Source: Hericium rajendrae
Taxonomy: Eukaryota > Basidiomycota > Agaricomycetes > Russulales > Hericiaceae
Reading direction: 5' to 3'
NCBI GenBank assembly: GCA_033439255.1
Contig: CM065881.1
Coordinates: 806,001 to 870,000 of the forward strand
DNA: 64,000 bases
Part shown: positions 1-64,000 of the stretch, piece by piece
How positions within the stretch are numbered: position 1 is the stretch's first letter
Layout of the letters: each line of letters begins with the position of its first letter
The notes under the pieces: generated by a model
Seen by the model: the letters and a program-made list of their open reading frames with translations, nothing else
Database searches by the model: none
Told to the model about the DNA's origin: nothing
Translations under genes and position numbers: made by a program

Positions 1-2
1 CA

Positions 3-1859
3 AAATACTTTGATGATGAGCGAAAAGCAAAAGTCGTAGCGAAAGAAGGTAAAGCTCTGAAGGTAGCGAAGAAGCGGAAAGCGGCGGATGACCAAGTGAA
101 ATTAGAACCCAAGAAAGCACGCAAACTCGGTGGACAAGCTGAACGCACTGAACAATCATCGACTACAGTCCAATTACAACCACCGTTAGCTGTTTCGGGG
201 GGCGGGGGCATCGATAGCGGTTCAGACGCAAGTCAGAAGGCGACTGAGGCCGAGGAACTTCGCCGAGCACTCTTCAAACAAGAGCCACCAAAGGATAGTC
301 GCAATGGAAAGAACCTCGCCGAGCTGACCGTTGATCCTGCACTCGATGACTTTATCAATGCAGAAGGGAGGGGTTACAAGTGTCGACGACGTGTTTGGAC
401 ACTGTTTTTCAGAAACGACCAGCTGACAGGTGCGCCACTCTGATCCCATTCCCCACGTTCACACCCATGTTGAAGTTCACACTCCCACAGACGAATCCAA
501 TGCTCTTTGCTGTACTCACCTTGTACGTTCGTGTCTGGATTGCGAAACTGGCGCTAGCTGTCCTCGCTGTGCACCCAAGAAGCCGACTCTTTGCTGCGAT
601 CTTTGTAGCCCTGGAGAATTCAATACGAAGTTCACAGTCGCTCCAGCCAGCAAGGCAATCCATCTTCCCCGTCGGGCTACCGTGAAGAAATACTCACCAA
701 ACCGCGCAGACATGGAGCTTCAGCAGGCTTTGCTTAACTGGAGACGCCAGCGTGCAAGCCAGGTCCTTGACAAGGCCAACTTCACTGACTACGGACCCGC
801 CCTGTTCATGCCGCCGACAGTCATGCAACACCTTCTCGACTGCGCTCATGCTCAGAAGCTTCGCGTCGCAAGCGACATCCAGATGGAGACGAAGTGGAAA
901 CGGGCATCCGACTATGCCGATGAACTACTGGTGCTCATCCATTCGTATATCAAACCCGCCGAAGCTCACGTTGCCAGCGGATTGGAGCCTGCGACGCAGT
1001 CGCTCGTCCTCATCGAGCAAAGCATGTCGACTATCAATACAAACTCAACGGTCAGCACCCTCAATGACGACACCACCGGAGAAGGTTCACAGCCCAAAGC
1101 GAAACGACAGTGCAGTGCGTGCCACGAGTTCGGGCACAACAGTGAGCTTTCATCCTGCTTCGCGCCGACATTCATTGTTGATTGGTACTACTTCTCGCAG
1201 AATCAAACCGCAATTGTCCCAAATACTTTCAGTCACATGCAACGTCGTCGTCAATGTTCAGCGAGAATAAGGTGGTGCCGGCAGTACTTACCATGCCAAG
1301 CAGGGCACCGCAGCCCATGGCCAGTTCGTCCTCAAGTACTCAGACCACCATCGCCCATATTGCATCCGCTTGTGCGTTTCACTTTTCGGTACATTGTTCT
1401 CTTCGAGTTGTGGCTTATTCTTTCATATCCTCGTTGCCAGCTCGCTTTCGAATGCCGCCCTACATGGAGCCGGCAATCTTACATTCACCCATCTTCTCGC
1501 GTCCCCCTGTCTCCATAGACGACTCTCGAGTACCATTCTCCTACAATATACCCTCATCCTTTCCACAGGAGTCATCTCAGTCTATCATCTCGGGCAGCAG
1601 CACGCAGCCAATCACATCGCCAGACATCATCGTGGCATCACTCACTCCGATTGTCCCCTCAATGCAAGGCCCAACCTTCGGCACCATACCTATACCTTTC
1701 TACTCCGCACGGTCATACGCTGGCACTTGTGATATAATGTCCTTTCCTTCTGTTGCTCTTGATCACATGATTCACCGTCCTTCACGCAATCCAGCCTCCC
1801 TTGTTAATACGATTCACGGGTGGACACCCAACGTCAATACCTACATTATACAGCACTGA
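3..1859 (+). CDS. RecQ-type DNA helicase, 3' part of gene
   Basis: Partial gene; the helicase core lies left of the window. Exons fit 3-429, 491-1141, 1201-1371 and 1441-1859, with introns of 61, 59 and 69 nt. The visible part begins with a Lys-rich linker, then a RecQ zinc-binding-like region (YKCRRRVW..FF, then NALCC and LCCDLCSPGEF), then a helical C-terminal segment (LLNWRRQRA, FMPPTVMQHLLDCAHA) that I know from RecQ-like helicases expanded in Agaricomycetes. Splicing at 1141/1201 makes a zinc knuckle, CSACHEFGHN followed by NRNC. The tail after about 1290 is Ser/Pro/Tyr-rich and unassigned. RecQ proteins unwind DNA 3'-5' in the nucleus; this subfamily is often multicopy and near mobile elements (general knowledge). 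It converges on the DUF6589 gene, 160 bp away. Family assignment is fairly sure; whether the whole gene is intact cannot be seen. Confidence 0.68.
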
Positions 1860-2019
1860 TTTCCTCTCTAGAGGATGCGGTACGTTGCTATACATGTCCG
1901 CGCGCTGTTTTTGCTGATCGACGCTTTCAGTTTCACCACTTAAACGTTCTACTAATTCTTGCGCGCTGCACATGCTGTGTACAGTGCGCATGTCCAGGTG
2001 TATAATGTTACTAGTATGA

Positions 2020-5000
2020 TTACAGTAGATCTTCCGGCTCAATATCTAATTCTAATGTGTCTACTGCATCGTCAGCGACACTTTCCCCCGTCCTTTCTGC
2101 AGTGGCTGCGCCTTCTGTGGGAATTGGGCTCGTATCATCAGACATCAATATGTCAAGGCCGGCCGACAAGCTGTTTGGTATGGTAAAATTTGCTTTACGA
2201 CCGCTACCGTTGATTTCGTGAGTCCTTCGCTGTTCAATATGCTTTGCAAGAGCTGACAGTGTCTTCATCATATTGGGATCCACGTGCTTGATTGTCAATG
2301 AAGATAGGCGGAAATTTCTCTCGATATCATTGATACATGTTCGGTACGTTTCGATTATCAGTGACTCTTCCAGGATTCGTGCAACTGTACGGTTGGAGTA
2401 CGATCCACCGTAGATGAACTATGTAATTCGATCAGCATCAACATGTCGGGCGTTCAAGAATTATGATCGTGGTGTGTGCTACCTTCGTGTATAAATTGTT
2501 GAGTTCAACTAACCAGTCTATTGCACGGAATTTGTGTTCCTTGCCGGTAGGATTGCAAAGCCAGTTCATTCGGATAGCATTGCTGTAAGCACGATAAGCT
2601 TTTTTTTTATGAGATAGATTGGTTGACAGCTTACCGCAGTTTCTCATCATATACAAAATGCAGATCATGGAGAAATCGGAGCATATTAGTTGCGTACTTG
2701 TGCTTCCCGGTTGCTCGGAACAGCATACTCCATGGTAGTATGCAGTTCTCTACAGATCCGATGTCTCCACGGTTCAGTGCCCAGGATATCTCCTCATAAA
2801 AGAGGAAGTCCCGGTTTCGTATAATTGCATTCTCAAAGACAATGTCTCACTTCTGTCCACTCTGCTGACGTACGTCGTCCAGAGTACCCCCCGTGACGTA
2901 GTTGTCAGCAATGGTCTCGGACATTGCTACGATATCTTTCCACTTTGGCCGCACCGAGGCATAGTCGTCAAGCGTCTCGACATGTCGCTGTGGATCTTTG
3001 GATACCTCAACTCGCCAACAGTCAAGGCAAAGAACCAGCCCAGTATGGTGTACGACGTCATGCATCCGACGAAAGCCAGGTTTGGTACCCATCTTCCCCA
3101 TTTCCTTGGGCCGGATTATTGACACGTATCTCATTAGGCCATCCACATCGTTTTGCCCTTTCTTAGGCTCCAGATAAATGCGAAACAGAGCGTCCGTGCA
3201 TGCCATCTTCAAATGAAAGAGACCTGGTACGAAGATCAAAAACTGTAGGCGCTGCCACGGTCTCTCCTCTATACTTCGCGACTCCAGAACGCTCCGGATA
3301 CGTTCTCCAGTTGACAAATCTCCATGGAACAAGACAACGTGGTCCGCCAATGCGACCTTTCGTTGTTCGGCCTGCTCAGCAATACCACCCTGCACAAGTA
3401 AAGCCTCGATGACGTCGGCATTCCCTTTCACCGAGGATTCATTGATATCCATTGCGCGGGCAGGAATTTGTTCAGTTTTAATGACAGGTATCTGACATAC
3501 ACTCTCATAGGGTTGTCCAACCATGGATGTGAACCGTCGAAAATACTTCGGACCATGGTGCACCAGATCGTATCGCAGTTTCCATGCTCGAAACTGCTGG
3601 TGTCGGGTGAGTCTCGAAGGCTGTCCTTTGTCTTGATTTATCTGCAGGAGACCTTCGAAGGAATAAGGCAGACGTGATGATGTCGGATGAGGGTTGATCG
3701 GACTCGATGCCCACAAGCTTTTCGCACATTCCAAGTCCTTTGTTGTAACACCATGGTGCAGAGGAATGAGGGTCGCAGACGTGAGGTGTTTCAAGGTCAC
3801 CTCAGCTTTCTCGATGCGCGGAACGGCACTTTTCATGTCGATGTCGAAGTTGTCGTATGCATAAGAGGTAAGCAAGGTCATGCCTATCTTACATATATTC
3901 TCCTGTGCTTTCTCTGATAGGGACTTGACTGCATTGTTGATAGCCGTTGATGAAATCGACATCCCCGCATGTGCGAGAACCTCAATGACTTTTTCAGGTG
4001 CATTGCAAGCGTGCATGAAGATACCGATGACACTTTGAAAAGCATTGCACCGCGCGTTTGTGCTCTGCATGAATATGCTGAGGCATGTCACCTGCTTCTG
4101 CAGGAGTGAAAACATGTGAGTTCCACCATGCCTTCGAGATCAAAAGCTCAACGTACAATTCACAGCAATGTCTCTCGTATTGGCTCGTGTGGGGGTGTTG
4201 CTCCCTCCTCACGGACCATGTCGTCATCGTCATCAGTGTCATTTGGCAATGGTTCCGAGTTGAAGGCAGCCCACATCCCATCGGACCCGTCACTATGGCC
4301 GCCTGCGACGTCTTCTGCCGGAGGTGCACCCGTTGCTTGCTCTACTCCGATGGGATCAAACTCCCTCCACATCTGTTCAGATGACTCACTACTGGAACGG
4401 TGAACGCCTGATTGACCTGGGACAATGGAGATAGGTCTCGCCGCCATGTAGCTCCTCTCCATATTGATTTCCGGTATAGCTGGAGCATCCGTATGTTGCC
4501 CTTCGACCGCAAGATCAAATGCCTCCCAGAGCATCGCAGACCCGTCACTCGCGGTGGCCTCAACATCTTCATCGCTTCCATGACCTTCGTTTTGGCCGTC
4601 TGAGCTCCCATGATCCATGTCGATATCGTTGCATCCACCGCGCAAACGGTATACGTCGTCACAGCTTCGACAGCTGCATGCGGAAATCACTTCGCTGTCA
4701 CGGTCGCTCGCAACGATGCTGCCGCTGTGAATACACCTCCCGCGCCCCCCCGTCCGGCCATCTTGCATGTCTTGTGTGCCTCTTGTGTGAAGTGCGGTGC
4801 CGTCGCTGGTTCCGCTGTCTGTGCGCTGCACACTCCAGGCACGAAATGGAACCCCGTCTCTCACCCTGCTCTCTCCCTCTCCCTCTGCATGCTGCATGCC
4901 TCCCTCAGTCCCATCACGGATGCCTTGCCTGCCGCTCGTATGCAGTGTCTCGCTCTCCCTCACCTCGCCCTCTGAACCTCCCTCAGTCCCACTGTCATGC

Positions 5001-5752
5001 ACGCTTCGCGTGCTATTCATGCGAAGTGTGTCGCTGAACCTCACCTCGTCATCACTGTCACCCTCGTCCTCCCCGCGGTCTGCGTCAACTTCAGTCCCAT
5101 GCCTACGCAGTCTTTGCATGCCATCTACAGCGCCTCCGACATCATGCTCGTCCATGTTTGCTCCTTCCATAACTATCATGTCGCCTTCACCATTGAGCGA
5201 GTCCTGCGCCTCGCCAGTCCCGTGTCCACCGTGCGTGCCAGTATTCGCCGATGCATGTCGTTCTTCATCATCGCTCCCGCCTTCCGTAGATCGCTGATTG
5301 CCTTTCGGTGCAGTCCTGTTCTGTCTGCACAAGAGGATCCGTCATCGCTCAAGCACTGGATCGGCAGCCAAAAGAACTGCCAGGAGGCCCCAAAGCTGCG
5401 GCGCGTCGGCTTCAAATTTCTCGGCCATTTCACTGATGTCAAAGGTCTCGAGCTTTTCTGATGTGGCTGCCGTCGCATTGAAGTGCCAACCAGATGCTTG
5501 CTTGGACAATTGCAGGACTTCTTCGGCAAGTATCCCTTGTGAGATTGTAGTAGCCCATTCCTCACTTTCAATTCTAGCATCTTCATGGCTGTGGAATGTG
5601 TCCCGTATCTCGTCGGCATCGAGAAGGAGGGTGCGAACAGCAGTGGAATCTCTGAAGTCATTGTTCTCGAGCAAAGCGTTGATAAAACCAGAAATTGAGA
5701 GATTTTGGTCTGCGAGACATCGCACAACCGTACTCAGTTGTGCAGAAGACAT
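2020..5752 (-). pseudogene. DUF6589-family gene, transposase-like, probably decayed
   Basis: Large leftward gene of the DUF6589 family, which is multicopy in Agaricomycetes. The N-terminal part (5752-5345) has the family pattern FEADAPQLWGLLAVLLAADP. A long acidic low-complexity linker follows (about 5330-4160), then the core (about 4115-2850) with YDNFDIDMKS, SATLIPLHHGVT, AMDINESSVKGN, LFHGDLSTGERI, FVPGLFHLKMACTDA and RPKEMGKMGTKPGFRRMHD. C-terminal exons at about 2846-2635, 2582-2483 and 2418-2020 (introns 52 and 64 nt) encode HKYATNMLRFLHDL and NPTGKEHKFRAIDWLVELNN. Two TGA codons lie in the otherwise continuous frame, at 5342-5344 and 2847-2849, and I could not find an in-phase splice near 4115-4170, so the copy is probably not functional. 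Acidic residues in YDNFDID and HGD could belong to an RNase H-fold transposase, but that is inference. The ATG at 5752 lies 19 bp from an inverted-repeat end at 5771. Confidence 0.7.
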
Positions 5753-5770
5753 ATCTGGGCAAATGCAAGG

Positions 5771-5785
5771 TACATCAGGGAAATG
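5771..5785 (+). repeat. Left terminal inverted repeat
   Basis: TACATCAGGGAAATG, exact inverted match to 8607-8621. It lies 19 bp upstream of the DUF6589 start codon on the opposite strand. Confidence 0.75.
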
Positions 5786-6292
5786 ATCAGGTCCTATATA
5801 GCTCTATAAGTCCTACATAGATTTCCTAGAGCCATAGCAACGTCAAGTTCTACATAGCTCATATAGCTGTAGTGAGATACTATATAGTGCTATATAGCTT
5901 GGTTAGGTTGCTATGTAGCTCTATGATAGCTATGATAGCTTTCTAGTCAACTATGATATCTATTATAGCAGATCTAGCTATACAATGTATGGAAGGTATC
6001 TTACTGATATAAGTTATACATAGTAGACACATTTATAAACTCTATCATAGCTACATTTTCAAACTTCATTATATAGCTTTAGTAGACTTCATAAAAGTCT
6101 ACAATATTATATTCACTTTTATCACATAAAAGTCAAACATCAAACAATATAAGTTCACATCAAAAAGACTATATTCAAAATCTAATACAACTATTTGAAA
6201 TCTACTACACAACTAAACTAAATGTACATATATCTAGTAAGATAACAGTTAATCATAATATCACAAGACTATATATATATATAAGCAAGAAA

Positions 6293-6600
6293 ACTTACTA
6301 ATATAAGAAAAAAGCGAAAATCTAGAAGTATAAATTGTTAACAAAGATAATCTGGAAAGTCTACAAGTCTACAATGAGTACTCACCAATATGACCAAAAA
6401 GCGAAAATCTAGTAACCTAGTAAGAGAATACAAGTCAGTGTAAGAATATAGATCAATAATAAAAGTAAAGCTTACCATAGATAGTGGAGTCAAGAGCGAA
6501 AGGTAAAGTTAAGAGGAAAGAGCTCGAAGACGGAGGAGATGGTGGTGGTAAGAGAGAGAGAGACGACGCGCGTCGCGCGAGCCTTAAATAAGATTGCCAG
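6293..6600 (-). promoter_or_regulatory. Leftward promoter-like region with two 23-nt micro-exons
   Basis: On the minus strand a TATTTAA box (6584-6590) is followed by a GC-rich palindromic stretch and a pyrimidine-rich leader, then ATG directly at a GTAAGC donor (6470-6475). Next come two 23-nt blocks, 6386-6408 and 6299-6321. Each is preceded by CTAG and followed by a splice donor (GTGAGT at 6380-6385; GTAAGT at 6293-6298). Both begin ATTTTCGCTTTTT on the minus strand. This looks like a spliced 5' leader transcribed toward the DUF6589 gene. I cannot show that it is transcribed; an unrelated AT-rich repeat is the alternative. Confidence 0.4.
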
Positions 6601-7028
6601 CGGAGCCACAATTATCTCCGGGCCGGGCACTGCCGGGCGCGGCAACAGAGGCTAGGCGGACAGACTTCATTATATTGTCTGTGCTGCCCGGTAGTTTACA
6701 GCATAGTAGCTATAAGTATTGCTCATACAATATATTCTTCTGATTGATCCACAGCTGTCGCTTTTTTCCCGTAAATTATGCGATTTTATTTGATTTGTTG
6801 TGCCTTGTCGATGTGAACTTCGCGCGTTGAGCAGCGAAGTCGCGTCGTTCGTCTTCGCACTCTCTCAGTCTCTCCTTGCCCACTCCCTCTCCTCTGGTAT
6901 CCCCTCCCTCTTCTCGTCTTCCGTCGTCTCTCGTCAACTTGAAGGGTTCCAGTATCGGGGGCTCGAGGGTCCAGGGGCATAGGTAAGTAAAAAAATATAT
7001 ATTTCGTGTGTAATACTTATACTGATAT

Positions 7029-7062
7029 CGAGAGTGCCACTCGTCGACGAGTGGCACTCTCG
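7029..7062. repeat. 34-bp perfect palindrome
   Basis: Two perfect 17-bp arms with no spacer: the left arm is CGAGAGTGCCACTCGTC and the right arm is its exact reverse complement. It lies between an AT-rich stretch ending in a GTAAGT-like donor (6981-6986) and the GC-rich minisatellite. Confidence 0.9.
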
Positions 7063-7369
7063 TTTTCTCGTATGCTCTCCATCCCAACGCGCGCCCCCCC
7101 TTTCCGACACTCCGCCGTCCCGCTCTCGCGCACCCTCCGCGCCCACTCACTTGTATCACATCCGCGCCGCCGACCAACCACCGCCTCTGACGCACCGCGC
7201 TTGCCCATGCGCACGGCCGCCGACTACGCACGCGCACGGCCGCCGACTGCCCGCGCGCGGGGTTAGCATGGCTGTGCCAGCGCACGCCCGCCCGGGCCCC
7301 ATCAACATCACCCAGCTGCGCGTGCAGGCCCGCATGCGCGGACGACTGCGCACGCCTACGCCAGCGCAC

Positions 7370-8130
7370 GGACCCATCAACGCACGCATGCACGGCCACA
7401 ACCCACGGACGACGCCCGCAGCCCGCGCACGACCGCTGCAGCCCGCGAACGACGGCCAAGCCCGCAGCCCGCGGACGACGCCCGTAGCCCGTGAACGACG
7501 CCCGCAAACGACGCCCGCCACCGCGAGCGACGGCCACAGCCCGCGGACGACGCCCGTAGCCCGCGAACGACGCCCGCAAACGACGCCCGCCACCGCGAAC
7601 GACGGCCACAGCCCGCGCACGGCACCCGCAGCCCGAGCACGGCACCCGCAGCCACCCACGAACGATCTCCGCAGCCCGCGGACGACGTCCACAACCGCGA
7701 ACGACGGCCACATCCCACGCACGACGCCGGCAGCCCGAGCACGGCACCCGCAGCCCATGAACGACCCGCGCAGCCCGCGCACGACCCCCGCGCCCGCGAA
7801 CGACCCTCACAACCCGCGCACGACGTCCCCAGCCCGCAGACGATGTCCCCAGCCCGCGAGCGACGTCTCCAGCCCGCGAGCGACGTCTCCAGCCCGCGAG
7901 CAACTCCCCCAGCCCGAAACGACGCCGCCCATGACGCCTGCAGCCCGTGCACGACGCCTACGGTCCGTGCACGACGCCTGCAGCCCGCGCACGGTGCCTG
8001 CAACCCGTGCACGACCCCGGCAGCCCGCGCACAACGCTTGCAGCCCGCGCACCTGCGCACGGGCCCAGTGCCTCGCGCGCAGTCCCCGCACCTCGCGCGC
8101 AGTCCCCGCACCTCGCGCGCAGTCCCGCTC
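7370..8130. repeat. GC-rich minisatellite tract
   Basis: About 760 bp of degenerate tandem repeats built on CCCGCAGCCCGCGCACGACG-like units of about 20-30 bp. Clear sub-arrays are a 72-bp unit duplicated at 7466-7537 and 7538-7609 with about two mismatches, a unit of about 21 bp (CAGCCCGCGAGCGACGTCTC) repeated three times around 7850-7905, and an exact 20-bp unit (CCTCGCGCGCAGTCCCCGCA) at 8071-8090 and 8091-8110 continuing partly to 8126. Long frames open on both strands only because the repeats lack stops. No protein family is recognised and I treat it as non-coding. Confidence 0.85.
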
Positions 8131-8606
8131 ACGCACGACCTGCGCGCCTCGCGTGTGACCCAGCGCCCCGCGCAACAGCCACAATGACCCCATGCCTCGT
8201 GCACGATGTCCCGCGTGCCTACGATAGCATATTTGGTGCCACGTCAGTGGCGTATCCCATGCCTGTTCCCTGTAGCTAGAATTTCATGTAGCTACATCAA
8301 TAACTTGAGCAAATTTACCTTGATAATCAAGCTTATAGTCCTCCAATCTGAAATATGAAAATTTGACATTGATGCTTCTCATGTCTACCTGGGTGGCCAT
8401 AGGGTATATACCTTCCATAGTACACTTATGGAATTATATAGCAACCATAGCTACCCTTCACAACTACATAGTGCTATATACCTTGTCACTACTGCTATAG
8501 AGACTATGATAGCCATCATAGCTTTATATAGATAAGAAGGGAGCTATGTAGACCATATAGCCCTATCATAGACCACATAACCTGATACTAGGCTATGTAG
8601 AATTCC

Positions 8607-8621
8607 CATTTCCCTGATGTA
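8607..8621 (-). repeat. Right terminal inverted repeat
   Basis: CATTTCCCTGATGTA, exact reverse complement of 5771-5785. TATAG-type words lie just inside it (8440-8600), mirroring the left end. Confidence 0.75.
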
Positions 8622-9862
8622 GGGTAAATAACTATATTGGCTTCCTGCCCCGCAACATCGCTTCCCCCCCATGAGGCTGCATGCAGTCTCCCTCGAGTCG
8701 TATTACTCATCGTGTGTGGCGTTGGGCGCTTGACGTCTTTTGCCAGTCCCTCTGGAGAGTCGGGGTCAATTTAAGTCATTGGTAATCATCATAATATTAG
8801 ATTAGATTAGATCCACATGTTATCTATGCTACGAAATCACCCGAGACTCGGAGGAGGGGCTGGTTTGGAGTCTGAGATCTGAGAAACAACGTTCTCCGGT
8901 CTCCTCGTGTTCATCCGGTTTCATGACCTCTTCTCACGCTTCCGGAATGACCGGCCGGCCGCCACGGCTCCAGTGTTCTTTCCTCCGGTCCTTGACCTGC
9001 TTCGCCTGCTAACTAGTAACAAGCAACTCCATGCTCAGTGCATCCACTCGCCTCTCGCCATCACAGTAAGGGACTCTTACTCTCAATGCCACCTTATATA
9101 CTCACATGTTCTTGGTTCACACATAGAGGGACCCATACTGATGGGGATCGATCATTTTCTGCTCGAATTGCATCTTATTTCTTTCAAATGACCCTGCAGC
9201 AATCTTAGTTACACGTGCGAACATTTTCGGACGACATAAAGTTACCGTTGAGAGTGGCGGATTTCAGGAAGACCGCATGCGTGTTGACGTGCGGTTTCTC
9301 TGCGCGCGCCGCGTCCCCGAGGGCGTGAATAGATCAGATAGGTTCCATTCAATTTTCCGCATACGCTTTCCCATATATGTCGGTGGAGAGATTAGGAAAA
9401 GTTGTTGCGCCAGGGTCGCCTTGACATGTCGAAACAGCGCTCTGGGCGAGGAGCGTGCGCCCTTGCTGCATGATTGTGGGTCTAGGTTCTTTTCCCAGAC
9501 GGCACGCGTTACGATAGCAGACGCCGACTAATCCTGTATATCGCTCACTTAGTCCTATCCAGGAGTATACAGATTATAGCCATGACATATGCAAGAAGAC
9601 AACGTTCGCCGGTTGGGCAGACTTGGGGTAGTCAGATGCTTCTGCCACGGGTCAGAACACCTGATGCATAAGACAAGACGACTGTCTTCCACGTGAGGTC
9701 AGCAATGAACTTCATTCATTGTCGGAGTGTTTGATAGGACTTCTTGATGTCGCTCTGATGCATCCAATGCCCGAACATTCCGTGGTGTGCACCGGGCAGT
9801 GAATGCGCTGCGACGTGAGCCGGCGAACAAGAACGAATCATGGACACCGGTATGACTTCCAG
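8622..9862. other. Intergenic, no gene recognised
   Basis: Mixed-composition sequence with only short open frames on both strands and no recognisable domain. It contains a short ATTAGATTAGATTAGAT direct repeat around 8797-8812. It could hold upstream exons of the candidate that ends at 10257. Confidence 0.4.
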
Positions 9863-10257
9863 CTTCCTCCACCCTTTCGTTCATTACCATTAATGATGTC
9901 CACAAATGGTCCCTCTATATCCTGCATTGTAAGCCCGGCTCACGCGGTGGTAATTGCGATGTTGATCACATGGGAGATGTTGTAGAATTGTCTAATACCT
10001 GGGAAGCAGAAGTCCAGCTGAATGTGGCAGTTTCTGTCAGTGTCAGTGTCAAGTCTGTTCTCAGCGGTAAGTTGCGGCTTCTCAATCTATTCCTTCTTCC
10101 TTCCATCTCTCCGTTCCGTTTCAAGTGACCCTTCTTCATTCGCACAGCACGAAACGAGGACTTTGACAAGCTATTACAGTGCATCGCATGCTCTGGCAAG
10201 CATGACCATGGCCCATCTGCATCAACGTCTATGATCAAGTCACAGTACTTATCATAG
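9863..10257 (+). CDS. Unidentified gene, 3' exons only (candidate)
   Basis: Two blocks join well. The first, 9863-10066, opens after an acceptor-like TTCCAG and reads INDVHKWSLYILHCKPG and VELSNTWEAEVQLNVAVS. A canonical intron follows (GTAAGT at 10067 to CACAG at 10147, 81 nt), then 10148-10257 reads ARNEDFDKLLQCIACSGKHD to a TAG stop. The continuous frame across a good intron suggests a real terminal part, but I found no start and recognise no family. It ends 169 bp before the DUF6534 gene on the same strand. Low confidence. Confidence 0.3.
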
Positions 10258-10426
10258 GCGCTTGGGATCCCGATCTGATTCGTCCAGATGTATCCCAGAT
10301 CCTGTACCTCCTCCGCTCGTCCTCAAAAAGAGACATGCTCTCCCTCGCAAACGACCATTTATCCTCCCCTCCCGGCTCATGACAAACACTCTTTCCACTC
10401 TGCCGCTTCATTAATCGGAGTTCCCA

Positions 10427-12301
10427 ATGATCGAGACCTTAAAAAGCACATTAGGTGCTGCGCTTATCGGGAACTTCATCGCGATTATGTGCGTAGATCC
10501 TTTTGGCATCCCCGAGTATGTTCACGGGAGTCGGTGAACAGGCTTTATGGAATTACGACGCTTCAGTCGTACACATACAGTCAAGACTACCCTGCAGACC
10601 CAACCATGCTCAAACTGCTTGTTAGTGCCTACCCTGTGATTGCTCTGCTTACGGATATCCATATTTTTCGTTGATGTAGGTCTTCAGTGTATGGTACGTC
10701 TGTCTCCGTACTGGACAAAGTTCCTCTTACCTACATATATCGTCTCTACGAAAATACGCAGGATAATTGAAACCGTCCATTCTGTGTTTTGCCTGTGCGG
10801 CATGTACTCCATGTTCGTCTCAAACTTCGGCAGCCATTCCGCGCCGAATGAGCTTTATTGGTGCGTACCCAGCCCTATCTCCGCCGTCCCGTCCTGAATT
10901 GCCATCATCCCACTTTGCTCAGGTCGCAAGGAGTACGTCGCCATCACACAGCCCTCCATACGATCCATGCACTGATGATCACTGCTCGTTTGCAATGCAG
11001 GCGCTCATTCAGGCCGGGGCACGTCGCAGCTTTGTCCGCTCTCATCGTTTCCACTGATCTACATGATCGATCCCACAGGTCATCGTTATGTTTCTGGTGC
11101 ATTGGTGCGCGAACACCTTCCAGTCTTCTGACCCGCTCTCATGCGTACGCCGCATCGCGTGTCCATCAGCTATTTCGCCCGGCGGGTCTGGATGAGTAAG
11201 TTCCCGTGTCTGACATGATGCTGATCGATTCTTGACCTTTGTGGCGTTGACAGTTGGTAGCAACCCGCGGCTTGTCGGCATCATTGTACGCCCTTCGCTC
11301 TGCCGCTCACCCTGATAGGTTTACCAAAACATGTTCACAGCTCGTATTCGCCATCGCGCATCTTGGTGCGTACACTTCTGTTACCTGTAGACCCCGCCTG
11401 ACCAAGACACAGGCTTCGGCATCAGTACATACGCAGTAACGTACGCGTTCCCATTCTTACCCTTCCATCAGGCTCACACAAGCTCTACAGATTCAGGTTC
11501 GACAACTGGGAAGCCCTCCGCGCGGAGACAGTCTCGAAGGTGCGTTCCCCAGCCCCGGCATCTCCGCGCGTGCAGCTGACCCGCCCCAGATCGTGATATG
11601 CGGCGGCCTCAGCAGCGCGTGCGCTGCAGACCTGCTCATCACGGGCTCCCTGTTCTATTACCTCCGCAAGCGGCGTGGCGCCTCTCGACAGTGCGTGCTG
11701 CCCCCCGGCTCCGGCCCGCGTGACGTCGCTGAGCGCGCCTCCAGGAGCTTCGACAGCGCGCTCGGCACGCTCATGTTCTACGTCGTCTCGACGGGCTTCT
11801 CGACCGCCGTGCTGTCCGTGTCGACGGTCGCCACCGTGCGTACTCCCTCCCTCTTTCGAACAGGTGCTGACGATGACGGTGGCAGTTCATGCTCGTCCCG
11901 CACGGCGGCGTCTTCCTCGGGCTCGCATCCATCCAGAGCAAAGGTCCGCACCTCCTCTCCATCCCCGACACGCTCTCACCGCCCCGTCATCCGCCCACAG
12001 CCTACGCCAACGCGCTCCTGACCAAGTACGCCCGCCGTCTCGTCTCGCGTCCCCACTGACAGCCCCCCAGCCTCAACGCGCGCCAGACGATCCGCAACCG
12101 CATGCTCCGCGGCGGGCCCGTCTCCGAGGACGACGCGGTCTCGATCGAGTTCACGAGCGTCCTGCTCAGCGGAATCAAAACGAGCACGCGGGTGCGTCCC
12201 CGTTCTTCTCTATAGTGGGAAACTTACCTGACGTTGGGTTGCTTGGGTTGCAGCATCGCGCGACGACGGCCTTCAGCGGCGCACAGCTGTCGCCGACGTA
12301 G
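10427..12301 (+). CDS. DUF6534 multi-pass membrane protein
   Basis: An intron-rich gene of at least a dozen short exons. Well-supported exons are 10427-10488, 10542-10620, 10680-10693, 10762-10860, 11079-11104, 11170-11195 and later ones to 12301. Joined pieces give family landmarks in order: LGAALIGNFIAIMLYGITTL, QDYPADPTMLKLLV, WIIETVHSVFCLCGMYSM, VIVMFLVHCYFARRVWM, LVFAIAHLGFGISTYA, IVICGGLSSACAADLLITGS, FYYLRKRRG, SFDSALGTLMFYVVSTGFST, then LNARQTIRNRML. This is the Agaricomycete DUF6534 architecture: about seven membrane helices with a C-terminal LNAR motif. Its function is unknown; it should sit in a membrane. One exon between about 10861 and 11078 is not resolved. The last exon reads ATTAFSGAQLSPT then stop. 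Confidence 0.85.
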
Positions 12302-12501
12302 TGGGGCGGTGTAGGGGTGGGTGTAGGCAGAAAGCGCGTGAGCGGGCGGGGACTGTGTAGCATTATGTGTAATTTACATCGGCATTGGTATACCATAGGG
12401 CAAGGGCATGCATGGACACTAGGTACAATAAATGGGTCAGAAAGCAAGGCACAGTGAGATCAGGAAAGCAAATTAGCAAGATTAGTAGACACCCATTGAC
12501 T

Positions 12502-14628
12502 CTACTCATCGTCCGAGCTCTGGTCCTGCAAGAAGGCCATGATGCTCCTCCGCGCTGCATTCTGACAGCAATAAAATAAGTCAACCAACCGTCTCGGGAC
12601 ATAAGACGAAGGACAGAAACGCACCCGCTTCGGTACAACCGAGCCCTCACTCTCCTCGCCGCTCTCCTCTTCGTCCTCTTCACCCGCCTTCGCGCCTTTC
12701 CCACGTGTCTGCCACGGCCGGCCCTCCGCCACGGCCTGCCCGAACTGCTGCACGTCCTCTGCCCAATCCTCGCGCTCAGCCCGCTGATCAGACCCAGAAC
12801 CAAAGCGGCACGCACCAAGCTCCTTCGCGAGCTCGCGCTCCTCCTTGATGCGCCTCGCCTGCTCCATGCTCAGCCGCCCGGTCATCCCGAGATCATTGAG
12901 CAGCCGCCGGAGGTGCGAGATCTGCGCGCCGGGCGTGTCGAGCCCTGCGAGTTCCTTGGACCACACTTTGCGCACGCCGCATGCGACTACGAAGGACTGT
13001 GGAGAAACGGCTGAGTACGGCGCGCAAGGGCGTGGCAAAGGGGAAGAAGTACCTTGAGCCGCTTGATGGTTTCTTCGTCCTTGGAGAGCGGTTCCGCGGA
13101 TTTCTTGCTCGTGCGACGTTTAGAGCTCGATTCGCTCTTTTTCTACACGCATACACCAAGGGAGCGTGAATCAGTCGACTGATCACTGCCGGATGCATAT
13201 GGACAAGTACCTTAGATTCCTAGATTGGCGAAACAAGCCAGACTGTTAGTTACGGTACCCGAAGAATAAGGCGAAGGAACAGACCTTGTCGGCGCTCTTG
13301 CGTTTACGTTTAGGCGCAGGCTCGTCAATGAGCACTGAATCTTCCGAGCCGGAGTTCTATTCGAGCATGGGGAAAATCAATCTCGGCTTGTCAAGGACAT
13401 TAAAAATATGAGGTTACCGCAGCTTTGACAGGCTTGCTCTTTGCAGGGGAGGAAGGTTGTTCTGCCCTTTCGTCTCCATCCTCGACATCGCTTATGGCCG
13501 TCTTGGGAGGCTTTGGGGTAGCTTTCGCCTTTGCCTTCGCAGGTGAAGCGGGCCGCGTCTCATTAATTATGCTTTCGTTTTCATCCTCGATATCGCTCGC
13601 GGCCGCCTTGGGAGTCTTTTGGGCAGCTTTCGCTTTGGCCTTCGCAGGTGAGGCGGGCTGCGTCTCATCTGTTACTACCGAAACTGAAATGAAGCACATA
13701 TTCATGCATGCACGTACCTTCGGCTTTGGCTTTGGCTTCTCCTCATCCTCGTCGATATCCGAGTCTTCGATGATCTCCTATAGATGGTCGACCTATGGGC
13801 ACGTCTTTCCCATGAAGAATCTAGGGTAGGCACGCACCGCAGACTTGAACTCCTTCTCCTTGCTCTTGCTCTTGCTCTTAGAGCGGGGCTTTTTCTCCTT
13901 GGCCTGGACATTACCATTCGGCTTTCTGACCTTCGCCTTCTTCGGGGCTTTCTCCTCCTCTTCTTCATCCTCGCCGCCAGAAGTAACGGTCTGCGCACTC
14001 TTACGCTTGCGCTTCTTCGGCGCGATATCACTTGGCTGTTTCTTAGCCGGAGACGCAGCCTTCTTGGAGCCCGCGCTGTCCTCCTCGTCCGACTGGACAG
14101 TCTGCGCGCTCTTGAGCTTGCGTTTCTTTGGCGCATCAGAAGATGGCGCTTTGGCCTTGGAGAGAGGCTTCTTCGAGCCCTCTCCGATCGCGCTCGCCTT
14201 AGATGTAGGTTTCTTCGAGCCATCTTCCTCCTCCCGTTTTACCTCCGCCTCTGGCTCAACCTGCACCCTATCAGCATCATCCACCTTCTCAGCCTGCCAC
14301 AATCCATCTCAACAAGACACTGCTGTGAAATGGAAAGACCACGCACCACAGCATCGCTCGTCGCGCGCTTCACGACCTTCTTCCACTCCGGCGCGTCGAG
14401 CGTCCCCGAGGGCAGGCCGAGCGCCTCCTCGATGCGTGAGCGGACAATGCGCGGCGTCAGCGAGCTACGGCGGGTTCAAGCGCAGGATCGTCTGGGCGGG
14501 CGCGATACTGCACGATGTGGGAACACGCACCTGAGCGCGCGCTCGCGCCGGGCGGCGAGGACGATGTCATGGGTGTGCGTGGCGACTTCTGCTTCGGACG
14601 GCTGGGGGATAGACATGTTCGACTCCAT
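12502..14628 (-). CDS. HIRIP3-like histone chaperone
   Basis: A leftward multi-exon gene. Exon 1 (14628-14531) starts MESNMSIPQPSE; introns at 14465-14530 and 14294-14346 are clear. Exon 2 encodes a DEK-C-like helical domain (LTPRIVRSRIEEALGLPSGT, APEWKKVVKR). The middle is a long Lys/Ser/Glu-rich disordered region with internal repeats (ASPAKAKAKATPKPPKTA and close copies) and many nuclear localisation-type basic clusters. The C-terminal exon has the HIRIP3 signature: GVRKVWSKELAG, LRRLLNDLGMTGRLSMEQAR, IKEERELAKELG. An acidic tail and DQSSDDE end the protein at 12502. HIRIP3 binds histones and HIRA in animals; I infer a nuclear histone-chaperone role. ACGCGT elements upstream (14718, 14760) would fit S-phase expression. 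Confidence 0.8.
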
Positions 14629-14717
14629 CTACAGTTCTGTAGAGGGTAGGTTGTAGGTTTGTAGCTAGGCGGTATACAACGCTGAGGGGATGGTGGTGGG
14701 CGGTAAGTAGGCGCGTC

Positions 14718-15635
14718 ACGCGTCACACGGACGACTGGGCGCGTTCAAGACGCGGCGCGACGCGTTCTAGCACTCCGTTTATCGCGTCGCTCATGGTCGT
14801 TTTCCAGGACAAAACAAATCCGAATGATTGTGGTATAGTATTCTGATTAAACTACATGGTTCAGCTCTACATCTGCCATAGATCTTTCCCTATATCATTC
14901 TGTATACTGAACTCTCGACTTACCCAAAGTCCTGAGTCTAACCTCTTCCATCCATAGTCCTGGGGGTATTCCCCATCATAAATCAGTAACTTTACCTCGC
15001 ACTGCTGGCACCTCTCCCGAGCACCCCTCTCACATTCGTAAGTACACTCAAGAAGGCTCTTGTGGTCTTCCTCCCACTTCCTTTGGTCGAATGCCGGTCG
15101 TCCCTTAGGGCCTTTGTTTTTGGACCGCTTCTTCTTTTTCTTCTTCTTCCCACTGGCATCACCACTTGATCCCTCCAGCTTGACTTTCTTCGAATCATTC
15201 TCCTGCTTTACACCATCTCCGCCCGTTCCAGCTGACTCGCTCTTACGTTTGAGCGTCCTCAGCGCGCTGGAGCCATCAGACGGTTCTTGCTTGACGGTGA
15301 CCGCAGCCTTGGGCGCCGGCTGTACGGATCCACTTGGAATTCCTCCAGGCTCTTGCTTTACCTGATTTCCGAAGGCCTTTAGCGTGAGCGTAAGACACAG
15401 AATAACAGAAAGGCGCACCATATGGCACGCGTCGCGTCGCTGATCGCGGCTACTTGTCTGGTCGAGCGTTCAGGTTGTTAAGTCGTTGTCCACCCCGATA
15501 GAAACAGCGGGTATACAGGGTATAAATGATAGAGGCGTCACAGGGAAAGGGTATAAATTGCGGTATAATGATGGGGTGGTTAGAGATGTTGAGTTAGTAG
15601 GCGCGCGACGCGTCGCGCGCGTCTACAAGACGCGT
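14718..15635. promoter_or_regulatory. Five ACGCGT (MCB-like) elements around two promoters
   Basis: ACGCGT occurs at 14718, 14760, 15427, 15608 and 15630. The copy at 15608 is the centre of a 20-bp perfect palindrome (15601-15620). The first two lie upstream of the HIRIP3-like gene (start 14628), the last three upstream of the small gene starting at 15421. ACGCGT is the MBF-bound MluI cell-cycle box of yeasts; function here is inferred. The three upstream of 15421 also lie in the 3' flank of ALG5. Confidence 0.4.
14867..15421 (-). CDS. Small Lys-rich protein with a Cys cluster, unknown
   Basis: A single open frame of 184 codons from the ATG at 15421 to the TAG at 14867. The first 20 residues (MVRLSVILCLTLTLKAFGNQ) look like a signal peptide or a membrane helix. 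The middle is nuclear-protein-like: repeated VKQEP motifs and a run of lysines followed by RSKNKGPKGRP. A C-terminal folded part has a Cys cluster (LLECTYECERGARERCQQCE) that could bind zinc, then YPQDYGWKRLDSGLWVSREF. I do not recognise the family. The apparent signal peptide conflicts with the nuclear-like body, so the start may be different or an unseen intron may remove it. ACGCGT elements and several TATAAAT-like words lie upstream. Confidence 0.55.
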   Translation of the reverse strand: MVRLSVILCLTLTLKAFGNQVKQEPGGIPSGSVQPAPKAAVTVKQEPSDGSSALRTLKRKSESAGTGGDGVKQENDSKKVKLEGSSGDASGKKKKKKKRSKNKGPKGRPAFDQRKWEEDHKSLLECTYECERGARERCQQCEVKLLIYDGEYPQDYGWKRLDSGLWVSREFSIQNDIGKDLWQM

Positions 15636-15961
15636 TTGGTCATGTTTGAGCCTTCGAGACGCGCCCATCTTATCTTATCGGCCGAGTGCCGAGTGCCGAG
15701 TCTCAGTCTGTCCTACGCAGTGATTTTTGTTTTCTGGAAAAACTGACCTTGCACCTCCAAGATATAGTCCAGCGGAAACCTATAATATCGGAGAATCGTG
15801 GCATCTAACAAATGATTGCGATTCCGAAGCGATAGAAGATACAATGGGCGCATCGGTGGCAGGCGTGTCATTAACGAATCCCTCCTGTAGGTCACAGATC
15901 AATAGTCCATGGCACAAAAAGGAATAAATAAAGACGGGAATAACTCTACAAATGAAGTCCT

Positions 15962-17235
15962 TTAATCTTCCTTCGCCTTTCCAGCAGGCGCCGTCCATCG
16001 CCCCAGCAGCATGTTCGCCCGTAGAACCAGCAGGTCTCGCAGCATCTGCAGCGAGTCCCACAGCACGCTGAGCTTGCTCCCAGGCACCTCGTGCCACTCT
16101 ATCGGCACTTCTACGACGGGTATCCTTCGCTGCTTGGCGAGAAGCAAAAGTTCGACGTCGAATATCCACGTTGCGAGATGCTGCGCCGGAAATATCTGCT
16201 GCGCAGCAGACCGCGTAAAGAGCTTGAATCCACACTGGGTATCGCGGATGTGACCGACGCCGACGACGCGCAACACAGTGTGCAGGCCATACATGAGGAA
16301 ATTGCGTATCCACGAGCGCTTTGCGTGTCCATGAGCTGCCCTGCCCCTGTCTCACAGCAAGCACACGCACCTTGACCACCGCCTCCGTCTTCACGAGGTG
16401 CGCGCGGCTGCCAACCGCGACGCCCGCCGCATCGCCCGGCGAAAGCATCTCCAGCGCGTCCCACAGCGCCTCGAGATCCTCAAACCGGCTCGCGCCGTCC
16501 GCATCGACCATAAGCAGCCGCCGCCCGCGCCCATGCAGCATCCCATGGCGCACCGCCGCGCCCTTGCCCAGATTCCGTGCGAGCCGCGCAACACGGATCT
16601 CCGCATGTGGGTGTTCGCTCTGTGCAAGTTTGAGCGCGAGGTCTGCGGTGCCGTCCTCCGAGCCGTCGTCGACGATGAGGATCTCGGAGGCGCGGGCGGA
16701 GTGTGCGGCGAGGTGCGCGACGGTGCTCGCGAGCATCGCGGGGAGGCGCGCGGCCTCGTTGTACGCAGGGATGACGACCGTGAGGTCGACGCTCGCGGGG
16801 TCCGCGAGCGCGGGCAGCGGCGCGGTCGCGGCAGGAGCCATGCGGTGCGTCCGGAAGTGCTTTTCGGAGGGGTGCGTCGGGATGGGCGGGGGCGTGAGGA
16901 GCAAGAGGAGTGCGTAGGCCTGTTATAGCAAGCATGCGTGAGTGCTGGTTTAGACTGGTGCATGGAGGGGAAGCATGGTGCAGGGCTGCTGCGGGGCTGT
17001 CACTTTCAGAATGGAGGACGGTGCGAGACCGTGACCGATGTTTCGTCGTCGCCCTGGCGCGCGTCAGAGACGGCCCGGGGCTCTAAGAACAAGGATGATA
17101 TAGGCTCATCATAAGTGGCCGCCCGCAGATGCCCTGTGTGATGCTCATTGATCAGGAAAGGGGGTGGCGACTCACGAGGAGAGCTGCAGCGAGCAGGAGG
17201 GCGACGCCCCCGTAAAGGAGGGTCGGAGTGTCCAT
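15962..17235 (-). CDS. ALG5: Dolichyl-phosphate beta-glucosyltransferase ALG5
   Basis: Transfers glucose from UDP-glucose to dolichyl phosphate, supplying Dol-P-Glc for the N-glycan precursor at the ER membrane. Three exons: 17235-17176 (exactly 20 codons, MDTPTLLYGGVALLLAAALL, an N-terminal membrane anchor), 16919-16371 and 16318-15962; introns are 256 and 52 nt. The product is 321 residues, close to yeast Alg5 (334). GT-A family 2 motifs: DLTVVIPAYNEAARLP, EILIVDDGSEDGTADLA, ARNLGKGAAVRHGML, RLLMVDADGASRFEDL (DXD-like), then IRDTQCGFKLFTR and WIFDVELLLLA. The start is chosen because it adds the expected membrane anchor in phase; the 256-nt intron is longer than usual here but has canonical ends. 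Confident. Confidence 0.93.
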
Positions 17236-18280
17236 AGTGCGAGGAGGTCGATGGTAGACGCTAGTTGAGCATGAGTGAAAAGAGTGGTGTGGGACGACAC
17301 GTCACGGAATGTTGGCAAGACGGGGAGCGAAGCAAGTCGCACAGCCGTACAGCGCTGGACGTCTACATTATCGACTACAAACGTAAGCTAGATGCTATTA
17401 CAAAATTTTGTAGACTTTGTTTAGGGCCGGTCACATGCGTGTAAAGTCCGATCCGCCGCTACCCCTCAGGGCCTCGAGCTCGAGTCTCGAGTCTCGTATT
17501 TCAGACGCATTGTCCAAGTCCAATTTATCATGCCTAAGCTCAAGGCATCATGCACAGTTTGGCCAAACGACGTCCATTTCATTTCTGCATCTCTTTCCTT
17601 CGAACGCGGCCTGGCATCGACGGTCGACCACAATCCATGGCCAGGGAGACATTCTCAAATGCAAGAAAACCTTTCGAAGTCACCTCGAGTAAGTCAGGAA
17701 TAATGCATATACCGTGCACATAGATAGCAAGACCGCGTGATACTAATTATGCTGCATGATTTAATGGCGGAGGCGTCATTGCCTTCATGATGAAACAGCT
17801 TCAGCCCGCAGGAGCTCAAGATCGAGCCAAATAGAACTTATAAAACTGACAGGTATCGTGGCCTGCGCGCTCTTCGAGACGGAGGTCGTTGACCCCAACT
17901 TCTTCAACTCGTGCTTTGGATGTGCAATACGATAAGTAATGGGATTGTTTTTCAACGAGGATTGCAATGTCGTAAAAAAAACTTGAAGATGAACACTAGT
18001 TTTCAGGCAGATTTGAGATAAAAGTGCACCACTGCGCATTAGAGTTGTAGTCTAGGGGTGTATAAGAACGAATTCAGACAGTGCGCGTGAATATCGCGAA
18101 TGTCGCGGTAATTGATCCAGCATTATGTATGAGTTGGCGGAAGATTCCTAGGAGCGGGTATGGGAAGCGAGTGAGCCTTTGACCGTTGGAGATATGGTTG
18201 ACAGCTGCAAACAGACGATGATGACCGGCGATAAGCAACGGACTTGGATAAGCGAACAAGGATAACGAACCTAGTAATCA
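17236..18280. other. Intergenic, no gene recognised
   Basis: About 1 kb between ALG5 and the F-box gene with only short open frames. It should contain the ALG5 promoter at its left end and the F-box 3' region at its right end. Nothing else seen. Confidence 0.4.
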
Positions 18281-20129
18281 TCAATATGTGCCCTCCACCT
18301 CGAATTTTTGCACCATACTTTTCAGTGCTTTGAGCCATCCATCGTTGTTGGGTAATGAACAAGAGGTCAACGTCAACCACTCCAATGGCTTGCCGACCTC
18401 CTTGCGGAGCTGCATCGCACTCATCAGAGACTGCCTGCAAGCTTCGCTGGTGAAGTCGGATCGCTCAAACGTCAGCGAGCTGAGAGCCGGCAGCGGCAAG
18501 AGCGCCGCAGTCGCGGGCTGTGATGCAGCATCCGCTTCTGGCAGGACAATGTTGGCGCTGCAGAGGAAGGTGCAGAACTCGCCCGGTGAAAATCGTTCAA
18601 CAAACGTGAGGGAGGTGATGGCGGCAGCGTTGCCGTCTGGTTGTCCACAAATCTGTTGCCAATCCCACCTATCCCAGCTCAGGTCCGTCATGTGTACATG
18701 TGAGATCAGCCGAAACAGAAGAATCCCGAAGTAATTCTCCATAACTTCGGCCGTATTGTTGTTGTCTTCGAATTGTAGAGAGACACGGCCGCAACTACGG
18801 CCGGGATAGGCCCTGATTTCGAAGCCACAGACCTTGAAGACGTTCAATTCGTCGACGTTGATGGGCATTCTTCCACTAGGATCAACGTGCTTCGAGAGAA
18901 TGGTGAAGAGTTGGCGCACTTCTTCAATGTCTTCGTCTTCAACGTTGGGGACGATGGTCAGGTGCAGATCCACTTCTGAGGGCAGAGATAGATGACTCAA
19001 TGTCAGAGCGACGTCCAGGGGATTTCCTCCTAGTTCTAGCGTCGTAAGTTGGGCCAGTCGTGCTTTGCGGGCGTTTGATGAAGGGAATAGCGGATGTGTC
19101 TCGGGATCCAGATAAGTTGGCAGAGACCCTTGGATCGTGAGATCCTCCAGATCTGGCATGTTCTCTATAGCATCGAGGAACTGTGTCAATGTTGGTGCCC
19201 AGCTTCGGTGAGAAATTCGGAAGGGCAGAGAGAAATCAAGCGAACAAAGCCCATTGAATAAGGGAGAGGTCCATGGGATAAAGACATCAAGAAGGTGGAC
19301 TTCGCGTAATTTGGGAGTATGACAACCAAACAGGTTGTTTGGTGCGTAGTAACACCACTCGGCGTTCGGGTAATTCTATATGTTCTATACGATGAGGCCT
19401 CCACTTCGAGGGAAAGGGTTTCCAACAGGGGTGCAGACTTGTCTGCCCATCTCAATATAATACCCATCCAGGAAGAATCATACATCGACAAATGAAGACT
19501 GTCGACGTGGGACAAATGGCGTGCGATTGACTCAGGATCGTCCTCGTTGATATCGGCATCCTGTTTATTCTCCATCCGGATGGAGACTGGAACCAGCTTC
19601 GAATACGAGAGCATCCGTCTTGCCCAATAGCACCCGACGGACCAAGTGACATGCTTCCACAGGGTTGGTGTTTGAATCGCCACGGAACGCCAATCAGCAC
19701 AGACCTGCATGACGACCATCCAGCCTAGTTTCTTCACAGATGAACCTTTTTTCTTCTCCCTCATAGACCCCAGTCTGCCGTCAATATGACAGCCTAGTTG
19801 TTGCACGTCGCGAAGGATGGAGAAGATTTCGGCGATCACCTCAGGTGGAAGTCGGTTGACCGAAGCGAGAGAGTTGAATTCCGCTTTGAGCGTGGATACG
19901 ACCGTATTCGCTTGATCTAATTTTTGGATAATATCCTGACGTGTTGTCTTGATCATGTTTACTTGACTTGAGACGGCCCCATCGCCCTGTGGCAATGCAG
20001 ACTGCGAGACAGGATGTTCATTACTACTGTTTCAAGGAAATCAAGAAAATCTTGAATTAACATATTCTTTCCCACCACGGATCTGAACGATACTTACTGC
20101 ACGCCTTCATTTAAACCTAGGCCACACAT
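18281..20129 (-). CDS. F-box-like / LRR protein with one frame problem
   Basis: Typical Agaricomycete F-box-like protein, a probable SCF ubiquitin ligase adaptor. Exon 1 (20129-20098, MCGLGLNEGV) splices through a 71-nt intron (20027-20097, GTAAGT donor) into the main exon. An N-terminal coiled coil precedes the F-box: VNRLPPEVIAEIFSILRD and MQVCADWRSVAIQTPTLWK. LRR-like segments follow (APLLETLSLEV, NNLFGCHTPKLREVHLLDV, MPDLEDLTIQGSL, LAQLTTLELGGNPLDV, LSSLTFERSDF). The frame changes near 19355-19383 between LETLSLE and the NNLFGCHTPKLRE part. Removing 29 nt with GT..AG ends would keep the frame, but that is very short for an intron, so this is either a real frameshift or an unusual intron. 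Upstream of 20129 no other gene is seen. Confidence 0.7.
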
Positions 20130-21201
20130 CGGGAGCACATAAGTCCTCACTAAACAGTGTCGACGTCAAGGTATAAACACTGTTGAATGTTGTTGATCAA
20201 GATAGCTGAGAGATTGGTCAGCTTTATAGAGACGAATAGGCATGCATCAAACACCTACTCCGTCCCAAGGATATCGTAGGGTACTCTGATAGTCCTTCGT
20301 TGACGATTGAGTAAGATTGAGTATGGTTTCAGAGCAAGCGCTGGAGCTGGACTTGACACAATGAGTGCTTAAGCGCCCGTCGTGGTGTTATCTTATCTTA
20401 TCTCCGAGAAATCGTTCTTCTTTCTCAACGCGCTATGTTAGCCTTGCTAATGCTGACTATACCACCCATGTCTATCGTTAACCCTCCGTCCCAGGAATGA
20501 GGTCGAGGTTAATCCAAAACATGTAAGTTAGTTGCCAGGCCATTGGCTTATGCGCTTCCCAATCTGTCCCCCACGACAATTACGAATACCGCATCTCTGC
20601 TCCGCATCGTCGCGCTTGCTCTCATCTCCAGTGTCACAATCGCATCGCGACAGCAAGTTTGACGGGAACAACTCATGGGCATCACAATCCGTCGTACTTT
20701 AGGAAATCCAACTTAAATTACTCTGCTGCAGCCTCCGAAAGCATCGCTAGTTACACTTCAAATGATCTCAGCATGTAGCCCTTCCATTCGCTGTGCCATG
20801 TACGATTGACTTGGGAATCATCAAACTCGTGTAACCATCCAAGCACTATCTCGGAGACATGCAATAGACAGTCCAATTCCATTCACGGGTTGTTTCCACC
20901 AGCAGCAAGATAACACTGGATAGAGCACATACACCGATGTCCCGCGAGCCACTTCATGAACGCGGTGGTATGCCATGCGTCGCGGTTGCGAGCGCTGTCG
21001 ATGAAGCTCAATACATGGTTCTGAACATTGTTGCTAACCTTATTCACTTCTGCGCTTACATACCCCGTGCAGAGTAGATTGTCCTAAGAATAAATGCCAC
21101 TGGTAAGTTGGTACATACAAAATCAGGAGATGATGGCGTCAATAACCGGAGAAATAGCTGAGTGTCTGAATGAACCGCACTGTCTTTAAGAACGAGGACC
21201 T
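20130..21201. other. Intergenic, no gene recognised
   Basis: About 1.07 kb between two leftward genes, with no open frame of note on either strand and no recognisable repeat beyond a short TCTTATCTTATCTC run near 20390. It probably contains the F-box promoter. Confidence 0.45.
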
Positions 21202-22886
21202 TCAGACTATCATCGTTCCATCGCCAAGAGCGATCCTCTCCCTCTTCAATGAGACCGGTACGTCTTCACGGTCCTTGCCATCGTGATCAGCCCTAGAAGT
21301 CGTCGGCTCTGCCTCTTCCACTGTTCGAAAGTGCATGCCCGATATCGTGCTGGTGAGTCCGCGCTCACCCTTCAAGAGCTGAGGTGAAGCCGAAGTACGG
21401 TCATTCGCAATGCGGGTGGCGTGCAACGAGTCCTGCACATCATCGAAACCCTTGCCCATCCCAACGCGGACAATTATGAGAGTAGGTGCAATTGCCTGTG
21501 CACATCAAGATGAATAGAGCTGACATAAAGGTTACGAGTGTGGTTTGATGAACGCACCAATAACTGCTGGTTAATCGTACTTGCTATGACCTGTCCGTAA
21601 TTGATTGTCGACGAGAAGACCCGGTATGATGAGATGCGTATACTCACAAAATCAATTTCGGGAATGGATTGAACAATAGAATTCACGAGGAGCGACGTGG
21701 AAGAGAGGGCTCCAGACTCGACCCTTCGTTCAGAAAAGATAATCAGAAAAATGTGTATTCAACCGAGATTCACTCACACCATTGCAATTGCGGAATAATA
21801 TTTCACCGCAGCGCCTGGGCCGAGATATATCTTGATGTCTCTAGTCATTATCCATATCCTGAGGGCTGGTCAGTAGAAGGGAACGTGTTTTGGGCTCAGC
21901 ATATTTGTCGATCTCAAATAGCAGCGTACCTGACAGAAATGTCGTGATGACATTCGTCGCCAACGAGAACCAGATACCAATGTTGGTAACCAGATCGGCT
22001 CGATTTCCGAGTGCTTCTTGAGACTCGAGCGATGGCGATCCACTTCTTTGCAGGACGACAAGTGTGCCATTGTAGTATAGCCCCGTGATATTGCATACTA
22101 GATATAAAGCCATCAGGATCAGAGAATGAGCACAGTGAGAATGCATACCTGTCGTAGCAAGCAGCAAAACCAACGGAAGAGTAACAATGTACTTCCTGCT
22201 ACCCCAAAGCACGAAACATCGGTATATCTGCGCGATGTCAGCATCCTTACAGCTGGCAATACGGAGGTTCATGTTGCACACCAGGAGTCCGTCGGCCACA
22301 GATCTAGGATGTATGAGAAATTATTCAACAGCAAGGCAGGAAATGTGAAATATGATATCCATACAATAATGCTGTTGCCACACAGTTCTCCAGGAACTCC
22401 ATAGCATTGCCTAGCACCAATTCATGAGATATTTCATGGAACATAGCCTGATTGTCTGGCGAGTCGCAAGGTATTATGCCACCATTCTTGAAGAAACTCG
22501 ACGAACTTATGACGGGTGATAGGAGGATCTCGAGGAAATTCGCCGCAGTATAGATGGTGGCAAGGGCAAATAGGGTGACAGTCGCGACCAGATAGCGTGT
22601 ATTTGGTCTTCGCCAAACCAGGACATAGATGGATCCTGCGAAGAGCATCACATAGACGCCTAGCATAAAATATAAGATCCGAGACAGCATGCAAGAATCA
22701 AAGATGACCCTCACCGTGCAGGAGCGCCGTTGTCTAGAGAAGTACGTCAATGAGATAGCAACGCGAGTGGCGGTCGGTATCTCACCCAAATTGATGACAG
22801 GTTAATCTGTAAATACAAGCATAGATCAGAAAAGGGCTCGACGCCCAAGAATATTAGCATACTCTGTACTCAAGTTCGCCACACAT
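21202..22886 (-). CDS. 7-TM integral membrane protein, left paralogue
   Basis: Agaricomycete integral membrane protein family, function unknown. Exon 1 starts at 22886 (MCGELEYR). Later exons read INLSSIW, TTALLHGVYVMLFAGSIYVL, VWRRPNTRYLVATVTLFALA, ENCVATALLSVADGLLIYRC, FVLWGSRKYIVTLPLVLLLA, VCNITGLYYNGTLVVLQRS, LVTNIGIWFSLATNVITTFL, then IWIMTRDIK, VESGALSSTSLLVNSIVQSI and AIAPTLIIVR. The tail is MGKGFDDVQDSLHATRIAND and ends in GDGTMIV. At least nine short introns. About seven hydrophobic segments are visible, with loops of normal CpG content. It is the inverted homologue of the gene at 33065-34748, sharing exon structure and both termini. The sequence around 21840-21915 that could be read through is better treated as intron, because only that keeps ALRIWIMTRDIK in frame. 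Confidence 0.78.
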
Positions 22887-25873
22887 CCTTGAGTGGGGTA
22901 CGACGTCTGTAGGAAGTCAAAACAAGAGGTATAACACCGGACTTCAATCTCCAACTACTTTAATAGTCAGCTGATACGCACGAATGGATCCCAGCCAGCT
23001 TGCACTGACACCGAGATGGCGATAGGAGGTCCGATGAGAGGCAAGAATATCGGATGACCATGATGTGGCCGCATGAGCTTCGCTGCAGGGCGTCAAGAGA
23101 ATAGTAGCGAGCAGCGGCGCTTAGGACGGACCTTTTAACATTATCAATGGTGCCAGGAGAAGCAGACAACACCAATGCCGGGTTCGTGGACTACGTCCCT
23201 CAGCTGTGTAAGAAGCTAGTGATCGATTGCACTGAACGTACACCTCATGAACGAAACGAGGCCCGAGGACATAGATCCTGCCAAGTCGAACATTTGAAGA
23301 TAAAGGATATCTCGATACCGCGATAGAATCTCTTGAGTTTCTCCAAGTCTTCGGACCTGAACAAGCGTAGTTCCATCGCGATGCAAGACGTAGCTCGCGG
23401 ATTGTCCTTGTTGTAACGCACGAGGCAAGCCTAATACTGCATGAGGTCGCTTAGCTTGAGAGTCTTGAAGCAGTAAAATTGACTCAACGACTCGCTTCTG
23501 CGTACTCTATCATCTTGACACCCAAACATCACGTCGCTCCGGCGCACATTCGGAACGTCGTGTGTCCCATCCGAGATGGAGGACAGCCAGCGAGGTGGAG
23601 GGCATATTAGAAGCTCACCCCAGGGCGGTGAATAGCTTCCTCGAAAGCGCTTGAAGCGAGTGATCGGCATGTCGATGGCGATAGGGGCTGGTGATCACAA
23701 TCTTGGCGGCTGCATTCGTCACAACTACGTCCCACGAGAAGTTGTCGAAAGCACACCAACGGAATGCTTTGCGAATAGAGATGGTGCTTTGACCGCGAGA
23801 CCTCCCTCACGGGGGCACAGCACTCGTGGCATGCTGAGGGTGCCGTTCATGGGAACGTATGTCACTTGATGCCAACGCCTTCTACGTTGCTTGTCAAGGC
23901 CTCGCTGCTTGTGGCCGGTCGATCAGATGAAAGACGTTTGCGCGGATCATTCGTGGCGAAACCGTGCATTTAAGCCGGTCCAACCCCTTTATCTACGCAA
24001 CGCCGGGAGCCTGGGTAATTTGCTTCCTCCATGAAGACGAGGCCGAGGTGCGGGGCTCAGGTGTGTTCGACCTCTGCAAGAAGAGCGTTGATCTATGGAT
24101 CTCAGAAATGAGAGAACCCAATATGACAGGTAAGGACTCACAGGACACGACAGCCTGTGTCTGCAGAAGCATGTCGGTCTCGTGTGCGTGGGCTTCGTCT
24201 TTCACCCAAAGTGAAGCCAGACTCCCCTGGACGGATATGAACCCCATAAAAGTACCTGTACTCACTAAGAAAGCAAATACTGTGTCGCCGCGGCAAATTG
24301 TGCTGGCACCTATCGATGCAATCGCGAGACACTGGCTCTTCTGTACCAGCTGGATAGATGTCAGTGGGCATGGGCCCACGGGCGGATGGCCGGAATTCAG
24401 TCATTGTCGCATGCCAGCCTATCGATGACCTGGTCAGGCGAAGAGAGAGTCATTAAAGATCTGTGAATGTATTGTAATTATCATGAATTAGATGCGAATA
24501 CGGATAGAGACCTACGAGTAAGAATATCCGGTTATTGGGGCTCTACAGGATGACCTTTGGAAGGGCGCGTGTGACATGGCAGTTTGTCTCGGTCTCCTTC
24601 ATGGTGACGGCAGTCAGGTCTGCGCGAATGATTATGGCACCATGCCAAAATCGATATGATACACATATCCTGTCTCTTCACTGAGTGGTAAGATACGCGT
24701 GTAAGTCCACCGAATTCTTGTATCAATTGAATACGTAGGCAAGCCACAGCGGTATACCAGCCTATCGATGGTCTGATATGAAGACGGATGCATCCAAGAT
24801 CTGCGAAAGAATATCTGCGAAAGAATTCTGCAATATCATGCGTACATGGTAGTTGCCACGGATGGTTATACTTACGTCGACTGTACCTACTAAGCTCTGT
24901 TATTTTGTCAGACACTTTCATGGTAGCACGATGACTTGAATATTGCTTACACTGATGATGCATTGTCTCGAAAGTGGGGATATGGAGTACTGTACATAGG
25001 CCGTGCGTCGATGACGAGCTAGAGGCTCTCAGAGAGCGGTGGGCTGTTGGTGGGAGTTGTCGAGGAGATCGGCATCTGTCGGCATGGGCGCTTGCGGCGA
25101 TCACCGCTGAAGGAAGCGCCCGTCTGTTGGAAGATACCTCTCTCGACGGTCGCTCGGTGACTTCGTCGAGGATTCATGCATGGCCCGAGCTATAATCAGG
25201 CATAAAGTCCATTTCCTGAACCACCTTTGCAGTCTTTGACAAGTCCATGTCACCTGTGCCAGCTGGTACGGGCCGGGGGTACAGATCCCCGAAGTGCTGG
25301 AAGTCGCCGAAACGAACGGTACGTTACAGACATTCTCCATGAGAGTATTTCGCTACTATTGACTTCAAAATTCTGATGAATACATACGTCTGAGCGCTAC
25401 CTTCTACTAGACACCAAGGGAGGTTATTATCGAGCAGGAGGGTTGCGGACTAACGTCGAGGCTGCAACCGTCATGACAGTCACACACAGCTTCAAGATTG
25501 CTAGCAAGAAATTCTCCGTGTCTCCTTCAAGTCTCCTCGACCCCACTTTATTCAGAGGTATCAAGCGCCGGCTGAACGTCGGTCCTGGTTCTCAACATTG
25601 ACGCAACTGGATATCATGGAGAATGTGGTGCAGTTGTGGAAACTTGCGATTCTTCAGGTGAAGCTTTGTACATCGAATAGCATCTGGACGTACTGTGTGG
25701 ACATGCAGGAGATGCGGAGAATTTGCAAGGTTTCAATGCACAGCTTGACACTGTGAAAATGCTCGTTCCTCGACATCAACTAGATCATATGCCCAATGCT
25801 GTCGGACATAACATTCGTCTTCCAATACTCTCCAACCGTCACCTTTTTGCTCGCCTCAGACGACGACAACCAT
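22887..25873. other. Gene-poor stretch, unrecognised short frames
   Basis: About 3 kb with many short, overlapping open frames on both strands and no domain I can name. Some leftward pieces (24379-23993, 25340-25101) have stretches of plausible protein composition and donor-like motifs, so decayed genes are possible, but nothing is supported well enough to call. Confidence 0.4.
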
Positions 25874-26828
25874 CTAACCACCCGTCTTATTCTCCTCTAT
25901 CGTGCGATGCGCCTCGCGAATATCCTCGAGACGAAACACCCCCGCCGGCTTCGCATCGAACACCCCCGTCGCAACGTCCACCGCGATCGCTTGCAACAGC
26001 ACATCCGCGAGCGGGAACTGCGGCGTGCCGAACGCGAAGCTGCCGAAGAAGCTGAAGTGCGCGCCGCTCGCCATCTGGCTCAGCGGGTCGAAGTCTGGCG
26101 GGCGCGTGTGCCTCGCGGGCTTCCTCGGCGGGCTCGCGCCCGCCGCGCCGCGGAATCGCGAGCGAGTCGAGCAGCGCGCTGTTCCCGACGAGGTTGAGCA
26201 CCTTGTCGACCGTCGTGTCCGCGAGGCGCGCCGCCAGGTCCGGGTCCTCCAGCACCGCCCGCGCAGCGCCCTTGTCCAGCAGCTGCGGGAACCCCGTTTC
26301 ACTGCGCGAGGTTGCGATGACGTTCGTGCCGGCGTTCACGGCGAGGTTGAGCGCCGCCTGGCCGAACGCGGACGTCGCGCCGTGGATGAGCAGCGTCTCG
26401 CCGCGCTGCAGCTCGAGATTGCGGAACAGCGCGGTCCACGCCGTCGCGTACGACTCGGGGAGCGCCGCGAGCTCTGCGCACGGCAGGTCCGATGTAATCT
26501 CTGCGACGTTGCGCGCGGGCGCGAGCGTGTACTCCGCGTAGCTCCCGTTGATGGTGCGCCCGAGCCCGCCCATGGGCACTGCGACGGGCATGCCGGGCGC
26601 GAACTCGCCACCAGGGCACACCGCGACGAGCCCGACGCATTCAATGCCGCTGACGAGTGCGGCCTCGGCCCATTCGCCCCTGCGCATGTGCATCTCGGCG
26701 TGGTTGATGCCGAAGGCCTTGATGCGGATGAGGACATGACCTGGGGTGGGGATGTCCTTGATGACGAGCGCGTCGAGGCCGCCGAAGTGGTCGAGGACGA
26801 TGGTTTTCATTGTGGCTGGAATCGACAT
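25874..26828 (-). pseudogene. Zinc-less MDR / quinone-oxidoreductase-like gene, damaged
   Basis: Medium-chain dehydrogenase/reductase of the NADPH:quinone reductase type. From the ATG at 26828 it reads MKTIVLDHFGGLDALVIKD, IKAFGINHAEMHMRRGEW, GIECVGLVAVCPGGEFAPG, SYAEYTLAPARNVAEI, the nucleotide-binding part ETLLIHGATSAFGQAALNLA and VDKVLNLVGNSALLDSLAIP. The next part should be GGRVCLAGFLGGLAP, but that peptide is encoded on the opposite strand at 26097-26141. A 28-bp segment (26107-26134) is inverted between 10-bp inverted repeats. Downstream the family sequence resumes in another frame (PDFDPLSQMASGAHFSFFGS, IREAHRTIEE) and stops at 25874, a few residues early. It is therefore probably non-functional, unless this is an assembly artefact. 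Host enzyme; substrate unknown. Confidence 0.72.
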
Positions 26829-28773
26829 GGTGAAATGTAAATTCTAAAAGTCATTGAGTTCGCTTCGCGTCTTAAAGGGTAGAACGAATTTGCTCACCAG
26901 TTAGAAGGTGTCTTCGTTGCAAGGTGATGTCCTCGTTGTGCGAAATTGACTATGCACGTTTAATTGGTAGTATCTTCAGCTTTATACGATGTTGTCTGGG
27001 CGTCCTATAATATGCGACGTAGTGCGCGTGATAGACTCTCACCCAGATCGAACATATCCGAGCATTGCTTGCGAAGTGTTGCTCTAGGTTTGTAAGTTAT
27101 GACATGCGGGATTAGCAGGCCCGACGATGTATACGCGGCACGGAGGCATTTCGCTTGTTGAGTCATGTACTGGAGTTGTCGTTCAAATCAATTGGAACTT
27201 TACAACTGTAGGTTTGTCGTGCTGCTCCTATATCGAGGGTTCACCGAAGAATTAGCTGCTGTCGGCTCAATGAATCGACAAGTCAATTGTGACAGAGACA
27301 CAGATCGACGTACGTACAGGATTCCATCACCACAATAATATCATCTGTCGGCCGAGGCCTAAGGGAGGGTTCGCCGAAAGATACCTCCAGCGTATGGCTC
27401 GGACTACTGAGATGCACCGTCACAAAGGTTGTGTGGGCTCACCGCAAGGTCGGCCGCACGTTTGTCCAGTCGTCCAGTCGGAGAGCCTTGACAATATAGC
27501 TCTGTTGACGGCGCCGATGTACGTCGATAGTTGTTTTCAGCTGTGATAGGAAAATAGCTGTCTACAAGAACAACGCACTCCCCTATTTAGCAGTTGCATT
27601 CTATCCCTCCCCGGATGCGAAATGCCTCGAATTAATTTACAGATCTATATGAGCCTATCAATCGGCTGTGGGGAAGTTCTATGTATTGGTTTCCCAAAGC
27701 GTCAGCAAAGTTCCGTCCTGCATTCAGAATGGAAGTCAATATAACAACGATGCCTCAATTAGCAGATAAGATGATAGACTAACAAAGCTCGTATTACATG
27801 AATGTTGGGGCAGCAGCAGCAGCGTGCCAGCGCAACTGGGAGATGAAACGTCCAGAGAGCACGGACGAGAGTGAAAGCTTCCGAGTACTGTCGTCAGTGC
27901 TACGATCTTCCATCCCATGCGAAGAATCAGAATTGACACACTGTGGGAGCTCACGCGCTCATGAATCGTCTACGGGATGCCATCGGACCATCCTGTGTAG
28001 AATCCTGTGCGAGGCAGCCAACACGAGGATCCAAATCGGAGGAAGAAGAGGGCGTCCCGAAAAGGCATTCCTTGTATTCGACGGTGGGACCTCTGGCACC
28101 GGTGCTTCCACCGTTTCGTAACATGTCGTTCTGCTCTTATCAGTCTACGAATCATCCCAGAAAAGATCACCACGATGTGGTCAAGCACGGCATTCTACGG
28201 TACGCAACTATAACGACATTCAGAGGACAATAGCGGTTTGTAGGGTCCTACCGACAGGCTGTGGGTGCTGGCTTGACAGCGCCAGCGCCTTGCGGCATGT
28301 GCTCCAGGGATTATAGGGTCGCCGGTCTATTGTTCTTTCGAAGCTCTGCTTCGCCCGCTTTTGTGCGCCGGCTCTTCATAAGGACGTGCTACGCTGTTGG
28401 GAAGACCCAATCTACCAACAGCTACTTTCCGCGTCCCATCCGCCATCATCGTCTCTCTGCCAACCGGTCAATCGCTTCATTGTATCCATAAGTACCTTGC
28501 TATTCCACTGCTAATTGTATCATCTATTCCTTCAAATACCCCCCCGAAAGCATCTACCATCTATTAAACGCGTCGAACTACCATACTCCCTTTTCACGTA
28601 AATCAAAATTTTCAACCCAGCACTAACGTCTTCAGGAACGGTAAGCCCTTGTTTATTTTACAATGGTCTCATCAACTAAGATGAGGTCTTCTAGAATTCT
28701 CACCTAGTTCTCTACGAACTAGACATTCATCTACCAGTCATAGCCAACACCAGAACCGTTTAATCTATATCAA
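26829..28773. other. Intergenic; 5' leader of the next gene at the right end
   Basis: About 1.9 kb with no recognised gene. The last 250 bp are pyrimidine-rich. A GTAAGC donor near 28640 and a TTCTAG acceptor near 28693 could be a 5' UTR intron of the gene starting at 28774. The rest shows only short unrelated frames. Confidence 0.4.
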
Positions 28774-30162
28774 ATGTCTGCTCAGGTCGCGCAAAACGCC
28801 CAGACTCTATCGCAGATCGTCCCTCTTCCGACGTACGAATTTCTCGCACACCCGCCTCCACCGAAGCAGCGACCCAACCAGCCCTCTGTGCTGATCCCGC
28901 CACCAACACCCCTCCACAACCGCCGTCGCTCCAGCACCACTTCCTTCATTGCTGCCTGGGTCGCCCGCGTCCAGCCCGGCTCTCCTGCACCCATAAGCCC
29001 CGCGTGTTCCGCGCGTCGCTCGTCAGTACACATCTCTTCCCGCCGCTCGCCTATCACACGCGCCGCACGCCGGGCATCTGTAGCCTCAGCCCGCCGCCCC
29101 TCTGCATCCTTCGTCTCTCTGCTCGAGACACCCGTAGCGGCGACGCCGTCCCTGCAGGACTACAAGCCCGACCTCGCAGCGTACGGGTACACCTGCACCA
29201 TCGTCCCCTTGTCAATGCCGTCGCAGACCGCAGACCGCACCCCGATGCCAATCCCGAGCCTCAAAGCGCGCAAGGTGCTCGGCGAGCTCATCATCCCCGC
29301 CGTCCCCGCCGCGCCTCCCTCGCCCACGCAGTCGCCCAAGAAAGGCGCCTTCAAGCGCCTCCGCTCGCGCCTGCACGCCAAGTCGATGCCGCCGCCCCCG
29401 CGCAGCCCCACCAGCAAACGCCGCCGCCCGTCGCCCGCGGCGGTCGCGCGCCGGAAGAAGGCCGCGTACGCGCACGCGGCGCCGCCGCTGCAGAGCGAGC
29501 TCGCGCTCCTGCAGTTCGCGGACGGCGGGAGCGAGGCGGCCGCTGTGCGCCGGCTGGTTGCGCCGGGCGACGGCGTGTTCCGCGATGCGCAGGGCGGCGT
29601 GTGGTGGGATGAGTACGAGGCGTGGGAGTATGCGCACCTGCTTGGTGGGGAGAGCGCGGGCGCGCAGGACTGGGTCGCGTTTGCGGAGGAGGAGGAACGC
29701 CGCGGGAGCGCGGGGTCGCTTGACTCGGACCTCGATGCGCGCTATGTGGTGTGCGAGGAGCATGCCGTGGACGACTGTGCTGCGTTCGGGGATGCAGTCG
29801 CGCCGCACCTGCGCAAGCCTGCGCCGTTCTTGGACGCGTTTGTGCCGAGCGCGCCTGATGCACCGACATCGCCAGTCCGTGACGCACCTATCTCGCGGCC
29901 GAAGGGCAAGGCCCGCCGCCGCCCAGCGCCGCTGACGCTGTCTCCGCCGCAGGGCCCGCCGACGACGTGCGCGACGAACTCGCCCGACGATGCGCGGGCG
30001 GCGTTCCTCGAGAACTCGTTTGCGTCGGAGCCGACGATGGACGTCGTGCTTCCTCGCACGCGCAACACGGATCTGCGGACGATCGCGAAGCGGCCGTCGA
30101 GGATCAACTTGGGTGGGGGCGTGAAGGGGTTCTTGAGAGCTGTTGGCGGGCGGAAGGACTGA
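28774..30162 (+). CDS. Conserved disordered protein, single exon
   Basis: An uninterrupted 462-codon frame of strongly biased GC-rich codons, starting MSAQVAQNAQTLSQIVPLPT and ending FLRAVGGRKD. Most of it is predicted disordered: Pro/Ser/Arg-rich, with basic clusters such as KKGAFKRLRSRLHAK and TSKRRRPSPAAVARRKKA. One short ordered segment stands out (VFRDAQGGVWWDEYEAWEYA), followed by an acidic patch. I believe similar proteins occur in other Agaricomycetes, but no function is known to me. Basic clusters suggest the nucleus; that is inference. The start follows a pyrimidine-rich leader with CAAATG context. It is the only convincing intact gene between the two inverted membrane-protein paralogues. 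Confidence 0.75.
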   Translation: MSAQVAQNAQTLSQIVPLPTYEFLAHPPPPKQRPNQPSVLIPPPTPLHNRRRSSTTSFIAAWVARVQPGSPAPISPACSARRSSVHISSRRSPITRAARRASVASARRPSASFVSLLETPVAATPSLQDYKPDLAAYGYTCTIVPLSMPSQTADRTPMPIPSLKARKVLGELIIPAVPAAPPSPTQSPKKGAFKRLRSRLHAKSMPPPPRSPTSKRRRPSPAAVARRKKAAYAHAAPPLQSELALLQFADGGSEAAAVRRLVAPGDGVFRDAQGGVWWDEYEAWEYAHLLGGESAGAQDWVAFAEEEERRGSAGSLDSDLDARYVVCEEHAVDDCAAFGDAVAPHLRKPAPFLDAFVPSAPDAPTSPVRDAPISRPKGKARRRPAPLTLSPPQGPPTTCATNSPDDARAAFLENSFASEPTMDVVLPRTRNTDLRTIAKRPSRINLGGGVKGFLRAVGGRKD

Positions 30163-33064
30163 TCTCTTGGTTTTGGACTGCTGCTTCTCATCGACACTGT
30201 CTCGTATCGCTCGAGCTACGTTATCTATGCCAACTGCTATGCAATGTTGTAATCGTCGATATTATTATGTATCTCTACCGTCGTATAATCATTCTACATG
30301 CTCAAAGAAATGCTTATGGAGTCTAGTGACGAACGAGGCTCGATAAATAATCACCTTGATCATCTTTGGTCAGGACTATTCTAGCATCTTTGGAACTGAC
30401 AGTCGGACGCGGGAGTTGAAACGTTGATCGTGAGAGTGCATCGTCTACTCGACGAGACCTGTGCGCTTGGACTTGGCGATCTGATGGTAGCAGGGCGGAG
30501 CACAAGATAAGAACGTACTGGTGAGATGATGATGTTCCGCGTGCAGTTGAACGTTTGAACACCCAGGTCAGAGAATCAGCCATCCTCCTAATATTGGACA
30601 CCATAGTTCATCGAGATCCATGCCCACACACAGCAACATGCATCGCGGAACTTGTCGGTTTCGCGATGCACTGAATGCGAAGATGGCGGGCGCCGGGTAG
30701 CGATAGAAGTCCAATTTTGGATCACTGGCATCTGCCGCTGCAAAAATAAGCAAGGCGGGTGTTTTGGACTTAGAGAGCGCATCAAGCCCCCATTGCTAGA
30801 TGATCCAGGGTACAGAGAATGGCCACGTCTGGTCATATGCATAGATACTGAGACGGTCCCTACTTGATAATCTGGGGCTGCAGCCTTAGCTTGAAGGCCT
30901 TTCTGCAATGTACTGGCCGTGACTGTCGGGAAGTAAGTCTCGACAGTAGCCCAGGCAGTGTACTTATCTGTGAGACGAATGTCAGTGACTATTCACGACT
31001 TGTTCCTGCCCGTGTCAGACTTGTATATGGGTGCTTAGTCTGGTCAAGGAAGGAAGGAAGGAAGGAAGGAAGAAAGGAACTCAAGTATGCCCTATTACAT
31101 GGTGAACAAGCGCCGATTTAGCGCCGACGCTCACGCCGACGGCGACTAGCGGCGACTGCTGCCTCCCACTGTCACGCCGTTCGTCGTGTTTCTTAGTTCA
31201 CCCTCATTTCTCCTACGACTTAGCTACCGTCTTCACATTCTCAGCGAGGTGTAGGCCAGCTTCGAGCTACTATCAATGCACTGTCTCCTTCCAGTGGAGC
31301 ATTCCACAATGAGCGCGGTCCGCTGCATCCTGTCAGAACCTACGGATCCCGGCGGTAGTAGTATGGACGAAGATTGACTTGAACGAAGCCAGTTTCTCAG
31401 AAACAACGTCGCCAAGCGCTTTGATAGATCCGGGTGAGCACCTCTTCGTATTTCAACTAGAGCCATCGATTGCATATCCCTTGCAACACACAGCGCTTTT
31501 CATCGCGTCTGGATATGGAGGCAAGTGCAACCATGAAGTTATCGACGTCCCTACCATCATGTCAGTCTATTCTGTGCAGAATTTAAGCAGGACTGCTTCT
31601 GCTTTTCGGCTGGCGCATGGATTCAACTGTACGATGAATGCAGTAAGCACCCCTCAGGACGATTTCCCCGCGGATAATATACTGACAGTCGTTTATTTGC
31701 GCAAGTGAGATCGTCTACAACACGAATTTATCTCCGAGGACACGACAGGCGTTGATATGTAGATATCAATTCTTTCGCCTCGGGACTCTGGAATCTAGGA
31801 CATTACCTTGACTATCTTGGACATCCTCGCAAGAGCGCCTCACAGCTCTGTTGGCGTGCGTTTCATCTCCTAACAAGGAAGAGGCGCATCTCTGACGTCA
31901 AGATAGGACTCTAAGTATATTGTCATACAGCTTGTTGTGGAATAGTGATGCTTCGGAAGCTGATGCTCGACGGGTGCAGTTCGCTGGTTATTTTTGCGCA
32001 ACAGACAGACGAACACGTCGTCAGGATCATTTTCAACTTGCGATGTCCGGCTCAAGTCGGGTCTTCGTACGTATGCCCAAGTTTTCTGCAGCTCAAGGAT
32101 GTGGCCCTGCTGCATGGATGATGCGGGCGGCTGATCGTGGCCGACGTGTAAATCAACTCAGACGTTGCGAAGAAGGCCGATGTTGTGGTTGACAGGTACG
32201 TGCCTCTCATCCTCTCTGCCCGATCAGCCAGGATAGCTGACGTTCTCGGCATAGCGCTCGTCATATGTTTGCTCATGTACAGAACACAGAACGCCATGTT
32301 ACGCATCGATCGGCGTCAGCCTCATCTTCGACATGCAATGCGATTGGAAGTTGCTCAGGCACGCTGCCCTGCGATGTCAAATAGCGGATGGCCATCTCTG
32401 TACAGTCTATGCACAGCACTGCCCATCCTGAATTTGGCCGTATACATGACGATTTCAAGCTATTCCGTGGTCTGCCGCGCGACATATCTTGTATATATAG
32501 CATCTCGGACTTTTGAGCTGAGCTCTCAATGTGGCCGAGAGAACACGAAGATGCTAATTGTAAAGCTGCCCGCTGGAAAAGGAGCACGGCCTGTTTTCGG
32601 CGATGTTCAACGTGTCGGAGAGGCAGGACGGTCGTTATGCGCGCCTCGAACACGGCTGTGGTGCGTGTCCTATCATAGCTTGGTACGCTGATGCCTAGTT
32701 GGATAGATATGAACAGGGAAAGCTCAATGATGGCTTCCAAGGTCCCAGTTCCCAGTCAGCTGATTTTCGAATGTATTGATCGGAACCACCGCCAGCACTC
32801 TTGTTTCGATTGTGGTGTGAGGTGAATCCTGCATACTGCTATATCACTGTCAAACCAATGTACGAGGTCATCATGATATCATTATGGATGCAATGATGCT
32901 ATCACCTTGGAGTGTGCGAGGCATATCTCCAGCCTCGCTGTTGGTGCTACCGTGAAGTCTTTTAAGTGTAAAAGCCAGGACATATCAAGGCTACTTTCTT
33001 TGAGCCCATAGATCCAATATCATAGCTCCCGTTTTCACCTTCAGGCATCGAAGGTCATATAACT
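30163..33064. other. Gene-poor stretch, unrecognised
   Basis: About 2.9 kb of short overlapping frames on both strands with no domain I can name. It contains the AAGG microsatellite. Composition and CpG content are normal up to about 33048, where the CpG-free block begins. Confidence 0.4.
31046..31071 (+). repeat. (AAGG)n microsatellite
   Basis: Six and a half perfect copies of AAGG, continuing imperfectly to about 31079. Confidence 0.9.
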
Positions 33065-34748
33065 ATGTGTGGTGAACTTGAATACAGGGTATTCACAATA
33101 TTGCACTTGGCTGTTGAGTCTTCTTCTAATTTGTGTGTATTTACAGATTCAGCTGGCAGATATATGGGTAAGATATGAACCATCAATAAACCACCTCTCA
33201 TGTGGCTGTCTCATTGTTGAATTTTTCTAGACAGAGGCACTTTTGTATGGTGAGTATTATCCTTGTGTCTGGCATGCTTCCTTGGGCCTAAAACCTCATA
33301 CTAGGTGTATACATCATGCTTTTTGCTGAATCTATCTATGTCCTAGTCTGGCAAAGACCAAATACACTCCACTTGGCTTTCACCATTGTCTTGTTTGTCC
33401 TCAACACCATCTATACTGTGGCCAGCTTCCTTGATGTGCTTTTGTCACCCTACTTTATCTCTTCAAGTGTTTGGAAGAATGCCAACATAGCACTTTGCAA
33501 TCAACCTAACACTTCAGCCATGTTACAAGAAGAGTGGCATGAAATAAGGCTAGGCAATGCAATTACTTTGCTAGAGGACTCTGCTTCTACAATATTATTG
33601 TAAGAGACATACCTTAAATTTCTGCCATGCTATTCTGACATGTTCTAGTCTTGTGGCTGATGCACTACTAGTATGTAATAATTATCTTCAATTGTAAAGA
33701 TGCTGATTATTATATAGATATATCGGTGCTTTGTGCTCTGGAGAAATAAAAAGCATGCTATTGTTCTTTCATCAATTTTACTACTTACCACTACAGGTTT
33801 GTGCTATCAGTATCTGAATCTGACTTTCATACTTCATTGGAATTAAGTGTGCAATATTGCAGGGCTATATTACACTGGTACACTTATAGTCTTGCAGAAA
33901 AATGCCTCAGCATCACTTGACTCTCAAATTTACATCAATAATCAGATTACTCTTCTTAGCAGCATTGCTAATTGGTCCTCTTTGACAACAAATGTCATCA
34001 CAACATTTCTGATAGGTGTGCTACTATTTTTTATTGATTGACAAACCAAACCTACTGAGCCAGAGACACATTTGATGCTTAACAGTTCTCAGAATATGGA
34101 TAATGACAAGAGAAATTAAGACCATTCTTGGCTCAGGTGCTGCAGTAAGATATCATGCAGTAATTGCAATGGTGTAAGTGACTCTCAGCTGGTAATACAT
34201 CTTTTCTGATTATTTATCTTTTGAATAACAAAGGATTGAGTCAGGGGCACTCGTTTCCATGTCACTCCTTATGGATTCTGTTGTTCAGTCCATTCCAACC
34301 ATTGATTTTGTAAGTATTTGTCATCATGCCAAGTCTTTTCATTGACAACAGCTATAAATAGTCTGTAACAAATGCAATCAACCAACAGTTATTGGTGTGT
34401 TCATCAAGTTATACTTGCAATCCTCACATCAGCTCTATTCACTCTCCAACTTCTTGTGTACAGGCAATTGCTCCCACTCTCATCATTGTTCGCATTGGCC
34501 TGAGCAAGGGATTTGATGATGTGCAAGACTCATTGCATGCCAGTCATGCTGTGAATAGCCACACTCCAGCTTCAGGCCAGTTAAATCTGCATGCTACCAG
34601 TACTATCTCGGGCATCCGCTTTCAATCGGTCCAGGAGGCGGAGTCGGTTGCTTCGAGGGTCATACACGATGGCGAGGAGAGTCAGGATGTGCCGATTGCG
34701 ACGAGGAACGAGAAAATCACAAGCGACGGCACCGGAGCAATGGTTTGA
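33065..34748 (+). CDS. 7-TM integral membrane protein, right paralogue, CpG-depleted
   Basis: Inverted homologue of the gene at 21202-22886, with the same exon order. Exon 1 at 33065 reads MCGELEYR. Then IQLADIW, TEALLYGVYIMLFAESIYVL, VWQRPNTLHLAFTIVLFVLN, LVADALLIYRCFVLW, VCNIAGLYYTGTLIVLQKNA, SLTTNVITTFLI, then LRIWIMTREIKTILGSGAAV and VIESGALVSMSLLMDSVVQS, INQQLL, AIAPTLIIVRIGLSKGFDDV, and a tail ending SDGTGAMV. A TGA at 34039-34041 falls inside an intron (GTGTGC donor after ..TTFLI, acceptor TTAACAG at about 34085), so it does not break the gene. The frame appears intact throughout. The DNA from 33049 to about 34605 has only three CpG dinucleotides, while the last 140 bp of the gene has many. 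Function unknown; expression may be reduced if the block is methylated. Confidence 0.75.
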
Positions 34749-35258
34749 GGTGATTTCGAATGGTACAGCTCCTTCCCGCTTGACGCGGTTTTTAGTTCTG
34801 CTTCTGCATTCCCACTTTCCAATTTCTCCCTCTATAAGATACCTGCCCGTGACTTGTTCTTCTTGGCTACGAGCTACTGTTGCTCTCGTATTATTTATGA
34901 CATATGGCTACCAGACAATGTTCGGTCTCAGATCTCAGTGTTGATAACTATCTATGTACAGACTTTCTTGCACCCGTCTGCCCTTCTTTCTTCACCGACA
35001 GCCTGCAGACTAGCGCACTCTCGGTTTGCGAGCTATTCACGAGAAATTGAATACAGGATGCCAGACCACTTGGTCTTCGTAGATTCGCGCGTGATATCTC
35101 GTCTCAAGACACACAGCGTGCGACTTAAAGATCACCAGAAACCTCGAAACTCGAAACTTCCCTCGATCAGCGCGAGTCTCAAAACCCGTCAAACAACACA
35201 GCATATATAGAATAAACACTCCCGAGTACAAGCGCATCCAACACCCCAACAAGAAACA
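34749..35258. other. Intergenic, no gene recognised
   Basis: About 500 bp between the converging membrane-protein gene and RXT3. It should hold both 3' ends; nothing else seen. Confidence 0.45.
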
Positions 35259-38200
35259 CTACGCCCACCGCCACCGCCGCACCTCGATCGCCCACCCGCT
35301 CCGCACACCCTCCGCGTCCGGCGCGCCCAGAATCCGCACCTCGTCCGGCGCAAAGTCGAAGTTCGCCTCTGTGATGTCGCGCTGGAGCAGCTTCGGCAGC
35401 GCGGGAAGCGCGGCGCCTGGGATCGCGGCCTTGTAGGGCTCGGTGGTCTCCGTCTTCTGCGGCTCCTTATCGTCTGGAGGGGCAGGCGGGGCGGTATCTG
35501 AGATGGGCTGGGTTGGCGGCCTGAGATCGTCCGACGACGGCGCGTCCGCCTTCGTTTCGTCCGCCTTTACATCCTTGGATTCCACAGGCACGGCATCCGC
35601 CACCGGTGCCGTCCCCTCCGCGGCCCCCGCCTTCCCAACCAACGAGATCGCCCATCTCCGCCTGCTGCCGCCAGGCGCGCCAGCCTCGTTCTCCTTGTCC
35701 TCCTCCGGCGGCGCCTCGTACACCGCGACGAGGAAGCGCTCGCACGCCGTCTCGAGAATGATGTCGCGTGCACGCGGCCCGTCCGCATCCTCGCGCTCCG
35801 CAGCATCGACGTCCATGATGCTCGCTGACACCGCCAGACGGCGGCGCTTGCGCGGGGAGTCGACTGCTGTAGGCGGCGGGTCGAACAGCGCGCTGCGGAG
35901 CACGTCTGGATCGTATTTGAACCTGAAACAACACCATCAATACCAGGGCGTACTGAAGTAGAAAGCGACACGTACCCAAGCTCGACGTCCCCGCCCTCGC
36001 CCCACTCCCCAAATACGATGCTCATCCGCGCCGCCCGCGCTTCCTCATCCTCGAGCACGTTCGCGTCGAGCTGCCCCATCATCATGCGCCGCTTGCGCTT
36101 CCCGTCGTTCTGCACGCCGAGCACCGCGCACCGGCCCTCTGCGTACTCCGCCAGCCGCTGCTTGCGGTTCTTGCGCCCCAGCCCGGGGGCTTTATGCGCC
36201 GTGCCCTTCTACAGTCGCAATCAGCATCCGCAAACCAAACCACAAACAAGACAAGAGACGCGCACCTCCAAGAACGCAATGCCCAGAATCTCAAACCCAG
36301 AACCATCGTGCCCATTCCCCCACCCCGCACTGACGAACCCCCGCCCATCATCATCCTCGCTCCCCTCCTCCTCCTCCACACTCTCCGGCTCGAGCCCCCG
36401 CAGCCGCGCACCGACGCCCCCAACATACCGCACCTCGCGCGACAGCCGCACGTCAAGCCGCAGATCGCGCCCCTCGCGCGCCGCGCGCGCGAGCGTCGAC
36501 CACGGCACGAAGCCCGCGTGCACCGCCGCGCATACGATGTCCGAGTCATCCGTGTACACGCGTCGCTCCACGAACGCGCTCATGCCCGCGCCCGCGGCGC
36601 CGCCCCAGAGGCGCGGGCGCGCGGGGCGCTCCGCCGGGAGAAAGCCAGCGGGGATGAGAAGGGTCGCGCGGACCTCGCGCGCGGGCAAGGAGGGGAAGTG
36701 GTAGGGGAAGGGCGTCGCGGGGAAGACGAATGCGCCGAGGTGTAGGGGCGGGAGCGCCGGTGCGGGCATAAGTGCGCCGGGGCCATGCGCGTACGCCTGG
36801 GCGTGGAAGGGCGGCGGGGAGCGGCGGTGCGCCGGCGGGTAGGCGCCGAGGAGCTGATGTTGATGATGTTGGTGTGGGTGCGGGTGATGACCGTGATGCA
36901 GGACGTGTGTATGTGGGGTACTCACGCCCGAGCCCGGAGGCGCATCCTTTGGATGCGGATGGTGTATGTGCGCGTGGAGGTGTGCATGAGCGTGGTGGTG
37001 GATGTGTGATTGAGGATGCGGTGGTGAGGGCCCCGGGCCCTGCTTGCGCCTTTCGGGCGGGTAGGGCGCTGGCGTGAACGGTGGGCGACCCTGGTGCTGC
37101 ATGGGATCGCCGTGACCCTTAGGCGGCGACAGCCCAGGGCCAGGACCGGAAGCGAGGTTGAGAACACTTGTGCTCGAGCCGAAAGACGACGAGGACTTTG
37201 ATTTCGGGATCTGTCGAAGATGATAAGTGCGGAACAAGCGCGGACCGAGACGAAGTACTTACCTGTTGATGTTGGTGGCCGCCAAGGGCATGCATCATGT
37301 CACGATCCCTCTCGCGCTCTCGTTCCATTCGCGGTGGACCCTGACCCTCGTCCGCTCGCCGTTGGGCCGCTGCTTTTCTGATAAAGTCCATGTCCTCGCG
37401 CTGGCGCATCTCCTTCTCGCGCTCCCTCTCCTTCGGCCCCATGCGCGGATCAGGCGCAGGCGCAGGCGGGAACGCCGACGGCAAGCCCATCCCAATCGGT
37501 GTATGTCTCCCTCCACTCACCGACCCGCGGCCCTTGCGCCGCCCCTCTCGCTCGCGCTCGACCATCTCGCGCTCGCGCGCACGGTCGCGATCCCGCTCGA
37601 TCATTTCGCGCTCTCTCTCGCGCATATCCCTGTCTCGCTCGCGCTCGCGGCCCATGGCCATCGCGGACGACTCTTCGCGGCCGAGGCCAGGGACGCCAAA
37701 GCCCTGCGCAGAGTGATGCATCCCGACAGAGGCAAGCGATGCGTTCGGGCCCAAATCACGGTGCGAATGGTGTGGCGGCGGCGGGCCCGGGCCAGGGACC
37801 GGCGGAGGTCCGCCCACGTGACGGGCTCCCGGACCGGCGTCGCTCTGCAGGCTCGCCATCGGGGCCGAGCGGCCGGGGCGTGCGGCCGAGGGCGGCGGGG
37901 GCGGGGCAAAGTGTGCCTGTGCAGGATGTCCAGTGTACATCGACGACGGCTCGTGGATCGGGCTCTGGTGTGGTGGTTGCGGTGGTTGCGGTGGGGAGGG
38001 CCCGCTCGGGCCTGGTAGATATGGCGTCTTGCCTGGGGGCATGCGTGGGGTGTCTCGTTCTCTGTCCCTGTCTCTGTCTCTGTCGCGTTCGCGCTCACGG
38101 TCCCTATCTCGTTCCCTGTACCGCTCACGCTCTAGATGCCCGCGTTCTTTATCGCGCTCACGCTCCCTCTCGGGCGGACTTGATATATAATCGACCGATC

Positions 38201-38804
38201 GGTGGGGATGGTGCATGCCCATTGCAGATGACGGCGGAGGTCCAGCGGGGTGCGGCACAGGCGGAGGGGGGAGATACATGGGCGAGCCGCCGTGTGGGGT
38301 GTGTGCATGTGGAATGTGACCCGGACGAATATTTGGCGGCGGGGGTGGCGGGCGGCCGACTGCATACGGCGGTGAAGGCAGTGCCGGGCCTCGGCGCGAG
38401 CTAAATTCGTCAGACGGGGGTCGGTGTGCATGTTTTCTCGGATCGTAGTCGGAGGGGGGTGGATATCCGTGGGGTGGGGGCGGGGCGTAGAACTCCGGAG
38501 ACGGTGCCCGTTGCGTGCGGTGCGGTGGTGCAGGCGGAAGCGGTGGTTGGGCGTGACGGACGACCTGAGGTGGTGGCGGCAGCGTCGGCAGTGGTGGTGG
38601 GCGGTGGGAGTCATGAAGGGACGGCGGGAACGAAGGGCGGTCGCGAGGCGATGGGGGCGATGAGCGATGATGAGGTTGCGGTTGCTGCTGCTGGGTTAAG
38701 GTCTGCTGTTGAGCCTGGGCTTGCTGTTGGGCCTGTTGGGCCTGCTGTCGACGACGAGCGTGGTCCTCGGAGGGCGAGTCCTGAAGGAGGGCAGCGACGT
38801 TCAT
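35259..38804 (-). CDS. RXT3: Rxt3-domain protein, Rpd3L deacetylase subunit
   Basis: Subunit of the Rpd3L histone deacetylase complex (nucleus), recognised by the Rxt3 domain: VRATLLIPAGFLPAERPARP, ERRVYTDDSDIVCAAVHAGF, VPWSTLARAAREGRDLRLDV, RLSREVRYVGGVGARLRGLE. Exons 38804-37263, 37210-36266, 36209-35976 and 35922-35259; introns 52, 56 and 53 nt, all GT-AG and in phase. The N-terminal 500 residues are low-complexity: Gln/Pro/His-rich, with long Arg/Asp/Glu alternating tracts (about 38045-38185 and 37545-37655). A His-rich stretch (about 36850-37010) precedes the domain. The C-terminal exons encode MMMGQLDANVLEDEEARAAR, RKRRRLAVSASIMDVD and end AIEVRRWRWA. Much longer than yeast Rxt3 (about 290 residues), as usual in basidiomycetes. 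Confidence 0.87.
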
Positions 38805-40200
38805 GGCGACGAGGAGAGGATGTTGGAAGTCGGGGGAAGAGAAAGAGGAGACGGAAAATGGGACAGGCGATCACAGGCACGATCGAGATCCCCGTGTACC
38901 CCATCTCGCTTACGTCCGACCATGACACCTATCGCTCTGCTTCCTTGCCTCGTGTGCGTTCTTCGTCGGGATCGTGCTCAAGCGCGTCGACGGGATAGTT
39001 GTTGCTCGTCATGCGTAGTTTGAGGAGAACTAAGAGTATTCACGGAGGGAAAAGACCTGAAAAGACGCAACACGTGTTCGACGAGCATCGAGAAACGATC
39101 TGACGAGATCTGAGATGAATTTCAATTATCAATCTGGCTCGTCACGCCGAGGCCTTTTGCAACGCCACCCCACCGTGCTCTTCCCCGTCTCAACATCAAT
39201 TTGATCAATATCCTTGGACTTGCTGTAAAACATTGCTACATGCATCACATGCGCGCGTACGGCGACTTTCGAATCACAAGATGCATGGGGACATTCTCAT
39301 CATATCTTGACGGGTTCGCCGAAGAACTTCGACATGCCAAATTTGCTTCCGTCACGCGCCGGTTGATGCGCAACCTATAGCCAAAGTTACATTATAGGCC
39401 ATCAACCATCTGCAACAACTTAATCCACTCGACCAACAGATATTTACCATTTGTTTTGTTGAGCACGGCATCTGATAGCGCATTCTGGTGGTTTTTGCGC
39501 GAGGACGGGCTACGGCAGACCCGAACGCCATCATCACGATCCGCAGACTGAAATGACACCATGCCGTCAATCCGTCAATGTCTATAAACGTTTACATGTC
39601 CTCGCGAGTTGATACCGTGATATCTGACATTCTCCAGTTATTAAGGTTGCAGTGAGCACAGCAAGGTCATGTCAAAACCTCTATCAGATAACCCAGAACG
39701 AATTGGAACATGAATGCACGACAAGTTAATTACGCTTCCCAGCGGGGCATGTCACCACTGAGATAAGTTAGGAGGACACGACGCTTAGCGCTCATTCCCA
39801 TGTTCCGAACGTGCTTATCAACGGCGTCAGCTGGTAATGCATTTAGATAACGCAAGCGTGCCTTCCATTGGTACGGCTATTCGATGACTTCGTACGGTCG
39901 CTTGAGGTCGTGTGGGTCGACAACGCAAAAAATACAATTGCTTATGATAGAAACTCACAAGTAGAATAACCATAGGCTGCCAAAGATCGTCAACAGCACA
40001 ACGCTATTTACGTGAATAGATATGGGTCATAATGATAGACTCCCACTCAAGACTTGACACAAATCGGACAGTAGACGCGGCAAGTCGCGAAGCAGAGTGC
40101 CCGAGAAGAAAGGGAATGCATTTTGGGGGGTGCATGCATGGTACATGGCTACAATAAAAGTCATAACGTGTGATAGCATAGAAACAGACAGGCGGGGCAT
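38805..40200. other. Intergenic, no gene recognised
   Basis: About 1.4 kb between RXT3 (start) and RPL11 (end). The left part should be the RXT3 promoter. The middle (39050-39950) is AT-richer with no substantial frames. Nothing else recognised. Confidence 0.5.
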
Positions 40201-40895
40201 TTATTTCTGCATCAGATGACAAGCGTTCAGCATTCGCCTCCTTGCGGAAAAGATTCACACTCACGAGGATAATGCCGTCGAATCGCTGCTTGAACCACGC
40301 CATGGTGTCGTCCTTCTTCACCCGGTGCGTCGAGCCTATGCGCGCCGTCTTCTGCTTCCGCTTCGCGACGCGGCTGCCGGGGCGGCCCATCACGACGTAG
40401 AAGTCCATCCCAAAGATACCGATGCCGGGGTCGTACCGCGCACCAAGATCGATGTGCTCCTGGATGCCGAAGCCGAAGTTGCCCGTCTCGGAGAAGTTGC
40501 GGCGGCGCAGCTCGTACTCCTTCACCTTCAGGCCGCGCTCGAGGATCTCCTCCGCCTTGGGCCCGCGGATCGTGACGTGCACCGCGATCTTCTCGTTGCG
40601 CCGGATGCCGAACGTGCGTACCGTGTACCGCGCCTTGGACGTCACTGGCGTCTGCCCCGTCAGCTGCTCGAGCACCTTCGAAGCCCGCGTCAGCCTGTCG
40701 CCGGACTCGCCGACGGAGATGTCTGTGCGCGGCGGTCAGTCCCACTGAGATCCCAGGAGAGCTGTAGGGGACGCACTAATGACAAGCTTGTCGATGCGGA
40801 GCTCCCGCATGGGGTTGGTGGGGGCGGTCTTGGTGTCGGCCTGCATCATCTCAGTATACCACAACCAAAGGACGGGTGCTAAATGGACTCACCAT
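40201..40895 (-). CDS. RPL11: 60S ribosomal protein L11 (uL5)
   Basis: Large-subunit protein at the central protuberance that contacts 5S rRNA. Four exons: 40895-40893 (ATG alone), 40840-40777, 40722-40265 and 40206-40201 (AAA TAA). Introns are 52, 54 and 58 nt. The product is 176 residues, as expected (yeast 174): [20 protein letters not shown], then [80 protein letters not shown], ending FDGIILK. The start exon was chosen because ATG at a GTGAGT donor, joined to an acceptor GATGCAG, gives the standard N-terminus. An in-intron ATG ATG would give MMQADTKT instead. The final two-codon exon restores the conserved Lys end, whereas reading through gives an unrelated tail. Confidence 0.95.
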
Positions 40896-41220
40896 GTCGT
40901 TTATGCCGTGCTCGTCGTCGTCGGAATCCTACCTTGAATTTGCCTATTAGTACTTGTTTGTCCCCCTACAGCGTCCCGCTCCGCAAGCTTCGGTGGCTTG
41001 CAACTGCATAGTTTCTCGGCATTCCCCGCAAGCCGCGACATGTGGCAAGCGAGCACAAGGCTGACTTCAAACATGGGGCTGAGTCCTGCGGTTCACAAAT
41101 TTCGATGTCAACAATGATTCACATTGTACATGATTGAACAATGATTGAATGTGCTAAACTCATGTCAAGATAAGAAATGTGTTTCCTTGCTTCTGGGAGT
41201 GGTAAATCATAATGATTACT

Positions 41221-41294
41221 GGCCGACTAGCTCAGTTGGTTAGAGCGTCGTGCTAATAACGCGAAGGTCTTGGGTTCGATCCCCACGTTGGCCA
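41221..41294 (+). tRNA. tRNA-Ile (AAU)
   Basis: A 74-nt cloverleaf without intron. The acceptor stem GGCCGAC pairs with GTTGGCC (one G-U) and the discriminator is A. The D arm is CTCAGTTGGTTAGAG, the anticodon stem TCGTG/CGCGA with loop CTAATAA gives anticodon AAT, and the T arm contains GGTTCGATCC. All arms fold. Confidence 0.95.
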
Positions 41295-41897
41295 ATGTTC
41301 TGGGGCACCATCTTTTTTGTATTCCAAATGTTATCCTGCCTAGATTAAGAGTGTGCTTGGCCAAGTGCTTGCAATGTTTCTTTCTGCATAATAGTGCTCC
41401 GAGTTTAGGCTGAATGAGTGCACATGGTATCTCGCCGCTTCGCTAATTTGCACATATATTCTAACACACAGAAGCCCGTTTCTGCCGACATGTACGCAAA
41501 TGAATCCAGCAATGCTTAGGAGACTTCGAAGAGCGAGAAAGCATCGGGCACCTTCCAAGGATACATTTTCACCAGATCAACACAATCCTCCTTGTGGTGC
41601 GTTGCGCGAGATGCAACGCCCTCGCCACAGCGGAAAGGGGCTGAGGAGACGAGCGAGGCCTCAATAGTTTGTTTGATCTGGCACTGACGGATCCTTCTAG
41701 CTGTCTGGCCGTGTGGTACGATCGCTTGGAGCTTTGGTCAGAACTTTCAAACTAAGTTCCGGCGGAATCAACTATGAAAAGATGGACTCACGAAATCCAC
41801 GGACGTTTGTCGACAGGAAGCGGTCTGCTCGCTTCTGATATCGACAGCCTACTACAAGTGGCGTGGCGACGTTAAAAGAGCCGCAATCGTGAATATG
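41295..41897. other. Intergenic, no gene recognised
   Basis: About 600 bp with no convincing frame or repeat. Confidence 0.5.
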
Positions 41898-42680
41898 TCA
41901 AAGATCAACGCACCCGAGACGCTTCAAGATCTCCCGCCGTTCCTTCGAACACTCCGACCAGGCAGTGTGCGTTCCGCCTCTGACACAGTCCAAAAAGTAC
42001 TTCTTGTTCTCCTCCCGCAGGCTATTCAGCAGCGCCTGGGTCTCCGGCTCAAGTTCCCCATTCTCCCGAACGAGAGGCGTATTGCGCAGCGTGTAGTCGA
42101 TGAAATGGAGGACGAAAACCTTGATCTGCGCGATGATCTTGATGTGCCGGAATCCGCATGGCGGATCGAGGATGGTTGCGATGAGAGCGTCCAGAAAGGC
42201 CACGCGAGTGGGGAAACGGATGCGATTGAACGGTTCCGGATATCGGTCTTCGAGCGCGACAGACAGGCTGTGGTCGTGCACATCAAAATGGTATATAGAA
42301 TGAGGATGAATCCAGATCTCCCGGGGCATCGATCCATCGTATGCGCTCTGCGTCGCTGTGAATTCGAGTGGAACAGAGGTGGTGGTCCATAATGCCATGG
42401 TCGGGTCGACGCACTTCCATTCCTGCCACCACTCTGGCGGCACCTTCATCCTGGCATACGGCAGAGAATTTGTGATGGCTTCAGATGCGGCATTGAGCAT
42501 GTCATCCGGCACGAAAAGCTCCAGGCAGAAGAGAACGGCTGGAATGTTATGAACGAAGGACAGTGCGTCTTCCGCCCACACCACACATGGTATGCCGGCG
42601 TCAATGATGGCCGCAGCAGGCTTCAACCGACCAAGCTGTTCGGCGAGGGTCTCAAGAGGGTGGTCGTAGTAATGCAGCAT
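41898..42680 (-). CDS. Conserved fungal protein of unknown function
   Basis: A complete 260-codon single exon from the ATG at 42680 (MLHYYDHPLETLAEQLGRLK) to a stop at 41898 (KRLGCVDL). It has the look of a soluble globular protein with well-spaced Trp and Pro: IDAGIPCVVWAEDALSFVHN, KVPPEWWQEWKCVDP, REIWIHPHSIYHFDVHDHSL, RIRFPTRVAFLDALIATILD, PPCGFRHIKIIAQIKVFVLH. I remember similar proteins of this length in other Agaricomycetes, without known function. No signal peptide or membrane segment is seen. It is transcribed leftward and stands alone between the tRNA and the Ran-binding gene. Confidence 0.72.
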   Translation of the reverse strand: MLHYYDHPLETLAEQLGRLKPAAAIIDAGIPCVVWAEDALSFVHNIPAVLFCLELFVPDDMLNAASEAITNSLPYARMKVPPEWWQEWKCVDPTMALWTTTSVPLEFTATQSAYDGSMPREIWIHPHSIYHFDVHDHSLSVALEDRYPEPFNRIRFPTRVAFLDALIATILDPPCGFRHIKIIAQIKVFVLHFIDYTLRNTPLVRENGELEPETQALLNSLREENKKYFLDCVRGGTHTAWSECSKERREILKRLGCVDL

Positions 42681-43189
42681 AATCCAGTGACGGCAGGTGA
42701 TAGCCGATAAAGGAGAGCCTGAGTGATGATGACTTTGCTAGTTGCTACTAGTAAGTACACGTCTCCGCGCCCAGTTTCAAGTAGGATAGAGATGCTGTAC
42801 TAATAGTGAGAGCGCATACACTTACTTACACTTCCTTGCTGGTGTTCGAATTACAGTCATAGTTGAACGTCGTTCACGCAGTGTTCACACTGGCTGTTGC
42901 TGCCGGTACGCACGCGACGGTGTTTGCCGCGTCGCCTCTGCGTGAGAGTCGATTTTGTCGATCTCTCTGATCAACCGTTCACGTCACTGCTACGGTCAAT
43001 GCATTGCAGAAATGTACTCGTTTCCAACTTGCAAAATTCAGCACAATACTGAAACTGTACAGCAAGCAATCATAGTTAATTTGACCAAAGCAATACTATT
43101 ATATGTCGCGACAGCTGAGCAGACAGATCAATAAGTAGCCAACTCTTCCCCTCCTCTCATGACGATGGTAGTACTTTGCGCAGTGTAAA
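42681..43189. other. Intergenic, no gene recognised
   Basis: About 510 bp; the left end should be the promoter of the unknown gene starting at 42680. Nothing else seen. Confidence 0.45.
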
Positions 43190-45498
43190 TCAGACTTCAC
43201 CGACTTCGTCCGACGGCAAGTCCGGGATGTGCGCCTGTATGCTGCGGAGCAGATCCGCGGCTGCCTTTGCGTTAGACACCTGTGGAAGCGCCATTTAGGA
43301 TTACGTCAGTGTGGACGGGGAGGACACGCACCCGCAGATTGTAGTGGGTCGTCACGCCGTTCTCTATGACGCTGAACCGCAGATAACGCGGGTCTTGCGC
43401 GATGAAACAGCTCATGCCGCGGAAGAGCGTGACGTTCAGCAGCACGGTGTAGACGGCTTCCTTGCGCATGACTAGGTAAGACGTAAGTGTCCTGCATGGA
43501 TGAAGATGGTTGGAAAACGTACCAAGACGCGCTCGCCCGCCGTCTTCTGTCGTCGTCTTCGGCACGTTTAGTCGAATGGTGCCCGTTCCCCGCTCCTTCC
43601 ATTGGTTTTGTGGGCTGAGCACGAACAGCTTCCCGCGCACATGATGCACTGTCTTCTCCTCCTCTTCGCCGGTCACAACTGCAGGCGCAGCGCCAATCAG
43701 TTCATCTACACCACAGAAAAAGAAAAATCGGAACGCACCCTCCTGCGCGGTCAGCCCCGTCTTCTTCTCACCCCACACAGACGCCTCCTCCTCCTCCTCC
43801 TCCTCGTCCCGACCAGCCCTCAGCCGCTCGCCGAACGTCCTTCCCTTCTCCTTCTCTTTCTCGCCCGCGCTTTCCTCCTCACTCCCCTCCCGACTGACGC
43901 CGCTCCCACTCCCGCTCGCCTCCTTCTCTTTCTCTATCTCCTTCTCCGCGCCCGCATCAACGCTCACGCTCCGCCGCACCTCGGCAAACACCTCGCTCGG
44001 GCTGCCCGCGCGCGCGCGCTTCGCAACCGGCACTGCAAACGCCTGCGCGCCGCCCGCCGCGTACGACGAGAACACGCTCGCGCCCGCGCCGGGCGTGCCG
44101 CGGCGCACGGGCGACTTGCTGCGCGCGAGCCCGAGCGGCGACTTCGGGCGCGCGGCCGTGGCCGCGAACGCCTCGAAGCCCGAGCGCTTCAGCGGCGTCT
44201 GGGAGGGCGCAGGCGCCGGTGTGGGCGGCGAGGACGACGTGAAGGCGCTGCCGAAGATGGAGGTGCCGAGCGGCGCGCGCCCGGAAGCGCCGCTCCAGGG
44301 CGAGGGCGCCTTGGATGTGGAGGCGGCTTTGCCAGAGGCGAAGAGGTTCGGGCCTTTGACGGAGGCGAAAGGGGAAGTGGTGGATGCGTAGGCGAGGAAG
44401 CCGCCAGCCTGGTGTGGCGATGTTGGGATGGCGACGGGGGAGGGAGAAGAGGGACTTACGAGTGCGGGTGTGGGCGTGGGCTTGGCGATCTCGTTGGGCG
44501 AGACGTTGGGTTCGAAGGCGGCCAGACCCAATGCGGAGGTGGAGGGTTCGGGCTTGTCGGGTGGTGGAGAGGGACGCTTCGTCTCACGTGGGTTGACGTC
44601 CTCGTCTGCGTCATCGCGCGGTCGCTTGCTCGACAGGTCGACGCTTTCTTTTCGAGCCTTGGGCTCTTTCGGCACGTCCATAGGGCCTTGACTCGGTGCT
44701 CGGTCTGCCAGCTTGCGCTTGAGGTTCTTATCGGTTTCGCTTTCAGACTGCGAACTCCGGCGTGATGGGGGAGAAGTGGGAGGAGGCTCAGACGCCTGAA
44801 CCTCGTCTGGACGGAGGTCCATAACGGAGGGTTGAGGGCTTGGAGGAGCCTGCACAGCTCCAGCCGCTGCGGTAGAAGGGCCCGCATCCTCATGTTCTCT
44901 GTGGATTTCCATGATGGGCACATCGTTCGGGCTGGGCGGCTGGGGAACGTCGGTGGACATGGCGTCGCCTTCTAGAGACGGTTGGTTGAGCTTATGCCTA
45001 TTTATCCAGTTGATGTCCTCGACGCCCTGGCTGATCTGCCGCATTTTTGTCTCATGCGGCGGAGATCCACTCACAGGCGCGTCGTCCTCCGTGTCTCCGT
45101 CCTCCTCTTGAGTGACGCCGAGCTGTGTGCGATTTTTCTTTGCCGGCGTGCGCGCATCCCGCCGTGGGCGATCCGACTCCGCCTCCTACGTAAAGGCACA
45201 CATCGTGATTAATAGATGGTGGAGCTGACGATGCAAGATAAGAGCGTACGAGATCGTCCGTGCGCGGGGTCGCAGGCTCCTGAGAGACCTCGCGCTCTCT
45301 CTTCTGCGGGATCTTAGCGTCTGCACAGCGAACGGTGAGCGAATGGCCTCATTTCCGCATCATGCCACCCTGAGAGCGCGCACCTGCATCATATCTTGCG
45401 TCGCCGTTGCCGTTTGTATTTACCGAAAGTGGCTGTGGCGACGGCGACTGGCTCTTTGGATGTGTCGGCTCAGACTTTGTCTCGTCTGAAGATGCCAT
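43190..45498 (-). CDS. Ran-binding (RanBD1) protein, Yrb2/RanBP3-like
   Basis: Nuclear transport factor: a RanBD1 domain binds Ran-GTP, and in yeast Yrb2 it helps Crm1-dependent export. The start at 45498 reads MASSDETKSEPTHPKSQS. Short exons give PQKREREVSQEPATPRTDDL and DRPRRDARTPAKKNRTQLGV, then a large exon carries HETKMRQISQGVEDINWINR. A long Pro/Ser/Ala-rich disordered middle follows, with FG-like and FASGKA segments. The C-terminal RanBD1 spans several exons: VHHVRGKLFVLSPQNQWKER, GTGTIRLNVPKTTTEDGGRA, VMRKEAVYTVLLNVTLFRGM, DPRYLRFSVIENGVTTHYNL, then AKAAADLLRSIQAHIPDLPS and EVGEV at 43190. The domain order (N-terminal KKR region, FG-like middle, C-terminal RanBD) matches Yrb2/Hba1 better than RanBP1. 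Confident in the family, less so in the exact orthologue. Confidence 0.87.
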
Positions 45499-45849
45499 GG
45501 TGGAAAGAAAGGGGGTAACGTGGTTGTTCGTCGTGAACAAGGATGCGAGAGTGAAGAGGTGCTGCAGCAACTGTGCGAAGCCGTCCTTGCCATTTCGGTT
45601 TCGCCCGGCGCCGTGCCTTATCCTCGTGCTGCCGCCGGACCACACAGCCGTCCGACAATGGCGGCCTGCACAATAACTCTCTAGAGCAACCGCCGAGCCT
45701 ATTGTACTCTCGGGTCTGTAGTAGTTTGGCATAATAAATACAACAAAATATCTGCCATGGCAATGAACTACTGCGGACTCCAAACTACCCGAACAGTGAC
45801 GCAAGGCACACAAGAACTTCGTTGCGTTCTTTGTCGACAGTACATACCC
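45499..45849. other. Intergenic, promoter of the Ran-binding gene
   Basis: About 350 bp between the Ran-binding gene start and the DFR1 stop; both genes run leftward. It contains an AT-rich patch near 45730-45755. Nothing else seen. Confidence 0.4.
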
Positions 45850-46559
45850 TCAGCTCTCGTTGCGAACCCACATCTGGAACTCGTACTGGATGCCCTTCTC
45901 GTCCTGTACGCCTTCCGGGACACCCCCGCCCACCCACTCCTGTAGCTCTCCATGTGACGCCCTTCTCCATGCTCTTCCGGCCTCGGTCTCGGCCTGCGAT
46001 AGGAAATCGGGCATGAATACGTCGCAGGTCTCGAATGCAGGAGAAAGGACGCGAGTAAGCAGGATGCGATCGACGAACGAACCCCCTGGCGATGCGGGGA
46101 GAGCCAATGCTTCTTCGTACAGTGACGCGCCGCCTATGATAAAGCGCCGATGGATCGGCGTGCTCGATTCATCGACATTCGACAAGCGATGCAATGCAGA
46201 CCCGAGATCTGGCTGCAGCAAAGGAGGGATGGCGGGCTCCTTGGCGCCCTCTGGCAATCTGCACGTAAAGATGCGGCATCAGCACACAGGGGGGCAACAA
46301 GCATGAGAACGACTTACAACGCATAATCCTTATTTCGCGAAACGATGACATTCACGCGGTTCGGTAAGGGCCTGAACTTCGGAGGGATGCTCTCCCAGGT
46401 ATTTCTGCCCATGATCACCGCGTTCTTGTAGCCATCAGGCGCGCTCGTCGTCGTGCGGGCGAAGTAAGCCATTTCCTTAGCGAGACGCCATGGCAGGCCG
46501 CCGCTCTGCCCGATCCCATTCGTCTTCGTTGCCGCGACGATGAGGGTCAAGCGCGACAT
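45850..46559 (-). CDS. DFR1: Dihydrofolate reductase
   Basis: NADPH-dependent reduction of dihydrofolate to tetrahydrofolate for thymidylate and purine synthesis (cytosol). Two exons, 46559-46318 and 46258-45850, with a 59-nt intron. The product is about 216 residues, normal for fungal DHFR. Landmarks: [37 protein letters not shown] (substrate-binding loop, catalytic acidic residue in KEM), [20 protein letters not shown] (NADPH site), [23 protein letters not shown], then RILLTRV and FMPDFL. Its N-terminal ATG is the only reasonable start. Confident. Confidence 0.95.
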
Positions 46560-48123
46560 GGATGCGCTTGAAGCTGTGATTGCAGCGGGTCAAGACATGC
46601 TTCGTGACACAGTATGATGTGAGAAAGAACATGAGCTATGGACTCGATTATTTACCTTCTTGAACTCACGAGAGCTTGTTTCCGATACTTGAGTCCTTGG
46701 TAGAGTCTTGAATTGTACGGGGCTCAAGAAAGGAGAAAGGTCCAAGAAGAGCTCAAGGTCGGAACGTGTGCGCACGATGTCAATGCCGAGAAAGGCAGGT
46801 CGATATCCGTACTGGGCGTAAGAATCAGGCGGCAAACCGGCACTGGTCGCTCGTCGACGTACGCCATGCCAGTGTCTTCTCTGTCTGTAACCATCAAGCC
46901 TTGCTCTCAGTTATACTTGCCAACTGAGAACGCAGAGGAAGCGACAGCCCCATATTGCATTTCTCGAGTGCGGTACGTGTCCGGGCTCCGTAATGCGCCA
47001 CTGAACGTTTTCTCGTTACCCAGATCGACTACTGATTGACTGTCCTTTATGTGAGCACAAGCCAGGTACATATGCGCGTTTATTCGGTCTGTATCGACTC
47101 TGCTGATTCCCAAGTAGATTCTGCGGCTTTATGCTAGACTGGTGACCGAGTCTCTCGAACACAATGACGGACGAGTCGAGTACTGTATCGAGAACTCTAT
47201 CCATCGTAATCTAACAGGCTTATCTTCCATGCTGCTCATGCCTCCACAAATCCCTCCGAAAGGCATTCTTACGCCCTCCGCATGGCATCAGACGAGACCA
47301 TTGAACTGCCGGGCTGCTTAGAGCTGATGGGCGTCCACGAGATAAGCGCATGCCCGCGTTTCCCGCCGACATGGTCTAGCCGTTGACGTCGCACCCGAGG
47401 CGACACGGATCGTCGTCCTCGACGACAGAACGCAGAGTGGCTTCGCAGATCTCGCACTGAGGCCTGCCGATCGTGGCCAACCCGGACAGCAGGCGGACAA
47501 GCGATTCGACTTCGAAAGTCTTAAGATAGTGAAGCTTGATGGGTAGCTATGTACGCACACATCGGAGCAGCGGCAACAATCAAGATACGTCGATTTGATA
47601 TGAAGCAGGAACAAGATGGTAGATGATGGTGACGTGCTCACGTACAGTCTACATACTGTGAATAAAACAGTGCCAAGATGATATCCAACATTGCAACGAG
47701 ATGACATCAACTAACAACAAAACAAATGTGTCCCACACAACGGACGGCTCCCAAACCCGAAAAAAAAAAGAAACCATCATAACCCGCGTATACCTGATGG
47801 AAAACCAAACCCATCACAAAATCAAAACCACAAAACCAAAAACCAAAACAACACGAAAAGATCTACAGCGGTCTGTTCGCGAGAGTACCGGTCTAGTGCA
47901 GTGCACCATAAGGAATAGGGAATAACGCGTATGAGATGCGGCGCGGGAATGCGGCGCGGTGAATAAGGTAAGCATGCGTGAGGACGTGAGTATCGTGGAA
48001 GAGACAGCATAAACTTAGAGAGCAAAAGAAATCATACAGCAAGTCCAATATAACCAGGAATCCCTGAATCCGAGATATAAAGCCCTGTAGATAACCACAA
48101 GCACCAATGGGAACAAGAAGACA
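46560..48123. other. Intergenic, one weak gene candidate
   Basis: About 1.56 kb between DFR1 (start) and the histidine kinase (end). The left end should be the DFR1 promoter. A weak candidate lies at 47282-47546. An A-rich stretch (47705-47860) has no coding look. Confidence 0.4.
47282..47546 (+). CDS. Possible small or partial gene (weak)
   Basis: Two adjacent plus-strand blocks in different frames have protein-like composition. One runs from the ATG at 47282 (MASDETIELPGCLELMGVHE, ISACPRFPPTW); the other starts after about 47380 (VDVAPEATRIVVLDDRTQSG, ADKRFDFESLKIVKLDG) and ends at TAG 47544-47546. There is no obvious intron between them, so this may be a broken gene or chance. No family recognised. 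Confidence 0.2.
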
Positions 48124-51100
48124 TTATGCAGGGCCTCCGGGCGCAGCGTTCGTCCCGGTGCTCGATCTACGGCGATCAGCCGCCAGCACGAGTGCTGCTT
48201 TCAAACTGCGCTCGAGAACTGGTTTTGTGAGAATTCTGCACCACGAATCAGCCAAGCAATGTGAACAGATCATAGCAGCACGTACTGATCCACTCCCGCC
48301 TCTAGGTACTCTTCTTGGTCTGCCAGGAGCGCATTGCCCGTTACCCCCACCACGAAATCGCGCCTCCCCATCTCACGCAGCTTCGCGACCGCACGCAGGC
48401 CCGACATGACAGGCATCTGATTATCCAGAAATACAACTGCGAACCTGCCCTCCTCGACCTCGCTCTCTTTCTCCCGCTCATCCTCTGCGAACTTGATCCG
48501 CGGGCCCGGCTCCTCCGTGCCCGGCGTGCCCAATGGGCCCATGATCATCTCGAGCGCGATCTCGCCATTCTCAGCGGTGGACACGACGCACCCCAGCCGT
48601 GTGAGCAGGCGGCTCATGAGCAGACGCGTGAGCGGGTCGTCGTCCACGACGAGGACGTGCAACCCGGGTGGGATGGTCGGCGGCTCCTGCGGGCCAGGCG
48701 TGGGCGATGAGCGCACACCGTCGGGGCGGGGCGTAATTGAGCGTGGCACGGGCGAATTGGACTGCGTGCCGCGGGTGATGGACGGGGAGAGCAGTGCGGA
48801 TTCGGAGGACTGGCTTTGGCTGGTGAAAGCGGGCGGCGGAAGCTGGATATGGCCTGGCGTGGAAGTCCCAGATTCCGGCGATCGTGAGGGCGAGGGCATA
48901 TTAGTGGGGCGTACTGGGGGTTGGAGCTGTGACAGGTCTTCCTCGGGCGAAGAGGGCATCGGGTGTTGCAATAGGGTATCGTTGATGGTCCTCGTGATAA
49001 CCATTGGATTTTCGCCGGGTTTTGCGACCAGTTCGACCAGACCACCTATCCAAGACCAGTATATCAGCATCGGAAGACGAGGTTGTTATATTCAGAGACA
49101 AAACTACCTTGCTCCATCAGGCTGTGCATTGCAGACGACGTCCGGGTATGAGTGGCCTGAGTGAATCGTGGAGGAACCCTCGCTGCCTCTCTTCGCCCGC
49201 GCGACTCACTCGGGCTGGGATCTAGTGTTGGCGAGTCCAGGAGTACGTCTAGATCTGGCACCGGCGCAACCGACGCAGAAGACAACACCGCTTTCGCCCC
49301 GACGCCTAGAGCTGTGGCCGGGCATGAGCGATACATCACCGCAACTGAGCAAACAGGCACTCACGCAGCTCGACCCAGAACGTCGATCCTTTCCCCACCT
49401 TTGAGGACACGCCCAATCTGCCGCCGCTGCGCTTCACGATCTGCCGCACAAGCGCCAGACCCAAACCCGTACCCTTGCCGCCCTGCTGCTTACCCTGCTC
49501 GGTCTGGTTAAATGCCGCTGCATGGCCCGCACGCATCAGCACCAAGGCACTGCGCTTCAGGCTAGAAGGAAAAGAGACGCACAGAAAAGCTTGCTCTGCA
49601 CCATCTCCTTCGGCGGGATGCCGCACCCAGTGTCCGTGACCTCGATGCGCACGACGATGGACTCCGGTGGCTTCGAGTGCCGCAGATTATGCCGCACGAG
49701 GCTGTTCGCGGACAGCGTCGGGTATATCTCTTGCTGCGCTCTGTCCTTCTCGCTCGCCTCCACAGCCGCATCGTCCTTGCCCACCTCCTGAATCTCCATT
49801 GCTATCTCCTCTTTCTCCACCTCCGCGTATTTTTCAGACCCGTTCTCCAGCTTCTCTTTCTCCGGTTCGGTGTGCGCCCCGCACCCGCACCCGCACGCCG
49901 AGAGCCCGCGCTCGACTTCGCAGCTCGGCACGAGGAGCCGCGTACTCATACGCAGCATCCCGCCCGGTGGCGTAAACTTGCATGCGTTGCTCGCAAGGTT
50001 CGTGATCACCTGCATCAGGCGCGTCTCGTCGCCGACGACTATGCCGTCCTCGTCCGGATGCTCCTCCAGCAGGCGCATGATCTGCTCCACGCTGAGGCCT
50101 TGTGCTGCATAGGCGGCGCGCCGAGCGATCTGAAAACGTCAAAATGTCAGACCAAAAGGAAAAGAGGGAGGTGAGAGACAATAATGTACCTGGTCAATGC
50201 AGGGATCTAGCTCCGTGATGAACTCAAGCTGACGCGCGTCGGCTGCAAGACGGAGCGGAACGAAGAGCGAGCGCATGACTTGATGGAACGAGTACGGCTA
50301 TATGGGCGGGCGAATAAACGTTGAATAGAACAAGTGTCATATTTAGTGCATGAAGATTGGATACAGGAGATAGAGAATGCAGTTGGTACATACCTTTGCC
50401 ACGGACTCGAATCGGCCGCTGTCCATCCGATTACTGAGGTGCTGAATAAGAAAGAGAGTCTTCGACGGACAACTGTACCGACTCACAAATCAAGCACGTC
50501 GTTCAAGACTGCATCAAGAGACGAGACTCTCAGTCGCGAAGAAATTGGGAAGGCACTAGACATACCCTTAGACATCATACCCAAGCTGTTCTCCAGTGCT
50601 TTGAACTCGATGTCGTGGGCTTTGGGGATGGCATCGGCTGCTTGCATATTCTGCACCGCGAGGACTGCAATATTATACATCCATAAGCAATCGCAGCAGT
50701 TTACGATGTAGTCAGCGCGACGTACGAGCAGTATTCAGCGGCACGCGGACCTGTGAACGCGCCAATCAAATCGAATCAGCACTTCCTTGGGCCTGCAAAG
50801 ATGCAAAATGAAGAAACACTTATCATGGAACACATATCTATCACAGATGATTCACATTAGCGAGCATGATGTAGTTGGGCGAATGGACACGCACGAGGTG
50901 AGTCGGCGCTTCGAGTCTGCCGCCTTGCGCTCGTTAACCTGTGCCTTCTGCGTCGCGCGAAACTGAACCTTGAGCTGGTCGCGCAGGGTATACAATCGGC
51001 GCTCAGACTATAGCATAAGAATCCGCGCATACAGTCAGGCCAGAAATGGGACAAGATGCATATAATCCGAGCACGACAGAAAGGCGGCGCATACAGTCTG

Positions 51101-52819
51101 TCAAGATGGCTCACAAGACTAGAAGAGAACATAACACGTACAGTTTCGCGCATATAGTGGATGCAGATCAAGAACCCATGGAATACCACGAAGTTCAGTA
51201 CGTCTAGGCTGTGTTAGACGATGACCTGTCTAGCCAGGCGAGGCACATACTACGGATCCAAAATGTGCGATCCGGAAGGATCATGGCACAAGTACTGAAA
51301 GTTATTTTGGATTCAAAGGGAGGGACGAATGAAGGAGGCAGAACAAAGGGACAAACATGATGAACCAGACCACAGCGCCGACCAAAGCCGGGAAGCGCTT
51401 GAGCTTGAGGCCGAAGAGGGCGATGGTGGGCAGGGCACAGGCATAGCTGGATGAATCCGTATCCAAAGTGAATTAGTAAATTCGGCAAGCAAAAGCTATA
51501 GGTATTGACGTACTAGAATGTGAATAGAAAATCTTTAGACCCACATGTGAACTTGGAGAAAGGTTGGTCGAAGAAGCCGCAGAGGAATCTAAACGGGACA
51601 TTCAATATCACAGTTGTTATGGGGTAGACGGACTGAGCACTGACATGAAAAGGACCTGGTATACGGCCCTGGTAATAGTGGGCGTTTGAACCATGTGAAC
51701 AAGTCCTGAAGGACTTACCAGCACCAGATGGACGCCGAGAGAAAAACCTGGTAGAAGATAGGCCTATCGCGCGGCCAGTCAAAGACGACCATGAAGAAAA
51801 TCGGAAACGTCAGCGCCGGAGTGATCTAGACGCATGCATGCGGTCAATTGGAATGCATTTGAGCCAGAAAAGATGTCGCACTCCATAGTAAAAGATTTTG
51901 TCCGAGAGGACCCGGGGCGAGGGCACAAAGATGACGGCGAGAACCCAATTGATAACAAGGTATACTGCCGACCATAATGCGAGGGACTGTTTTGGCCAGT
52001 CGTAAGCTCTCACAACGCGCATATATTCGACTTACAACGCACCTTCCGCATGAACCAGTTCTCCTTCTTGTAGTGGTTCTCTGCCTTCTCGTCAAAAAAG
52101 CGCAGGGAGAAGAAGTCGACCACAGCCGGCCACAACCGCCAGCGTAAGATAATGAGCGGGAGACACGAACCCCAGAAGCCCTCCGTATGCATCGCCACGC
52201 TGTCTCTGTCAGTGCTTGTTCTCCCGCCCCCGACGACCCCAGGTCCGACAGCGCCATGCTGATGACTTCCCGTTTTCTCAGGCGGATAGCCCTGCTCGCT
52301 CTGTGTCTGGCTCACGGAGCTCTTCATTTCCTCCGACCAGTTGCGATCCACAATGACCTCATCAATGGCATCCTCCTCGCCTTCGCCCTCCATCTCCCCG
52401 CCCGAGCGCGCCGTCCCGAAAGGGAGATCCGAGGTGCCGGTCCGGGCGCTGGTACCCGCGGTGCTCTCGTCGATGAGCGAAGACGTGGACGGCGACGTGC
52501 CCGTGCCGAGCCGCCGGCGGAAATGCACCCACTGCGCGCGCAGGCTGCTCATGTAACCTCCGTCGATGCGCGCGCTCTTCTTGCGCTTGTGGTGACCCGA
52601 AGAACATGAACCGCCGCTCGTCGGCCCCGGCGCAATTGCGGGCGGCGGGAGGCCCTCGTCCGCTCTCTCGGCATTGTGCTCGTGCTCAGCGGAAGGGCCA
52701 CGCTCAGCGGAAGGCGTAACAGGCATCGTGAAATGTATGTCCTCTGTCCATTTGGTAGAGGTCGAAGCCGTGTGGAAGCCGGAAAGCGAGCGGGACCAGG
52801 CGAATGGTCTTGAGGGCAT
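48124..52819 (-). CDS. Hybrid histidine kinase, membrane-bound
   Basis: Phosphorelay sensor. The N-terminus (from 52819) is a long Ser/Gly-rich cytoplasmic region. Several hydrophobic exons follow (about 52200-51130; LWSAVYLVINWVLAVIFVPS, VFHGFLICIHYM), suggesting a multi-pass membrane domain. A coiled coil (RLYTLRDQLKVQFRATQKAQ) leads into the HisKA box (SYVFH, then VRVPLNTALLAVQNMQAADA, EFKALENSLGMMSK, VLNDVLDF). The HATPase part has VVGDETRLMQVITNLASNAC, RIEVTDTGCGIPP and GKGTGLGLALVRQIVKRSGG. The receiver has HVLVVDDDPLTRLLMSRLL, VVFLDNQMPVMSGL and ILTKPVLERSLKAAL after a 50-nt intron (48236-48285). It ends GTNAAPGGPA. The short exon with the phosphoacceptor His (50823-50837) lacks a recognisable GT donor. 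The ATG at 52819 is in frame, and a second Met (MPVTPSAERG) 31 codons on is an alternative start. Confidence 0.83.
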
Positions 52820-54598
52820 CTAACGGGATTCGAGGTGTGCGAGCTGGTCACCGGTCACTGGCCAAACGCCTGCGCAAAGTGCTGGACGGGCGCTGCACGA
52901 ACAGCGACGACAATAGCGATGACGAACCCAGCAACGACGACGACGGAGAAGAGAGAGGAAATGGGACTTCATCGAAGCTGACTGCGTGTAGCGCGTCTGC
53001 ACGGTGCCAGTGGGTCGTGAACATTTGAACTGTCGTAAACGCTGTCGGCAACGCTGAGCTGGCGTGCCTTAGCCGATCAACTCCCCGGGTCTGGGCTTTC
53101 TGTGAATTAATTTCATCATTTCCCCACCGCGACTGCCTCGTTCATAGATCTGCGATAGATCTCCCCGCGGTTCATCACACCGCACCCACCGCTTCAGCCT
53201 GCTTCAACCCACTAAATTATGCATACACAGCCCACATTTCGACGGGTCTTCTGAATCACAACACGCTCAAATCCATCCATCAGAAGTGTCTGGGGGTTAC
53301 AGGCCCACATAGGCCCACCATGTCAGGTTCAAGCTTCGATTCTCTCATCCCCGCCGCAGGCCATTCACACGCATTCATTCGATCGTGGTGAAGGAGGAGC
53401 ACAAGGTGGGCCAAGTTTCAGAGGCACATCTAGAAGCGCATAACGCACACTGACATCCAGAAAACAGTTTTTCGTAGTTGTCAATGGCCGTCAAAATACC
53501 GCGGCGTGAGATTGAGCGAGCTATGTCTTTGCGGCGGACTTTCGGGTCTACGGTCGTTCTGGCTTTGTGCTGCTCAGCTGGGGAACCGCGATCGAACATT
53601 GCAGAAGAAGACGGAGGAGCCGTTTGCAGCAGTCTGCACCACCAACGTGGATACACGGAGGTCCAGTTTGAGCTGCAATCACCGAATCTCTCCAAGGTAC
53701 ATTCAAGGCTGTACAACTCCGCGCCTGCTTGGGACCGTGGATATCTAATTATGGGCCTGACAGCAGGTGCATGCGTACTTTCGGCTATCCTATCCTGCAG
53801 GTTGTTTGCGCGATAGGATTACGAAACTGCAGATGCCGATTCAAGACCACAGATCGACCACGGATCTGAATCTCGGGACACTGAGTACACCCGAACCGCC
53901 GCGTCCATTCAGCCATCCTTGTTGCTGCGTAACATACCGAAAAGATCGTTCATCTCTCGCAAAACAATTAGGCTCATCGAAGAGCCCTTCCTCAAGCAAA
54001 TATTCTTGGACAAATCTACCCACATGATACGAGACATTGACACGAGTATCTGTCCGCTGTGGCATCTTTGTGCACCATGAATGCACCACGGAGCTCATGG
54101 GGTATACTCGAGTATAGAGCCAGGCCCGGCCCTCTGATATACTAAAGCACAAGAGTATGAGGCGGGCGTCTCATGCTTCAGTCTGTCTCGGATTCCTTGA
54201 AGGCATGCAAGGACATAAAGGGATCAGCTATTTAAATTGGTATACTAGTCGGAATGAGATGGGGCATCAGTCAAGGGTGCGACGGCAAAGAAAATGACTT
54301 GTGATTTCAATGTGCACGCCTGCAGCCTCACATTGAGCAAGAATCCTATAGTTGAATTTGCCATGTTTTTGTTACTCTTACCCAACTCTTGCTACATAGA
54401 TTGACCTTCGGATCTGTAATATATCTGCATGTCCGAGGAAGTAGCAAGCCTGGTAATTACTTGCTGGCACATACATCACTCATGCTAATGCACTGAAATC
54501 CATTGAAATGAAAAGTACAGCACAAAATATAAAGCTGGAAACTGAAAGACTTGATGGCTGGCATGAGATACAGTAAAAGAAGAAGTTCATGTTTATAT
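52820..54598. other. Intergenic, no gene recognised
   Basis: About 1.78 kb. The left end should be the histidine kinase promoter (GA/CGA-rich around 52900-52970). The rest has only short frames and no recognisable domain. Confidence 0.45.
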
Positions 54599-54669
54599 TC
54601 GGTTACGGGGAGTCGAACCCCGAGCTATCGCGTGAGAGGCGATAATGTTAGCCGTTACACCATAACCGA
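54599..54669 (-). tRNA. tRNA-Glu (CUC)
   Basis: Read on the minus strand: acceptor stem TCGGTTA paired with TAACCGA, D arm TGGTGTAACGGCTAACA, anticodon stem ATCGC/GCGAT with loop CTCTCAC giving anticodon CTC, and T arm GGGGTTCGACTCCCC. 71 nt, no intron. All arms fold. Confidence 0.94.
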
Positions 54670-54793
54670 CATACAAGAACTACGATCAATTATAAAATTA
54701 TCAGGAACACGGACTGGGCAGTCCATTTATAGGTGTGGACGGCCAGGAGAAATATTTGAATATATTTATTTGAATATAATATTCGAATTTCCG

Positions 54794-54938
54794 CCGCGCG
54801 AAGCGCGGCAGTGCCAGTCGCGTCTTGGACTCGTCGCGTCGACGTACATTGATGCATCGAGTTTCACGCAACTTGAGAACATGAAAAAGACTGTCGAAAG
54901 GTTGCTCGAGGCGTAGAATGCACCGTGCTTCGCGCGGC
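54794..54938. repeat. GC-rich inverted repeats in AT-rich DNA
   Basis: A hairpin CCGCGC-GAA-GCGCGG at 54794-54808, and GCTTCGCGCGGC at 54927-54938, which is the reverse complement of GCCGCGCGAAGC inside the first hairpin. The block sits 120 bp from the tRNA-Glu gene. Possibly a short MITE-like insertion; not proven. Confidence 0.4.
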
Positions 54939-55087
54939 AATGTAATTAATGTTCTACAGCAGGATTTGTTCATAAATGCATCATACAGGGTACACTAGCT
55001 GTTCAGCAACTAAGAAGCTATAATGCTAGGAGATGGTCTGATATATTCTGAAGCCCGCTCACTCTCAAAGACCATTGATTTTTTTCG

Positions 55088-55102
55088 GGCCCCTTCGGGG
55101 CC
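55088..55102. repeat. Perfect 6-bp-stem hairpin
   Basis: GGCCCC-TTC-GGGGCC with a T-run just left of it. It resembles a terminator-like stem but has no gene next to it. Confidence 0.5.
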
Positions 55103-57489
55103 AATTTCAATGCAGGTACCATGTGTACTTAGTATGCTCAACTTTTCGTGCTACATTCTCGCTGAAGCATAGCCTAATCTCTAATTTTAAAGCAATCATA
55201 ATACACCTTACAGTAATATACTTACTCTCAAGCTTCATTTATTGAAGTACCTGGGGCGGCTCGAGATACACCTTTTCGACGGCACCCGCACATCTTCTCG
55301 TACGAAGTCCTGCAATTAAATCGTGGGAACCCTTTTGGACTCCGCTAGGTCTTCGCCTCCGAAGGCAAACTTTCATCTTGCCGTTTGTCGCTGAATAGCT
55401 GCGTATCACACGTAATTGAGCAAATATAGAACATTGCCTGTTGAGAGTATTTTTGAGCTTATTTTGACTGAAATGAATGACATTTGAGCGAGATATCATC
55501 GACTGTACAAGAGTCTCGCGAGATGCCGCCGAGTTTCGAACTCCGTTAGGTTTCGAACTCAGCTAGGTCCTAGGTCGCCCACACCCACTGATGGACTGCC
55601 GTTTTTTGAACTTCTTCAGCTTGTTACGCGGCGTGCTACTTAACAGTATCACCTCACGCACTTTATAGCCAAGAATAATTGATAACACGTTAAGTGGAAA
55701 AAGCGAGGCTCGAGAGACATCGAAGCAAACTATTTCAAGAATGCGCGTTGTCCCCTCCCGTTCTGCGAAGGGCGCTGTAGGGAATGGGCGGGAGCTCCAG
55801 AGTATCGGGCGAGGTCCCAGATAAGTCCCCTTGAGCCCTTATCGAGGAACCTGCAGGCTATCCGATATCGTCTTGTCATAGAGCGACATTATCGATATCA
55901 TCCGAGCATCGGAATCGGGGTAGACTATGAAGCTGAGATCAGCCAGATGGATGGACATGCGAAACTATCCAGTCTCAGGATCGATATCTCCAGAAGTGAG
56001 GCAAGTTGAATCGAAACTACGGCTTCTTGATTTCTGTCCCCGCATACGAAGTGGTTGGTCGGTTAAGTTCGTCCACCCTTCTGTCATCCTCAATGGGTTC
56101 TCGACATAGGCGACCGGTATCTAAAGTACATGTATGTCAATAAATAGGCACATTCGGAGTCGTAACCTGGATCGGCCTCTGTATTTGTCCTATTGTATGG
56201 ACATAAGATTCGCTCGCAGGCAAAAAAGGCACGTTTTGTTGGACTTCAAGCTGGACAAGGACCGCTTCGAAAATGATAAATGAGCGCTTCGCACTTACCC
56301 ATTGCTTATATTGAAGCCAATTCTAGCGTATAAATTGGGATGTCTCGACCTAAAGAAGTTGCCCACGGCCTCGACAAAGATATACGATGAGGCTGCAGGG
56401 CTCGAGCGGCCGGTCTTCGGAAAAGCATCAATCGTGTCAATACCTAAGGTCATGAGCAGAACTAAAGGGCGAGGACGTGCCTAGATTTCCACAATGCCCA
56501 CAAGCGTGTCCTACTCCTAATTCTCGCAAACAGCAAGTCGTTGTATCGTCACATTGGTATTGTGACAGATCTTGATAGCGTTTTTGGCAGGAAAAGAGAC
56601 GAAGCCTAGGGTGGAATCGATAAGTTGAAGGAAGTCCCTTACCGTATGAGATCATTTCTTACACCGAAGTCTGTATGATTAGATGGCGGGTTTTACAGCT
56701 TTATCGTGGCATTGAATCCCATTTGCCAATCCTAGAATACCCAATCTGGTCGAAGTACCAAGTGCCAACTGGTTCTTGATCGGACCTAAGCCGAAGGGCA
56801 ATACTTCACGATCCCGAGAAAGATGAGGACCACAAGAGCATCGAGCCCCAAAAAATAAAGGAATGAGCTATGGGGCGGGCCATGATCACCACAGGCAAAG
56901 TCTAACTGGAACAGCGTGGCATATGGGATCAGAATGTGACGACGGCACCGTGAACAGATCGTTGCCAAACGTCTTTCGAGCTAAAGAAGACGACGCCAGC
57001 TCGCAAGTTGACCAAAAGCGCACATACAAGTGACGAGAAAAAAGATTGGACAGTCGTGTCGTACGGAACGCAGCGACAGCACTGAGAGGGAAGAGACAGG
57101 AGGGGGAGCCTTGAGGGCGGCCCATTACTGGCCCACTTCGCATCGTGGTCGGAGTTTGTTTTCCTGCACAGATCCCTCTTCCGGCCACACCGCCATCACT
57201 CTCCAAACCCGCCCTCCTTGTCTCCATATACCATTCTACAAAAACCATCGACCTCCTCATCCTCTCCTCGGACATCCTCGGGACTTTGCGTTATTTTTGT
57301 CTGGGACTCATCGGGCTTTTGGGACCATTTTTCTGCTGGCGCTTACCAATTGCCTTCGACTTGCCTGGATTCCCACCACCCTCAGACGAAGAGGCGAGTC
57401 GACAAACTGTGCCCGGTCATTTAATCAAAGCAGCAGCACTTGTATCCTATTCCAACCCATAGAACGTTTTTCAAGCGGATTTTGAAACT

Positions 57490-60400
57490 ATGGCTCCGGC
57501 CGTCTATATTACGCTCAAGAATGGCGAGCAAGTCAAAGTCAACGGTGAGGCGAACCCTTCGCATGCTTCTTCGTGACATCCCAAAATACTCATTCAACAT
57601 CCATACTATCCTCTCATTTACCTATTCTATATTGCCCCTTTACCTGCATATTTTGTTATGACCAGATCATGTTTATTGCTCGCCCAGCTGGTCGGTTCGC
57701 GACGGGACCCCTTATTCGGTGGCGCGTATCATGGAGTTCTTGCCCCCGGAAGGCACCGCCCGGCCCAATCCTTCTTCCTCCGCACACAACTCCCCCGCTG
57801 CGTCCCCCTCATTCAAAGGCAAAGCAAAAGACCTCCCGCCCAACTATACTCGCGTCCGTCTCGCGTGGTACTATCGCCCCAGCGACGTCTCAGACCGCCC
57901 CGTTGCCGACGCGCGCCTGCTCCTCGCTGCGATCTACTCCGAAATATGCGACGTCAGCCAGCTGCGAGCGAAGTGCTTCGTCGTGCACCGCGACAAGATC
58001 ACAGATCTTGCGGGGTGGAAGAAGCGTCCTGACAGGTTTTACTTCAACAGGCTGTTCGACCCTTATATCAAGAAGGAGTTTGAGGTGATTCAGTCGCACG
58101 ATGTGCGAAATTGTAAGTTTTCTGTCTTATAAATTTCGCATATTTGTAGCTGGGTGCTGCCTGCATTCTCTGTGTGTATCCCGCCGGGACATGCGTATTA
58201 CGTGGGATCGAAGTTTGCATGAGCTGACGTCGTTTGGACTGTGACAGTGCCTCAAAACATCAGAGATACCCTGATCTCCAGATACGAATACGTCGTTGCA
58301 GAGAAGGAAATCGTGCCGGATCTCACAGACACTCTGCGCCATTGTCACACTTGTCAAGCCTGGGCTCCTCCGTACGCCTTCCGTTATCTCCTTCCGTTCT
58401 CAACTGACAGCAATACCGTCTTAGATCCGAATCTGTGCGCTGTGATAGATGCAAGGAATACTTCCATATGTCCTGCGTAACGCCGCCGTTGATCGCAAAG
58501 CCAACGCGCGGGTACGGCTGGACGTGCGCGCCATGCTCCAAGGCACACGAGGAGGCCGTCGAGGGCCACGTCGTGCGGCACACGACACCCATCACGAAAC
58601 CCAAGTCGAATGCGCCGCCTGCGCGGGGGCGCGGACGGCCGCGCAAGGACCGCAGCCTTGCCGAGAAAGAGGAGAAATTCGAGGTGAAACATTTCAAGAT
58701 GTGGCCGTTCCGGTACTTCGGGTGCGTGCCCTGCCTCGGGCTGTGATGGGTTCGCTGATATCTGATGCCTTCTTTGAATTGCAGATTGTACACTGTGGCA
58801 GAGGATACCCTGGGTAAGTCATGTTTCCAATCATCGTCGAGATGTCAAACATGCTAAATTGTCCTCCCAGATCCCGACGACCTCATATTCCCCCGCGCCG
58901 CGACGCGACTCGGACCCAAATACCAAGCCACTATTCCAGCTATGGGCAGCTCTCGCGATGCTGGTAGGCACATCTTCGAACAGCGGGGCACATATGATCT
59001 TATCACACGACATGTAGACCTGGAAGAACGTGGCGGAGACACCACCATCGAGGTTCTGAGTAGAGTAGATAAGATGTCCGAAGCAGAAGGTGCGTGGGAA
59101 TTTCTTCCGATCACGCCCGTCCGATGCTGATGTAAACGATCGTCCGGCAGTAACCGAGCGTGAGTACTCCAGCGCCGCTGAGTTTCTGTTTGTATTGGGG
59201 CACGGACTCACATGTTACTCTTGCAGTGGAAAACCGGAAAAATAAGCTGTCGTCCAAGGTCGAAGTGAAGGGCAATGTCGATTGGCTGACGGAGGTGACC
59301 AAGCGCTTGTCCGATGCCTGGGCCGCGGGGCGTGACTTTTCGACAGTGAACATGTCGAATCCGTTCCGCATGGAAAAGGTCAGCATCGCTCTTCATACCT
59401 TGTGAGATCGGCATCGCTAAAACTTATCCTCGCAGTGGAAGAAGGTGGAGACAAGATACGCGGACCGCGAGTGGGATGACGATGAGAAGGCTGCGTTCGA
59501 GGACGCTATCCTCGTCCACGGGGCCGAGCTCCGTCCCGTTCGCGACGAAGTCGGCACGCGCACCATAAACGAGGTCGTACGTTATTACGCTCATTGGAAG
59601 AAGTAAGTTCTACGAGACACTGTGCAGAGTAGTTATGCTAATACATTGCACAGTCAGAAGATCGGCGAAGAAAATGAGCGCATCCGCCAGCTGGCGTCCT
59701 CCGGCAAACCTGCTAAGGGCGTGGCGCCCAGCCTTAACGGCATGGATGTTGATTCGGACGACGAAGGCTCCATCGTCAAGCAGCCGACAAAGGCAAACAG
59801 CAGCTGTGGCGCCTGCCGCACTCGCGACTCCAAGCTGTGGTGGAAGGCGCCGAAGGGCCTCGCGACAAACGTGCTCTGCGACAGTTGCGGCATGAGCTGG
59901 CGGAAATACGCCGATCTGAACCATCTGCGGCCCATGCGGGAGGAGACCGTCGTCGCGAAGCAGAAGTCGGTTGAGAAGCGGGAAGGCACGCCTCTCAGTG
60001 CTCCTGCTGCTAAGCGCACGAAGGTCGCCCGCACCGTGTCGGTCCTGTCTACGCCCCCGCCTCCTGCCCCGTCGGCGACGCAGCTTAGATGCCTCGCGTG
60101 CAACAAGAATGGTCCAATTGGCAAAGTCTTGAAATGTTCACAATGCCAGATGCGTTGTCATGCCGGTGCGTTGTGACGTTAATTCCTCGAGTCTTTGGCC
60201 TGTCTCATCATGAGCATGATCACGTTCAGGTGCCTGCGGCGTGGTGGTTGACCCACAGAACATCGAGTCCTGGACTTGCGAACTGTGCAGGAACGAGAAG
60301 ATGGCAGAAGCTTCCTTTGTAAGGATCTTGATCTGACTCATGTTCATCATATTGACCTGTCTGCAGAATACGGACTGCCTTCTCTGTGCTCGACCTCGTC

Positions 60401-61373
60401 GAGATCGCAAGAACAAGGAGGCAATCTATCCGCCCGCTGACACTTACCTGCGTGCTTGCAAACCCACTGAAGGGCAAGGCTGGGCGCACGTCGTCTGCTC
60501 CGTCTTCATCCCGGAAGTCCAGTTCTCGGACGCGACGCGGCTGCGCTTGGTGGAGGGCATCAGCACCATACCGGGCCATCGTTGGTCATCTGTCAGTCTA
60601 CCAACCTTTTGCCTTGTTTCTTCGCGGCTGACAGCCTCCTCCCAATAGAAATGCAGCCTATGTGATAAGCCCGGTGGCGCTGTGATTCGATGCACTGATT
60701 GCCCTCGCGAATTCCACGTGTCATGTGCGTGGAGCCGCGGGTATCGTTTTGGTTTCGAGGTCCAGCCGGTATGTTTTCTTGTCCAGATGACGGACACCGT
60801 TAATTTCGTCTGCTAATCCGTCTTCAACCAGATCAAGAACGTCCGACGAGACCCTTCCACGACAGTCAACTGGAATGGCACCATTGGCAGCATGCACCCC
60901 GTCGTCCGCTGCAAGCATCACGACGCAAAAAACCGCCAGCTGCTTGATCTCTGCGAAATCAATGACCTGGGCGACGTAAGTCGCTACCTCCCTGAACCGA
61001 CGACCACAAACTGACAGACACCCCATAGACTGCCCTCCAAGTCTACTGCAAGACATACAAGCAGGCCCAAGTCTCGCAGTCGCATGCTCTCCTCCGCAAG
61101 GCCCGGCGGCTCGACCACATTCTAGATGAGAAGGAAGTCCCCGTCAACGGCGCAGTCCCACCGCCTGTGACGACCCCCGACCCGACGTGCTGCAAATGCC
61201 ACACGTCCTTCTCGCCGTTCTTCCACCCGGCGCCCACGCCCACGACGAACGGCCGCGGCGCCGGCGTAGCCTCCGAGCCGCGCTTCTACTGCCACCGCTG
61301 CTACTTCGAGAGGAACGGGCCAAACGGGACGGTGGACGGCGTGGCCGTGGGCGGAGCCGGCGTTGTAGCATAA
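57490..61373 (+). CDS. SNT2: SNT2-like BAH/PHD/SANT/GATA/ePHD chromatin reader
   Basis: A large multi-exon nuclear protein with the domain order of yeast Snt2 and fission yeast snt2 (Snt2-Ecm5-Rpd3 and Lid2 complexes). The start at 57490 reads MAPAVYITLKNGEQVKVN. In order: BAH (DHVYCSPSWSVRDGTPYSVA to RFYFNRLFDPYIKKEFEVIQ), PHD1 (CHTCQAWAPP, then VRCDRCKEYFHMSCVTPPL, GWTCAPC), SANT/Myb (KKVETRYADREWDDDEKAAF, TINEVVRYYAHWK), a GATA finger (CGACRTRDSKLWWKAP, NVLCDSCGMSWRKYADL), PHD2 (LRCLACNKNGPIGKVLKCSQ, WTCELC), an extended PHD (CLLCARP, WAHVVCSVFIPEVQF, CSLCDKPGGAVIRCTDCPRE, FHVSCAWSRGY, VRCKHH) and a C-terminal CXXC pair (CCKCHTSFSPFF, RFYCHRCYF). The first intron is about 120 nt, the others 50-90 nt. 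The stop at 61373 is convergent with the USP gene 181 bp away. It presumably targets histone marks to deacetylase/demethylase complexes. Confidence 0.9.
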
Positions 61374-61554
61374 CATTCCGCGAGACCTATATTTATAATT
61401 ACATGTTGTCCTACGTTGTAATGATAGTCGATGCAGGGTGGCAGAATACATGTGGCAGCGATCAGAAAATGTTACGCAGGCAGAAAATGTTACGCAGGCA
61501 GAAAAGAGAACGCGAAAAGAGAGGTAAGTGCGTAAATAAGCAAACAGACATCGT
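61374..61554. other. Convergent intergenic spacer with an 18-bp tandem repeat
   Basis: The 181 bp between two 3' ends contain two exact tandem copies of CAGAAAATGTTACGCAGG (61463-61480, 61481-61498), then a partial third. Confidence 0.7.
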
Positions 61555-64000
61555 CTATGTCTTGACCCTTTTATAGTACAGAACGTACGCCGGCCGACCC
61601 TGAGTAAGATAAGGTCAGAGACGGCATCGGGAATCATGATTTCTAGAAAAGACTCACAACTACTTCTTTGACATCGGATGGTGTGACACGACTGTCATCG
61701 CAGTACACCCATCCCCCGCGAGACGCGACGAAGGCAGTATCTACAAAACGCCAGCTTAGCGATGAAACAACCAAACATGAGATCGAAACGTACAATGTCC
61801 ACTGCTGAGGCTGCCGAAGTGGTTCGTGACAGCGTACAGGTCGTATCGGTAGGGCGGCATCTGCAGTCGCGGGTCCTCTGCAGACACGCGGTGGCCGCGG
61901 TCGACACCGGGCGGCAGCGGCGGCGGCATGTAGTTCGTCAAGTCCAGGCTCTTCAGCGGGAAGTCGACGAGCTTCTCGATCTTGTCTGTGAAGGGCCCCT
62001 TGAACGAGAAGCGTTTCAGGTGGATGAGCAGCACGGGCGGGAGACGCGACAGCGAGAGCTGTTTCGTAGCCCGGCGCAGGGTTTTGCACCGCGGACAGTT
62101 CCTGAGATCGAGCCTGAGTTGTGCGAGATACAAAAAGATGGAGAGCGTACCATGCATCCGACTTCTCCATCACTTCTTCCTTGACGAATGCATCGAGACA
62201 GTGCTGGATCGTAAGCCTGCTGTGCTTATGGCTGGGTATAGGGAGCGACAGGTACATGAACGTATTATAAGTCGTAGACGTCTACATCCACATCTCAGCA
62301 ATCGAGCGCAATGACATCAAAGAAGTCGGAACGCACATTATGGCAGGTCATGCACTCCATCTTATTACGGAACTGCCCTTGGAAGAAGTCGACGACGAGG
62401 CTGTCGTTGCGCATCCGATAGATCTTCCATTCCTGTTCACTTGCGAGCTGCGTCGGCATCTTCTCAAGCTCGGCCTCCCGCTCCGGCGTTGCCTCGTAGT
62501 TAGGCTTGTTCAGCACGCGGTTGAGATCCTCGTGAAGGCCATCCAGTAGGAAACTGAGGAACTCTTGCGAATCGTGCTGCTCCGTCCCGCCGAACTGACC
62601 TGCATACGTGCACAACGAGCGCTGAGGAAAGGCTCTTCAGTCAAAAAGCCAAGGGAGATGCTGAAAGTCGACATACCCGGAATGGATATGGCGATATATA
62701 GGGCATCTCACCATGCCACATCTCGTGCAAGATACTGGCGAATGCATGGGCGAGATTCCCCTTCGTCCCTAATGGATTGACCATATTGACAGCACTCTTC
62801 CAGCGACCATCTACGGCCCGGCAAAATCAGTGCGCTGTTCACATTTTGACATGGCAAGACACTTACCAGTGAAAAACCGCGCGAAAGGCACCGTCGCGCT
62901 CAAGCACTGGATCGTCGAGTTCATATAACACGTGTTCCCAAGATTCTTGAGCCCGGAAGTGCCGATCTGCACATCGGACCAATAGGTCACAGGGTAGTCA
63001 GACTGGATAGTCGGGGGTGCGGGACCCGCCTGTGGGACAGAGAACGAGTGCCCATGCTGCGGCAGCCGCGGCCGACTATCCTTCCGTTCCTGGCTCGAGG
63101 ACACCGCGGCCGGTGGTGGGCGCAGGATATGCTGGGAGGACAGCTCGGGGTAGTCGATGGCCGGGCGGGGGCTGTATCCGGAGAGCGCCTCTTGCGATTG
63201 GTCGATGTAGGTGCTTCGCCGTCGGGACATCGCTGAGGGATTGAGGGAGGCTTGGGGAGGTGAGGTGAGGCCGTAGTTGCCGGCGGAGCCGTTGAACGAA
63301 GAGCCGGAGAGCGTCGGGGATATAGTACGGCTGAATTGAGGGTATTGGATCGATGGGCCGCCAACCATCGACTGGGGTATTGTCGGCGATGAGATCTTTC
63401 GCCTGGCATTCAGGATATGCACAGAGACTAGAGAAGGTTACTACGTACATTTTCGGAGATGGTCCGGGAGAAGGGTGGGATGCTGATGCTTGATGAAGAC
63501 GGCGGTCGAGACATTGTTGGCTTCCGCACCAGACGCCGAGGGGCGTCGTTCGATGGTGGTGGCACGCCGTTCGTTTCAGGAGGCAGTCTGACGCAACACG
63601 GGGTTATGTTATAAAGATGGACATCTACTAGATAAATAACCAACCTTGATGACCCGGGGACCCCCTGGTCGAGGGAGTGACGAACATGATCTTCTGGTAT
63701 CATCGGAGGAGCCCTCGCTTCGCCCAGATTCTCGGTGCCAGCACGACCGCGACTAACCACAGGACGCGATCCAACTGGGTGTGGCGGCCTGTAGTTCCCA
63801 TTGACGGGTGCAGTAGGGGCGCTGGGAAGGGACAAGCTAGGCGGAGAAGGTGAATCCAGAATCGGCGACGCGTGATCCACGCCCGCGAGCTGGGCATCTC
63901 TGAATTCGTGCTTCCATGCGCGCAAGCCACCGACGAGTAGCGCTGGCGGATGCTTCAGGAACTTCCTGTACGCCGTCTCGTAGATTGTGCGGACGAGCGT
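61555..64000 (-). CDS. Ubiquitin C-terminal hydrolase, Doa4/USP8-like, 5' end missing
   Basis: Deubiquitinase of the USP family; the N-terminus is beyond 64000. The visible protein begins at the end of a rhodanese-like domain (IYETAYRKFLKHPPALLVGG, LRAWKHEF), as in Doa4/Ubp4 and USP8. A disordered Pro/Ser-rich linker follows (63900-63010). The catalytic domain has the Cys box GLKNLGNTCYMNSTIQCL (Cys of GNTC), QFGGTEQHDSQEFLSFLLDG, a zinc-ribbon pair (MECMTCHN, NCPRCKTLRRATKQ), LIHLKRFSFKGPFTDKIEKL, the His box YDLYAVTNHFGSLSSGHCT, then GGWVYCDDSRV and the end RPAYVLYYKRVKT. About eight short introns; the last exon ends TAG at 61555-61557. In yeast Doa4 acts at endosomes and recycles ubiquitin; that role here is inferred. 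All visible catalytic residues are present. Confidence 0.9.

Follow-up and report, generated by a model that had tools for sequence, protein, structure and literature searches.

A hairpin-flanked 28-bp microinversion inside a bacterial-type quinone-oxidoreductase gene of a eukaryote, probably a young pseudogene

The closest described systems include the definite microinversions between human and chimpanzee, 59 in number according to the available text of PMC8755829, which are 17-33 nt long and each of which has inverted repeats of 3-75 nt at its flanks. Two mechanisms are put forward in that text, namely template switching for those with long perfect arms, or microhomology-mediated break-induced replication. 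It counts one of the 59 as exonic and none as lying in coding sequence, and the accessible sections of PMC7954356 report, for great apes, a depletion of coding regions in template-switch events. The locus described here is located in a window of 64 kb (the whole stretch of DNA that was analysed, G000:C4:806001-870000, in a genome of 46.8 Mb and 19 contigs) and carries a microinversion that is real in the available sequence and clearly delimited. This kind of mutation is already known, though rare, and what is unusual here is that coding sequence was hit. In one literature library, with limited wording, no report was found of a fungal hairpin micro-inversion or of a microinversion in a fungal genome, nor of an intragenic inverton together with an inverted repeat.

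The gene concerned is encoded on the minus strand and, with its 3' part included, extends from 26828 to about 25874. As read now, its frame 0 is an ORF of 313 aa (25887..26828), of which residues 1-231 are homologous and the last 82 are not. Two Pfam domains are recognised in the product, namely ADH_N (E=1.4e-11; 45 bits for a cut-off of 23.5) and ADH_zinc_N (E=5.3e-07; 30.1 bits, just below the cut-off of 31.8), and this combination of ADH_N with a Rossmann (ADH_zinc_N) domain assigns the gene, by profile, to the MDR superfamily as a quinone-oxidoreductase-like member. The best solved relative of the first 229 aa is a quinone oxidoreductase (PDB 4dup, E=4.9e-26). The ADH_zinc_N match stops at residue 231, i.e. 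at position 84 of the 129 positions of the profile, which is the last residue before the inverted core.

The intact 5' part of the gene (229 aa, 26142..26828, minus strand) served as query for the homologue search. In brief, 191 bacterial relatives were fetched and the best 80, with 62-70% identity, were kept (66% median and 70% best identity), none being dropped from the counts below except where stated; as the query lies entirely upstream of the inverted core, the selection was blind to this core. Over these 229 residues, which form one uninterrupted frame, the identity of the gene product to proteins of proteobacteria and acidobacteria reaches 70%. Judged by this comparison with bacterial proteins, the eukaryote may have acquired the gene from bacteria by horizontal transfer.

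Along the gene strand, the reading is in frame as far as ...AIPRRGGR and then continues with residues absent from all 80 bacterial homologues. At positions 26097-26141, the minus strand reads GGREPAEEAREAHAP in the gene frame and the plus strand reads GGRVCLAGFLGGLAP within a plus-strand ORF; over the inverted stretch, the gene strand gives REPAEEAREAHAP and the opposite strand RVCLAGFLGGLAP. The 28-nt core itself (26107..26134), read with its arms on the plus strand, yields the homologous peptide VCLAGFLGGL. Indeed, (i) the pattern C[LI]AG[FW]LGGL is found at the corresponding place in 80 of the 80 bacterial homologues, (ii) CLAGFLGGL is found exactly in four of the 80, most of them having W where the window has F, (iii) the context before the motif is variable, RGG[RK]xC[LI]AG being present in 57 of the 80, and (iv) PAEEAR, read from the minus strand, is present in none of them. 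The preliminary description had located the missing peptide on the plus strand at these positions and had called the residues of the minus strand unrelated; the former claim is borne out to the base, and the latter agrees with the zero count of PAEEAR. Orthologues with the minus-strand residues had been named there as the observation that would speak against an inversion; this search, run on the bacterial homologues, returned the plus-strand pattern in every case.

Profile scores and DNA identities give the same picture. Against the profile built from the 80 homologues, the ten-residue core scores 29.4 bits from the plus strand and -40.9 in the gene reading. At the DNA level, the mean identity of the core to the homologues is 74.6% when reversed (57-89%) versus 29.5% as it stands (21-39%), which, with the pattern found in all homologues, supports the microinversion between short palindromic arms that had been proposed. 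The core is thus, in place, the reverse complement of the homologous segment, between hairpin arms. Another explanation would be that no inversion took place; the minus-strand residues would then be truly specific to the lineage, and the match on the opposite strand would be due to chance or to the antisense frame, an open frame of 312 aa. However, among all 127,936 ten-residue windows in the six frames of the 64 kb, the runner-up scores 7.3, and the 15-residue block scores 45.1 with the core reversed and -25.2 with the core as it stands, against 3.6 for the best of 20,000 shuffled cores; furthermore, the antisense ORF has one Pfam match only, at E = 0.1 and far below the cut-off. The probability of this explanation is practically nil.

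This antisense ORF (plus strand, 25902-26840), within which the displaced peptide is read, has no family match better than that one. GC-rich genes often have an open antisense frame, and the ORF is probably a by-product of GC-rich codons. No obvious GT...AG pair of an intron excising just the stretch was seen by eye on the sequence. One of the homologues (L076) aligns with 4dup across the stretch hit by the inversion, so that this stretch belongs to the ordinary fold of the family; by its Pfam placement, the inverted stretch would be part of the nucleotide-binding Rossmann domain.

The core is directly adjoined by perfect 10-bp inverted repeats, 28 nt apart, GGCGGGCGCG at 26097..26106 (the 3' arm in the gene sense) and CGCGCCCGCC at 26135..26144 (the 5' arm in the gene sense), exactly as they had first been described. 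Among 4,839 trial inversions of 8-69 nt, 21 tie for the best score, all of them concentric with the axis of the hairpin and 28 to 68 nt long, those longer than 48 nt tying only since their outer bases fall outside the block that was scored. In a second run, which went up to 50 nt, concentric inversions of 20-26 nt lose matching residues and those of 28-50 nt do not, which places the breakpoints in or at the arms. When folded as single-stranded DNA, the 48 nt of arms and core have both arms fully paired, with -18.6 kcal/mol and a z of -3.07 versus shuffles; for the hairpin with seven more bases on each side, the z is -0.93, and 36 of 200 shuffles are at least as stable. The window has six places with perfect arms of 10 bp or longer at a distance of 10-60 nt, one of which is nearly a closed palindrome, compared with 2.6 places on average (range 1-6) in a shuffled control of 10 windows with 300-base blocks, so that the arms alone are weak evidence.

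At the positions of the arms, at most four of ten bases match in 50 of the 80 homologues and the maximum, reached in two of them, is eight of ten. As the protein family does not keep the arms, this points to a chance hairpin rather than a functional one. The arms are perfect now and the homologues, which are distant bacterial ones, match them at no more than eight bases of ten; template switching is described as turning imperfect arms into perfect ones in the available text of PMC8755829 and PMC8794818.

Beside the inversion, a frame offset is located at 26096..26099 (minus strand), in overlap with the outermost bases of the 3' arm. In 80 of the 80 homologues, exactly two residues (6 nt) separate the P or S after the peptide from the next [DNEGH]F, and in the window the distance is 4 nt. 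A single-base frame offset had been noted here beforehand: the offset is real and the change of frame is the same, but the comparison with the homologues shows that two bases net have been lost, which has the same effect on the frame as the gain of one base.

Taken together, the sequence comparisons are best explained by a one-off mutation of replication or repair which probably reversed a 28-bp segment in a bacterial-type MDR/quinone-oxidoreductase gene of a eukaryote, the ancestral order being provided by the bacterial homologues only. The likeliest mechanism would be short-range template switching between the two GC-rich hairpin arms, in which the nascent strand would jump at one arm, copy the other strand across the loop and return at the other arm. 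The two-base loss at the outer edge of the 3' arm is then best taken as the mark of an imperfect, slightly out-of-register return, in the course of which the arms may have become identical up to their outermost bases. This event would replace the conserved ADH_zinc_N stretch G-R-x-C-L-A-G-F-L-G-G and leave the remainder of the protein out of frame, which, with the stop near the C-terminus, would probably make the gene a young pseudogene.

The frame offset may accordingly be part of the same event as the inversion and, provided that the inversion is a true mutation, we lean towards a single event for the inversion and the two-base loss. Under the same proviso, a somewhat smaller but still considerable chance is left to two or more events by another route, in which the inversion would have arisen by microhomology-mediated break-induced replication and the two-base loss and the stop by independent decay, a reading which overlaps with the one-off mutation described above. 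A break-repair route is proposed for the whole human-chimpanzee set in the available text of PMC8755829, according to which most microinversions are pure at birth, and this counts against one event; on the other side, the two-base loss lies just where a jump that returned imperfectly would be expected to leave it, in overlap with the outer end of the arm, which is not decisive.

Downstream of the offset, the 3' part of the gene (25877..26095, minus strand) is conserved in its own frame over 73 aa from DFDPL, its identity to 79 homologues being 60% in the median and 68% at best, and matches Pfam ADH_zinc_N_2 with E=0.00087 and 20.7 bits, under the family cut-off of 27. It is followed by an in-frame TAG stop (25874..25876, minus strand), at which all 79 homologues reaching that point have a lysine (78 of the 80 by pattern, plus L084 by eye; L022 ends earlier, at the edge of its contig). 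The TAG is followed on its 3' side by MVVVV, a relic of the usual C-terminus, and by another stop (25856-25873, minus strand). Several disabling lesions, namely the inversion, the frame offset and the stop, are therefore combined in one gene, which is probably a pseudogene switched off by the inversion, the frame slip and the near-terminal stop, and the enzyme has probably been lost. The extra in-frame stop fits with a gene that selection no longer protects. If real, the pseudogene is probably young, because its 3' part is still homologous, in one frame, over 73 residues. Conserved positions (the same residue in at least 95% of the 79 homologues, four gap columns of the N-terminal extension being omitted) are altered at 6 of 32 sites in the 3' part versus 7 of 105 in the 5' part, a difference that is not significant (Fisher p = 0.077) and could at most be a hint of relaxed constraint.

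The genome was then considered as a whole. A DNA search with the gene gave one match, the gene itself, and a protein search gave three distant matches with 33-35% identity; with up to three mismatches, the core occurs once, in one orientation. A paralogue or second allele in the other orientation was rejected on the basis of this single DNA match and single core occurrence. The assembly thus yielded no second copy, which leaves gene conversion from a nearby one without support. The same two arms, 5-35 nt apart, are found at one other place in the 46.8 Mb (G000:C4:2053833-2053886, i.e. L086:2034-2087), with a spacing of 34 nt, within an ORF that has a DAK2 domain (5.5e-10) and aligns through the hairpin with a dihydroxyacetone kinase (26vk, 3.2e-07), in normal orientation. 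No microinversion was detected in 39 pairs of transposable-element or DUF6589 loci at least 78% identical (89,379 columns, 7,680 differences; one further pair, of overlapping loci, was left out), although the detector recovered 34 of 39 inversions planted as a control. An earlier scan of 115 such pairs also gave none, but its detector caught only 2 of 40 planted inversions and its zero is thus uninformative. The rate of primate microinversions is given in the available text of PMC8755829 as five orders of magnitude below that of substitutions, and such a rate predicts none in the 39 pairs either, so that the null result speaks only against frequent artefacts.

These controls bear on the possibility of an artefact, by which a polymerase fold-back at the GC-rich hairpin in the library, or a wrong consensus, would have reversed the segment while the living genome has the normal order. 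The arms can form a strong hairpin, and the offset and the stop could likewise be errors of the consensus. However, the matched control with the same two arms reads in normal orientation, the 39 similar pairs have no microinversion, and the stop, some 230 bases away, would require a second, unrelated error. The controls speak against a frequent artefact and not against a single one, and an artefact is considered unlikely; most likely, the microinversion is a genuine mutation, in a gene that is decaying.

Some side observations were made on the mobile sequences of this genome. An integrase domain has 150 scored matches out of 302 candidates, which is a lower bound; 27 of these matches have an identical score (41.6 bits, 4.9e-9; e.g. 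C3:3317092-3317388 and C6:104951-105247), and five of the 27 lie within an open frame of 1379 aa. These 27 matches look like a recently active retrotransposon family. DUF6589 has 68 matches in the genome, of which a number contain stops, and one of its genes is encoded in the window (2474-4115, minus strand; L125), where the matched stretch (G000:C4:808619-809620) has two stops; it looks like a mobile or decaying family. As DUF6589 is common in agaricomycetes, the genome is probably that of a fungus of this class.

A reversible switch would also place inverted repeats around an in-place inversion within a coding frame, the segment flipping between the arms in the living population and the assembly having caught the off state. 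For some small inversions of plastids, the available text of PMC6824564 reports five to seven changes of state on a single tree. Nevertheless, a reversal of the segment by itself would not give back the full normal frame, the offset and the terminal stop remaining in place, which makes a working switch unlikely; the same arms are present at one other place only and are not conserved in the family, and site-specific recombination of segments shorter than 33 bp is called physically impossible in the available text of PMC8755829. A switch is thus regarded as very improbable. Just as improbable is that the hairpin is a hot spot which flips repeatedly in the nuclear genome, with strains or nuclei differing, and which would be a nuclear counterpart, in a coding frame, of the flip-flop inversions of plastids.

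Microinversions are rare, and in the present case the event becomes visible through the protein family itself, despite a great evolutionary distance. For discovery at scale, one could look in broken genes, between hairpin arms, for peptides that one strand lacks and the other encodes. For annotators, the locus is a caution that, when a conserved domain contains a short run of odd residues, the cause may be an inversion, and not an intron or divergence.

Bacterial intragenic invertons are reportedly reversible and driven by recombinases, whereas nothing at this locus shows reversibility or the action of a recombinase. They are nonetheless the nearest functional idea, as they share with it an inversion bounded by inverted repeats in a coding frame (Chanin et al. 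2024, as cited in the available text of PMC11868660). The small inversions of Laureae plastids are likewise inversions of a loop bounded by a hairpin, and two of the 11 described in the available text of PMC6824564 are in coding sequence (rpoA and ycf2); they differ in affecting an organelle genome and in having loops of 4-24 bp, and some of them recur and flip back. Short-range template-switch mutations (Walker et al. 2021, PMC7954356; Monttinen and Loytynoja 2022, PMC8794818; both in their available text) include, among the outcomes described, the inversion of a loop between the halves of a stem and arms made perfect by copying, but those studies compare ancestor and descendant on a tree, whereas the ancestral order is provided here only by distant bacterial homologues. 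Compared with the human-chimpanzee set, as presented in the available text of PMC8755829, the present event lies inside a coding frame, in another group of organisms and beside a two-base loss. It resembles that set in being an in-place reverse complement with inverted repeats at its edges, here with 10-bp arms, and its 28 nt between the arms are within the range of 17-33 nt, although the breakpoints may lie in the arms and 28-50 nt fit equally.
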